A stretch of DNA of 64,000 nucleotides from assembly GCA_947568835.1 (NCBI GenBank), contig OX387610.1, positions 8,581,501-8,645,500 of the forward strand, in the 5' to 3' direction. The DNA comes from Protonemura montana. Its lineage: Eukaryota > Arthropoda > Insecta > Plecoptera > Nemouridae. Below are positions 1 to 64,000 of the stretch, piece after piece. A model generated the notes under the pieces. That model saw only the letters and a list, made by a program, of their open reading frames with translations, searched no databases and was not told the origin of the DNA. Both the position numbers and the translations under genes were made by a program. How positions within the stretch are numbered: the stretch's first letter is position 1; each line of letters begins with the position of its first letter.

Positions 1-489
1 TGCACATGAATACCTTTCATTCAACCCATTCGACAAAACATGTGTGAAAATTACCATGGCATTATTATTTTATTGATCCGCATTTTGCAAATAGTAATTT
101 GCTTAGGTTACAAGTCAGGTACGTGGTGTGTACGTGTAATGGTGAAAAAGATGCCTTGGTTTTCAAAGTATTCGGAGGCTATGGTGTAAAATGGTAAGAA
201 TGCAACAATAGGAAGCTTATCTTCAACAGATTTTTTTAAGCAATGTAGTTTGAAAAAATGTCTGTGTAAATTGAACTGTAATAGAAATGCGCAAATGATT
301 TTTCCCCAAATTCTAGTAATAAAACCTAGACTGAGGTATTTTATTCTGAATCTGCATATCATTTTCAATTCCATCCTTAGAAGAAAAAAGGATTTAAATC
401 TTCTTAAAGGATCTACTGCCGCTTTAAAGATGAGCCAAAAGTTCAATTAATTTTCACTCAGATTTTCCTGAAAAGCGTAAAGATTAGTG
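1..489. other. Intergenic, nothing recognised
   Basis: AT-rich sequence. The short open frames here on both strands overlap each other and show no recognisable domain, splice context or codon bias. Confidence 0.5.
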
Positions 490-674
490 GAGCCGGCAAA
501 CGGCTTTAACAACAGGCCATGTGGCACTGGCTAATGGCGTAGATAAATGATTGGATGATGATGAAACTAATCTAGCTTAGAAGGCAGAAGAGGAAACCCG
601 GTACCGCGATGTAGCCTACTCCTGTCGAAGAGCACCAAGGGGATCACCGGCTTAACGTCCCTTCCGAAGGACGG
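490..674 (-). mobile_element. 5S-derived SINE, body fragment
   Basis: Minus-orientation copy of the family described at 43250-43640. It shows the family's 3' region (short GATGATGA run), the gccta/aggc segment, the CCGGTACC-like block and the conserved hairpin core (cttccgaaggacgg). It is truncated at the 5' side, so the 5S-like head is missing. Confidence 0.7.
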
Positions 675-2108
675 TAATTACAAATCAGCAACATGACAAA
701 CTTAAGTTTCTGTCTCAATTCTTGCTTTCTTGCTTATTTCTTATTTCTAGCCTTCGAGTAGTTACTCGTTCAGTTTTATAAAGATAATGTTTCGTCAAAT
801 TTATATAAAGCAAGTTCGAGATAAACCTCTTCTAGATAAAGTTATAAATTTGAGAAGTTTTTAAGAGTTCTAAGGCTATTAAGTTCGTTATTTTTTAAAT
901 TTACCAAATTATTTCATGGCTTAAATATGGTTTTTCTCTGGGCGAACGAAAAAAGCTACAATTTAGGATCCCTATTCACATTGAACGGTCAAACGAAATA
1001 GGACAGCAACGTAAACCATGAGAAACCGCAAGTTATTTCAACAAATAAATCGTTTTCTTACAATTTTTAACTTCCTGATGCACGATTTTACGTCGATAAA
1101 ATGCATCAGCTATAAATTTATTCACGGTGACTGCCATTTCCTATGATTAACCTCGGATTTTGGTACCGTATGCGTACCACCCGAAAGAAATAAAGATGCA
1201 CTGCGTTTTTTTTTTTTTACCTTTTCTTTACGACGACACGGTGTGATAAAAATTGATAATAAACTGAGTAACCCAGTAATTTAATCTTGAATCACGTAAT
1301 TCATTGGGCAGGTAAGAAATGGAAAAAAAGACAACAAATCTTACATTGAACTTGACTTCTATGGTATTAGTACGCGAAGAAACACAAGAAAAAAAGGTAC
1401 AAAATTGTTAATTTTTTTCTTTCTGTGAATGATATCATCTTACAGATGTACACCATTTAGATGATGGGCGTTAATGTTACCGGCAAAGTAGTTCAATTCA
1501 TAGGTAATAACATGTTATGGAGCTGGATGTAACGATTCGAAGATGATGTAATTTAATATCATTTCGATGATAGCATAGACGTGGTAAAGGTATGACCTTA
1601 AAATAAGAACAATTTGGGACAAGGTCGTACGATAGATGATTACTTTGTGTACTTTACCGAACAATTTCTTTTTGAAGAGGATGAGAGAAAATTGACCTAG
1701 ACAGTGATACTATGGGAATTTTATTTTTTGAACCAATTATGGTAATTGTGTGCATCTGGGTTTTAAAATATGCATAAAGCTATTATTATGGGTTGATTAT
1801 ACGACGTTACACTTATCAATAATAACAATCTTTATTTGGGATGCGCTGGATTTTGAAACTACGCTGGTTTCAATTGTGTAGTTAGACTAATTTTGTGGTT
1901 AAATCATGTGGGAATAAAAACTTGCGGCATTTCGTGCTAAAATGCGGTGAAGATGAAATTCTACATCAAAAAATATGTCAATAATCAATTGACTTGATTT
2001 GGATTTGGAAAATTTGGTTTTGTAATGGGTGTATACAATTTCCTTATTAGAAACCTAATCTTGACAGAAAGTTTATGCTTTGGGTTTATAGATAAAATCA
2101 GAGAACCA
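675..2108. other. Intergenic, nothing recognised
   Basis: AT-rich, only short T and A runs. No coding exon, tRNA or repeat family member was recognised. Confidence 0.5.
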
Positions 2109-2372
2109 GCGTTAGTGTTAAAATTTCTGCTAAGCAAACGAGCCAGCAACATGCAAGGGTAGGTGCCACCCGTTGACGCTTGCGGTCGTCCTATTTAAAA
2201 AACTTCCACAATTCAATAATTATAACTCAAAATATCAAGACATGTTTTTTAATCGTTGGGGGTTGGCATAAATAAAGATTAATTGAGCGTAAACCAGTCT
2301 CAAATGCGAGTAATCTGCGAGAAAAAAAAAATCTTAACACTCGAAACGACGGTGACTTCATCAGGTAGCATC
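2109..2372 (+). mobile_element. tRNA-SINE family 2 body
   Basis: A near-complete body of a dispersed element of about 260 bp. Diagnostic blocks in order: agcgttaRtgttR, tttctgctaagcaaacgagc, a ggtgccacc block, a gcgcttgcggccgtcc-like block, aattataactcaaaatatc, attgagcgtaaaccag, tctcaaatgcgagtaatc, and acactcgaaacgacggtgac at the 3' end. Other copies: 8019, 14036, 21172, 22173, 23872, 35269, 36157, 54465 and 62075. The copy at 35147 is joined to a tRNA-like head, so headless copies such as this are interpreted as 5'-truncated retroposons. Confidence 0.75.
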
Positions 2373-3490
2373 ATCCATTTCTGTAGGTAAAGAAGTCATT
2401 TTACGGCGTCATTTCGAGAAGTCGCCTTAAAATTAGCGCTACGGTAGCAGCAAAATATGTATATAATCAAAAGCTATGGTTGACAAGGGAAAGGGAGGGG
2501 CAAACTACCCCCTCCCCCCCCCCCCCCCCCCCCCCACGACACATCTTGTTCTTATACTGGAGTACCGAGACAGAAAACTGCGACGCATCAGTCTCACCAT
2601 CGCCCGATGAAACAATTACACATTTAAAACCTCCGTACGTCACTTTGTCGGCATCTTTCAAAGTCGCCAACACTTTAAAAGAATTACCTTCTATTGTTTC
2701 ATTTCTAAACGTCAAATAAACAACAATTCCTGAACAGAACGGGTCATAGAGGTCACACTGGCAGGTCACATGGGCTCAAGCTCGTTCTCCCCTCCCCCTC
2801 TTCTTCAGAATACCGAACCCATCTCTAACTGGTGGTCATTATCGTCGCTAGCTTTGACCACCATATGTGAATTTAGATCGTTGTAAATTTCAAAACTGAC
2901 TCCTCTCTGAACAATGCCGATTTTTCTAGTGTGGGCAAATTGCATGAGCGTAATTTAAGTAGCATTTTTGTTAATTGAATGTGTTATTGTGTTAGTTTAA
3001 GTCAGTCTCAAAGAAGCTCAGTAAAGATCTGAAAAAATCGAAAAAAACCAACTACCCTTTGTTTAAAACCGACAAAATGTCCCAAAAAATTTAAAATTAT
3101 AACTTTGCAATCACATTGATTGAAAATTTTTCTACTCGGTACATCTAAAAAGAGTGTTTACGACCTAAATTAGTTAAAATGTGGTAAAATAGTGGAAGAG
3201 TGTAGTTTTTACTAAGATAAACTCTATGACAGCAAATTGCCAGGTCATTGAAATTTGAAAACAGGTTTAAACTTGCCATAAGAAAAGCTTTCTTATCTGT
3301 GTAAGTTTTGTGAATTTTTTTATTAAAATTGCTACCTTGGTAATGGGCAAGGTATTAAAAAATGTGCGCATAAAATGTATATTCTTGCTCCTTTGAGACA
3401 TTTTATACGTAGGTACCTAGTACAGTAGTAAAAAATTTAAAAAAATAAAAATACACCAAATTAAATACTACTAATGTTTTTAGATGAAAT
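2373..3490. other. Intergenic with C22 tract
   Basis: Contains an uninterrupted run of 22 C at 2514-2535. The two open frames crossing it on opposite strands are antisense to each other and include the homopolymer, so neither is supported as a gene. The remainder is AT-rich with nothing recognised. Confidence 0.5.
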
Positions 3491-3597
3491 CTTATTTAAT
3501 GTGCAAACGCTTGCAATGCGCGGGGTATTTTATTATTATCAACACTATAACCGTCTCAAAAATTGATGCCCAAACGGAGACTCGAGTCCCCGTTACA
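3491..3597 (-). mobile_element. tRNA-SINE family 1, 5'-truncated
   Basis: Minus-orientation copy. Read on the minus strand it starts in the B-box region (ctcgagtc), continues with gggcatcaatttttgagacg and gttatagtgttgataataat, and ends in the family's gcattgcaagcgtttgca 3' motif. The A box is missing. Compare the complete copy at 58268-58415. Confidence 0.8.
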
Positions 3598-4916
3598 GTT
3601 AAAGTGTTGATAATTATAAAAAAAACAACTCATTTTAATCAAAATTCAAGACTCCCACAAGACAAGATTCCCATATCGTCATCAAGACGAACTTAAAAAC
3701 AGAATTTCATTTTTTTGACAAAAATATGAAAATGCCCGTCTAATGAGGCATTCGGTGACGTTGATTAACATTATAGTGCCCACTGAAAAGTCGTGATTTT
3801 TTATAAAGAAGACCACGCTTTTTAAAAACCCCATCCGAGTGCTTATTCTTTTCCAAGCAACGAAAGAACTTAACTTAAGACATCTTTTCACCGAGAGAAT
3901 TTACGGTACTGTTTTGCCGCTAGTGTGTTAACTGTGTTTTTTATGATTAGACTGTACGGTCATGTCAAGGAGAATGCTTTAAAGATGACACATTGATCTC
4001 CAACAACATCATGAATCATCTTCACAGATGCTTAGGTCCAGACACCTGAGGGCATATGGATGTGAAAGAAGCTGCAAACTCCCTGACGGATCTCAAGAAT
4101 TACAAAAATGCAGTACGGCGAATTGATGGTGATAGCAGTTTATTTACAGAGATAAAACCTGCATAGTTTTCTTTCTGTATTCTAGACTTTTCAAGGGTAT
4201 TCTAGTCTTTTGGTAGACAACCATTTTTGTTTGAAGCTTTATTTTTAGAGTTTTGGAGCGATAATTATCAGATAAAGTCAGTTATGCTTTAAGAATGTAG
4301 TGAGATCAATATAATTTGTAATTTATTTTTCCTTTTCTTAAAAAACAAAAATATATGTATATAAATATTCATAAAAAACAAAAAACACTGCCTATTTTTA
4401 AATTTAAGCTTTTTTTCTGGAACTATCAATATATCAACGAAACAACGATAATCAAATCACAGTTTCTAAATGAATTTGCCGTAAGCTTGTGCCGTATTTT
4501 CAAACCGAAGTCTAAATTGACCCATTTTGATCAAATTTCGAGCCATTTGAATATTTCCTAAGAATGAATCCCAAAAAATATTTTATTTCAAACCTCCACA
4601 AAGATTTATGTGACCAGAAAAGATATTCAAATAACTCAATAAAAAATCTTGTAAAAAACATCTTACGCCACAATTTAGTTCACAGAACATCAAATTTAGA
4701 TCCATTTCCAAATGTTTGAGAATAAATCAACAAAAATGCGTCTTGCTCAATTCCACATGGCGGAAGGTCCATTATTCGCTGGCCAGACATAGCAGACAGA
4801 TGAGACAGATGAGTGCAATGCTGTGGTCACGTGACCCATGGACCACACTCACCTCGTGAGATCGTTCACACCCGATGGTCATACAGGTCACTAACACACT
4901 CGTATCTGCAAGGAGG
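3598..4916. other. Intergenic, nothing recognised
   Basis: AT-rich spacer. A short stretch near 4756 (catggcgg...ctggcc) faintly resembles an inverted monomer of the adjacent 45-bp array but is too diverged to claim. Confidence 0.45.
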
Positions 4917-6113
4917 TCCGTGCGCAGCCAGAGAGTGACCATCTCCAAGCAATGACCGCCATGTTAGCACGGCTAGAGAGTGGACATCTCTTCGCAATGG
5001 CCGCCATGTTTGCACGGCCAGAGAGTGGACATCTCTAAGCAATGGCCGCCATGTTAGCACGGCTAGAGAGTGGACATCTCTACGCAATGGCCACCATGTT
5101 TGCACGGCCAGAGAGTGGCCATCTTCAAGCAATGACCGCCATGTTTGCACGGCCAGAAAGTGACATTTTCAAGCAATGGCCGCCATGTTTGTAGGGACAG
5201 AGAGTGGACATCTCTAAGCAATGGCTGCCATGTTTGCACGGCTAGAGAGTGACCATCTCCAAGCAATGACCGCCATGTTTGCACGGCCAGAAAGTGATAT
5301 TTTCAAGCAATGGCCGCCATGTTTGTAGGGACAGAGAGTGGACATCTCTAAGCAATGGCTGCCATGTTTGCACGGCTAGAGAGTGACCATCTCCAAGCAA
5401 TGACCGCCATGTTTGCACGGCCAGAGAGTGGCCATCTCCAAGCAATGACCGCCATGTTTGCACGGCCAGAGAGTGACCATCTCCAAGCAATGACCGCCAT
5501 GTTAGCACGGCCAGAGAGTGGCCATCTCCAAGCAATGGCCGCCATGTTTGCACGGCTAGAGAGTGACCATCTCCAAGCAATGGCTACCATGTTTGCACGG
5601 CCAGAGAGTGGCCATCTCCAAGCAATGACCGCCATGTTAGCACGGCCAGAGAGTGGACATCTCCAAGCAATGGCCGCCATGTTAGCACGGCCAGAGAGTG
5701 GACATCTCTACGCAATGACCGCCATGTTTGCACGGCCAGAAAGTGACCATCTCCAAGCAATGACCGCCATGTTAGCACGGCCAGAGAGTGGCCATCTCCA
5801 AGCAATGACCGCCATGTTTGCACGGCCAGAAAGTGACATTTTCAAGCAATGACCGCCATGTTTGCACGGCCAGAGAGTGGACATCTCTAAGCAATGGCCG
5901 CCATGTTTGCACGGCCAGAGAGTGACCATCTCCAAGCAATGACCGCCATGTTAGCACGGCCAGAGAGTGGACATCTCCAAGCAATGGCCGCCATGTTTGC
6001 ACGGCTAGAGAGTGACCATCTCCAAGCAATGACCGCCATGTTTGCACGGCCAGAAAGTGACATTTTCAAGCAATGGCCGCCATGTTAGCACGGCCAGAGA
6101 GTGGACATCTCTA
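4917..6113. repeat. 45-bp minisatellite, about 26 units
   Basis: Tandem array with a 45-bp period measured on the recurring atgtt anchor (4961, 5006 and so on). A typical unit reads caagcaatgaccgccatgtt, tgcacggccagagagtgacc, atctc. Sub-variants alternate: gtggacatctctaagc, gtgaccatctccaagc, gtggccatctccaagc, and a 44-bp form with gtgacattttcaagc. A 45-bp period is a multiple of 3, so long open frames run through it on both strands (a repeating 15-residue peptide). The 44-bp variant breaks the frame, and there is no splice context, so these are not genes. Each unit carries a GCCAT core and many carry two. Confidence 0.95.
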
Positions 6114-6229
6114 AATAAAGTTCGCTATGTTCAGAGTGAAAATATCTATTTTAAACTTTTAACTGAATAACGTTCTCCGAGAATAAATTTCTCAAGCGTC
6201 AAAAGTTGTCTGTGTTAATAACCTTGTTG

Positions 6230-6275
6230 GTGCAAAAATGGCGGCCAATCTGCGGAGATGGCCTCTCCCTGGCCG
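6230..6275 (-). repeat. Isolated inverted monomer of the 45-bp repeat
   Basis: Read on the minus strand this 46-bp stretch matches one monomer of the 4917-6113 array (cggccagggagaggccatct, then ccgcagattggccgccattt) with a handful of substitutions. It is about 115 bp beyond the array and in opposite orientation. Confidence 0.7.
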
Positions 6276-8018
6276 TAGGTAATGCAGTCTTACTTTGCAG
6301 AATACATGCTACAACTTAAAGAAGCAACATTCTGAGCTAAGATAACGATCTACCCAGATCACACTCCCAACGTGCGACTGATGCTTTGTCCAGCTAGACG
6401 AACGTATACGATCAAAACATAATAGCGATGCAGGTATAAACAACTTACTGGAATGTATGCTTGGTAGCTACTGCATAATCAGCTGGCAATCAGACAAATT
6501 ATATTATCTTATATCCAAGTTTCTTCTTATAGTTAGACAAAACTGATTTTTAAGGTAAGTACCATAGGTAATACAATAGATTACCATTGGCGAATGTGTG
6601 TTTTTTTGTTAATTATCTTAAAGATTCAATTGGATATATTCAGAAACGTCAAATAAATTCGAATGCACAATATGTATCTAAGAATACATATAAAAATACA
6701 CTTGGAAGGATAGTTAGACTAGAAAAATGGGTGACCTAGCTCCCCTACCATTCATAGCTTGCTGGTTTTAGCTCCCGAATGCAATACCAAGGAAATACAA
6801 AAAATACCTGCTTTTGAATTTATAAAAACAGTCAAGATCTTCTGTGATCTTGGTTTATTCTTTTTTTTTTCGTTAATTTGTAATTACTCAATTTGTGCCC
6901 AGATTGTGGTCAATTTTTTAACAGGTAAGGAGTGTTTGTAATGATAAAATACTCTTCCCATAAGAATTAACCTTAACTTTGACCAAACCTTAATTATTCT
7001 CATGTAATTATCAGCGCTAAAGACGATTACTACAATATTTTAAAATACAAACAGTAGATAAGTTTTTTTTTTTATGAAATTGATCTGCAGAGTCTGCAAA
7101 TGAAGAGTCTGCAGATTTATATCTTGCATTAATTAATTAATAATTAACATTTGAGCAAAAACAAACATCAAAACAATTATAGGACATAATTACAACCCGA
7201 TTGTACTTCCTACCATCTTTAATCACCTTCGATTTCTTCGTACTTACCAACAACAATAAATCAAGATCAATCCCACCTTACAATCGACATATTTCATTTC
7301 AGTATAATTACCTTCTTGTACACCCCTGTAAAAATATCAACAACACCAACGCCATATACGGCAACTAATCTTGCAAATATCATACGTCCATAGCATACTC
7401 GAATACCCTCAAGTCAAGAATGCCGGTCAATTCGAACTCATAGACAATAGAGGAAACCAAACCAACAGTCATGTTAAGCTGACACTCACTTTTTTACAAC
7501 AACTATCACTGACAGACTCTTATAATTAATTAGCAATTAATAGTGTAGTGTAGACAATACAATGGGTGGGTAATTACGTAGACATGCGTTGAATATGCGT
7601 TGGGTTCTCTAGAAATTTCGAATAATGGCGTCTTCAGATGTGCTGGCATAGAGTGTTTAATAGTCGCTATTATCTTGTCTTTGAGGTGATTGTGATATTT
7701 TTTGTGTACCATTATTCTTTGAATATCACAGGAAGAAAATAATGTTTGTTTAGTGTTAAGCTATCAGTCATTGACATCTAAGAAAAGATTTAGTGCCTAA
7801 CTTTTGTAGAGTTATTGTTTAACTTTAGTAGAAACGCCGTCAATGGTAATATTACCAAATCGTGGTGTGGTTTCGGCATAACCTAACCCAAACAACGAAA
7901 ATGTTGGGCTTTGGATTGTTTCTAATATAATGATGTTCCAGTTATTTTCAATTACAATTTTGACAAGTTGGACATATATTTTTTGAAGGGAGACTCGAAT
8001 TTCTACAAGTCAGAATCG
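6276..8018. other. Intergenic, nothing recognised
   Basis: AT-rich. A short direct repeat of gagtctgca occurs near 7090-7115. No coding exon or transposon family was recognised. Confidence 0.5.
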
Positions 8019-8525
8019 TTAGCGTTAATGTTACGATTTCTGCTAAGAAAACTAACCGGCAACACGTGATAATGACAGGTGCCACCTGATGGCGCTAGTG
8101 GCCGCCTTTATTAATAAACAACCAAGATTAAATAATGGCTACTCAAAATAAGGATACATGAATATACTTCATTCGCTTTGCTTATCAACCTCTCGACAGC
8201 ATGAATTTGTAGAGGAATACTGCTGTTCGCGTTGGACCGTCCTTTGGAAGGTACTTTAAGCCAGTAGTCCCCTTGGTGCTATTCGACATGACTATGCTAC
8301 GTGCCGGCACTGGGTTTCACCTCCTTTCTTCTAGGCTAGGTTATGTTCATCATCATCCACTCATTCACCGACGCCATTAGACCAGTGCCACAATATCTTT
8401 CGTTGTGGCTAGCATAAGTCCAGATTGATTAATCGTAAAACAGTTGTAATTGCAAGTAATCTGGAAGAAATAACTAAATTAAATTCAGTAACACTCAAAA
8501 CGACGGTGACTCCACCTACAAGAAT
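8019..8525 (+). mobile_element. tRNA-SINE family 2 body, interrupted
   Basis: The 5' part (8019-8167) and 3' part (8393-8525) together match the family 2 body in order, and the second part resumes within a few bases of where the first stops. The interruption is a 5S-derived SINE body (next entry). This makes family 2 at this locus older than the 5S-SINE insertion. Confidence 0.8.
8168..8392 (+). mobile_element. 5S-derived SINE body inserted in a family 2 SINE
   Basis: Begins in the ctttgcttatcaacctctcg block. It carries a decayed copy of the conserved hairpin (ccgtcctttggaag), the gtgccggcactgggtttc block and the catcatcatccactcattca block, and ends near accagtgccac. The 5S head is absent. 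An AATAT word occurs at both junctions and could be a short target-site duplication. Confidence 0.8.
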
Positions 8526-9224
8526 CCTCAATTTTTGCTGTCAAAGTATTAATAGTTGTCATCTTGCAAGAAGATAGTTTAACATTGACTTTGACTAATT
8601 GGAATTCTCAGATATGTTGTAATTCACTTTGGCATCGAATTACTACAAAATGACACGAAATACCTTTATATAGAAGTTTATTTACCGAATAGATTTAATT
8701 GGATGGTAATTGATTCTTTCCGCTCAATGATAATGCTATGATAATTCAGTCTATTTTAATACCGCTGTTATTTTCTTTCTTTGTGTTCAAATCGGGCTGT
8801 AATTTCTGTTTCCGACAAATAATTGTTTTGTTAGATGAGAAGCGAAATAGCGATGCAATTTAATCAATCCAAAGTCATTCCCTTTTAAGAAATCAACTAA
8901 AAGTGAAGATGAATTTTTCTTCATTACAGAAAAATAAGTCTGTTTGTTAAGGTTTTATTTAGCTACAAGCTATTAGGTACATTACAATTTCTTATTTACC
9001 TTTATAAATAAGTAAATCGTAAATTATGCGTTAACAACTTTAAACCAGTTAAAAAACGGTGGAGATAAAAAAATTGTGATACATTTTCAAGACAATTATT
9101 TATTTTTTACAAAGCAATGACGAAGTGAATTCGATTTCAGATTTATTCCAGATCAGTCTTCCCTTAAGGCCGTTCTGGAAATAAAGTCGAGAAATTCTAC
9201 TGAAAAAATAAATCGAATTAACCT
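8526..9224. other. Intergenic, nothing recognised
   Basis: AT-rich spacer without recognised features. Confidence 0.5.
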
Positions 9225-9569
9225 ATTTCAAGGTTCGGGAGAGAGGTTGGAGGGATGAAAGTTAGTGCAGCAGCTTCACTCGCCTTGCTTATCAACCTCT
9301 CTACAGCATGGATTTGTGGAGGAATCCTGCTGTTCTAGTTGTACCGTCCTTCGGAAGGGACGTTAAGCCGGTGGTCCCCTTGGTGCTCTTCGACAGGAGT
9401 AGGCTACGTGCCGGCACCGGGTTTCCCCTCCTCCCTTCTAGGCTAGGTTAGGTTCATCATCATCCTCATCATCATCCACTCAATCACCGACGCCATTAGA
9501 CCAGTGCCGCAGGGTCAGTTGTCAAAACAGTGCGTCGTTAAAACACCACAAATAATAATAATTTCAAGG
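9225..9569 (+). mobile_element. 5S-derived SINE body with target-site duplication
   Basis: Element 9234-9560 is flanked by the 9-bp direct repeat ATTTCAAGG (9225-9233 and 9561-9569). It starts at ttcgggagagaggttggagg, just downstream of where the 5S-like head ends in longer copies, and ends in an (AAT)n tail after tcgttaaaacaccac. A 5' truncation, a simple 3' tail and a target duplication are the marks of LINE-mediated retroposition. It holds a well-preserved hairpin core (ccgtccttcggaagggacg). Confidence 0.88.
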
Positions 9570-12187
9570 TGATATTTGAATCAAATTGAAAAAATTTCAA
9601 ATTGATCTGCATCTTGGAATGCATCTTGGTATTCAGATCTATATCTAAGTAATTTATTCCATGGTGTGTTTAGTCTAAATACGTAGTTGATCAACCAGTT
9701 CGTTGCTTTCTTTCATAGCAACTTTATGAAATTGAAAGTGGTGAAACTGGTATATTAGAAGTACGTTAGGGTGTTTGCTGCTTGTGTCGATCAACGTCAT
9801 CTTATCTATTCTGAGCGCTAATGGTGTAGTTTAGTAATTCATTGCTTGGTCATAACTTAAAATAATAAACAACGGCTCATTTAAGAATGTATAAAACAGA
9901 ATTTACGATGATTTCTTGCATGCTTTGCTTTTTTTTTAAGAGAGAAAGGTGATTTGCAGTCAACACTAAATAAGCTCAATTTAACTTAACTTGGCTTAGC
10001 TTATTTAAGCTCTACTAGTTTTAACTCCGCCCTAATTAAAGGTATCTTAACTTAGCTTAAATGTTGATTATCTTAACTTCGTTTAGCTTATTTTAGCCCA
10101 ACTAATCTTAACTTCGCTTAAGCTAATAGAAAAAATTCAAGCTTTACTCAAAATTTTTTTACCTTAACTTCGTACAAACGGCTGTAACTTCCCAACTTTT
10201 GGCATATCTCTCAAAGCAAGGAATTTTTTCACTCAGAAAAAAATTCTAAAACTGAAATTTTAATTTTTAATTTTTTAATTTTATTATGTTACATCCCATG
10301 TACAGTGTACTTGCCTATATGTAATTACAATACACAATATGTCAATGATAATCACAGGCATTGGAAATAATCAATAAATATGAGACAAAAATCGAAAAAA
10401 AATTGAGTATGGTCTTACCTTCAGTTTTATTATAAAGCACAATTTTACCGCAGTGAAGTCGAGGTGTATTTTTTTCTTAAAATAGCAATCACGCACAAAA
10501 ATGCTGGAAACAGGTTTGAATAAAATTATTAGCTTGAACTTTTCTAGTTCTGAGATTAGCAAGTTAGATTTTTTTCTGGCTTCGTCACAACGCTAAAGAA
10601 ATTAATCTTGCTTGATTGGCTTGAAACTGCCAGCTGCCGGTATAAGATGGTAAACTATTTGAAAATTTGAAACAATTTAAAAAAATGCGAATATTAAAAT
10701 CTTTAAAAAAAATGTGTGTACCTAATATGTTGATTGCAGCTAAAAAAAATTTTTTTTTATACATTACGGACAAAATTTGTTACCTTGGCCTCGACCTACA
10801 CACATTTTTCAAAACATTTCACCTACGATTTAAAAACAGAAAAAAAAAACTATAATATGTCAATGCTGTCCCACAACACCAATCCTTAATTCAAACAACA
10901 ACAAGCAAGCTCAATTCCTTTACAGCTACAAGTACAAACAAACGGTTAAAAAAAAAAGTAATTCCAAATGAACCAACCACAAATCAAATCAGGAGATCCT
11001 AATTTATTCCCTCTTCGTGTTTCCAATTTCCAAAGCAGCATCTTCATTCTGAGTTTATTGACTCTTTGCCAGCAAACAGCAACCAGCAGCAAGAAAAGAT
11101 TGTATGGTTATCTGCTTTACCTTTCCACATCCCACTTTGCACACAGCTTCTACCTGTAGATAAGACCGTACGTCTGGACCGGCTATGCAAATGAACCAAA
11201 GCCTGACGATGGTAAACCAGAAACTACCAAAGAAGGAACCTAATCACGCGAAACAACCAAATATTACTGAACAAAGATCCAGTTTGAAGCAATGTTTGGT
11301 CTGAAATTTATTTTGAGGTTATGGTATTTAATATCTAAAAAGTTTAGGTAAGGTTATGTTGCGTCTAGTCGATGCCTAGAAATGTAAGCCAGTATTTAGG
11401 ACTTCTAGCCTAGATGACACTAGGCTAAACTACACTGCTGACTTATGTTACCATAGCTGTCACTTCAAATCTGAATTGAAAACACATTTACTAGACAGCA
11501 AATAAGTGAATTGTCAACTAATTGCATGCGTAATATCTTTGCGATCACATGACAATTCATAAAACTAATTACTCCTTTCCTATCAAATCTGTTTACCTAA
11601 GTGGTAGCTTTTAGCGCTGGTAATGAATTGCATGTTGAAATTCAGAGGGACCGATCGTATATTGCGGAGGCAGATGTTTTAAGGCCATTGCCTTCTTGTG
11701 CCTTTTTTTTTACAAGTTATAGCTGGTCAAAAAGAAAGCTTGGATGCAAAGCCTGAGTTCTTGTCGATATATGGGCAATTGTGCAGATTTGCGATTTGAA
11801 ACATGCTATAATAATTCTACATACTTAAGATCAGGACATAGAGGTTGGTATATTTGACCCAATATGACCTTGAGTGAATGGTAATAAATACTTTTAATGT
11901 GTAAGGTTATTGGTTGTAAAAGGGCATAGATGGAAAATTGCTTTTAAGTCGGATAAGAAACGGGGATATTTTTTTGTAAAAAAATTTCAATTTTTTAATA
12001 TATATAAGCAATTTAATTATCTTATACGTATACATAATAAATTTGCCTACTTCTTACTAGTTAATGAAACATTACTATTGACTAATAAAGCATTCTCCGT
12101 AAGCTTAAGATGTTATTCAAGTTCTAAGATATAATTATTCTATCCTAATCACATAACTAGTAATAAAAAAACATGACATTTTGATCA
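9570..12187. other. Intergenic; degenerate CTTAACTTAGC-type repeats
   Basis: Between 9970 and 10140 the sequence is a loose array of ttaacttagctta-like words of irregular spacing. The rest to 12187 is AT-rich with poly-A and poly-T runs. No exon or transposon family was recognised. Confidence 0.45.
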
Positions 12188-12193
12188 TTTATT
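12188..12193 (-). promoter_or_regulatory. Polyadenylation signal AATAAA (candidate)
   Basis: AATAAA on the minus strand about 240 nt downstream of the stop codon of the secreted-protein gene. It gives a plausible 3' UTR length, but AT-rich DNA produces such hexamers often. Confidence 0.5.
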
Positions 12194-12435
12194 AAACTAA
12201 ATCTTGGTTTACATTTAAAAAATTCAGTTCTTTTCACATCACATTAAAAAATTAAAATCTAAAACTACACGCACATTTAAATTAAATTAAAAGTCTTCAT
12301 AGAAAAACGAGTCCTCCGCAAGCATTTTAATATTTAAAGAAAAACAGCGAAATATGCTGAACATTAAATATGTTAATTTCACACAAAATTTTGCTTAACG
12401 TCTAAAAAAAAGCACACGTTCACAAAATTTCGACT

Positions 12436-13069
12436 CTACGTCAAAAGACGATGATATTTAACTGGTTTCTTACTCTTTTCTATCACGTAAAACGAGTGTG
12501 GTTTACCATTACCCGAGAAATACTTATTGACATGCGTTTTCTGCACTGGAGATTTCAAAGTTGGCGCGTAATAAGACATAATAGGCTTTTCATGAGCACC
12601 TGTCTTCCGTACGTGGGTACCATGATGTCCAGTCGCCTTAACTCCATTCTTCGACCAATTCGAAGAGACAATCTTCAACTTTGTCACCTCGTTATTACCG
12701 TCAGACAATCGGGACATATGTCGCCTTTCCGCGGCCATTTTGTTCAGCATCGGTAGATTCCAGTGGTAGATTTTACCAGGTTTTCCGTTACTTTTGAATC
12801 CCATCGGTAGTTTTTTGACAGAGTTGAAACCGTTTACCGGCTTAAAGTGTGAGTAGTAGAAAGGGTTTGGGGGCAATTTTACCACGAAAATGTGGGAGTC
12901 GGCGTTGGAGCCACGTGACTCGCTGGCGAGCCGCTTGCGATGGTGATTTGGGGCGACTGGTCGTTTTGAAAGTCCTAGTTTTGTCATCAGGTGGTGGTTT
13001 TTGGCTGAAGAGTCCTTGGCGGAGACCGTGATCGTGAAGGCGAGGAGGACTGTGGCCAGCGTCAGAATT
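12436..13069 (-). CDS. Secreted basic insect protein, main coding exon
   Basis: The longest frame with an ATG codes 183 aa (from 12987), but the same frame stays open upstream to 13068 and begins right after a splice acceptor (ttgttccag). The added 27 codons form the hydrophobic core of a signal peptide (ILTLATVLLAFTITVSA) ending in a small-x-small cleavage motif before KDSSAK. With the candidate exon at 14565-14569 the product is about 212 aa. The mature protein is rich in Lys, His, Asn and Gly and has no Cys in the mature part. Two blocks look constrained: IFVVKLPPNPFYY at about 62-74 and LPMGF-GKPGKIYHWNLP at about 89-108 (full-length numbering). Such Tyr/Pro/Gly blocks in small secreted proteins suggest an extracellular or cuticle-associated role, but I do not recognise a named family. 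It has a single stop, no internal break, and a 3' UTR probably ending near 12190. Confidence 0.85.
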
Positions 13070-13141
13070 CTGGAACAATCATTTATTTGTTAGTGACAAA
13101 TCAGTTGAAAAAAAAATATTTTGGAAACTAGTGCCGAGGTT

Positions 13142-13252
13142 CGAGCACTATTAAGCACTACCTAGCACTATCCAGCACTTTCCAGCACTATCCAGCACTA
13201 TCGAGCACTACCCAGCAATATCCTAGCACTATCCTAGTACTACACAGCACTA
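13142..13252. repeat. 10-bp AGCACTA repeat in intron
   Basis: About eleven imperfect 10-11 bp units of nnnAGCACTA. It lies about 75 nt upstream of the splice acceptor of the secreted-protein gene, within its proposed intron, so it would be transcribed as TAGTGCT-rich RNA. Confidence 0.8.
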
Positions 13253-14035
13253 TTATCGTAAAAACCCCTGTCTAAATAGAAACACAAGGATTGAAAATGA
13301 CAATATAACGAAGCTTTGAATAAGAAATCCTGTTGAACTTTAAGATACGTGGCCCTAAGACAAAGCAGCGGCAAGTTGAGAAACGGAGAAAGGATATTTC
13401 AATTTTACCACTGATATTTTTCATCAGAAAAATTCAGAGTAAATTTATCAAGAAATACGGCTTCTCTATGTAAAAGCAGTCTTTATCCCTTGGGTCATTT
13501 ACACCTAATTTCCAAAGAGCTATTAAACAAATTACATGTCAATTATCTGTATAAATGTTAAACATGTTCTTAATAGATTTCAGGAATAGTAATTTCGTAG
13601 CTCCTTGATAAATCAAACTGTCTGAGAAGCTTTGTCGATAAACCGATAATTACAAGGCATATACAGGTAGGTATATGTAACAATTATTTCTGCACATTTT
13701 ACTGAAAAATTAGTGGTAAATCTGCGCTATAAACAATTTTGTCCGTTAGTTTAGAAGTGTGGTGCGTTTCTGAAACAAGTTTGGAATTTAAAAACCAATC
13801 GAAACCTTTCCGCAGTTCGGTTGATTCCCCCCCCCCCCCCCCGGTTTGGCTGGTCTTAAACTTGAGCAATTAAATTTACATAAAGCGATTAAAATAATGC
13901 GAAATCTGGGGGCATTATCTTCAAATCATCTATCATTACAATCGATGTGAAACACTAAACTGCCAAAATAGCGAACAAAAGGTATCGCCATTGAGTTTAT
14001 AGGTATTGTCAGAAGGGCAGCATTATTTTTAAGCT

Positions 14036-14284
14036 TTTTGCTTGGTAATCGAGTCGACAACACGTGGTAACGGAGGATGGTACCTGATGGCGCTTGCATC
14101 TGTTCTTTTTTTAAAAATCTCTGCAGTTAAATAATTACCACTTAAAATATCGATACATGTATATCTATGTTAAGATTAGCATTAGTAAAGATTATTTAAG
14201 TGTAAGCCAGTTTTAAATACGAGTAATCTTTGAGAAATAACGAAATGAAATAATACGACGGTAACACCATCTAGTGGCACCCTA
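14036..14284 (+). mobile_element. tRNA-SINE family 2 body
   Basis: Diverged copy, opposite in orientation to the host gene. Recognisable blocks: caacacgtggtaacgg, gatggcgcttg, aaaatatcgatacatgtata, gtgtaagccag, and tacgacggtaacaccatcta at the 3' end. Confidence 0.75.
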
Positions 14285-14564
14285 AATTTTTGTTGGTGAA
14301 GTATTCATTTGGTGGACATTTTTACAAACATTAGCGCTGTGGTCGTACGGTAAAACCCTTTTTTTTTAAATAGTATACCTACAGTTGATCAATTCATTTA
14401 TTCGGAAATATGTATCGAATAATTAGCATGACAATGGAAAAATTGCTCGTCTTCTAAATCTTATACGTACCACGCTCAAATTTTTATGAATAATCCACCA
14501 CGATTTTCAATTTACCGGCTTACTATATTAAGCAAAGTCATAAACAACATTACTGGTACGTTAC

Positions 14565-14569
14565 CTCAT
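14565..14569 (-). CDS. Candidate coding exon 1 (ATG AG) of the secreted-protein gene
   Basis: On the minus strand ATGAG is followed directly by gtaacg, a usable donor. Joined to the exon at 13069 it restores the reading frame in phase 2 and gives the N terminus MRILTLATVLLAFTITVSA, a textbook signal peptide. Of the minus-strand ATGs I examined between the acceptor and here, none gave an in-phase donor. Upstream there is only a weak TATA-like TAAAAAT and a possible TCACTG initiator, which would leave a very short leader, so the transcription start is uncertain. Confidence 0.5.
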
Positions 14570-17395
14570 ACACAATCACAGTGAACAGTTACGAGTATTA
14601 TTCATAATTTTTACATTACAATATTACCTTTTGTCTGCTTTGATAAACAGTTTAATCCGTATATACGGGAGAATAATTGGATTTTGACATAGATTGGTCT
14701 GAGGAATGTGTACAGTACAGTTCAATAGAACGTGAGAGTTGAAAATTGAGCATGTACCCACTCCTCAAAACTATGGTCTTTGTACAGGTAAACATATAGG
14801 TAAACTATGGTTGTAGAACAAATCTTTGAAACAAGTACTAGTACAACTTTGTATATATCATGAAAAAAATAACAATTGTTATACATGATTTTTTTTATAG
14901 ATTCTGTAACGATAAATTTGTGATAAACATGCCATTTACAGCTACAAGCGCATCTTGGGATTAAATAAAATATCTATGCCCTAAACTGCCTGCAGTTTCT
15001 ACAGGTGAGCAGACCGATTTTCTATAATTACTATACAAGGTAGCTGAGAACCATTACGATGAAAAAATAACAAATCACACTTCTATTATAAGTAACGACC
15101 GCATTCACATAATTGATAATAATTAGAGTAATTAAACAAGAAATTACGTAAGGTTGTGCGTTATGGAATTGTGGATAACCTCACTATATAACAACAAGGT
15201 CAAAGACCCAAGAAATAAGGAAGACACATTTTGTGATCGTGAAAAAAAAAGGAAACAAAACAAATATTCAAGAAGTGGTTAGCCTTGTGTGTCTTTTAAA
15301 AAGTATTCAATGCCTTTTTGGACATATAAGATGTTTGTCTGTAAACTTGAAACATTTTTTCACCATATTGTACTATCATCATGTCTGTCGAGACGTTTTT
15401 TTTTCTATCTGGCACGTGTGAAATATTTCATGGGTCCCTTTGGCAGATGGTTATTACTGTGTCATTAAACTTTTGATATATGTACTACCTATATCTATGT
15501 AATCGTAGCTATTAGAGATTGTTATGATGTATACCCTTAAGGTATCCAGGTCGTTTTGAGACGGTGGATTTTTCATGATCTCATCCTTAGGAAATACCTG
15601 TTCTGACGATGGGAGAGGTCAAAAAATGTTGAGTCTGATGGTAAGGTACTAAAATTTGGTGCTATTTAATATGTTGTCGAGCGTGTTTTTGTTTCTTTTT
15701 GAAAAAATAGAGCACTTTATTAAAAAGAGACAGAAAAAAAACTGACGACAGGTTGATATTAAGTTTATACTGGATGGTAAAATCGTGGAAAAAAAATCGT
15801 TTGTGGTCACCATACACTTTCATATAGTCAAAAGTAGTTTGACTACTTGACCTTTCGTTTTCAGATGAGTCAGCTTTGGTACCAAATTTTGCTTGAAAAA
15901 GGCAGATAACTGACGAGAAAGTTTTATACAAAGAATACATTTAGGTATCTGGGGTCAGTTTTGCAGTGCCAATATAAAAAAATTTAGCACGGTTTAGATT
16001 AAAATAGAAATATGTCTGATTGGTTTTTCTAACAGATTATCTAACTAATTCGACAGATTTTGCTAACGGATATCGTTACTTTGGCCCTTAAGAAAGTTTT
16101 AATTCAGAAATCGATAAGTTTGAGATGATAAATAGATAAATCAATGATAAACAGAGATTTGAAAGAAACTGAAAGAAAATAAATGAACACTGATCACCAA
16201 ACATGTGGTGACAGTTGACGATCGCATAAATAACTTCAATGGCATGTTTACTTGTAAATATTGTGATTTTCTTGTTTTAAATTGGTACAACATCTTGTAA
16301 AACACCGTGTTCACCTGTACGTGGTGTCATTTTGCTACATTCGTCTACGGAAATGGCACTTTTTTTCAAGTCGCAAGATCTCTACACTTTACGCTAACAA
16401 GACAGATTCCTGAGAAAAATATCGAAACGTTTGGAAAATTGATCGTGACACGTCGTATAGAGAATCAAAATCATTATTTTTTAAATATTTTTGATGAGAA
16501 ATTGACCGTTTTAATTGGATAAATTAACGTGCTAGAAAAATAGGCAACGAGAAAAAAAAACTAATGATATTAAAAAAAATCGTGAATGTCCTTGGGCTAG
16601 GTTAGATGATAGAATATGTAGAGGGTCAATTTGCTACTTCATTATTCATGCTCATCCGTGTTGACAATAAAATTGAATAAAAAACAAAATAAATTCCATT
16701 TCAAATTCAGCTTTGGAGGACATTGCTCGAAGTGCGATAAAATCTTGCGCAGTCATCGAAAATAATTCACCAAAAACTGTACTCTGAAATTTCGCAATGT
16801 TAACACATTAGACATTTTAATATTTGCTCTCGTGTCAAATTAGGAACTGCCTTTTTTAGGAACATGTTGAAGAACTAATTTTTTTTTTGCACGATGTTAA
16901 CGATTTACGGACGACATATGGCTATATGCAATTAGATTTTCAATTGACAATTGGTTTAATGTGTGGGGTACTTAGACTAATACCCAATTACTCTAATAAC
17001 CGAGGAGTAAATCAAGTCAAATAAAATAATTGAGATAAAAAAAAATATTTTCCAAGTAAAATTGCACTTTTGCACTAACAGCTGCCCAAGAAAGCATTTT
17101 TATTCCGATTTGGCTTAATTTTAATTTCACTCATTTTCAAACCCAAAGCTCTAAAACAACCTAACCAATTGATTGATATTTTTTAAGTTTAACGATGCAT
17201 TATTTTGATAATAGCACATCTTATGACATCGGTAAATTAACTGAAGATTTCAACTATGATATTGAACCTAACCTAGCCAATCACCATATCTACCATTAAC
17301 CATGATAAAAATCACAACATTTGCAAACATGGAACAAATTAAAAAATCTCGTTCACACATCTCTTCATCATAACGGGTGACCATCAAAACACATC
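14570..17395. other. Intergenic, nothing recognised
   Basis: AT-rich spacer upstream of the secreted-protein gene. Small open frames (for example the 92-aa frame at 15662-15940) lack motifs or splice context. Confidence 0.45.
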
Positions 17396-17465
17396 CTCGT
17401 AACCAACCCCTCCCCCCTGTCCCCTCACCATGCCCCCCCCCCCCCCTGTCCCCTCACCACGCCAC
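17396..17465 (+). repeat. C-rich tract with a duplicated unit
   Basis: The words ctgtcccctcaccatg and ctgtcccctcaccacg flank a run of 14 C (17433-17446), giving a strongly pyrimidine-biased 70-bp patch. Confidence 0.8.
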
Positions 17466-17634
17466 ACACCTCTAATTCCCAGGCGAGCAGATCATCGTCT
17501 GTGGTCAAAACCAGTCCACGGACACATCTCCAAATTTGGCGAGTTACTTCCCTGTGCACAATAAACAGTACCGGTCCGGCAAGACGTTCGTTCAACCCGC
17601 CTTATGCTCTGTTTCATCTAGAGACGGACGGGTA

Positions 17635-18310
17635 TAGATAGGATTTCCGTGTTGCAATGTTGGAAATACCGAAGTTAAGCAACACTGCGCTGGATCAGGT
17701 ATTAGATGCGTGACCATCATACAGATGACCAGTTCTGTTCAGGAGAGAGGTTGGAGGGAAGAAAGTTAAGCAACACTGCGCTGGATCAGGTATTAGATGC
17801 GTGACCATCATACAGATGACCAGTTCTGTTCAGGAGAGAGGTTGGAGGGAAGAAAGTTAAGCAACACTGCGCTGGGTCAGGTATTGGATGCGTGACCATC
17901 ATACAGATGACCAGTTCTGTTCAGGAGAGAGGTTGGAGGGTTGAAAGTTAAGCAACACTGCGCAGGGTCAGGTATTGGATGCGTGACCATCATACAGATG
18001 ACCAGTTCTGTTCAGGAGAGAGCTTGGAGGGATGAAAGTTAAGCAACACTGCGCTGGGTCAGGTATTGGATGCGTGACCATCATACAGATGACCAGTTCT
18101 GTTCAGGAGAGAGGTTGGAGGGTTGAAAGTTGAGCAACACTGCGCTGGGTCAGGTATTAGACGGGTAACCATCATACACATGACCAGTTCTGTTCGGGAG
18201 AGAGGTTGGAGGGTTGAAAGTTAAGCAACACTGCGCTGAGTCAGGTATTAGACGGGTGACCATCATACACATGACCAGTTCTGTTCGGGAGAGAGGTTGG
18301 AGACTTTACA
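17635..18310 (+). repeat. 91-bp satellite born from the 5S-derived SINE, 7 units
   Basis: Seven units start at 17674, 17765, 17856, 17947, 18038, 18129 and 18220, each exactly 91 bp on the gttaagc anchor (gttgagc in the sixth). One unit contains the 5S box A region (gttaagcaacactgcgctgg), a decayed box C region (ggtattggatgcgtgacc), the linker atcatacagatgaccagttc, and the beginning of the SINE body (gagagaggttggagg). It is therefore a head-plus-body-start segment amplified in tandem, not a 5S gene cluster. Sequence before the first unit (17652-17673, gttggaaataccgaa) is the preceding part of the 5S head. Units differ at a few positions: tagatgcg, tggatgcg and tagacggg. Confidence 0.92.
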
Positions 18311-18380
18311 GCCGGAAAATGTGCCGCGATGTCGTCATCAGTACACACTTAACGCGCCGTTAGGCTAAATGTTCTTGGCA

Positions 18381-18467
18381 CTCGAATTTGGGCACCAATT
18401 TTTGAGAGGTTATTAGTATTCCTAAAAATAAAATAATGTGCTCATTGCAAACGTTTGCAATTTAAAT
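18381..18467 (+). mobile_element. tRNA-SINE family 1, 3' end
   Basis: Starts at tttgggcaccaatttttgag and ends in the 18-bp perfect palindrome ATTGCAAACGTTTGCAAT (18444-18461). The tRNA head is absent. Confidence 0.75.
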
Positions 18468-20221
18468 CAGACTTAATATTGTTTCTGTCACAAATCTTTT
18501 CGAAGCTGAAAAATGCTTACCCCTTTAACGCGCGGGCAAAACATCAGCATCTCAAAATGAAATACAGTATAACGTCGCAATATGTTTTCATTTGATGTCC
18601 ATTTTTATTTTCGCAAACAAGTCGCGGAAACCGTGAATGTAATTATTCTCTACTCGCTATGGTAGGATGCACGTGGTCTCGTGCTCGTGATTCTGCACAG
18701 GAGTGCATGTGAATTGGTTGAATGCGCTTTGTCATATGATGTTTAGTATTTTTGTTGGACTTCAAGTGCATTTGTTTTGTTTGCATTAAGTAAGGAATCT
18801 GTGCTTTGGTTGTTGTCATCGTGGTCACTTTGGAATTCACAGAGTTTCCACAATGCAGTGGCCCCAAGTGACATAAGCGGCAAATTTCAAATTCAATAAA
18901 TGGGGGTACTGTATGGTATTGCATGGTTCTTTTGGTTGTGGTCCCATTTCAACCAAAATGCCCACTCCCTCAAAATCTCAAGCGGCCGTAGGCAGCGGGT
19001 TCTGCTGGTAGTTTATAAATGCATAATAAGAATGTATTTATGCTTCTAGTGTAACTTGAATGTGCCTTCCATGCGACAATGCCGACGAGATTTAATTTAA
19101 TTTTGTTTTTAGTTTGAACTTTCTGAAAATTTATTTTTAAAAGTAAAGTTATAGTAACGATGTGAAAACTATGTGAAAATTAATAATGATTATGTTGAAG
19201 TGCTTTTAAGATCTTGTTTATAAGTAACTTTATAACCAATAATCCTGTTCCAATAGCTCCTACATAAGGTTAAGGGTTTTCAATTTACCTATAAACTCAA
19301 TGGTAAAACTAAGTGGATGTAGACAACCATCTTTAATTTTCAAAAGCTTTTCATGAAGCAGCTTCCACGTGCAAAGATGCAAGTTAATTGTTATCAAACC
19401 AAACAAATTTCCATTGCGTATAAGAATTGTACTTTTTGGTCAAATTATTTGGGAGTTTCCAAGAACTACTTCTTCCATTTTTAATATTTTCCCATATTTA
19501 AGCACCTTAGCTCTGTTATTTATAATATTTTTTCTTTTTCTATCGTTAATTTTCATGTGCATAGCCATATTGGTTGTTGATACTAAACAATTTGCTATGG
19601 TTGCCAAATTTGCCATAAGGCAATACACATGTTTGTTTTACATATAAATGCGATATGGCAAATGATGTAAGAACTATTCAGAGAAGAACAGTAGCAATTT
19701 TAACTTTGCCAATGTCTTGGAGTAAAGAAAATAAATAGCAAGCACTATCATTCAACCTCCCCCCCCCCCCCCCACACCCACTTAACCAATTACCAATAAA
19801 CATACTTTCCAAGAAAACTCACAAGAAGCAAATTCCACTGATTAAATAATAGCACGTAAGACAAGATACGATTACCATGAAGTTAGCTATCGTATGCACC
19901 CATGATTCGTACGCACGCCGACAGGTAATGCGTCGTTAAACGATTAACTCGACGTTGAAATTACAAAATTACATGGCAGACATGCTATGGCCGATCTGTC
20001 TGCTGAGTTACCTGTGGCATCGATGGTCAGTCTCTGGATGGGTGAACGATTATTTGTTATTGCCTAGGCAGGACACCCATTAAATGTTGTGTTCAGTTTA
20101 GACCGCCAGCAGACTGGTTTTACTGTAGAAGAGTTTGTGTGGAAAAAGAATAAGATAACTATTGTACACGAGCTAAAGTTTTACAATACCTATTTTGTGA
20201 TTTTTTTTATTTACTATATTC
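18468..20221. other. Intergenic; C15 tract
   Basis: A run of 15 C at 19759-19773. Otherwise AT-rich. The opposing open frames at 19369-19647 and 19440-19628 are antisense shadows without recognisable features. Confidence 0.45.
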
Positions 20222-20790
20222 AATTCAGTGAGAGTACACTTTTTTCCGATAGAGGCGCCATTGGTCGTTTTAGTGTGACAAGCTGGCCAACTGTCATTTA
20301 AAAAAAAAAACACCAATAATACAGCAACGAATCCAACGTCAAATTGGAGTTATTCTAGTTTGACAGGTTGTGACGTGATATAGCGTCACTAGAATAAGAA
20401 TGACTGTGAGTATTCACAGCCTCTTGGTTCTACTCCCTGGAGAACTGTCATTCTCAACAAATACACTAAAATAGTCTCTAAAAGCCAGTGTCCAAATAGC
20501 TCAATTGGCTAGAGCAACACAGATCGGAGTTCGAGTCCCCAGTTGGGCATCAATTTTTGAGACGGTTATAGTGTTGATAATAAGAAAATACCGCACTTCA
20601 ACTTCATCTTCCTTTCGCTTTTCAGTTCTTTTTGTGTCCAGATCATTTCTTTTACGAGAAATTATAAGAATTTTTCAACCAATTATAATAATGTTACGTT
20701 TAGTTTTGCAAATGTGATAAACATTTTGAAATCCCAGAACTAAAATTATAAATTAAATTGCAATCATGAGTTGGTAGCAATGCTGGGGAC
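20222..20790 (+). mobile_element. Dispersed element E, interrupted copy
   Basis: The 5' block (20222-20310: cagtgagagtacac, ttccgatagaggcgcc, ggtcgtttt, aactgtcattt) and 3' block (20600-20790: ttataagaattttt, attttgaaatccc, gagttggtagcaatgctggg) match the shorter copy at 41896-42215 in the same order. About 290 bp between them is extra and includes a tRNA-SINE family 1 insertion. No coding capacity is seen. The class is unknown. Confidence 0.65.
20489..20602 (+). mobile_element. tRNA-SINE family 1 with A and B boxes
   Basis: The head shows an A box (tagctcaattggctagagc) and a B box (agttcgagtcc), separated by less than in a true tRNA, so this is a pseudo-tRNA head. The body is gggcatcaatttttgagacg plus gttatagtgttgataata, and the tail is cut short after aaaataccgc. 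It lies inside element E. Confidence 0.8.
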
Positions 20791-21171
20791 AGTTCTTGTG
20801 CTAGTATCTTCTAGCAAAGACTAGGCTGTAAACATGATAACGTAATTTCATTTAATTATTTTTGTTTATTTATTATTTTATGAACACTATAGATTGCCAA
20901 TTTGTTGGAAGAGTGCATCAATAAACATTAGAAATCAAGAAAAATATCTGTAATTGAAGTACATTGCAAAGAAAGGGTATGTTAATTTAATCAATCCACG
21001 ATTGTAATAAAAGGTAGATCTAATAAAAAAAATAAGTACACAACGAATTGATTATTTGTACAAAATCGCAAGGGAAATGTTTGATGGCAAAAACATTTTA
21101 ATATCCCAATGATGCTTGCAACCGTTCTTTTTAAACAAAGCTTTACAATTAATTGATAAAAACTAAAAATA
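20791..21171. other. Intergenic, nothing recognised
   Basis: AT-rich spacer. Confidence 0.45.
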
Positions 21172-21320
21172 TCGGTACACGTATACCAATTATTGACGTG
21201 TAGCTCAAATAAAGAATAATTGAGCGTAAACCAGACTCAAATGCGAGTAATCTGTGAGAAATAATAAAATAAAAATCATTATCACTAAAAAACGTCGTTG
21301 ACTTCAACTAGCAGTTGGAT
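21172..21320 (+). mobile_element. tRNA-SINE family 2, 5'-truncated
   Basis: Starts at aaaatatcggtacacg and continues with attgagcgtaaaccagactc, aaatgcgagtaatctgtgag and aacgtcgttgacttcaacta. Confidence 0.75.
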
Positions 21321-22172
21321 ATTTAGATAGATAGTCAGATATTTATACAAATAAATATCCAATAAGCCTCGAGTACGCCACCTATTGTCCTTCGATTCCT
21401 ATAAGGTGAGATCATCTAAAAAAAATCCCAAAAGGCACTCGACAAAGAATGCATCTCTCAGCTATATCACATTATGTGAGTTGAAACCACGAGACAGAGT
21501 AAAAAATCACCGAAGATTAACATGGTAATTATTTCTGGCATCATAATAACATACCCTCCGAGGCAATTGTATGGACTTTACCATTGTTTCACATCCCAGA
21601 CCATTGAATCCATCGTCGTGATGTCGCTGGGGCATACAGGCTGTAAGAATGCAATGATATACGATCATCGTCCCAATTCTCATGAAACCGTCGTGTCTTT
21701 GAGAGTCCAATTCAAGACACCTTCTCAATAGTTCTTTCTTGATATTTTTACTACTCGTCTCACACAACCGCAGACAAAAGCAGCGTTAAAAATCTTAAAA
21801 TATACGTTAGCCACATCTTTGCATGTGAATTGGTTACAAAGACCCGCTAAGAAAAAAAAAAGAAAAAACCTCTTCGACGACACGCTATTTGCTGAGGTGC
21901 AAGGATTTTATTGCATTTTTCCGACAGTTTAGCTAAAAATTCGTTTCCTCATATTCGCCAAGTTGTTAAAATCATTACGATCCGAAGATAAAATTCACGA
22001 CTTTGCCACGCTGAAAAAATAATAAGTGTTTAAACGTTTTCATGCCATGTAATTTAATTTTTTTAATTTCTTTGTTTCTTTATTATTTCAAACTGCATTT
22101 CATCTTGAGAACGAGTCAAGAACTCATGTCTAAGATGAGTTTAACAGACAAAATGACTACAGCAAAACAATG
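21321..22172. other. Intergenic, nothing recognised
   Basis: AT-rich spacer. Mutually antisense frames near 21507-21767 have no recognisable motif. Confidence 0.45.
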
Positions 22173-22432
22173 AGGATGCTACTAGGTGGCGTCACCGTCG
22201 TTTCGAGTGTTTGAGATTTTCATTTCGTTATTTCTCACTGATTTCTCGCATTTGAGACTGGTTTACCCTCAATTAATATTTATTTATGCTAGCCTCAACG
22301 ATTGATAAACATGTATAAATATTTTGAGTCGTAATTATTTAATCATTGAGGTTTGTTAAGTGCCTTAGGGTGGCATCTACCGTTGTCGGTTCGTTTCCTC
22401 TACAAAAAGTTTAATACTAACGCTGTCTCTCT
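22173..22432 (-). mobile_element. tRNA-SINE family 2 body
   Basis: Near full-length body in minus orientation. Plus-strand reading shows actaggtggcgtcaccgtcg, tttctcgcatttgagactgg, tttaccctcaattaat and ggtggcatctacc in reverse family order. Confidence 0.85.
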
Positions 22433-22954
22433 GAATATACCTTTAAACTAAATGATATCATAATCTACTAATAATTAAAAGATATACAAAATAGCTCTTT
22501 TCAAACGTTTTGACTCCGCAGAACAAAAGAAAGACATCAGAAAATGTCTTCTTGCATTCAAACCATCTCCATCTCATGTTTAAATCGAGTTCAGTTGTTT
22601 TTAGACCCATTCCTACATCTGAAGCACGGCTTTCCGGTATTCTCGAGAAACAGATCGTGTAACCATAGCAACTGACGTCTCGACTTCTGACACGCGGTAG
22701 TTTTTGATTCTGTCCGTTTGCCGCTCGTGACGGGCTGATTAGAGGGCATAGGTAGAGGAATCTCCACGAGAATATCAGAATTGGGATACAAATCTTGGGA
22801 AATGATCGGTGATTTCTGGTGTAGTAATCATAATGCCAGGCGTTGTTGGCAAGTTGGTAATCAAAAGTGAAGTTGAAAAGTGAGAATGTGGGAGAACTAA
22901 GTGGTTTTAACGCTACCATCGAATGCACCTTGAAAACATTTTACTTTCAAGATG
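22433..22954. other. Open frames on the minus strand, gene status unclear
   Basis: A 156-codon frame (22458-22928) and, in a different minus frame, an open stretch without ATG (about 22591-22815) beginning after a ttactacaccag acceptor-like site. The second reads more like protein (rich in Ser, Pro, Asn, Lys) but lacks a clear donor and a recognisable domain. Neither is called as a gene. Confidence 0.3.
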
Positions 22955-22959
22955 CGAAA

Positions 22960-23062
22960 ATCAGGTGTTGATGTGCATTTATTCAAAACCCATTTCAAAT
23001 AGTTTTTCTTAAAACTAGTGCTAAGGATAGATCAAGTAGACATGAGTCTAAAAACCATCATA
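22960..23062 (+). mobile_element. Foldback element, one arm
   Basis: Contains ttcaaaacccatttcaaata, gtttttcttaaaactagtgc and gacatgagtctaaaaaccat, which match the right outer arm of the foldback element at 54603-54885. Confidence 0.75.
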
Positions 23063-23154
23063 ATCTCCGCTGATGTTCGCCATATTGACAAACTGTTTCT
23101 TTTCAAACTGTTATAAAAAAATTAACTATCACAATACAGGGATTTTGTAGATAT

Positions 23155-23240
23155 AATAAGTATTTTGAAATCCCGTTTATTGAAGTTTTATAGATGAGTT
23201 GGTAGCAATGCTGGGGGGCAGGCCTTGTGGGCCTTCTCTT
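23155..23240 (+). mobile_element. Element E, 3' end only
   Basis: Shares aagtattttgaaatccc and gagttggtagcaatgctggg with the copies at 20700 and 42125. Confidence 0.65.
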
Positions 23241-23871
23241 GTCATTTTATTTATGTTTATTTTGGTGAAATCTTGACAATACGTTCCAAAAATCTTTCCC
23301 AAATAACAAAGTAAAGAGACGCCAAAAAGGTATACAAAGCGGTGCCCCGCGTATATATCCAATCTGCCCAAAATCAACATCACCTTGCAAGACCACAACC
23401 AAAATCAGGTATTAAAAAAACAAAAAAAAGTTCAAAATCAACATTATCCATACCGATTTTCAAGAATATCTATATATACACCTCACTTACGAGGTCCCAC
23501 CCTCACCAAACAATCAAACGTCTCGTCAATCCATCTAACAAAGACACAAAAACCACCCACACAACATCATATAACGCTCCTCATCCTTGGCACACAACGG
23601 CTCACGTATATGAAGAATCACGCTAACACCGACGATAACAATAACGGGAATAATCGCAATTACAAGCACATTACTTTGCGTTTTTCGATTCGCAAGAGCA
23701 ATTACGCCGTGCAACAATAGCGCGGTAAGATACTATATCAAGATACGCTGGGAAGAGATTTTCCAATGAGTCTTCGCGCAGAGAAACGCACGGCGAGTGA
23801 GTAATACCGTACTACCACAATTGTTCGCGAAAAATGGCCGCCAAATGATTACTTAACCGACATAAATGGGG
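23241..23871. other. Intergenic, nothing recognised
   Basis: Overlapping frames at 23342-23720 are in AC-rich sequence and read as low complexity. No support for a gene. Confidence 0.45.
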
Positions 23872-24120
23872 GATGCTACTAGGTGAAGTCACATAAGGAA
23901 TTTAATTTCGTTATTTCTCACAGATTACTCGCATTTGAGACTGGCTTACTCTCAATTAATCTTTATTAATGCTAACCTCAACGATTGATACACAAGTATC
24001 GATATTTTAAGTTGTGATTATCTATTGTAGAGGTTTTTTAAAAAGGACGGCCGCAAGCACCGTTTGCACGTTTTGCCTAATCGTTTGCTCAGCAAAAAGC
24101 TAAACATAAAAACTCAATGT
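23872..24120 (-). mobile_element. tRNA-SINE family 2 body
   Basis: Minus-orientation copy: gatgctactaggtgaagtca, cgcatttgagactggcttac, tcaattaatctttattaatg and aaggacggccgcaagcacc. Confidence 0.85.
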
Positions 24121-25506
24121 TTATACCTTAGGTATTGGCATGTACGTAATTACAATGATACAGCGTTACTACCATACATGCAGTGATATTAATTTCATTA
24201 CTTTTTCTTTTCTTTCTTTTGTAATTTTCGCAAATTTGATCTCAGTGGCAGTCCAATTTGCCAGACGATACATCTGCTTCCCTAGCGATAACATGTTATT
24301 AATTAAAATTAATGCACACCCGTGGTGATGATTTTAAATTATATTTAATTATTCTCCTAGCACGTACCATATATCTATAGTGGTAACGATTAAATATCGT
24401 CGGACGCTTTTCAAATGTGTCTGGAATGTCGATTCGGTTTGGTAAGTATCGTATTTCTGGTCAGTGCTAACAATCAGTGAGTAACCATTTTAATTGCATG
24501 TGGTGCAAAATAACGATTGCGCATCAAATTTTTTTTTCTAGCGACAACTCGCGCACGTGATAATTACGACCAATTTTAAAGATGACGAAATTAGTGGAAC
24601 CTGAAGCAGCGCTCAAGTTTAAAAACTTGTTTCACATGGGTTCAAAAGAGTTTAAAAAAAAACAGCAGCAAACAATCTACGGTCATGACAATGGTATTAT
24701 TCTTCATCACTTTATAGTTACTCATCAATTTAAATACCTTTTAATACCTGTTAAGTAATGAATTTCAAATCAAGGACCTTTCAACAAAGTTTAGTCAGTA
24801 CCTTTATTAAGACCTTGCGTGAACTAGTAGGTAAGGTAAATCCCAAAAACGCTATTGCATCGATACTTTAAAGTTTTCAAGAGACAATTACGAGGGTATT
24901 TGTTCGATTTGCGTTCATCTTGTCAGGTGTCAACATTTCAACCTATCTCGACTTAATCATGTAAGCTGTGTTGCCAAATCAAAAGCCTACCGTTCATCCT
25001 TCCAATCAGGTAAACACCAGAAATATAATTGCAAAGCAATGTATGCATTTGACAACGAAGCTCAAACAAACAATTATTCCTGCAAAGATATTTCGGAGGT
25101 AAATATTAAGTTAAACAATTGTGTTAACAAATGCCCATTGTTAGAAATTGATGTACCTAAGTTTTTGGAAGACACTATGGACTGAATTCAAAAAATAAGA
25201 TAGCATATCAATTGTTGTAATTGATTATACGGGGGTCCTAATGCGCTATGAAATTGCCTCACCGATCCAGACGAAAAAGAGTCTACGAATACTACAACAA
25301 CATTTTGACATGCTTTTCAAGAGCTTTCTTTATGCGAGTTGAGGTTTTCCAAAAAAAAAACGCAAAAAAATTACTACAGAAAGAAGACGAAACACGACGT
25401 TAACGATATAATAAATTCGAGTCACTGTCTTAAAAGTGTGTAAAGGGTGTGTCATGAGACAAAATTTGATAGCGTCGACAGTTTTAGTAATGTTGAAAGT
25501 AATTTT
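24121..25506. other. Intergenic, nothing recognised
   Basis: AT-rich spacer with no recognised exon or transposon family. Confidence 0.45.
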
Positions 25507-25673
25507 GTAAGTAAGTAATGTAGTAATGTTGTAAGTAATGTTGTAAGTAAGTAATGTAGTAATGTTGTAAGTAATGTTGTAAGTAAGTAATGTAGTAATG
25601 TTGTAAGTAATGTTGTAAGTAAGTAATGTAGTAATGTTGTAAGTAATTTTGTAAGTAAGTAATGTAGTAATGT
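25507..25673 (+). repeat. 36-bp tandem repeat, about 5 units
   Basis: Units begin at 25507, 25543, 25579, 25615 and 25651. Each consists of gtaagtaagtaatgtagtaa and tgttgtaagtaatgtt, so the array is itself built from smaller (g)taagt and taatgt words. A 36-bp period keeps minus-strand frames open (repeats of NITTLLTYNITY), which explains the 120-aa and 93-aa frames here. They are not genes. Confidence 0.95.
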
Positions 25674-26534
25674 TGAAACATAAAAAAAACAAAAAAATGT
25701 GCTAGTTTTTGATATGTAGATGGTTCATTAATTTTAAAACACTTTTGTTTAAATTCCGGCAGCAAAAGTCGCAGATATAATTAGTTATTTTTCTTTAAAA
25801 ACAGCATTTAAGAAAAAGGGACATCTTTGGCAAGAGGTTCGATAAGAAAATAGAGGAAAAAAATTTAGCCAGGACTACGAATTTTCCTAGTCAAAGTATG
25901 AACGAGAGAAATATTACCGTGAAAGGTTAAATCTTAAAAAATTGCAAATTCTTGCTATGGGCAGTTATTTTCACTATTGAGATCACTTTTACCCACTCAA
26001 AAACTTTGATTGGGAACACCATTTTATAAAATATTTACTAGGACAGTTATAAGATTTAAGTGAAAAACTAATTATTTTCAAATTGATTACGCATTTATTA
26101 TTTCAAGCTTGGTGCTCGATCATGAAAAATCCATTTTATGTATTTTTTATTATATTATTTTTTCCCATACGTCTTTAAATTTCCCAAACCATAAATAACA
26201 ACAATGTAATCTGTGATATTTACCTTAAAAGTGTCGACATTTTCTTCTTATTCACAAACTCAGTTGCTTCAGGACGTTTATCTTGTTCGGCGAGCGGCGC
26301 AGATTGAAATGTTTACTATTGTCGCTTCATTTGTCAATCCGATGCAGCAAAAGTGCACGGTGCATTCTTGTGCATCAGCAGAATAATTGCATATAATGAC
26401 TGATTGTAACTGTCGCCTTGAGAATTCGCTTCACGACGACCTACGACAAGCAACTGACCTCACTGTAGTAGGCAAAAAATTACACAGTTTTTCAAAATGA
26501 CAAAAAAAAAATTTACGACTCTTTTTTGTTTGTT
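25674..26534. other. Intergenic, nothing recognised
   Basis: AT-rich spacer. Confidence 0.45.
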
Positions 26535-26820
26535 TATAAAATAAAAATGTTCGCGAAGTCAGTTCCGTTTTTATGCACAGTTCAACTAAATCAGTCGATT
26601 GTTTTTATTTGTTAAAAAAAATCAAGGTTCGTAATCGCAATCTGAAAGACGTTTCTTTGGAGCGAGACGTTCACCACGTTACACCGACGAAGCCGTGTAT
26701 GTGAATGATCAAACGATGTAAATATCTAAGATCAAAGAACCTTCCTCTGCAGCTGTAAACACTAGCGCCGTGCGGCGGTTCCGTCAACCAAGCTTGGTTA
26801 ATTTACCTCTGTGTACCGGT
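26535..26820 (+). promoter_or_regulatory. Possible promoter and first exon
   Basis: TATAAA at 26535-26540 precedes an initiator-like TCAGTT whose A is at 26561, a spacing slightly shorter than usual. The following segment gains CG dinucleotides (agcgccgtgcggcggttccg) and ends at a consensus donor, taccg|gtaagt, with the GT at 26819-26820. It has no coding start in a long frame, so it would be a non-coding first exon. The next exon was not found. Confidence 0.3.
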
Positions 26821-27742
26821 AAGTTATGTGGGTTGAAACTTAATACGAAAGTGGGTCTTAAAAGTGTGTTGTGTTTTTGAAATGATTTTTGGTCGTTGGA
26901 CTTTGATCGTCGTGGAAATAGTACAAAAAACATGTAGTATAATTAAAACTATTCCCCTAAAGGATAATTAGTTTAATAAACAATTCAAATTTAACTTGAT
27001 AACTGACTATAATTAGTTTTTTACTTATTTTTTGCCTATATTTTTTAATTTATTCACATACAATATCTTTGTTTATTTGAAGTACCCAATAAAATTCTAA
27101 ATTTAGAGTTATTACTTCTGTATAAGTACAAGGAACGACACAGGAAAATACAGTTTTTTTTAATAAAGCTTGTGAAATGAAACGAAGAAAATTATAATTA
27201 AAGAAAATAAAAATAATGTTGCATGTTTTAGAAGATAGTAAATAGAAATAACTAATACTAAAATACTAATAGAAGATAGTTTAGCTAAATGGTTTAAGTT
27301 CTTTTTCTGCCAGCTGTATTCAACATAAAAATTGCAGTATTTTCTTTGAAAATATTAATAAATACATATTTAAAAAAAAATTATCTGATACTGTAATGTG
27401 CAGATATGTAAAATGACGCCACCGAAGTCGTATAGTTAAGTGCTGTATAGAAGGTAAAATGAAATTCCTTCACGGGTAGAACGCTAATTTTTAAAATTGT
27501 CTTTCTGAAGAAACCGATCCCGAGGACTCTCTTTTGGTCGGATTGCCTGTGAGTATGCTTTATGGCCGGTATAGTGTTTCGTCCCTGGAACTAATCGTCC
27601 CTGGGAGCATAACACCACGCTCTAAAGATGGTCAACGCAGAGTTTAGCGGTGGCGAAAATAGTACTACACCTTTAATGGTCTGCCATATGTAAGGAATAT
27701 TTCGACAGCAATCTAAAAGAAAATAAACTGTTGCTACGCTGT
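26821..27742. other. Intergenic or intronic, nothing recognised
   Basis: AT-rich. No coding exon seen. Confidence 0.4.
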
Positions 27743-28304
27743 GGGCTGTTTGCCGTGTTGAAAACATTGGTTCTCTTGAGATCACCGAGGTTAAGCGTGG
27801 GTCAGGTATTGGATGGGTGACCACCGAACAGTTTGGCGTATTAAAAACATTTGTTCTCGTTAGATCACCGAGATTTGGATGGGTGACCAAAGAACGGTTT
27901 GGCGTTTTGGAAACGTTAACTCGCGTAAGATCATCAAGGTTAAGCAACACTGAGATAAGTTAGGGATATTGCATGGATGACCATCATACGCGTAACTATA
28001 TATATTTTTTTAGTAGGAAGGTTTCAGAAATACAAGTTAGCCCACCAACTTATCTCGCTTTGATTATCAACCTCTCGACAGCATGGATTTGTGGAGGAAT
28101 CCTGTTCGTGCCATACCCTCCTTCGGAAGGGGTCCCCTTGGTTCATTTCGATAGGAGTAGGATACGTGATGGCCTTAAATTTCCTCTCCACATTTCTAGG
28201 TTAGGTTAGGATCATCATTATCTACATTAACCATTGACTTATCGACGCCATTGGACCAGTGTCATGTGGCACGTTGTCAAAGCGGTGCGTCGTTAAAACC
28301 GGCA
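27743..28304 (+). mobile_element. 5S-derived SINE with three 5S-like heads
   Basis: Three consecutive 5S-like segments come first. The clearest has agatcaccgaggttaag and attggatgggtgaccacc (27777-27826). The second is internally deleted but keeps tagatcaccgaga and tttggatgggtgacc. The third keeps taagatcatcaaggttaagc. They are followed by the SINE body with tatcaacctctcgacagcat, a decayed hairpin core and the gcgtcgttaaaacc end. The antisense 119-aa frame over it is a shadow. Confidence 0.85.
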
Positions 28305-29675
28305 AATTTTGAACATTGACTAGAAATCCCTTAAACTCAATAAAAAGCCATCTGTTCAAGACTCTTCTATAAGAGGTCTCTCAATTCTGTCATAATGCTA
28401 AATATTTCCCAACCATCATAAAATGATTGAATTATAGCTAACATGATTACCTACATCACCCCTAATACAATTCAAATAAGATCACGTGAAAACATTATCA
28501 TTAGCTGTTATCTCCCCCTCTAAAAGCAAAATTCCTAACTCTCCCCTATTTTGATCCGTATTGACGCCCCAAAGGATCTATTAGCAGGGGGGGGGGGGGG
28601 GGGGGGGGGCATCGTGATCTAACCTATTTGTAGCTACACAAAGAGTGAGGCATCCATTATGCCAGCTTTGATCATTTTGTGCACAATGAAAACCAATTCA
28701 AACGTCTTGTAGGGGAACTATAGTATATTAGATCAACCATTTTCTTGGTATTGGAGGGTGTTGAAGAAGGGTCGGTAAATATCAACGGGAAACTCTTAGA
28801 TCTTAGATTTGTGTACTTTTTCACCCTCAATGGCAAGCGTCGTGGTCGTTGTAGGTGTGACACAAGAAAAATTGAAGGATAACTTCTAACTTTTAGTGGG
28901 TATTGTCATAGGTAACTCATTTTTTGTTTTTGAAGAAGTTACCGTATCAGGAGCGGACCTTTTCAGGAGCGACTAATTTTAAGCACAACCGACGTAATTG
29001 TTTAGTGTCATTGTCCTACGCATTTGTATTGTCTGTGAGCTGAAATTTACATAGACTAGCAAAAGCGAGCAAAAATTAAAATCTTCACGTTGCTTTTAGG
29101 TCCGGTTTTACCAAAATCTCGCCTTCTAGTTGAAGTGTTAGTTAAAACTATTGTCATGACGACTTCCAATCACATGCAGTAAAATGGAGATGTTTCTGTG
29201 AGTTGGAAGTCCAACTTATAGTTGAAAATTTTCGTAAAACTCGATCTTAGTGTCGCGAAGCGACTGTTGCTCAAAAAATTCGAATCCAAAATATGAAAGA
29301 AATTACACAATACAGAATCGCAGTGCTTGGTTTCTTTTATCGTAACTGTATGGATTTAAGGACAGAATATGTAAAATAATTAAGGTTTTAGCTTCTAATT
29401 TTTTAAAATGACTAAAATCAAGAACAATTCATCTGGAGGAGACTTCATAGGAGAACCATTCTATTTATCAGGATAAATATTCTTTAAATATTTTATTAAT
29501 AAAGCCTGCATGCAATTTTACCTTATCCTGCAGTCACCTTTGGTCCGGAGAGAACCAGGACACCAGAAGACAGTCGAAGACTCGTGGAAAATTCTAAAAA
29601 TATACCCACTTGTTAGAAGCAGCACATAAAATGAATGCTAAAAAAAAATCTATGGAATATCCGTTGAATGAAGTT
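28305..29675. other. Intergenic; G23 tract
   Basis: A run of 23 G at 28587-28609. The rest is AT-rich with nothing recognised. Confidence 0.45.
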
Positions 29676-30766
29676 TTATGGCGTTTTCGACTGGCTGTCC
29701 CAGTGCGCCCCGGGTGTGCACCGGGGTCGATATGCGTGTTCGACTGGGCATGTGACTCTGTCCCAGTGCAACTTTCACGTGTTCGACTGGGCATGTGACT
29801 CTGTCCCAGTGCAACTTTCACGTGTTCGACTGGGCATGTGACTCTGCCCCAGTGCAACTTTCACGTGTTCGACTGGGCATGTGACTCTGTCCCAGTGCAA
29901 CTTTCACGTGTTCGACTGGGCATGTGGCTCTGTCCCAGTGCAAATTTCACGTGTTTGACTGGGCATATGACTCTGTCCCAGTGCAACTTTTACGTGTTCG
30001 AGTGGGCATGTGACTCTGCCCCAGTGCAACTTTCACGTGTTCGACTGGGCATGTGACTCTGTCCCAGTGCAACTTTCACGTGTTTGACTGGGCATGTGAC
30101 TCTGCCCCAGTTCAACTTTCACGTGTTCGACTGGGCATGTGACTCTGCCCCAGTGCAACTTTCACGTGTTCGACTGGGCATGTGTCTCTGCCCCAGTGCA
30201 ACTTTTACATGTTTGACTGGGCATATGACTCTGTCCCAGTGCAACTTTTACGTGTTCGAGTGGGCATGTGACTCTGCCCCAGTGCAACTTTCACGTGTTC
30301 GACTGGGCATGTGACTCTGTCCCAGTGCAACTTTCACGTGTTTGACTGGGCATGTGACTCTGCCCCAGTTCAACTTTCACGTGTTCGACTGGGCATGTGA
30401 CTCTGCCCCAGTGCAACTTTCACGTGTTCGACTGGGCATGTGACTCTACCCCAGTGCAACTTTCACGTGTTTGTCTAGGCATGTTACTCTGTCCCAGTGC
30501 AACATTCACGTGTTCGACTGGGCATGTGACTCTATCCCAGTGCAACTTTTACGTGTTCGACTGGCAGAGTTGCTCGCTCTCCGGTGTACTTTTCTTCCTC
30601 CAAAAATGTCAACAGTGCAATTGGAAAACAAATCAATCCATTGACAGCGAGTGCTCACCTGTTCAGGTGTGAGCGCCCTCGCTCAGAGCTGGTGCAAACC
30701 CGGTGGAGAATCTCATAGAGCAAGTTTCAAACCCTCCCTGGAGTAAACCAGTCGAAAACACCATAA
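29676..30766. mobile_element. Terminal-inverted-repeat element carrying a 43-bp array
   Basis: TTATGGCGTTTTCGACTGG at 29676-29694 and its near-perfect reverse complement at 30748-30766 (18 of 19 positions) bound a 1.09 kb segment. A TA dinucleotide lies at both outer edges and is compatible with a TA target duplication. A second, shorter inverted match (cccgggtgtgcacc left, ggtgcaaacccgg right) lies just inside the termini. There is no transposase frame, so it would be non-autonomous. Confidence 0.6.
29735..30565 (+). repeat. 43-bp tandem repeat, about 20 units
   Basis: The anchor cgactgggca recurs every 43 bp from 29741 to 30558 (19 periods). A unit reads gtgttcgactgggcatgtga, ctctgtcccagtgcaacttt, cac, and contains the inverted pair ACTGGG / CCCAGT. 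Variants alternate between ctctgtccc and ctctgcccc and between tttcacgtg and ttttacgtg. The apparent proteins over it on both strands simply translate the repeat. Confidence 0.95.
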
Positions 30767-32384
30767 GATACTGGAATACCAACGTTTTTGATGTGGGTGG
30801 GCGAAGATGTAAGTGAACCATGTTAATTATATGCACCGGTAAGTATTACCTAGCGTTAATATGGGCTAATTAGTATTGTCGGCCAGTCACCGTAGTTGTT
30901 ACTGAAAACACGACTCAGCAATTACAGTAACTTTAATTATAAATTTTAATTCTTGTTAAATATCTACCTACATCAAATATCCTAGTGAATCGTTTGATTT
31001 GCGTTTATTGTTAAAATCGTTAAAATGTGCAGATGAGTATAATTTCCAGTCAGTTATAAAGTATAATAAGGAAATGAATCTTTAGGATCTAACGGAGCTT
31101 TCAATATGAATTTTTTAACGGAATTTTTGCTGTGTTAAATATTTTATGGTAGTAGCTTCTTAATGATAGTGCCTATTGGATAGCTGGGATTACCAATGCA
31201 AAATAAATTTAAAAAAAATTTTGTTGAGATTTGATCGAAGTACGCTCGATGGTACGTAAATGTACGAGATAGGTTGTCATAAAATACTATAAAAGCATTA
31301 TAATTCATGTCCAATTGTGCTAAAGCACTAAATCAAACTATACCAATTACAGATTCAAAAAATACAAAGTTGGAAAATTCTGAAAATTCTGATTCAGAAA
31401 ATTGTATTTAAAAACTCGCATAGCGTATCAAAATTTTGTGGAGCACTTATTTGATTCGAGAAAATATCGCAAGGCATGGCTTATTAAGCTGAATTCTATT
31501 CTAATAATTTACATTTTTAGGTTTGTACTTTCTTTAAAATAGTACATTGCAATTGCCAAGCTTCTTTAAAACAAACTTTTAAATAATTTTCCCATTTCTT
31601 TTCAGCCGTCAAATACAAGCAAGTTCTCTAAGATTCGTCTAAGTTTCTTCGGTCAAACTAGATCCTCAGTGTCCAGGATCAATCCTGATTCCTTGTTACA
31701 GGACTTTCTAGTCGTAAAGTATCCTTATTTGTGCCAGTCAACATTTCGGAACAGTTATTTAAATAAAATGCGATTCCCATATCCCTTCTCATCCGTTATA
31801 GATTGTCATCCCTTCCAGACAAATTTAAGAGTAACTAAATCTTGCATTTCTCCTCTCAGCCCCACCCAACAGAAACATCTTTCTAACACCAATCTAATCC
31901 ACATTCCACAAGAAATCATCAAACTTAAGCAATCAAAGCCCCATTTTTTACCACTTTGATGGAAATTCCCTGAAAAATATGTTATGTTATAATATTTCAG
32001 TTGGCTAATTCTGACCGCAAAACATTGCTTCTTTGTGACGTCACGCGTATGTCTCCGCTGGTCCATGGTCTGATGGCCATCAGGTCACTGGTCATCAAAA
32101 GGTATGCTCGACTGACTTTTCATAATGTCCGTGGAATTGGGTGACTGGTGTGAGCAATTAGAACCGTCGAAATGGAGCTAGCGAAATAGGTACAAGCCGT
32201 TCTTGCAGAGCGTGCCACCCTAGCAAGGACCCATCTAGGCTGACATGGATGAAAATTCATTTTATTTAATAGTGGTGCTTGGGTGTTAAGTAAAATTGCG
32301 CTGAATATTACATAGTGCTATTAGGTGGGTCATCATTATAAGTTAAATAGTTGCCTAAGTTAAAACAGGAGGCTAAACAGTATG
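30767..32384. other. Intergenic; CRE site and an orphan splice donor
   Basis: An isolated consensus donor caccg|gtaagt has its GT at 30839-30840. A cAMP-response-element palindrome TGACGTCA is at 32036-32043. No exon was recognised. Confidence 0.4.
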
Positions 32385-32765
32385 ACTTAAGATCACCGAA
32401 GTTAAACAATACTGGTCTGGGTAAAGCATTGAATAGGTAACCGTCATGCAAAACCCGCTATGTTCGGGAGAAAGGTCGGAGGTTTTATAGATACTAAAAC
32501 TGAACTCGCTTTGCTTATCAACCTCTCGACATTATGTATTTGTAGAGGAATCCTGTTGTTCGCGGTGTACCGTCCTTCGAAAGGGACCTTAAGCGTCCAC
32601 TTGGTGCTCGTCTACAGCAGTAGGCTAAGTACCTGTACCAGATTTCTCTCCTCCGTTTTAGGCTAGATTAGATTAATCATAATTCTCATCATCACCCACT
32701 CATTCGCTGACGGCCACTGACCAGTGCCTGGATACCAATTGTCAAAACAGTGCTCCAGATAATGC
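32385..32765 (+). mobile_element. 5S-derived SINE, head plus body
   Basis: One 5S-like head (aagatcaccgaagttaaac, then gaataggtaaccgtcatgc) is joined through tatgttcgggagaaaggtcg to the body. The body contains tttgcttatcaacctctcga, ccgtccttcgaaagggac, atcatcacccactcattcgc and tgtcaaaacagtgc. This copy shows most directly that head and body form one unit. Confidence 0.88.
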
Positions 32766-35146
32766 GATGCTTACTTTAGAAATTAGATTTTTTCATTGCC
32801 AAATTCTGTACTAGCTGGTAAAACAATGTTGCACGGACATTTAGCTTGTTTTCGAAGGAGAGGATAGACCGAAGTTCCTGCTTAAATTGTGATCGTCCAA
32901 AGATCACTAAAACAATCGATTTTCGTCGGAGTCTACAGAAACTTTCATCTGAGATAGCAGATGACAGTGGGGTGTCCACTTCTATTCGGTGAGCTCAAAT
33001 TTACTGTGATAGTCTATGAATGCCTCGATCGATTTTGAGACGTGCACTGCAGCTCTGTCTTGTCTCCTGCCTCTGCCATGAACTTTGTGACACTTTTTTT
33101 TCTTGTTTCTGTTAAGAACTGACCATGTATGGTTCCTGAAATTGTTAGTGGCCAGTTATTTACATCTTGCACATGTTGCGTTGCCATGCCATGTGGTAAA
33201 ATTCTGTTCAGTTATTTTGAATTGAGGTCAGAAAACATCGTATTTTGTCATTTTAAATGACACCAGAAAATCTAGTACGCAGTGATTAGTTATCATTGTT
33301 GTTTTAAGTGCAGAAACATCTTGAGAAAATAGATACATTTTATTTTTTAACAAATCGTCATGACCTTAATAATCATGACTTGAAAATAAATAAATGTTAA
33401 GAAAAAAACTCCAAATTAAGAAAATTACTTCAAACTGTCATATGTTTACAATAAAAAAAATATATTTTTACTTTTTAGCCCGTTTTAAAAACGATTTTTT
33501 TTCAATATTTGTTTTTAAATACATTTTTCAAGCCCATTTCCAGCCAGCACAAATCTAAAAAAATAATGGTCGAATATTTCTCACTGAAGCCAAATTATAT
33601 AAAACGTAAAAATCGAGCAGTTGTCAAAATTGATCGGAGAAATTAGGCTGCACATCCAAAACTGACAAAAAAAAAACTTAGAAAGAAAGTGACAACATTT
33701 TCCCCATTACGAATACGATTTCCCCACCTGCAATGCCAACTACCCAATTTCCTCGACACCACCGGTTTTGTTAAGGGAGTCTAAAATCGAACACGACAAG
33801 CACGACAGCCAAGTTAAGACTTGAAAAATCTCCCCTTTTCGAAATGTCATTCTTAGCTGCATCTATTCTTTCTATTATTTTTATAAACTATTTCTATTCT
33901 ATTTCTATTTTCTATTCTCTTCTTTTTATTTCTTATCTATTCATCTACCGGTGTACCAATGCTGCCCAAGGTAATCTATGTGTGTACTAAACTTGTTATT
34001 ACCAAAGTTACAAAATGTGGTCACAGAAACCGATTGCATTGTGTGGTTCTGGTTAGGAGTGCGATCTTTTATAATACCTAAACCTATGAAGATAAATAGC
34101 GTCTGAAGATTTGCTGTGGAGAAAAACAATTGTATGCATCACTGACATTAACGTTTTATTTGGAGGAAATTGTAATGATAACGGTCGCAAATTGAATGAA
34201 ATATGTAGGGTGGCAACTTTGAAGGCATTCTTAAGAATTATTTTTATGTGTCCCGTTCAAAAACCAATTTTATCAATTCTGAAAATTGTCGATTTTCGGT
34301 ATTTTTCGGTATTTTTAGCAATAAATATTTAACATGATTGCAATATTTTTCTATTTACAAATTTTAAAATACACTTACAGAGTATTCAAGCAATGTTTAA
34401 ATAATGTAAAAAAAATCCACGAAGAAAGAGATTGGCATTGTAAATTTTTAAATATGTCAGGTCAAAATTAGTTTTCAAAAAGATTTTCTTCACATTTTCC
34501 ACTAGTTTTTCATCTATTGATTAGTGAAAATGTTTACCTTTTCATCAGCTTTAAAACAATTGTCTTTAAAATAAGTTGTTTTTTACTCAGCAGTCAAACC
34601 CCAATTTTAATTTTTTTGTTGAACTGATTTGCTCAGGCTAGATGAAATGAGTCTAAAAATCTCCAATATCACCAAATTTTTACACGAAAATATAACCAAT
34701 TTAAAACAACCCTTCACCTAACCCCTTCCCAATATCTCACCATAATTCCTTTGTAAACGTCATTAAAAAAAATAAAACTTAAATTTTATTTTCTGAATAA
34801 ATATCACTTCCGGACACTTTTAAGTTTAGACTCATGACATTTCTTATCGCCCGATCACAAAATTCCAACCACGATTGCCCCAACCGCAGACTTCTGTGCT
34901 TTGATCCAATCTCTTAGATCCCACTCGTCAACGTGTACCAATAGTAAATCGATCTACCGCAACCGCAGCCGTGCGCTGTTTAATTCAAGATGCAATCCAA
35001 GAAGAAGCTGCTTTGTCTTTGCTTGGTCATCGTGGGACAGATATCATCTTGGTGACCTCCGCTCACGGGGTTGAATATTAATAAATTGAGACCCAAGACG
35101 TTACAAGAGCTTGACAAAGAAGAGGATCCCTGAGAAACTAGAATCT
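32766..35146. other. Intergenic; TTCTATT microsatellite
   Basis: A degenerate pyrimidine-rich TTCTATT repeat at about 33865-33945. Otherwise AT-rich with nothing recognised. Confidence 0.45.
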
Positions 35147-35338
35147 GTGTGCCCAGATAGCTCAGTTGTTGGCTATCCGGGAGGATCGCTCCCGCTGGTG
35201 TGGTAGCTATGGGATGGGAAGTCCCGGGTTTATGTCCCTGTTCGGTGGCCCATTTTCGCACAAGAGGGCCAACGTTAATGTTAAACTTTCTGCTGAGCAA
35301 ACGAGCTGACTACCCGTGGTAACAGAAGGTGTCACAAT
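35147..35338 (+). mobile_element. tRNA-SINE family 2 with tRNA-like head
   Basis: The head (35147-35250) has an A-box-like gatagctcagttgttgg, an inserted hairpin-prone gggaggatcgctcccg, and a decayed B box (gggtttatgtcc). It runs into tggcccattttcgcacaag and then directly into the family 2 body (aacgttaatgttaaactttc, tgctgagcaaacgagc) until 35338, where similarity stops. This copy links the headless family 2 bodies in this window to a tRNA-like promoter. Confidence 0.7.
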
Positions 35339-35384
35339 TACAAAAAAGACATCTGTGATTTGACAAAAACTATAAAATTGGGTG

Positions 35385-35520
35385 TTGAATGCTAAGTGAA
35401 GAACAAATAAATTTCCCAACTTTTCGTACCTGTTATTTTATCATGAGTGAATGCAGTTCTGACAATTTTCCGAAACTTTTGTAAATTTAGTTGTTCTTCA
35501 CTTTGCATTTAAACCTTAGT
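35385..35520. mobile_element. Foldback element, short diverged copy
   Basis: ttgaatgctaagtgaagaac on the left and ttagttgttcttcactttgc on the right are inverted partial copies of the arms seen at 54603-54831, about 50 bp apart. They carry several mismatches. Confidence 0.55.
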
Positions 35521-36156
35521 ATGAATTGTCTTTTGTCAAAACTATTGCTGAAGTTGTTAGGTAATTATATCAAGAATAATTGAAAAAGAAACATTCCAAG
35601 TGGATATCTGACTCGGCAACGGCACAGTGGAGGAGCCAAGAAATGAAATATCATTACCATCCGTCAAGAAAATATCCAGTGACCACATCCGCATAAGATT
35701 AGATCGACTAAAGTCATTACTACTTTGTTAATTACAGAAATAACTGTACAGCATGTACCAATTTCAATGTAAACACCTCACCTAGTCACATTTTCAATTA
35801 ACAAATTGTAGATAATATCATCAATCAAGTGGGTAGTTACGCAATGTTTGACAGGAGTTTGCTTGGTTCAGGATTTTATTTAGACTTAAGAATGAGAGGA
35901 CAATGACTTGCTGTCAAAAGATCTATTGAAAATTTGTTACCATTGCCATCTGTACATATGTTTTAATTATTTCTCGTGGTCCATTTTAGTCCATTCTTAA
36001 GTACGGACAGGTTCATTTTCTGTGGTAAGTTCTCTCGAATTTAGTCAATAAACTTGTTATTTTATATAAAATGAGACAAACTGAAATCCTAAAAACTATG
36101 TATTTTAACAAAATTTAAAAATCACCACTAATAAACATGGGCTGTTAATTGTGAAC

Positions 36157-36272
36157 TACACATTAATCTGCGTAAACCAGTCTCAAATGCATATAACCTG
36201 CGATAAATACCACAACACAACTTCTTGACACACGAAATGACTCCACCTAGCAGCATCATCCATTTGTTTATT
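36157..36272 (+). mobile_element. tRNA-SINE family 2, 3' part
   Basis: ctgcgtaaaccagtctcaaa, a decayed gagtaatc block, acacgaaatgactccaccta and gcagcatcatccattt. It may be the other end of the element that stops at 35338, separated by later insertions, because orientation and order agree. Confidence 0.65.
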
Positions 36273-36675
36273 TGTTTATTTGTGTATTTGTTTATACCAG
36301 TTTGATCGTGGACATTGTATTTGAAATTGTCTCTCAATTACAATAAGTTGTCAATAAATAAAATATACAATAACGTATAAATATACAATAAATAAAATAT
36401 AGTTACAATAATTTTATAGTATCATGTCATACATTTACAATCTAAAACTAAAATTGTATAATTCTGAAATTCTGGACAGAACATTGTTAGTTATCGTTTG
36501 GTATTTTCCAAGAAGACAGTTTAACATCAACGCTGAGACTATGATTTTAAACTTTAAATCAAATCTTTCTATCCTTAATACTAGCAATCTTTGAAATATC
36601 TCATGATAAAACGCTAGAGACAACCAAACGACCACAAAAACACGACTAGGACTACATAATGATTGATTGATTTTT
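36273..36675. other. Intergenic, nothing recognised
   Basis: Very AT-rich, with aataaatat repeats near 36350-36400. Confidence 0.45.
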
Positions 36676-36832
36676 GTATTAAACGACGCACTGTTTTGAC
36701 AATGTGCCCTGTAGCACTGGCAAAGGTGAATGAGTGGGTACGTAATGATGATGATGATGATGATAAGCCTAAACTAGCCATGAAGGAAGGAGGTTAAACC
36801 CGGTGCTGTAACTAAGCCTACTCCTGTCAAAT
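36676..36832 (-). mobile_element. 5S-derived SINE, 3' half
   Basis: Minus-orientation copy: taaacgacgcactgttttga (3' end), a GATGATGATGA run and aggttaaacccggtgct. It ends at cctgtcaaatagca without the 5S head. Confidence 0.75.
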
Positions 36833-37831
36833 AGCATAAAGTCTTCACTGCAGAACGCTTGAAGGCAAGATAACAATACTATCTCAACATATACTAATCT
36901 CCCTCTTAAGGTGAAATGGAGTATAGCTAGATAAATCAAGAAGCGCCTCGAAATTGCCTGTCGTCTGACAGTCGGTGGTCTAACGAAGGTGTGACACGCA
37001 CCTTGTACGTATTCCTTGCACGCACTGATGGTATTCGAGAGCCCGGGCACGCACTATTAGTGCGACTTGGGCTGTAGTACGTATTGGTGCGGTATGGTGC
37101 GCTCGTTTGATGTTTTACGACGCACCGTGAATGTATTACATTATTTAATGTTGATGAATAGTAAATATTTGCTTCCTTCATCTCAGGTTACCTAGTATGA
37201 TGTATTTTCCTCCGAATTCTGCTTATATTTATCTTGATTTTTCGAAACAGTACCGGAAATAGATAAAAGAACTATTTAAATGACTATCCTCTGTTCCATA
37301 TTTTCCTTCATTCCATCCTTAGCAAGTGTTTAATAGGAAAAAATAATTCCCCTCTAATTACATCCCCTTTATCTTCCCTTTCACACGACTCCTTTTATAA
37401 TGCTAGAACGCTACGCTTCTCGAATACCATTTCTAAAAACACTACTACAAGTGACACCTAGCGGCGGTTAGCTACACTTTGAAGACCCGAACAAGTTCAG
37501 ATAGAAAACACCGTACCGACTTAATTTTATTAGAAATTTATCGGTGGCGAATTTTAAAAAATCACAAGCAAAACCGACCACAACAATCAAAAAGATAAAT
37601 TAGTTAAATTGTTAAAATACTAAAATATATTTTGTATAATCTTAAACTAAACACGGTTTTCTTACATGGTTCCTTTTTATGATTTACTTTTATGTACGAA
37701 GTGTTGCCTACGCCGACCGGCGTAATTCACGGAAGTGCATAACCAGGAAACAAGAGAGGAAACTGACATAAACAAAACACAGCAAAACAACGGACGTGCA
37801 AAAACTAGTGTGCTATTTTAAGCATTTTTTT
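36833..37831. other. Intergenic, 3' of the 621-aa gene
   Basis: A CG-containing stretch at 36950-37130 with frequent gcacgca / gtgcg words, function unknown. The rest is AT-rich. Confidence 0.4.
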
Positions 37832-37837
37832 TTTATT
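37832..37837 (-). promoter_or_regulatory. Polyadenylation signal AATAAA (candidate)
   Basis: Minus-strand AATAAA about 420 nt past the stop of the 621-aa frame, in a 3' UTR-like AT-rich segment. A second TTTATT lies near 37525. Confidence 0.45.
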
Positions 37838-38254
37838 GTCTTCAGTACGCTGACAAGTCTTATAATTATAGAAAACAAAATACAATCGTAAGCCTATCGA
37901 TACAAATTTTTACAATGACAGCTAAACAAAAATACTAAAACGATAAATTATTAATAGGACTAGAATGATATATATATATTAATAGGACACGCCATTTAAA
38001 AACGAACGATAAATGCTTAAACAATTTAATCAATCAACAGTTTGTACATATTGTTGCTAAAATTTACAATTAAACGATTAATACTCTATAATAATCTGAA
38101 ACAACTTGCGCTATGATCAAGCTATTCGATTATGGTCTAGCAAAAGCCGTATATACACAACATGACCGCATTACTTTACCAACGAAAATAATTCGGTCAT
38201 AAATTCACCAACTTTTTACAACTAAAATCAACTTTTACTTTCCAAAAAGTCGCA

Positions 38255-40120
38255 TCACTGATAGTACTGAGGTGGCGGTCTCCGCCTATCTTGCTGGTAC
38301 CTTTGATTAGACTCCTCAACATTTCTAATCAATGGCATTTTATTCCAAAACCTTATCACTGGTCGCTGAATCCTCCGGTTGTCCGGCCTCCAGTTATTCG
38401 ACCACTGCCTGAACTTTTCATCATTAAAAGGTTCACCAGGAGGAAACCTCACCGAATTTACCCTCTGATCCACTTGGTAGACTTGGTCCCTATCGTTCGG
38501 AAACCTCACGAAACCGTTTCGCGGGGGCAAGTTAGGTTGTTGATATTGCAAAGGAAAGTGTTGCTGTTGAGGGTTGAAGTTGAGGTTCTCGTAAGGTCTG
38601 TAGACAGGGATAGGCGGAACTGGTTGACGGTTCAGATAGTCATCAAGGCTGAAAGGTGTGTCTGGGATCTGTTTTATTGGTTCTTCAACAAACTTTGGTG
38701 GTACGAGTTTGGAAGGGTTCAGATTGTGAACTTGAAGACTTGCACCGTTGACGTTGTCGTTTGGTTTCAAGTCGATCTCCATGATGCCTTCGCCATCTGG
38801 AAACGTGTTTCTGACCGGTTGGATGTTGATGACAGGACTGTCCACGAACTGGATTCGTTCAGAACTGGCCTCTGGAATTATATTTCGAACTGGCAGCACT
38901 TTGTCAACTTGTGACGAGCTGTTAAGTTCTAACATTGCATCCAGGTTTGCGTTGACAGTTTCTAAAAATAAATTATCTTCAGAAACATTTTCAAACATTT
39001 TGTCTCTCTCTCCGGAACCCATTTCGGGTTCTATTGGAAACTCGTCTGGGTAATCTTCTGTTGTAGTGTCTTCAACTTCATGAACGACGGTTGTCGACTC
39101 TGGCGTTTCAGTAGTTGATGATTCTTCTATTAAGTCAACAACTATGTCCTTGTCGAGAGCATTAACCTGGACCGGCTCTGAAACCAAAGCTTCAGTCGAA
39201 GATTCAACATCCTGTAACGACGTCGTAGAGGCTAAGCTTTCGTCATCTTTAACAATGTGAACGACATCTAAAATATCTCCAACTGCCTGATCATTGACTT
39301 CTAGCATCAAATGATCTCCACTTGAATTTGTAACTGCACTCATACCATCGTTCTCATCCAAAACTGGAACGTGATCCTTCTCCACAACACTAGATCCATT
39401 CACGTTAGTCACACTTTCTACCAAATCACTGTCATTGCCCACAAGCACAACCTCAGGTTCCTTTTCAACGCTACCCTCTGTCGTTACAACAATGGTCACA
39501 TTCTTACTAGGCGGCATCTCAGAAGTTGAACCCACTATCTGTAAATTAGACCCCACACTCAGCGTCTCCGTAGAGCTCAAAGACGTTGACGTTAAAGTCG
39601 TCGGTACCGAAGACGCCGTTGCGCTCGTCGTGGAAGTCTTTAAAACATCTTCAGCTACTGGTAGCTCAATGCAAGGCTCTGCTTTGGGAGGTTCCACGAG
39701 TTCACTCTTCCCTGGCTCTACGCTAAGCGGGTTACCCTGTGGTTTAGGCTTACCGTACGGGCCAACATTGTCACCAGGACCATTAGCCGGTTTCGTGCCT
39801 CCCCCAAACGGAAACGGTCCCGGTTTTTCAGCCGACCCATACATGGCATTCAACTTCTGCAACAAGAAATTCAACTGCGCTGCTTGATTGACGTGCACCA
39901 GTTTAACGCAGTTGCCAGCAGCGTCCTCCCGGTACCCGTGGGCACAACGCACTGCACTGAAGTCGGGCGCTATGAACACCGACTTGGCCATGATGCGTCT
40001 AGGTTCCTTGTGGAGCGACGTCTCGCCGGATATCAGCCAGTCGCGGCTGTATTGGCGTAGTGTTGCGGTCTGGGCGTGCGCGGCGAGGGTGGCGAAGAGA
40101 AGCAGGTGCCACAGCTTCAT
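38255..40120 (-). CDS. Secreted acidic Ser/Thr-rich protein, 621 aa, single coding exon
   Basis: A complete ATG-to-TGA frame of 1866 nt, by far the longest in the window. Residues 1-16 (MKLWHLLLFATLAAHA) are a signal peptide. Residues about 20-95 form a compact block with a Cys pair, C59-x11-C71, in the pattern CxxGYxxDxxGxC, followed by a Leu-rich stretch (AQLNFLLQKLNAMYG). A third Cys lies near 151. Residues about 100-150 are Gly/Pro-rich. About 160-400 is acidic and rich in Ser, Thr and Val, with six N-glycosylation sequons (near 208, 230, 242, 266, 379 and 401), suited to heavy O-glycosylation. About 470-621 is rich in Pro, Gln, Asn and Arg and basic, ending PPPQYYQ. There is no membrane anchor. 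Signal peptide, conserved N-terminal block and long glycosylated tail are reminiscent of insect secreted ligands such as Folded gastrulation, but I could not verify homology. The 101- to 207-aa frames on the other strand are shadows. Confidence 0.92.
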   Translation of the reverse strand: MKLWHLLLFATLAAHAQTATLRQYSRDWLISGETSLHKEPRRIMAKSVFIAPDFSAVRCAHGYREDAAGNCVKLVHVNQAAQLNFLLQKLNAMYGSAEKPGPFPFGGGTKPANGPGDNVGPYGKPKPQGNPLSVEPGKSELVEPPKAEPCIELPVAEDVLKTSTTSATASSVPTTLTSTSLSSTETLSVGSNLQIVGSTSEMPPSKNVTIVVTTEGSVEKEPEVVLVGNDSDLVESVTNVNGSSVVEKDHVPVLDENDGMSAVTNSSGDHLMLEVNDQAVGDILDVVHIVKDDESLASTTSLQDVESSTEALVSEPVQVNALDKDIVVDLIEESSTTETPESTTVVHEVEDTTTEDYPDEFPIEPEMGSGERDKMFENVSEDNLFLETVNANLDAMLELNSSSQVDKVLPVRNIIPEASSERIQFVDSPVINIQPVRNTFPDGEGIMEIDLKPNDNVNGASLQVHNLNPSKLVPPKFVEEPIKQIPDTPFSLDDYLNRQPVPPIPVYRPYENLNFNPQQQHFPLQYQQPNLPPRNGFVRFPNDRDQVYQVDQRVNSVRFPPGEPFNDEKFRQWSNNWRPDNRRIQRPVIRFWNKMPLIRNVEESNQRYQQDRRRPPPQYYQ

Positions 40121-40143
40121 CGTGGGCCATATGAGGTGGTGCG
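40121..40143 (-). promoter_or_regulatory. 5' UTR segment with splice acceptor
   Basis: On the minus strand, cttatctttccag precedes position 40143, an excellent acceptor with a pyrimidine tract, only 23 nt before the ATG. The exon therefore starts with a short piece of 5' UTR. An upstream ATG in this piece is out of frame (10 nt before the start). Confidence 0.75.
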
Positions 40144-41895
40144 CTGGAAAGATAAGGGTTGGATTAGCATGTGGGAAAGTAACAGAACAACAGCTATATC
40201 GTATTTGATCCTAAAGCGACGCAAGGGGTAAACGGTTTACTCGTTGCTTGCAGGAGTGGGTCATCTTCGGAGATAAATCCGCTTTCATTGTTAGGTTGCA
40301 GTTAAAATGTGTAAGAAAATTGGGGACAAAACAGCTTAGAATAGTAACTAGCTCCAAAAGGATTTAGGTAATGAGTGGAATCTTAAAGATTGTTTTATTA
40401 GAAAAATATTCGTTCGGTCATAATAAATTTGATGACTAAAGAATCATGATTATGAGAATGATAATCACCCTTCCAAGACCTGAATCAGCAGAGTTTTGTT
40501 CAAACAGTTTGGTTAGGGAGTTAAAAAATGTTAACAGAGGGTTAATTATGCAAACATAGATTCCCACTTGGGAAATCAATCTACGGATCTGCAGGAACTG
40601 AAAAACAATCCCTTGATCGAACTCACGGTTACCCTAGATGAATTTTTACGCAAAGTGAGCATCTAATCACATTAAAATGAGGAAAGAAAGAGGAAATTAA
40701 GGTAGCACGAGGTGAAGAAACGCAATAAGCCCTCAGGCGCGCTCAATTACTTTGAGCAACAAATTCCCTTAGAATATCAGAAAAACAAATGACGCGCCCA
40801 TGTCTAAAATTAGCAAATGAAATTTGTCTCATGCTGAACGTTAGTACCAATTCGTTCCACTAGGAAACACCATGTTCCAGCCAGTGCGCAAGTCAAGCCG
40901 CCGCCAACTGAGTCATAAGTCATGAGTCATGTCAGAAACGGAAATAAGGTTAAACTTAGCTGGAAGCGTCGCTACAATCAATTCTAATCCACGTGTCTAT
41001 TTCAAATTTGCAGACCACATATGACGTTATATTATGTTACGTTTGCATGTTTAGTCTATAGATGATTATAGGTTAGAACCAAATAATCATTGTAAAGCAA
41101 CCTTCAGACTCGGCTCTTTGTTAAGGTAATTGCGACTTTGACATTTTGAGTTTACCTTTGCATCCGGCATTTTGAACGTAATGTCAGTTTGAGCTCGGGT
41201 AATGTACGTAGAGGTAATCACGCTGGTAATTACCATGTCGTTACTTACAGTCACAAGTTCATTGCTTTCATTCATAAATTTGATTATTGGAATTTGTTCG
41301 GATAATAATATTCGGGTCCACATTTCTTTTTATTGATAATTTGCTGCATTGGTTACGTCTAAGCCGTGGCTTGATGTAATTTCCGTGCAATTATTTGATT
41401 TGCTGGAAGCGTAATTAAAATGGATTACGGCGTGAAAAATGAGAGGGAACGCTAGCGAGCTGTTTAACGAAGCAAAAGAATTGTGCAAATTTAAAGATTG
41501 CACAACAATTTGTTTGATTATATAATTAGAAGCATTATGGACTAGTTTGACTAGCGGAAACATGCTCGATAAGTGTTGTTATTTGTTGGCGCTTGGAAAA
41601 AGTTTGAGGACTAAAAATAGGTGCGACAATATCTTCGACATATTTCTCCAATAAAGTGTTATTTAGAAATGGAGTAAATATTTAAAACAAAATTAACTTC
41701 TATGAATGCAAAGATAGGGCAATGTCATCTAATATCCTCGTAAACGCATTGGAATGTTATTTAAAAATATTAAAAATACATTAACAAAATTCGTTGACAA
41801 CTTAAATAAAATTGAAATTGTATCATGGGGAAATTCAACATGAAATATTTGTTTCTTTTAAGAAGATCTTAAATTAGAAGAAACTCAAGAAATCT

Positions 41896-42215
41896 GCGTT
41901 CAGCGAGTGTACATACTTTTCCGATAGAGGAGCCACCGGTCGTTTTGTGGTGCCACGCTTGCCAACTGTCATTTTTAAAAACAATACAAATCATCTCGGC
42001 TGCTATCTGCCATTTACAACTTGCCCAAAAGCTTTTGGTACGCACGCTATTTTGTTTTTCAAGCTATTGTAAGAATTTTATCTCTAATTATAAAGTAAAA
42101 CAACCTTGAGATTATTTTGCAGCTCTAAGAAGTATTTTGAAATCCTAACACTAAAATCACTGCTAAAATGTAATTCATAAGTTGTAGCAATGCTGGGAAG
42201 ACAGTCACAGCTCTC
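41896..42215 (+). mobile_element. Dispersed element E, uninterrupted copy
   Basis: About 320 bp, with 5' block cagcgagtgtacat, ttccgataga, ccggtcgttttg and aactgtcatttttaaaaa, and 3' block ttgtaagaatttta, aagtattttgaaatcc and gtagcaatgctgggaa. It defines the unit against which the interrupted copy at 20222 is read. It has no frame and no tRNA boxes, and the ends are not defined. Confidence 0.65.
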
Positions 42216-42799
42216 GTTTTACAAAAGCAAATTATCCTCAACTACCACTATATCAAAATGTTTCAAAACTCATCAAAACAGATCCAGCCGGCCAGCTGAT
42301 TGCATCAATCTAGTCCATCTGAAGCCCTATATCTAAAATTCGAAACACTTTTACTTTAAGAGGTGAATAAACCGATTGTGTACAGACTGAGGAAGCGGAT
42401 CTTGACATGCGTCAAAACCTGGTTTCTACCACCTTGAAGAACAACAATAGGCCGTCTACAAGAAACCTCAAGATCACGGCTACACTGTTGTCCGTGGAAC
42501 ATGAACGTGTCGGTACAATTCATTATCACGCTGTCAAATGGTTCAGAGCATCATTAGGCGTAACAACGAAAGATTTAGGGATCTCATTAGGGCAGTGAGA
42601 GTGACTAATCGAATAAATATTTTCCGAGGTCATGTCAGGGGAAAACTCTTGAGGAAACTCATTACCTTTGATACCGTCACACGGTGATGGATTTTCGTAA
42701 TTTTCTTTGATTTATCCCGGCAATTTATTAGTCACACCGTAGAAAATTTGAAATTTTACTGGCTTTAAATTCATTTCTAATTTACAGTTAAACTAACTC

Positions 42800-43243
42800 G
42801 TGTGTTTAGCGACGCATTGTTTTGATAACACCAATCTTGTGGCTCTAGTCTGATGGCGTCGATGAATGTATGGGCAGTGCAGTTAAGAAAGTTGAGAAAC
42901 ATAACCTAGCCAAAATAGGAGGAAGGTATATCCAGAGCCGGGACATAACCTAGAAGAGCACCAGATTAGAGACCACTGGATTAACGTACCGTCTGAAGGA
43001 ACAACAGGATTCTTCCAGAAATCAATTCTGACTTGATATTCATAAGAAAGGCATGTAAAGGTAGGATATTAATCTCTCCAGCCTCCACCTCTCCAACCTC
43101 TCTTCCGAAAAAATAGGTCTTGAACGCGATGGTTGTACATCCAAAGCTTGGCCCTTAACAGTGCTTCTTAACTTCGCTGATATTACCAGAACAGAAGTTT
43201 CCAATATATTAAACCGTTCTGTTGTCACCAATCCAATACCGGA
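42800..43243 (-). mobile_element. 5S-derived SINE, diverged copy
   Basis: Minus orientation. The plus strand starts with the 3' end (gtgtttagcgacgcattgtt), then tggcgtcgatgaatg, a disturbed middle, the hairpin core region (ttaacgtaccgtctgaagg), ctccaacctctcttcc, and finally a remnant of 5S box C (gtcaccaatccaatacc, 43225-43241). It lies directly next to another copy in the same orientation. Confidence 0.75.
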
Positions 43244-43249
43244 TTGATT

Positions 43250-43640
43250 AATTTGTGGTGTTTAGCGACGCACTGTTTTGACAACTGGCCCTTAACCCTT
43301 ACTGGTTTAATTGCGTCGATAAATGAGTGGATGATGATGATGATGATGATGAGGATGATGATGAACATAACCTAGCCTAGAAGGGATGAGGGGAAACCCG
43401 GCGCCGGTAAGTAGCCTCCTCTTGTCGACGAGCAGCTAGGGGACCACCGGCTTAACGTCCCCTCCGAAGGACGGAACAACAGGATTCATCCCCAAATCCA
43501 TGTTGTCGAGAGGTTGATAAGCAAGGCGAATAAAGTTTCTGTACTAACTTTCATCCCTCAAACCTCTCTCCCGAGCATAACTGGTCATGCGTATGATGGT
43601 CACCCATCCAATACCTGACCCAGCGCAGTGTTGCTGAAAT
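43250..43640 (-). mobile_element. 5S-derived SINE, near full length
   Basis: Best-preserved copy, in minus orientation. Read on the minus strand: 5S part (gcaacactgcgctgggtcag then gtattggatgggtgaccatc, 43602-43635), linker gcatgaccagttatgctcgg, gagagaggtttgagggatg, cttgcttatcaacctctcga, the hairpin core ccgtccttcggaggggacg, ttaagccggtggtcccc, ggcgccgggtttcccctc, aggctaggttatgttcatc, a (CAT)n run, and ttgtcaaaacagtgcgtcgc with the family end taaacaccacaaat. The SINE body is about 300 bp. The internal promoter elements of 5S rRNA (box A and box C) are intact enough to be recognised. Confidence 0.9.
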
Positions 43641-44120
43641 TCAATGCACACATGAGCGTTCTGGAAGCTAACTCATTTGAAACTAACAAAAAGGCGACAG
43701 TATCGAACTTCAACTGTCTTTTAAGAGTCGTGATGCCCCCTGTCCTGTGACTGTACATTTAATTCGTGTCCCATTCAATGCACGACACGAACCAACTTGT
43801 CGTGGAAAACATTACACGACTGTCGTGAACCGCCAACAACAAACGATGCAATGGTCACGATGAGAGACGCATGCTAATTGAGGTTATTCGATAATACTTT
43901 CAGTTTTTGCATCGTGATCACTATAAGCGATGAGGACACACCTTAGAAGGTGGTAGCGAGCAGTGGGTGCGTTAGGACATGTGTTTGTTTCGTTGATGAG
44001 GAGCTAAGTTAATAGGTATGGCACCCAGATTGAAATTTAAAAGTTTTTGATTGTCTTTTAAGAATAGATTATTACTTTGGTTTTAACTTAAAAGCGCTAG
44101 ATTAAAAAAAAAAAATAGTT

Positions 44121-44425
44121 TTGAATCTGGCCGAACTGTTTGGCGTGTTGGAAACACCGGTTTTCGTGATACCACGTTAAGCAACACTGCGCTGGGTCGG
44201 GTATTGGATTGGTGACCACCGAACGGTTTGGCGTTTTGGAAACACCCGTACACGTGATATCACTGTAGTTAAGCAACACTGCATTGGGTCGGGTATTGAC
44301 TGGGTGACCACCGAACTGTTTGGCGTGTTGGAAACACCGGTTTTCGTGATACCACGTTAAGCAACACTGCGCTGGGTCGGGTATTAGATTGGTAACCATC
44401 ATAATCATTGCCAGTTCTGCTCTAG
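44121..44425 (+). repeat. Tandem trimer of 5S-like heads
   Basis: Three consecutive units of about 88-92 bp start near 44131, 44219 and 44311. Each has gaaacaccggttttcgtga or gaaacacccgtacacgtga, a degenerate gataccac, gttaagcaacactgc, gggtcgggtattg and ggtgaccacc followed by gaacGgtttggcg. This corresponds to roughly nucleotides 25-95 of eukaryotic 5S rRNA. It ends in the SINE linker (ccatcataatcattgccagttctg) and then loses similarity, so no body follows. It is not a functional 5S gene because both 5S ends are missing. Confidence 0.85.
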
Positions 44426-46123
44426 ATTTAACAACAGACTTGTCACTGGTGGCTTGAGCTAGTACTATTACAATTTTCTAATGGATTATTTTTCTACATC
44501 ACTGTATTGGCTTCTGCACAATATCAGACATAGCATGTAGATGACTCAAAGGAAATAACCTATACGAATGAAAACCAGTTTTCAAACTTATTATTCCTTA
44601 TAGTTGGTTTAACTGAGTGATTCATAACCGATTGTTGCTATGAGATATTATAGATTTGCAGGTTTGCATTAGATTTTTGCAACAGAGCACCATTTTACTA
44701 CTATTATAATATGACTGGACCTTCCACCTGTAGACACTTCATTTTTCACCAATTCACCAATTTTCTGGCACTTAATTTTCCTTGTCATTAACATAATACA
44801 AAGACTATATATCCGTTTGAGACCCATTTTTAATGATTTTACCCGCGGGAATGATGGGCCTTTAGCATCTGAAGATCTAAGCAATCCACCACTGCTATGT
44901 CTTGAGCTAAGATGCATTTTATTACAATCAATGCAATGAAGTGGAAAAAGTTACTGTGGACATTTCAAATTATCGCAGTGCGGTAAACAGCTGGGTCACC
45001 TCTGTCATATGTGACCTAACCCTGCTCTCAACGAGAAATACACTTTATCTGCTATTTTCAAATAAATACTGTAAGTGTAATTAATAAATACACTACCATG
45101 ACTTTATCTAGAAAACAATCATCAGAGTGGTACTGTCTTGCGTTCGAATCACGTTCGGCTATTGAGACAAATAATATACATACATTTGTAACCACTCGGT
45201 CTCGATGAAAAGTAACGGTAATTTCAGAAACATAACATGACTAGAAATGTACACCAAATGACAATGTCTTACGAGCAAACGAAGTTGAATCCCACTCATC
45301 TACATCGACGTCTTCTGTGAAAAAAACTCGAAGCCTGGACTGTCTGTCTGTGAAGCGGTCAAGGAGGTAGGATTTTGGTTTCAAGTAGAACTGATTAAAA
45401 TCGTCACCGAATTGATGTAATTAGCAACGATTTCTTTTGATTGTTAAGTGTTTTTCAGTTGCAATCAGAGGCTATTGTTCTGAGCCTGGTGCGTAAGATC
45501 TGACGAAGAAAATTTCTAGAAAAGATGATGAAGGCTGAAGAAAATTTACATTTTTTTTTAGCTAAAGTGACTGAAAGGTGTTTTTTTTTTTATATTCATG
45601 AGTAACTGAGCTTTGTTAAGTGAATGTACATATAATTTGTTTTAATCGTAAAACCAACTGCGAGGATAAAATTCTACTAGTTACTTATTGCTTTGTTTTG
45701 AATTAGGCACTGCTATCCGAATTGGATAAGTATTTGAGTACGGTTTGCAAATAAATTCATGCAAGCTGCATCAGATGGATATCCTGGCACAAGCTGGCAT
45801 TGTGACCAGTAAGAAGCTATACGTTTCTTATGTCAACACTCTGGAGAAAGTATTTGCCATCCTATTTCTAGCCAGAGAAAGAATCAGCGATACGTGATCT
45901 TTCACAATGTATAATTTCTCCTGGTGGTCGATCAGAAATTGCCAAGTCAAGTGTTGAATTTCAATAACCTAATGAAAAAAATGCATTACCAATTACATTG
46001 CTCTTGCAGTATTCTTAATTTAATAGTACAGTCTTCGTTAAACTTCAATCTACCGTTTTTTATATTGTGTTTGATTTTTGAGTTATTTTCTAATAATTCG
46101 GTCACTCAAAAAAAAAATCTTTA

Positions 46124-46318
46124 TGATGGTTTTTAGACTCATGTCTACTTGATTTATGCTTAGCACTAGTTTTAACAAAAACTATTTGAAATAGGTTTTG
46201 AATGCTAAGTAAAGGACAACTAAATTTCCCGATGTTTTGTAACATGTACTAGAGTTACTTCTTCAAGAGTTGGCATTCAAAACCCATTTCAAATAGTTTT
46301 TGTTAAAAAAAATCTTGC
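46124..46318. mobile_element. Foldback element copy
   Basis: The left arm runs ggtttttagactcatgtcta, cttgatttatgcttagcact, aacaaaaactatttgaaata and ggttttgaatgctaagtaaa. The right arm is short: ggcattcaaaacccatttca then aatagtttttgtta. The inner loop gttacttcttcaagag is shared with the copy at 54603. Confidence 0.8.
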
Positions 46319-47980
46319 TTAAAAATTTTAATGTTTATTCAGATACCAAAATAATTTTAGTAAGTGCAAGTTTTACAATTTTCATTTAAAAAAATGAACC
46401 GGAGGCTTCGATTAACTGTTACCATGAAGATGAGTCTTTAGCTTTATTTGTTGAGTGGTGGTGAATTGAGTTGGTCAGACCCTTTCGAAGGCCGCAAATC
46501 TCTTCAATGCAGAGCATATCCGAAAAACACATCATATCATCTTTAGCTGTATCTTATCTTTTTAGCCGGGCATGTAAACAGGACATTTGACAGTAAGAAA
46601 AAGAAAGAAGGAATTTTGAGGTGTACCTAGAGAAACCTAGCTACCACGATATTGATTTCGTCTCATGAGCATTGACACCTTGTAACTGATATCTAGTTCA
46701 CTTGTAACGTAAATATAGATCGAATACCAGCCAAAATGTCCCATGCCAGTTCTTATATAGCCAGCCATTAAATTATTTGGCATCAGTTCTGAAAATAAAT
46801 CCTTTCCTCAACAAAAAAATATGTTTCTGTCTACATAAAAATCCTCTTTAGGTATATATAAATCTATTCACAAAAGGGGGAGTGTTTGCAAAATTTAGGT
46901 CAAGCAATTTGGACTCAAAAGAATTTCAAAACGTTTTGAAAACAAACTGTGATCTTCAAAAGGGGTAACCATTTCGTGACAAACTATGAAGAGATCCTCC
47001 TCGAAAAGACACTCATTTGTGTAGGACAAGATATCTTGTCAAATATTTCTGGTATTTGGGTGAACCGAGATAGGGGACTCCGCTAAGCATCAAAGAGATA
47101 TGACGCGTTTGAAACTATGTTTTGTTCGAGGAACCAATCAGTCATATCTTTACGACTCTCTCATCTTCTTTGAACTCACAGTAATGTCCTCGGTCTTTCA
47201 GGTGCATAAAGTTTGTATTCAAGGCGGTAAGGTATTTCAGAAGTGTACGTTGTAAACTCCAAAAACCGTTGGAAATCACCCTGGTCTTTGATGAAAATGA
47301 AAAGTGAAAAGCTGCTAGCCTTTCTAGTTTAAAATGGATTCTTTAAAAGCTGCGAAGGTCTTTTAATAAATTTGAAGTGAATTCGTGTCCGTCGGCATTT
47401 GAATCTGTAGAAATGAAATGGTTTCTGGTGAGATCTTACTAAAAGGGGTACGATGGCTATTTTACCACAGAGATCTATAAACAGTGGCAATGATCACCAA
47501 ATTTAGCACAAGAAAAAAAATATATTCTTCCTCATTGCATAATAATAATATTTCAAACTTGGATGAACATCAAAGTTACAGTATCGGTTATAATAGATTT
47601 TTGACTATTTTCCACTTTATCCCACAAGTTAGCAGCAGTTGGTGGATAAACCAAATCAACTGTTTTTAAGATTTTTAAAAGCGTTTATTTATTTATTTAT
47701 TTTTTACAAATAGTTGATTTTTATTAGAATTCATAAACCCTTTTTGAATCAAGAAATGATTACTTTCAATGTCATACCTAATCAGAAAAATAATGCATAG
47801 CAAAGTATATTTATATTATAACATACTAGAACCTACCTACCTGATCATTGTACATCTCTAGCCTCAAAATCACCGAAGCGTTTCAACTCATATCGATCCC
47901 CTCGGACAAAGGGCAAGCCAATAAAACATAGTCGCACAGGTGAGCTTCCGGTCTGTCATGCGTGCGCACCAAACCGTGAA

Positions 47981-47996
47981 CCTGTGACGTCACAGG
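47981..47996. promoter_or_regulatory. CRE palindrome
   Basis: CCTGTGACGTCACAGG is a 16-bp perfect palindrome containing the CREB/ATF site TGACGTCA. It sits in a locally CG-richer stretch (47880-48100), which could be an enhancer of the surrounding gene. Confidence 0.5.
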
Positions 47997-49239
47997 GCAT
48001 CCGGGATCAACGGGCTAAGCGGGGGAGACAGATTCGCAGGAAAAATATAACGTCACTCTATTTTAATCAAGAACCACCTTGCCGCGGTACCTTTAAGAAT
48101 TTATTGGGCTGTAAAGATGCATCAGAGCAGGGATTTAGCAAGCAGGAATTTAACATTGTTTAAAAATGATTTGTGATGGAGGATTCGTGGAGTAAGCGAC
48201 GATGACTTGTGGTGTTTGGTTTGTGTGATTCACTCGTGCAAAGGCCACGATGGCGCCACGGATTCATCTATCGAGTTTACAATCTCTTAAGATGACCATG
48301 AGTGTCTTAAATGTCAGCACCGTGGGAAAAATCAATTCGCTAGTTTCAAATAAGTGTAGCGAGCAAAGCGAGAGACATTTTCAAAAAATATAAAACGCGA
48401 ATATTTACTAAGTTTTATCTAAATTTCATCAAGCTTTTAAATGTACTAATTGTGTTTACAATGTACTAAATTCGCAGATCAGTAAGTCTACTAACTTCTC
48501 CTTTATTCGCATTCAAGTTTTTTTTTATTGTGATTTATGACCTCTAATTCGCTAGATTTAATTGAAGATGAATTGCTTTAACCACTTCATTACCTTATTT
48601 CAAATAAACAGATCATTTATACATATATGTATGTCACCCACTTAAAAAAAAAACGTGAGCATTTCTATCGACACGCTCATCCTACAACGGGACCCTGTTC
48701 GCATAGCATCGGTTCTTTGAAAACCTGTTTGATAGCGAATTTGAGGTCAACCCCTGCGACAAACATCTTTACTAACGTCTCAGGTAAAACTTGACAAGAT
48801 GCTCACATTTTTGGCAAAAACACTTAAAAATTCACTTTCCTTTACCGGTCAGGTTCTACCGCAGATTTACAACCATCCACATAAACAAGTCGGAAAAGAG
48901 TTCAGCACAAATCTTGTTCAGGTGGATTGAGTTTTGTAAAAGGTTTCTATAAACGAAGATGATCAATTCTTTGATTTGAGATCGAATCGCCTGTCGGGTA
49001 TTTTGAGAAACATGGCCCAGTGAAAGATGCATTTCTCAGCGATCCTCGCCCGTGGCACGGCGGTGAACTAAAAATCAGATCACGATGGGTAAACGTATTC
49101 CGGAAACACATTATCGTCACCTCGTTTGATAGTCGAAACACGAAGATCGGAGTCGATGCCATTTATATTTCACCACACTATTTTGAAACAAATTATTTGT
49201 TTTCACCCTTGTTGGTAACGATCCCGAAGCCTAATAAAA

Positions 49240-49345
49240 TCTAGTTGAACTGGGTTTTGAATGCTAAGTAAACAACAACTAAATTTAAAACTAGTGCTAG
49301 GGTTAAATCAAGTCTAGACATGAGTCTAAAAACAATCATCCCGAA
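49240..49345. mobile_element. Foldback element, internally deleted
   Basis: gggttttgaatgctaagtaa is joined directly to aaaactagtgctagggttaa and gacatgagtctaaaaacaat, so the loop and most of one arm are missing. Confidence 0.7.
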
Positions 49346-51067
49346 GCCTCATTTTATTTTTGTTCCAGAATGCACTTTAAATGGTTCTAATTGAAATCAA
49401 AACGTACTAAAGATTATGCTCTAGATTCTAAGCGCGATCTAGATTCTAGTTTTCCCCTCTGTAGGACTTCTCTAGCATAGTCCTAGACAAATAGTATGCT
49501 ATCGTTGTCAAAAATCAGGGACAGTTTCGCTGGAACTGTAGTTATCAAAATATCGTATTTGTCATCAAATCATCGATTAGACATTATCGTTGCCAATTGC
49601 TTCAGCCATGACTAGACATATACAGTGTTTTTAAGTTGACAGTCTGTTAACTTTCTTAATCAGTCATTAAAAATGTGGATCAAACTTAACTTCGATGGGC
49701 TCCGGTTAAGGAAGCAAAATAACCAAATCCCACAAGGATATGCATCCAATGAAATGTACGATGTACCTTATCATCTTTGAACCCCGAATCTGTGGATTGA
49801 CCCCAAGGATTTGCGTTGAATCCACACTTAAGATTGACACCAATTCACCGTTCATCAGCACGTCTTATGTGCTAACAAAATAAGCCCAAGGTAAGAACGC
49901 GTTGCTACAGACGACGTCTGGTAAAACCCTGTCTGGACTTGCCGCTAAAAATGACCATTAGCTGACCACTAGCGGCAAAATGCAACCACGCTGGTTTAAG
50001 AATCAAGGTGTTGACCACGGTAAAAAATAATAGTGAACTTCTAACAGGAAGGTAACGTATGAGGCAAGTTTGAGCAAGCAACAGTTTTGTAATGTGTTGT
50101 ACATGGTTGTGAACGCACTGAAACGTTTTGGGGGAACGAGGGTGAAAAATAACAGAAATATGATAGACATTTTTGAGGTTAACATATCAAGAAATAACAA
50201 GTTTTTGTAGCAAATCTATATCTGAACTATGAGTTGAAAGAAGAAAAAAATGTCAGGGCATCAGAGATTTGGTATAAATTACAGATACTTGCAATGAGCA
50301 GAGTATTAACCTTTAATTGTATTATTATTATCACTAATAACGTATCAAATATTGGTGCTCAGCCGTGGCCTCTAAAATTAGAGCATTAACCAGAGTTATT
50401 AATCATTGTATGTATTATCAGCCTCATGATTCTACTCCTTATAGATCAGTCTAAGTAGATTTGACATGCTAATCTTGAATTTATGCGATTTAAGCCAGTA
50501 AGGTCTAAAGATTGAACCTGAATCACGGTCCTTGTAGTTTGCAGCATCCGTATTTTAAATTACAACAACCTATACCCGCGGTACCATTAGAAAGAAGATT
50601 TGAGAGCTCTGTCAGTCGATCTCAGCATCTCCATGGCTATAACCAAAGGTTAAATCCACAATTTATTCTCATAAGCTTGATTAAATTTTTTGCTTTCAAA
50701 GTTGGCAATGAAAATGACTATCCTAGAAAAATTTGAGTTTAGTCTATCATAATCGCGGGATAGCTTCTATTTTGAACTGTGACCGCATCATTCACGTGTT
50801 AACTTTTTTCTTGTTATTGTAATAATCGTAACTAAAAAACCTCGGCTCAGTAACAAAAATTGTACCATCCAAAGAAATATCAAATTAAAGTTACCACAAA
50901 ATATCACAAATAAGTAATCCATGCCTTCAGTAATACACTGTAAGCAGATATAAACGTGACGTTTCTTATAGCAGCTCGATGCACCACTCTTACTGACCTA
51001 AAAACCTTGAGAGATCAATCTTTTATTTTATGTAACTGCCGGGCACGATGACTGACAACCGAGCTCT

Positions 51068-51113
51068 CTATACCGTCAGAGAGTGGCCTTCTCTGACCAC
51101 AATGCTAGCACCT
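51068..51113 (+). repeat. Solitary diverged monomer of the 45-bp minisatellite
   Basis: ccgtcagagagtggccttct then ctgaccacaatgctagcacc resembles one monomer of the 4917-6113 array (ccagagagtggccatctcca ... atgttagcacgg), 45 kb away. Confidence 0.45.
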
Positions 51114-52766
51114 TCATCACAAATGTATAGCAAGCATCGCTGAGATTTTTATTCTTTGTATGCTTCGCTTTGAAATTTCCATTTTTTTCATTATAGTTAT
51201 CTGATTTAGATACTGGACACACAGTTTGCAAGCTTTGTCGCGATGAAAGGTGGGTGTGCTGAAAAGTTCGACTGATTCCACTTTGTCACTTTGAAACATG
51301 GGGGAGAAATTTAAGAGAAATCGATGCGCGTTGAATCTGCCGTAAAAGAGCAAAAAAACAAACACGAATAAAATAAAATAAAGAAATTAGAGTCAGATAC
51401 GGTGTATCATATTATGATACACTTCTACCCAAAGTTTGGATAGATTTTTTTGGATATTTTGACATCTATTTGCAAATTTTGAATAAAATTGAAATGGTTT
51501 TTAACAATGTATGGAGATCTAGGATCATAGATGTGTAGATTGTTTCTTATCCATTGGTCTACTGAGCGGTCAATAATTGGAGATAGCCACTCTTAGGCCG
51601 TACACGAATTCGCTATGACTGCAAGTTCCCACAAAGTTGAATTACTCTAGGCTTTAGCGTGGTGAGATCAATGCACGTGAAGCAACGAACAAACAACCAT
51701 TCTTCGACGTTATCAGCGGTCGTTTACCGGCAAGAATTTCAATTGAAAAACTGGATATTAATGTCTTAATGTTTACTGGTTGATGAAGATGTAACAGTTC
51801 GATTATTTCCTATGAGAACAACGATCATCTTGATGTCTTAGTCTGGAGTTAACGGTAAAATAGTGATACATGCTCAGATTTGATTCCTTCTTTTCCATTA
51901 CTACAAATATACTTAAAATGTAAGGTGCATTTTTTACTCCAAGTTGGTCAAAGCTATAGATGCAACAGCTCGAGGGCATAGGTACGATACCTGGAACTGG
52001 CGGCATTAAAAAAAAAACTTCATAGCAAACTCGTTTCTGTGATGATTTGATCAATATTATGATGTCTAGTTAGATGAAATTACCGATCTATGATCTAGCA
52101 TAATTGGCATGGTCTCATATTGAATCTATTTTTGTTGATAGTAAAATTACAGTGACTGTTATTATAGGTCTAGCGATGCAGCGATTTCAAGCTAAATTTA
52201 GCCGGTTGGCAGGCAATGGCAAGAAATATTCAATATTCACTTTCAATTTCAAGATCAATGGCCGCATTTCTACCAAAAATCCAATGAAAAAAATCTCTGA
52301 ACTTTCAACAGTGGTTTAAAGAGGTTTGTAAGTCAGAATTCACTGTCAAGATCTTTACCATTACAGACAGATCGCAGCGTTGACCTTCTTTAAAAGGTTC
52401 ACATAATTAAAGCCAATAAAACGAATAGTCTACAAAATCGTTAGCCTTTGACCTCTACGAATTTCATTTATGAAAAAGATCATGACCCATAACCTAGAAA
52501 AAAAATCGAGCGCTAGAACTAGTATATCGAAGACCTACGTTCCAAAATCAGTATTTTGTAATGTGCCTGAAACGTATCAGTTGTGAAAACAGGATTTTAT
52601 CAAAATAGAAACAGAAGGAAAATCTATTTTCATCTACGTCAATACTGAATCGTCATGAGATTGCAGGTCATTGTGAAACTAAGAGATCGAGGACATGGAA
52701 GAGGCAAAAAACTTAGAAATATTTCTACATGAGATCTAAAGAGAATTGCATTTTATTTCAACTCAC

Positions 52767-53446
52767 CTTATAATATCGTTTACGTGATCAATTTCCCAGG
52801 TGTTACGGCACACGCGACGCGGCAATCGTTTCTCTCTTCTTCGCGTTGCATCTTCAGCAAAATCTTCTCACAAACGTTTCAAATAATCATCGAAATGTTT
52901 TCCACCGAACGTCACACGAAATTACGCAACTCGCCTTTGTCGCAAACTATGATTTATATACAACAACAGAACGCGAAGGTCTTTAATTACAATGACACAC
53001 CTGTCGATAGCTGTTTTAATTTCGTTCGCTTTAGCATGTGGTGGCCAGTAGCACTATATATAGGTCACTAACTATGTATAATTTCAGCACAGCAGATTTC
53101 TTACACGTCACTGTAAGGAAATATCTTGAAGTTTCCTTTAAGATCGATAAGAATTCGCAAAGGAAAAGGAACAAAAAATAAATTCACTACCCGGAAACGA
53201 ATCTTTTCCTTCAAAAAATGTCAACGAAACTAGTTAAAAACGACACGAAAACGAATATAAACGCTAAGAAAAACCAGAAAAAATCTCAGTAACCACTGGT
53301 AACGCTTTTAAACCGCTACTTGCAAAACACGTGAACAAAACAACTGATAACAGTGGCTTTAACAAACGATTAAACTCGGTGTAGAGCATCGGTTAACGGA
53401 GAGCGGCGTGCTAGGAACGTGCTCGCTCTACTCGCAGAGGCAAACT
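52767..53446 (-). promoter_or_regulatory. Candidate promoter and non-coding first exon of the 621-aa gene
   Basis: On the minus strand an initiator TCAGTT has its A at 53446, preceded by a CG-rich stretch (gccgcgtccgcgtccgctgc) and followed by gagtagagcgagcacg, a downstream element-like sequence not at ideal spacing. The leader runs about 680 nt to a perfect donor TAAG|gtgagt (52766/52767). No long minus-strand frame exists in it, as expected of a 5' UTR exon. The link to the exon at 40143 is inferred from strand, donor/acceptor logic and the absence of other exons. Confidence 0.4.
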
Positions 53447-53459
53447 GATTTGACAACAA

Positions 53460-54464
53460 CTTTACCACCAGCAACCGCAGCGGACGCGGACGCGGCTAAA
53501 GGTATATGTGCCTAACTTTCATCCATGCAGCCTTGCTTACTGTCTTCGCTCTTCTTTCCTATATCGTTTCCTTGTCTGTGTGAAAGGACCGGCGATAAAC
53601 GCGGTGTAAAGTCCGATCTTTGTCTTTGTCTCCGTCTTTCTCTTGTGATTATGGACAGGTTACAAGAGATGGTTGGATGTGATTATTTGGATTTTGGATT
53701 GTGTGGGCGGATGAACGACTTCTGTATTTTTACTGTCTATGTGTCTCTAGAGCCCGCTTGAGACATTTTTGACCTTAGATAGTGGAAACAAATTCATTTA
53801 GGGCTGCTTTGAGATGTCTTCTGTCATGGGGTGGACATGTATGAATCGTAAAACTAAAATCTTTGGTGTGATTAAAAAATAACCCATTTTAACTACCACT
53901 TATTGACTAAAGATTGTAAAAATCAATCAATTTTTCTCAAGCTCAACTGGCAATTCCAAATATTTAAAAATAGAGAATCCTCTCTACAATTGATCATATT
54001 TACTTGTATTTTACAACAACACCACGTATTTTATAGACTTTCTCACTCTACCGCCCAGAAAATGGTCAAAGAATACCAATTAAACCTTCTATAACAACCC
54101 TGAGCCACTGATGTACTAAATTTTAATTGTGGAACAGATAACATCCCTAATTGACACATATTGTTGTTTTAACTATTGAATGTTGGCTCTACCTCGGTGT
54201 TAACGAAGGCACAAGAAAAGAATCCAGTAAGTGCAAGTGGTGTTTTTGGTAAAACCAACCCCACACGAGCCCAAATAATACCTCACTCCCCTGCTATGAG
54301 GGTTGGTAAAATGCCTTTGACTCTGTATTTCTAGGTTCATAGGTTTAGTCAGAATCCCAGCGCTGACATTGAACCGCATTCGCAAGAAATGCCAAATGAC
54401 AACAACTATGGACGATCAGAGATGGAAACACCGTCATTTCGGCTGTTTAATAATAATAATAATA
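53460..54464. other. Intergenic, nothing recognised
   Basis: A plus-strand frame at 53525-53761 starts next to the CG-rich promoter region but shows no recognised motif. The rest is AT-rich, with a short (TAA)n run near 54450. Confidence 0.4.
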
Positions 54465-54590
54465 ATGTAATAAGGAATTTCATTACGGTTTTTTTCGCAG
54501 ATTACTCGCATTTGAGATGTTTACGTTCAATCAATCTTTGTCAATGCTTAACAAAATGGTTGACATACATGTATCGATAGTTCAATTATT
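54465..54590 (-). mobile_element. tRNA-SINE family 2, 3' part
   Basis: aaggaatttcattacgg, gcagattactcgcatttgag and tcaatcaatctttgtcaatg are in reverse family order. It is abutted by the foldback element at 54603. Confidence 0.7.
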
Positions 54591-54602
54591 AACTATTTAT
54601 AT

Positions 54603-54885
54603 GTTTTTAGAAAAACTATTTGAACTGAGTTTTGAATGCTAAGTAAAGGGCTACTAAATTTCCCGACGTTTCGTAACACATACTAGTTACTTCTTCAGAG
54701 GTTTATTGAAAAGTAACTAGTTAACTGTAGTAACTGTAGTAACAGTAGTAGTAACTGTTACGAAACGTCGGGAAATTTAGTAGCCCTTTACTTAGCATTC
54801 AAAACCCAGTTCAAATAGTTTTTCTAAAAACTTGTGCTTAGGATAAATCAAGTAGGCATGAGTCTAAAAACCATCATTTATATGT
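54603..54885. mobile_element. Foldback element with 75-bp inverted arms
   Basis: Left arm 54603-54677 and right arm 54757-54831 are reverse complements over 75 positions with a single mismatch (a/g within aactgRgtttt). The 79-bp loop contains short gtaactgta repeats. Beyond the right arm, cttgtgcttaggataaatca and gcatgagtctaaaaaccatc continue as the outer part known from 22960, 46124 and 58152. There is no coding capacity, so it resembles a foldback or MITE-like element. Confidence 0.85.
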
Positions 54886-56112
54886 TAATAGATTAGTCAA
54901 AAAGTCTTGCCGTAAGCTCCATCGGTTGGCCACAACTGTTCCCACATGTCGCTCTGCAGAATGTTTAACACTAGCGCTGTGACTCTATCTTTAAACATCC
55001 AATGGTTTTACATTTGAATCCATCTATATATCATGTCGTCTTTGATATTCCCTGACCAGTTTGTTGTGTGCCATTTTCCTTTTTGTCACTTTCTGTCTCT
55101 CTATGACAAACACTTTCTATTTTAGCAAATAATCTTCTGATTAGCATACTAAACTGGGCACTAAATGCTTCTGTGCCGTCGGTGTCGTTCAAACTATTTA
55201 ATTTAATTGATACATTCGTTTTTGATTCAGAGGCATACACAAATTATCACAACTATTTGTTACTTGCCAAACTTTTCATATTTTCAGTTTAGTGTAAGAA
55301 AATTTTAAACAAGAAATCAGCACGTGATCGAAAGTACTGATGAAATGAAAAGTGGTAATTCCTTTGCAGACCCAGAAATACTGAAAATAAACACAGTTGA
55401 CTTCAGCAAATATTCAATCAAAAATTCTAAGGCTTGGAAAATACAATTTGAGTTGCTTTATAAATAAGCTTTTTTCTGTTCTTCTTTTCTTTCTTTGTTT
55501 TTCTTTGGAAAAAGGTACCCCCGCATATCTTTTTTTGGTACTCAAATTCGCGCTGTGAAATTGTTGCCAAGGAAGCAAATAGTATGGGTTTATTCTTGAT
55601 TATGGAAGCCTAGGTTTCTGTGATTTTTTTGTCAAGACATTGCAATATTCTCTATTCGTCTGAAACTACTGGTACAAAGTGTTACGACCAGTGAATTATT
55701 TACTATTGAGAGTACCTCCATTTTCTTAACAAAAAGTTCTTTAAATTAAAGATGCTTAACTTCGGAAAGAGCAGCATTTTTAAATACAATTATAGCATTT
55801 CCTACAACTTGAAAGTATATTTTTGGCAACTGACGCTCACGATGGGAGACGAGTGTTTTGAGTGCAACTAGTATCGTTTTACTTTAACAAGGTGACACTA
55901 TCCTAATAAAGCGATATCATTTCAATGCTAAACCAGGCACGAAAACAGAAGCCGACACAACATTCGCTAAACAAATGAAGTGCAAACATAGCCTGCTTGT
56001 TGACACAACGCGCAATATAAACTCTATTTCACCCTGAGAAGGAGACTTGATTTCTATGTTCTAAACAGACGCATTGATCGATTGATTGATCAGAAAATGT
56101 AAAACAGAAAAT
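54886..56112. other. Intergenic, nothing recognised
   Basis: AT-rich spacer without recognised features. Confidence 0.45.
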
Positions 56113-56965
56113 GGCAATCTTAAACAAGTAACCCGTGTCCGGCATCGGGCAGTTCATCACTATGTAATAGTAATGGGTGGGTGAAACAAGGGTTGTCATG
56201 GCAATCTAAAACAAGTAACCCGTGTCCGGCATCGGGCAGTTCATCACTATGTAATAGTAATGGGTGGGTGAAACAAGGGTTGTCATGGCAATCTAAAACA
56301 AGTAATCCGTGCCCGGCATCGGGCAGTTCATCACAATGTAATAGTAATGGGTGGGTGAAACAAGGGTTGTCATGGCAATCTGAAACAACTAACCCGTGCC
56401 CGGTATCGGGATAGTAATGGGTGGGTGAAACAAGGGTTGTCATGGCAATCTAAAACAAGAAACCCATGCCCGGCATCGGGCAGTTCATCACAATGTAATA
56501 GTAATGGGTGGGTGAAACAAGGGTTGTCATGACAATCTAAAACAAGTAACCCGTGCCCGGCATCGGGCAGTTCATCACAACGTTATAGTAATGGGTGGGT
56601 GAAACAAGGGTTGTCACGGCAATCTAAAACAAGTAACCCGTGCCCGGCATCGGGCAGTTCATCACAATGTAATAGTAATGGGTGGGTGAAACAAGGGTTG
56701 TCATGACAATCTAAAACAAGTAACCCGTGCCCGGCATCGGGCAGTTCATCACAATGTAATAGTAATGGGTGGGTGAAACAAGGGTTGTCATGGCAATCTA
56801 AAACAAGTAACCCGTGCCCGGCATCGGACAGTTCATCACAATGTAATAGTAATGGGTGGGTGAAACAAGGGTTGTCATGGCAATCTAAAACAAGTAACCC
56901 GTGCCCGGCATCGGACAGTTCATCACAATGTAATAGTAATGGGCGGGTGAAACAAGAATTGTCAT
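56113..56965 (+). repeat. 87-bp tandem repeat, 10 units
   Basis: Units start at 56113, 56200, 56287, 56374, 56444, 56531, 56618, 56705, 56792 and 56879. All are 87 bp except the fourth, which is 70 bp through loss of 17 bp after the ggtatcggg word. A unit reads ggcaatctaaaacaagtaac, ccgtgcccggcatcgggcag, ttcatcacaatgtaatagta, atgggtgggtgaaacaaggg, ttgtcat. Each holds the hairpin GCCCG-gcat-CGGGC (GTCCG in the first two, and weakened in the last two by cggacag). As 87 is a multiple of 3, both strands show repetitive open frames that are not genes. Confidence 0.95.
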
Positions 56966-57895
56966 GATAATCTAAAATTGGTCTCTGCTGGCAAGAAATG
57001 GTACGTATACTTTAGTTGAAATGAAGTGTAGTTATAAACCTCACGCACACTACCACATGCAAGTGACACATACACACACCGTTCGATTCCAGCTCGCGTC
57101 ACATCGAAGTGTAAATGAACTTGCCAATTATTAAACACTTGCTTGGAATTACGAAATGATTAGCCTCGTTAAAAGTGCAATTAGTGCAATTGGCGTCAGC
57201 AAGACCGATTGTCGACGGTGTAATTAGAGTTTTTGTTTCCCAGCGAGTCGAAGGGGGCGTTTAGTGGGCTGTGTTTACGCATGATTAGTGGGAGATGACG
57301 TATCTTACGACATGTCTCGTGGTTTTCACTTAAGCTGGAATTCAAAAAATCTAGACAGTTTTTCTGCGTCGGCATTGCTTGCGTTCTTTCATCTTATTTC
57401 ACACTTTTCTTGCGAATTGCGTGAAGCGAATACCAAAAGTCTTTTGCCCCAAATACTTTGACTTCAACAGTTTCTTAATTTTAAATGTCATCTAGAGTAA
57501 TTAACCGTTTCTAAAATTGCCACATGCTTGCAAAAAAATCGCCTTATGAAAGTTTTTTGAAGTTTATATTAACAGGGTAGTAAGACCAATTTCAGCACAT
57601 ATCTCCCCTCCCCCGCTTACCATTCATGAAACCGCACATTAAAAAAATTAGTAAATAGAATAAATTTCAGTCTTCTTCAATATCTTCGCTATGTGCTTAT
57701 CCATTTTTGTTAGAAAGCTTAGCTTGAATCGACGTTTAATCGATTTTTAAGCGATATCAATGGTTATTTAAAGCGACACCCTCTCGTATGACAAAATTTT
57801 GGTGGAACCTTGCAAATATTGACGTGGATGGTACGGTCGTTTAGTAGACTTGAATATGCTCTTGCCACTGTATTCCCTATTAGTTAGGCAGCCCA
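56966..57895. other. Intergenic, nothing recognised
   Basis: Moderately AT-rich with no recognised exon. Confidence 0.45.
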
Positions 57896-58151
57896 CATTA
57901 CAGGCATGCTACTTGCATTTCATAGCCACTAGGTGCACAAGACGCATAAACCATGCAAGGTTTGGCAACCCACGTAACACGTATGTAACACGGGTTGCGT
58001 AGCCACAAGGCGCACACGAATCGTTCACCAGTTCACTGGGGCAGTGTTCAGTACAGTCAGCTGTTTTGTAGTGTTGACACATTTCACACTGCCTCCAGAG
58101 TCGATGAAAGTTAGTTTGGGAACTTTTGAAACTGACAATGTTAGTCACTTG

Positions 58152-58260
58152 TGATTGTTTTTAGACTCATGTCTACTTGAATTATCCTAAGCACTAGTTT
58201 TAAGAAAAACTATTTGAAATGGGTTTTAAATGCTAAGTAAAAGGTAACTAGAATTTCCCT
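58152..58260. mobile_element. Foldback element arm
   Basis: tgtttttagactcatgtcta, cttgaattatcctaagcact, aagaaaaactatttgaaatg and ggttttaaatgctaagtaaa. It is cut off just before the tRNA-SINE at 58268, which probably inserted into it. Confidence 0.75.
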
Positions 58261-58267
58261 TGAACTA

Positions 58268-58415
58268 TGCTTGAGTAGCTCAATGGGTTAGAGCAACACC
58301 CGCGATAGGTGGAGATCGGTGTTCGTGTCCCCGTTTGGTCATCAATTTTTGAGACGGTTATAGTGTTGATAATAATAAAATACCCCGCGCATTGCAAGCG
58401 TTTGCAAATTAAATA
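58268..58415 (+). mobile_element. tRNA-SINE family 1, full length
   Basis: Complete copy: A box tagctcaatgggttagagc (58276-58294), B box ggtgttcgtgtccc, then gtttggtcatcaatttttga, gacggttatagtgttgataa, taataaaataccccgcgcat and tgcaagcgtttgcaaatt. The head would fold as a degenerate tRNA with a damaged B box (gttcgtgtcc instead of gttcgagtcc), so it is a pseudogene-type SINE and not a tRNA gene. Confidence 0.85.
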
Positions 58416-58507
58416 ACATTTCAACCATGATGCAGATCTTGCCTGCTAGGCAACCCATGCTACAAGTATGCTACTTGGATAGAATAGCCACAAGGCGCAC
58501 AAGTGAC

Positions 58508-59519
58508 ATACCCCATTCATTATTCTTCATTCATAATTGAACCATTCATAAAAAACCATTGCGTTGCATCATTAGACATTGTGTGATGGTATATGATTAC
58601 GATGGACTTATTTATTGATTACCTTGCCAATCGATATCTAGTATTGTGTAATATTACTTGGAACCTATCTCTGTCACTTGTATTTCTGAAATAACTAGAA
58701 AACTTTGCAATTTACTAACGGAAAAACAAATAAAACAAAGAAACACCAAACAGAAAAAACTTAAATACAAATCTTTCAAGCTTCAGCGTTTTTTTTTTTA
58801 CATAGCCCATCTAATAAAAACATCAAATAACTCCGAAATTAGAAGGCGCAGCCTGTGTTTATCAAAGCATGGATCGTGCTTGTATATAATAAAGCAGAAT
58901 CTGTTAGCAAGGCAGTGCATTAGGGAGGGGACAGCTTGCCGTGCCTTGCCAGGGTGAAGTCACTCATAACGAGAGGATAAATTTAGCCGCACCCTTAGCA
59001 GAGATAGGGGGGCAGATGGGGTGGGTGGGTGGGTATATGGGAGGTCAACCGGAAGAGGCGAGGGTGAAGATGATGTTGTGGACCCTGTCAACTGTGACAG
59101 GCGCTCGAACGCAAGACTTTGTTGTCGACATTTTGTAACAGTGGTGGATTTGGCGAGGACACTTGAGTAAACACTGACATTTTAGCTTGTTGGTTAAATT
59201 TGGTTAAATTTGCCAGTGTTCTTCTCGATGAAATTGTGTCTGTTTTTTTTTTTGTAAATAAAATATAGGTTCAAAGTTAATGCATGACATTTTTTAATTC
59301 AGAATTTTGTGGTTGAAATTTTTGAATTCAGAATTTTGTGGTTGAAATTTTGAAGCATTGGCGAGAGTTGGGAGAGCCATTGAATACCGCTGTTGACTGT
59401 GAAATTACAGCTGGCCAAAAATCGTCAGAAATTACTAGTAATTTGAGTTAGAATTGTGCTTTTTCTCTCTCAAAATAAGTATAAAAGAAATTTATGCTGG
59501 CAGTAAAAATTTCATTAAA
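58508..59519. other. Intergenic; short tandem duplication
   Basis: A 31-bp unit (ttcagaattttgtggttgaa plus flanks) is duplicated at 59296-59353. The rest has nothing recognised. Confidence 0.45.
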
Positions 59520-59826
59520 GGAATGAGAGGCTAGAAAGATGAAAGTTAGTACAGCAACTTCACTCGCCTTGCTTATCAACCTCTCGACAACATGGATTTG
59601 TGGAGGAATTCTGATTTTCGAGTTGTAGCATTCTTCGTAAGGGCCGCTTGTTCCCCTAGATGCTCTTCTACAAGAGTGGGCTACATTCCGGCACCGGGTT
59701 TCCCCTTCTCTCTTCCAGGCTAGGCTCACCATCGTCCTCATCATCATCCATTAAATCACCAACGCCATAAAACCAGCGCCACACAGCCCGTTGTCAAAAC
59801 AGTGCTTCGTTAAACCGCACAAATCA
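59520..59826 (+). mobile_element. 5S-derived SINE body
   Basis: Runs from gagaggctagaaagatgaaa through cttgcttatcaacctctcga, a decayed hairpin core (tagcattcttcgtaagg), caccgggtttccccttctc, atcatcatccattaaatcac and gttgtcaaaacagtgcttcg to the ttaaaccgcacaaat end. The 5S head is absent. Confidence 0.85.
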
Positions 59827-59986
59827 AATATTATATTATGGTCATGTAGCGAGTTACAAACATCCTTAAACATGCGCCACTGTGAAATTCGCGTGGTTGA
59901 AGCGACCTAAAATCCCGTGTGCTCCGTCAACACGTCTCCTGTTTCGCGTGTTTGAAATATCAGCTGTCATGCGTGAGAGCGTGCGT

Positions 59987-60022
59987 TCAGATTGTGCGTG
60001 CTCGCGCGGTCGTTGAGTCGTG
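59987..60022 (+). promoter_or_regulatory. Inr plus DPE core promoter
   Basis: The initiator TTCAGATT has its A at 59989 (+1). AGTCGTG lies at +28 to +34 (60016-60022), the exact spacing and sequence of the arthropod downstream promoter element RGWCGTG. The surroundings (59890-60050) are the most CG-dinucleotide-rich part of this region, and there is no TATA box. A possible non-coding first exon runs to the donor acag|gtagct at 60133/60134. The gene itself would lie downstream and probably beyond the window. Confidence 0.5.
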
Positions 60023-60133
60023 AGGACAGGCTTTGCTTTCAGCGGGGTTCACATAGGCTACTCTTCATTTCATCCTGAGTGGGAGAGATGTATGCTATGG
60101 CTACTGCTTCATGTAGTTGCCATTAGAATACAG

Positions 60134-61778
60134 GTAGCTCACAAACGTTTGGCTAATTTCTAGCCGTTGTTAGCGTCTTAACATTTGGGCTCATATAAAT
60201 TTTCTTACTAAAAGAGATTATTTTTGATCGAGATAAACCTCTCATGTACTACGCAAAAATACGGAATTTGAATGGCTTTGAATTCCAGTCCGGTAGCACA
60301 TTTTTTTCAGCTACGCTTCGCTACCACCCATCGCTTGATGGTTTGAGCTCTTATGAAGCAAACACTAGAGAAACCAACATTTCATTTGTGTTTGTCGATG
60401 CTGTGCATTGTTGATGTGTTTTATTTGTTCTGCTCTGTGCGAAATAAAGTTTAAAATTTTGAGACGTGTGAATGCAGACTTTAAACGAGTTGCACTTGTA
60501 CTACAGCAAGCCTCTGGTTCATCAGCATGCGTACATGTATTCACTCAATTGCTGGCTAAATTGTTGGGTGCCAGCTCATGTACATTTCACTAAAACATGA
60601 CCCAACCTAAGCCTTGCTTTGGGTTCAGCATAACCCCTGATTTAATTAGTTAATTGGTACTCTGAGTGCTAATTTATGTAACGGTTAGGAAGGTTTGGGC
60701 AGGTTAATCTCATTTGGAAAATTCTCCAACATTTGGAGAAATGAGATGGACCAAATGAGATGAACCTGGAGTTTATAACTTTATATCCCTGGGTATATTG
60801 TACACGAAGTTTAAGAAGTTTTAGTATATAGAAAAAAAACTGAAAAAGTATTAAAACTGCGCAAAAATGTCAAAAATAATTAAATTAAGCCTATGATTTG
60901 ACAAATGCATTTGTGATGCCTTCGAAAGCTAAGAAATGGCATGTGCATATTAAAATTTGACACAAGGTTTACAATACTGGTATGTAACATTGCTTTTAAA
61001 TCACTTTGACGTCGTTAAACTAGCGCCCACAAAAGAAGTATCGGACCAAAACACAACTAAAAAAACCGCATCACAATGAGTCATTAACAGGTAACTAGTC
61101 GTCACATTCTTAGAAGTGTAAGTGCAGCAACATTGATTGCATCATAATGCAACAATGCAATGTCATAAATGCACCTTCTAAAACATGGATATGGCGAAAT
61201 CATAAAAATCCTTGACTTAAATTTCGAGTTCGTACGCACAAAGTCGTTGCTTGTTACCAGTGCAATTTACAATAAATGTTTCCTGCCAAAAGCAATGTCA
61301 GACGACATTACCCTTGCCATCAAGTGAGCAATGACATCTGATTCATTCTTAGCAGCTACGTGTCATCATTGCATATGGAATAATGATCGGTATTATGACA
61401 CGATAATAATACAGTTTATTTGTCGTCTGATCATACATTGATATTGAAATTGTCACATTTAAAAATATTAACATAGAACTGTCACCAGAGAAAGTCACAA
61501 AAATCGTTCACCGCAGACATAAATTCATTAATGAAGTACTTATTTAGTTGAGTGTTAAACCGGATCCCATCCTTTTCTTTTACACTATTTGGGGGTTTAT
61601 TATATCGTTTTGCTCCTGCCTACATAGGGTCCTGTGTTTTTTTTTTAAATTCACTCCTTAGTTTTACAGTTTTTAAATTGGAATTGTTTCTAGTCAGACG
61701 ATATTTAGATCTTTAGTAGTTTCTCGATCTGTAATATGATTGTGATCAGAGAGCACTTAAATGATTTAAGGAATTGGG
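60134..61778. other. Possible intron of the plus-strand unit; nested hairpin
   Basis: Contains the nested inverted repeats at 60702-60766. No coding exon was recognised. Confidence 0.4.
60702..60766. other. Nested inverted repeats
   Basis: Outer arms GGTTAATCTCATTTGG (60702-60717) and CCAAATGAGATGAACC (60751-60766) pair at 15 of 16 positions. Inside, TTCTCCAA-cat-TTGGAGAA (60722-60740) is a perfect 8-bp stem with a 3-nt loop. Confidence 0.7.
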
Positions 61779-62028
61779 TTGCCCAGTTCTGTGTCGGAGA
61801 GCGGTTGGAGGGATGAAAGTTAGGACAGAAACTTTGGATTTGTAGGGATGTTAAACCGGTGGTCCCCTTGGCGCTCTTCGACAGAAGTAGGCTACGTGCC
61901 GGCACCGGGTTTCCTCTCCTCTCTTCGAGGCTAAGTTAGATTCCACATCATCATCCATTCATTCACCGACGCCATCAGACCAGTGCTACATTGCTAGATG
62001 TCAAAACAGTGCCTCGTTAAACCCCAAT
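61779..62028 (+). mobile_element. 5S-derived SINE, internally deleted
   Basis: Begins at cccagttctgtgtcggagag (the linker after the 5S head) and continues with cggttggagggatgaaag. It lacks most of the central part (from accctctcgac to the hairpin core), then resumes at ggatgttaaaccggtggtcc and runs to tgtcaaaacagtgcctcgtt. Confidence 0.85.
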
Positions 62029-62074
62029 AATCAATCTTTAAAGCATTGAGTTTATAGGTTTAATCAGAGTCCCC

Positions 62075-62330
62075 AATGTTACGCTTTCTGCTGAGCAAAC
62101 GAGCCGGCAACATGTGGTAACGGTATATGCTACCCGATGGCGCTTGAGGCCGTCCCTTTTAACAAACCTCGTTAATTAAATAATTATGACTCAAAATATC
62201 GACACATGAATATCAGTCGTTGATGATCGTCAAGGTTAAAGGTGAGCGTACATCAGTCTTAAATTCGAGGAATTTTGCGAGTAATAACGAAATTATGTTT
62301 CTTAACACTCGAAACGACGGTAACTTCACT
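62075..62330 (+). mobile_element. tRNA-SINE family 2 body
   Basis: Near-complete: aatgttacgctttctgctga, gcaaacgagccggcaacatg, gatggcgcttgaggccgtcc, aattatgactcaaaatatcg and acactcgaaacgacggtaac. No tRNA-like head. Confidence 0.85.
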
Positions 62331-64000
62331 TTTGTAACTTCACTTTATATAATTAACTTCATTTTACTAGTAACTAAAGTTACAATAGCTGACAGGTATG
62401 TATTTTTGTAAATCTGCCTGCTAGATTCAAAAGTTCTACAATTCTGTTGGCTATGATAAATGGTTAGTTTTTTACATTTTGAGTGTTTTCGAGAATAAAT
62501 TAACCAATATTATAATATTTTGCAGTTATTTTCATGAATACTACTATTATCTGATTTTGAAACGATCTTATTAGATATTTTCATGATTTAGAATATGTAA
62601 TTCATACAAACCAAGCTACAATTAGCTCAATTCACTACTGAATTATCATGACCATAAATTGAACGATTTCATATTTCACACAAAATTAACCCACAACGCA
62701 AGAAATCTCTGCGAATTTCTGAAAAGCTGACAAATGACTTAATCGCCGTTTCCTGATCTTTTCCCATATAACCCATGATACATCCATCCATACATCATTA
62801 CTCAATAACAGAAAAACACACCACAATATTTCGCGACTTCTTGTTGACGGAAGCTGACTCGACATCTCATCGGGTCTTTATGGCTTTGCGGTCAGAATCG
62901 GAATCAAACTATAAATTTCAAATCCACATTCAATAATATTTGAAAATAAAATCGCTATTGAAAGACAAGATTATGTGAAAATTAGTACAACTTGACTTTT
63001 AAAGACCTTTAGTATATAATAAAATAATCAGAATTAACCATTGACCTGTGCTTATTGATTGTATATGGTTCCAAATCTAAGTCGATCATATCTTTAATCA
63101 CCAGTCAGTTATCATCTATAATTTATTTAACGCCATTTATCATCTGACCTTGCTTTGAAAATTTCAAATGAGAATTTTTTCCGTGTTTTTTTTTTATAAC
63201 CACTGCCAAAAATATAATTTTAAGACCCTATGGTATTAAAATTTTCCCTGATCTTTTTTGAACTTTAATCAATTTCGTTGTACCCATTTTTAACATCTGA
63301 CGCAATCGGATATTGCATTGCGACATGTCCCGACTGACAAGCGTTCTGTATGGAAATTGCTAGCGTATGACACTGACAGGAAAACACCTCACGCCATGTG
63401 CCAGAGCGAGATCATGTGAGTTTGACTTTGATATTCAACATGGAATGATGAGGTCAACACAGAGTGAGTCATCGTCACGGTCATCGGACGTTATGTAACG
63501 GATGCACTGAGATATTGGCATGTCATTTCAGGTTAATTAGAAGGGCTACAGGTGCAAACGCATTTACTCGAATCTGATATGCAATAACACAACGCAATTA
63601 GGGTAGGGTCATTCTTTACGTCAGGCTTATTACTTATCATGTATGTACCCTTCAAAGGGCCCGAATATGATCTACTTTTACTGAGACAAGGGGATAAAAA
63701 GGGGGGTAATTTTGGTATGATCCCTCCTCCCCAAACAAACTTTTATGCATGGAAATATTTCAGTCAAAACTCTCAAAACCCCATAACATGGTCTCAATGT
63801 TATTATTAATTTAAAACGTTAATGAGCTCTCTTTTCTGAAACTGAAAATGTTCTGACCAAAAATACCCCCCGCCCTTCCCCCCTCCACCGCCTAGTCACA
63901 TTACCAAAAAATCGCGTTTGTACATCTTTGTGTTTTAACACCCTTTGAGATTACAGTGAAAAAATGTATTTAAAAAAAATACTCATTTTAGGTAGAAGGG
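62331..64000. other. Intergenic or intronic, nothing recognised
   Basis: AT-rich with short C-rich and G-rich patches near 63680-63890. No exon, RNA gene or known repeat recognised. Confidence 0.45.

Follow-up and report, generated by a model that had tools for sequence, protein, structure and literature searches.

The window, by which is meant the whole 64-kb stretch of Protonemura montana DNA analysed here, contains at 43250-43640 a real copy of a SINE that lies on the minus strand with its head first. The copy is truncated at its 5' end and lacks the first 48 nucleotides of the full head. What remains of the head is a unit at 43551-43641 (minus strand) that matches a 91-bp unit described below at 93% and holds boxes A and IE, most of box C and a linker, with the box C motif matched at 43598-43621 with 0 mismatches. 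It is followed on the same strand by a body at 43364-43550 (87% to the body module) and by a tail domain at 43251-43329 (85% to the tail module). Between these two, Tandem Repeats Finder reports a (GAT)n run of 11.7 copies at 43330-43364 on the plus strand, which is (ATC)n when read in the SINE's own direction.

A blastn search of the window with this copy returned 24 alignments, which a module search resolved into ten copies of the body and two arrays of heads alone within the 64 kb. The earlier note on this DNA had put the number of copies with one body at about ten, in agreement with this result. It had also described a segment of the 5S rRNA promoter region upstream of the body, and matches to the corresponding motifs are indeed beyond chance: with three mismatches or fewer, the box A motif occurs five times (0.02 expected from shuffled sequence) and the box C motif 11 times (0.00 expected). 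All four copies for which a shared linker had been claimed, at 32385, 42800, 43250 and 27743, do have their head joined through the linker to the body.

Two of these four copies, those at 27743 and 42800, are old, and in each the head or a remnant of it is present more than once. The former (27748-28307, plus strand; 75-91% to the modules) begins with three tandem head starts at 27748-27996, continues with a body at 28034-28210 and ends with a tail at 28232-28307; Tandem Repeats Finder detects a head-derived period of 66 bp at 27809-27933. The latter (42802-43222, minus strand; 67-78% to the modules; direct repeat D4) comprises a head start and unit at 43086-43222, a body at 42898-43052 and a tail at 42802-42868, together with an extra box C remnant at 43224-43243. 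Another old copy, with head unit, body and tail (77-81% to the modules), occupies 32399-32753 on the plus strand, and its box A motif starts at 32391. A young copy at 9233-9553 (plus strand; body 97%) is 5'-truncated within the head unit and carries a 10-bp TSD, ATTTCAAGGT. The module search identified the others as a copy cut at both ends and so reduced to the body and a portion of the tail domain (8166-8392, plus strand), partial copies with body and tail domain at 500-676 and, in an old example, 36671-36841 (both minus strand), a headless copy with body and tail domain at 59543-59824 (plus strand), and a copy with the end of the head unit, a partial body and the tail domain at 61780-62031 (plus strand).

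Both head-only arrays lie on the plus strand. At 17672-18302, seven tandem 91-bp units without a body match the unit at 93-96% (Tandem Repeats Finder period 91, 6.9 copies). At 44131-44422, the module search finds three tandem 5S-like heads, again without a body, in which box C leads directly into a new head start (Tandem Repeats Finder 44131-44385, period 92, 2.9 copies).

Other tandem arrays in the window, with periods of 45, 43 and 87 bp, occupy 4927-6111, 29735-30564 and 56111-56977 and show no visible kinship with the SINE. A long near-perfect inverted repeat at 35389-35509 (plus strand) gives a weak match to a miRNA model (27 bits against a cut-off of 100), and a tRNA-like sequence at 58269-58341 (plus strand) scores 25.2 bits, under the cut-off of 29; a similar tRNA-like inverted pair lies upstream of the SINE at the sampled genomic copy L026. 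On the minus strand, a stop-to-stop open frame of 651 amino acids at 38255-40210 is probably an exon of a gene for a secreted or low-complexity protein.

A SINE with a 5S rRNA Head

The element is a 5S rRNA-derived SINE of about 440 bp and belongs to the SINE3 class. It is composed of a head corresponding to the first ~92 nucleotides of a 5S gene, to which are joined linker, body, an internal stretch of (ATC)n and a tail domain with a terminal (AAT)n or (AATC)n. A complete element starts with ACCGAACGGTTTGGCGTGTTGGAAACACCGGTTCTCGTTAGATCACCGAAGTTAAGCAAC and ends with ...GTGCGTCGTTAAACACCACAAAT, after which (AAT)n follows. When a full-length head taken from genomic copies is aligned with the host 5S gene, 65 of 76 positions agree without a gap over 5S nucleotides 17-92, and the alignment score of 54 compares with a mean of 8.5 and a maximum of 17 among 1000 shuffles. 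The earlier note had proposed such an alignment as a check on what it called a genuine 5S-derived SINE; the likeness is well above chance and, together with the TSDs described below, bears the assignment out. Consistent joining of head and body, its second test, is equally apparent, as 7,377 head-body junctions are counted genome-wide at one mismatch or fewer and a reversed-pattern control gives 0. Junction counts and module maps together describe a constant head-body-tail structure across many dispersed copies.

Past 5S nucleotide 92 the likeness ends and a constant linker starts. Since the 5S-like part stops there, the head lacks the 3' strand of helix I, and since box C of 5S genes extends to nucleotide 97, box C is kept only in part. 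Within the established limits of the 5S boxes, the head agrees with the host gene at 13 of 15 aligned positions in box A, 4 of 6 in IE and 13 of 13 in box C. Judged by its sequence, the element carries a predicted internal Pol III promoter made of boxes A, IE and C, the last being cut at nucleotide 92. A 448-nucleotide consensus contains no TTTT, a motif present in 907 of 1000 shuffles.

The genome used for these comparisons is 258 Mb in 34 contigs, 11 large contigs making up 95.8% of the assembly. It holds at least 47 matches to 5S genes, the best at 117.5 bits. These host genes form clusters on contigs C11 (70-105743), C15 (8741-66866) and C23, located close to the start of a contig or on a small one, and those on C11 are in mixed orientations. 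Matches to 7tm_6, an olfactory receptor family not known outside insects, number 129 in the same genome. A search with Chorion_1 found nothing here, nor did it in any control genome.

Tandem Multiplication of the Head

A feature that the earlier note missed is the tandem multiplication of the head. In some copies an ordinary body and tail are preceded by a tandem row of 91-bp units, from 2 to at least 13 in number; higher apparent numbers at L059 and L064 reflect overlapping partial matches and not real units. Each unit proceeds from AAGTTAAGCAACACTG on the box A side to GGATGGGTGACC on the box C side and then through the linker to GGAGGGATGA, so that boxes A and IE, most of box C and the linker are all included. 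The unit-unit junction is found 22,614 times in the genome (one mismatch or fewer) and the units total about 2.06 Mb, or 0.8% of the genome. The junction between head start and unit occurs 7,207 times, another junction type, where box C is joined straight to a fresh head start, 1,426 times, and the tail pattern 4,131 times. With the head-body junction these make five genome counts, for all of which the reversed-pattern control is 0.

The multiplied heads generally remain attached to a SINE. A body lies downstream of the array at 18 of 20 loci sampled around tandem junctions on contig C1, while L049 and L054 are arrays without a body; at L050 only the first 34 nucleotides of the body follow the array. 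The hexamer AAGTTA occurs both at the linker-body junction (GATGAAAGTTAGTAC) and within the head (CGAAGTTAAGCAAC). Across 180 units the boxes are no better kept than the linker (95.8% versus 96.8% conservation, p 0.76), as expected of mostly dead copies.

On C1 the arrays lie toward the ends. Among the matches listed, and by hand counts, the first 2.4 Mb holds 20 of 31 array loci versus 15 of 100 head-body junctions. Body haplotypes matched exactly across the genome number 2,835 for the many-headed type versus 897 for the one-headed type, and among the matches listed for C1 the many-headed haplotype falls below 2.4 or above 28 Mb in 73 of 100 cases versus 24 of 75 for its one-headed counterpart.

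Insertion and Activity

A module scan of the sampled loci yielded 112 body chains, 49 of them with a head start and a full tail. TSDs were sought in 38 of these 49, the other 11 being left out for short flanks or by other filters of the script. Exact TSDs of at least 9 bp (9-15 bp) flank 24 of the 38 full-length copies versus 0.65% of 2000 mismatched pairings, and 5 of 41 copies that have no head start (control 0.25%). The rate shows no clear difference between one-headed (17/25) and many-headed copies (7/13; p 0.49). Truncation at the 5' end is frequent. Tail-only copies occur at L083 and, with less certainty, L090, and the extreme case is the 66-nucleotide tail piece at L083, a 5'-truncated SINE flanked on both sides by TTAGTTTCCATC. 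TSDs and frequent 5' truncation are typical of insertion by target-primed reverse transcription, as carried out by a LINE. A search for the partner LINE in 12 3' flanks of reverse transcriptases, drawn from 150 listed places (1781 candidates), gave no sense-strand match to the tail better than E 1; antisense pieces of the SINE are present in two of the 12 flanks (L068 and L070).

The mean identity of sampled bodies to the reference body is 95.5% for one-headed and 94.2% for many-headed copies. The family had been described earlier as very active. Numerous it certainly is, given its 7,377 head-body junctions, but the body identities fit recent rather than present activity.

Origin of the Many-Headed Arrays

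The arrays could have been carried to new sites or could have grown where they are found. We assign a probability of roughly 0.7 to the reading that many-headed arrays were retrotransposed together with the element, and in-place growth may contribute at some loci. The samples that bear on this question are 20 copies with flanks that are the top matches to the reported copy (L021-L040) and three sets from C1, chosen by exact tandem junctions (L045-L064 and L117-L126), by exact head-body junctions (L097-L116) and by exact tails that have no adjoining exact head or junction among those listed (L077-L096). The duplicates L046, L053 and L060 and the minus side of L045 were excluded from the comparisons of body bases, unit position 22 and unit conservation.

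Many-headed copies with at least three units have body bases in common that are mostly absent from one-headed copies, and for this reason they look like a lineage. They carry C at body position 79 in 19 of 24 cases versus 3 of 34 one-headed copies, T at position 72 in 22 of 24 versus 8 of 34, and C at position 21 in 16 of 24 versus 4 of 34. The C1 samples alone give 16/19 versus 1/20, 18/19 versus 3/20 and 14/19 versus 3/20 at the same positions, and two-unit copies lean toward the many-headed bases (8/10, 7/10 and 6/10). Bodies that share bases in this way argue against the chief alternative, which is that the arrays are SINE-derived satellites: an element would insert with one or two heads, unequal exchange or slippage would add further units at the site, and the arrays themselves would not be retrotransposed. 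We regard this alternative as unlikely, although it accounts well for several observations. In structure and in their preference for chromosome ends the arrays resemble the SINE-derived satellites (sSats) of reptiles; 24 of 33 many-headed chains have no clear TSD; two of the 20 array loci (L049 and L054) are bodiless; and the bodiless arrays of the window at 17672 and 44131 look like orphans.

Two truncated copies speak more directly for movement of the arrays and against multiplication in place. L051 is broken off within an upstream unit, after which seven full units, the body and the tail follow, with 14-bp TSDs on either side; L033 is likewise broken off within a unit, followed by one full unit, body and tail, and has an 11-bp TSD. 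Strictly, L051 might have inserted with a smaller number of units and been lengthened afterwards. A position effect at unit base 22 also counts against growth in place. The base typical of one-headed copies, where it is present in 28 of 34, occurs in 12 of 17 first units versus 35 of 113 later units (p 0.0025). Finally, for 27 arrays of 3-13 units, units diverge by 4.9% within arrays, barely below the 5.4% between arrays. In-place multiplication is disfavored by so small a difference, but similar divergence is also compatible with early in-place growth, which is hard to tell from array transfer.

Against transfer of the arrays, exact TSDs of at least 9 bp flank only 9 of the 33 many-headed chains (7/13, 2/11 and 0/9 in three subsets). 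Some many-headed copies also lie inside larger duplicated segments, and L047 and L060, which have an identical TSD, are probably one insertion. It is conceivable, if rather improbable, that the arrays spread chiefly within larger duplications, or were carried along by another mobile element that holds many-headed SINEs in inverted pairs. L045 and L046 share 95% identity across a segment longer than 6 kb that includes two inverted many-headed SINEs, L047 has 1.3 kb of its inner part in common with them, the inverted arms of L048 extend past its SINEs, and the shared TSD of L047 and L060 points the same way. Against such passage, the inner part of L048 has no match in L045, L046 or L047, and independent many-headed copies (L028, L048, L055, L062, L097, L033 and L051) differ in their TSDs.

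At four sampled loci, many-headed SINEs form inverted pairs whose members are 2.0-2.7 kb apart (L045, 2263-7712; L046, 1833-6359; L047, 1952-5336; L048, 1803-5830), and the pair of L048 is a separate inverted duplication from that of L045/L046. These pairs suggested a DNA transposon with tandem-repeat inverted ends. As a general explanation it was rejected because one arm each of L047 and L048 has TSDs of its own, because the arms of L048 reach beyond its SINEs, and because many other array loci have no inverted partner in the stretch examined.

The Rfam 5S model finds no match in the window, even at E 1, on which ground a 5S RNA gene within the window was rejected; that null result and the existence of head-only arrays would also suit scattered 5S pseudogenes or a 5S satellite beside an unrelated repeat, yet we give such a reading almost no weight, since the 7,377 head-body junctions are all of one kind, the head stops at 5S nucleotide 92 to be followed by a constant linker and, decisively, TSDs flank complete head-body-tail copies.

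Relation to Known Systems

SINEs with 5S heads are already known from insects; what sets the present family apart is the multiplied, promoter-bearing head in one branch. Those described include HaSE3 of Helicoverpa armigera and PxSE4, PxSE5, LaSE2 and CsSE2 of other Lepidoptera (PMC3272025, PMC8010984), and SINE3-1_TC of Tribolium is cited as another (PMC3272025). By their descriptions, on which the comparison is based, the HaSE3/PxSE4 group likewise combines a 5S head with boxes A, IE and C, a body, a short-repeat tail, TSDs and hundreds to thousands of copies. Unlike the present SINE, its members are described with single heads, and the word "tandem" is absent from the main text of both papers (PMC3272025, PMC8010984). 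The tail repeats differ as well, being (TGA)n or (ATGT)n in that group and (AAT)n or (AATC)n here.

The sSats of squamate reptiles offer a close parallel in array structure. They are reported to prefer subtelomeric positions, and their growth is ascribed to recombination (PMC10702118). In that account, tandem units are derived from a SINE head and adjoining body, a SINE end often lies at the end of the array, and arrays favor chromosome ends. The present arrays are also built of tandem units from a portion of a SINE, and the preference for chromosome ends is seen on C1 only. In contrast, the reptile heads are of tRNA type, the snake unit is described with box B only, and arrays reach up to 1000 units (PMC10702118), whereas the present arrays consist of 5S head units, usually retain body and tail, and give evidence of having been retrotransposed.

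Elements with more than one head are represented by the dimeric SINEs, such as Alu and Sbg9 of the German cockroach, where dimers are reported to amplify as dimers, and by the Dip multimers, in which up to eight SINEs of full length are joined (PMC10702118, PMC9191728). As described, those are whole SINEs or two monomers joined, while the present SINE repeats only its head and linker, up to at least 13 times. A further likeness, as an analogy of working only, is to mouse L1, whose 5' end carries a variable number of tandem promoter monomers; unlike the present SINE, L1 is autonomous and uses Pol II. In the literature searched, mostly outside subscription journals, no title or abstract reports a 5S SINE with multiplied heads.

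A Possible Promoter Stack

A scheme for the origin of the arrays can be proposed from the sequence features above. The first tandem would likely have come from misjoining at the AAGTTA common to the head and the linker-body boundary. The resulting many-headed RNA would then have been copied into new sites, and the lineage would have been amplified together with its array. Each unit may bind TFIIIA and start Pol III transcription, in which case the array could serve as a stack of promoters and as a buffer against 5' truncation. Since the consensus has no TTTT, transcription could continue through many units, and it could start at any of them. Boxes that are no better kept than the linker, and a box C cut at nucleotide 92, count against this picture.

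Taken as a whole, the functional picture is put forward only tentatively. It would be of a SINE lineage with a Pol III promoter stack that is read through, whose whole many-headed RNA is reverse-transcribed, which keeps a promoter after 5' truncation and whose body haplotype outnumbers that of its one-headed kin. The resulting ~2 Mb of 5S promoter-like units might even act as a sink for TFIIIA.

Retroposed 5S promoters have been argued to be silent or weak owing to their dependence on upstream signals (PMC3272025). If the tentative picture is true, a thriving lineage that multiplies its promoter would be a natural answer to that difficulty, and the promoter stack would be a Pol III counterpart of the L1 promoter monomers. 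The multiplied heads also connect a dispersed retrotransposon with satellite-like arrays in one genome, where the order of events can be tested.
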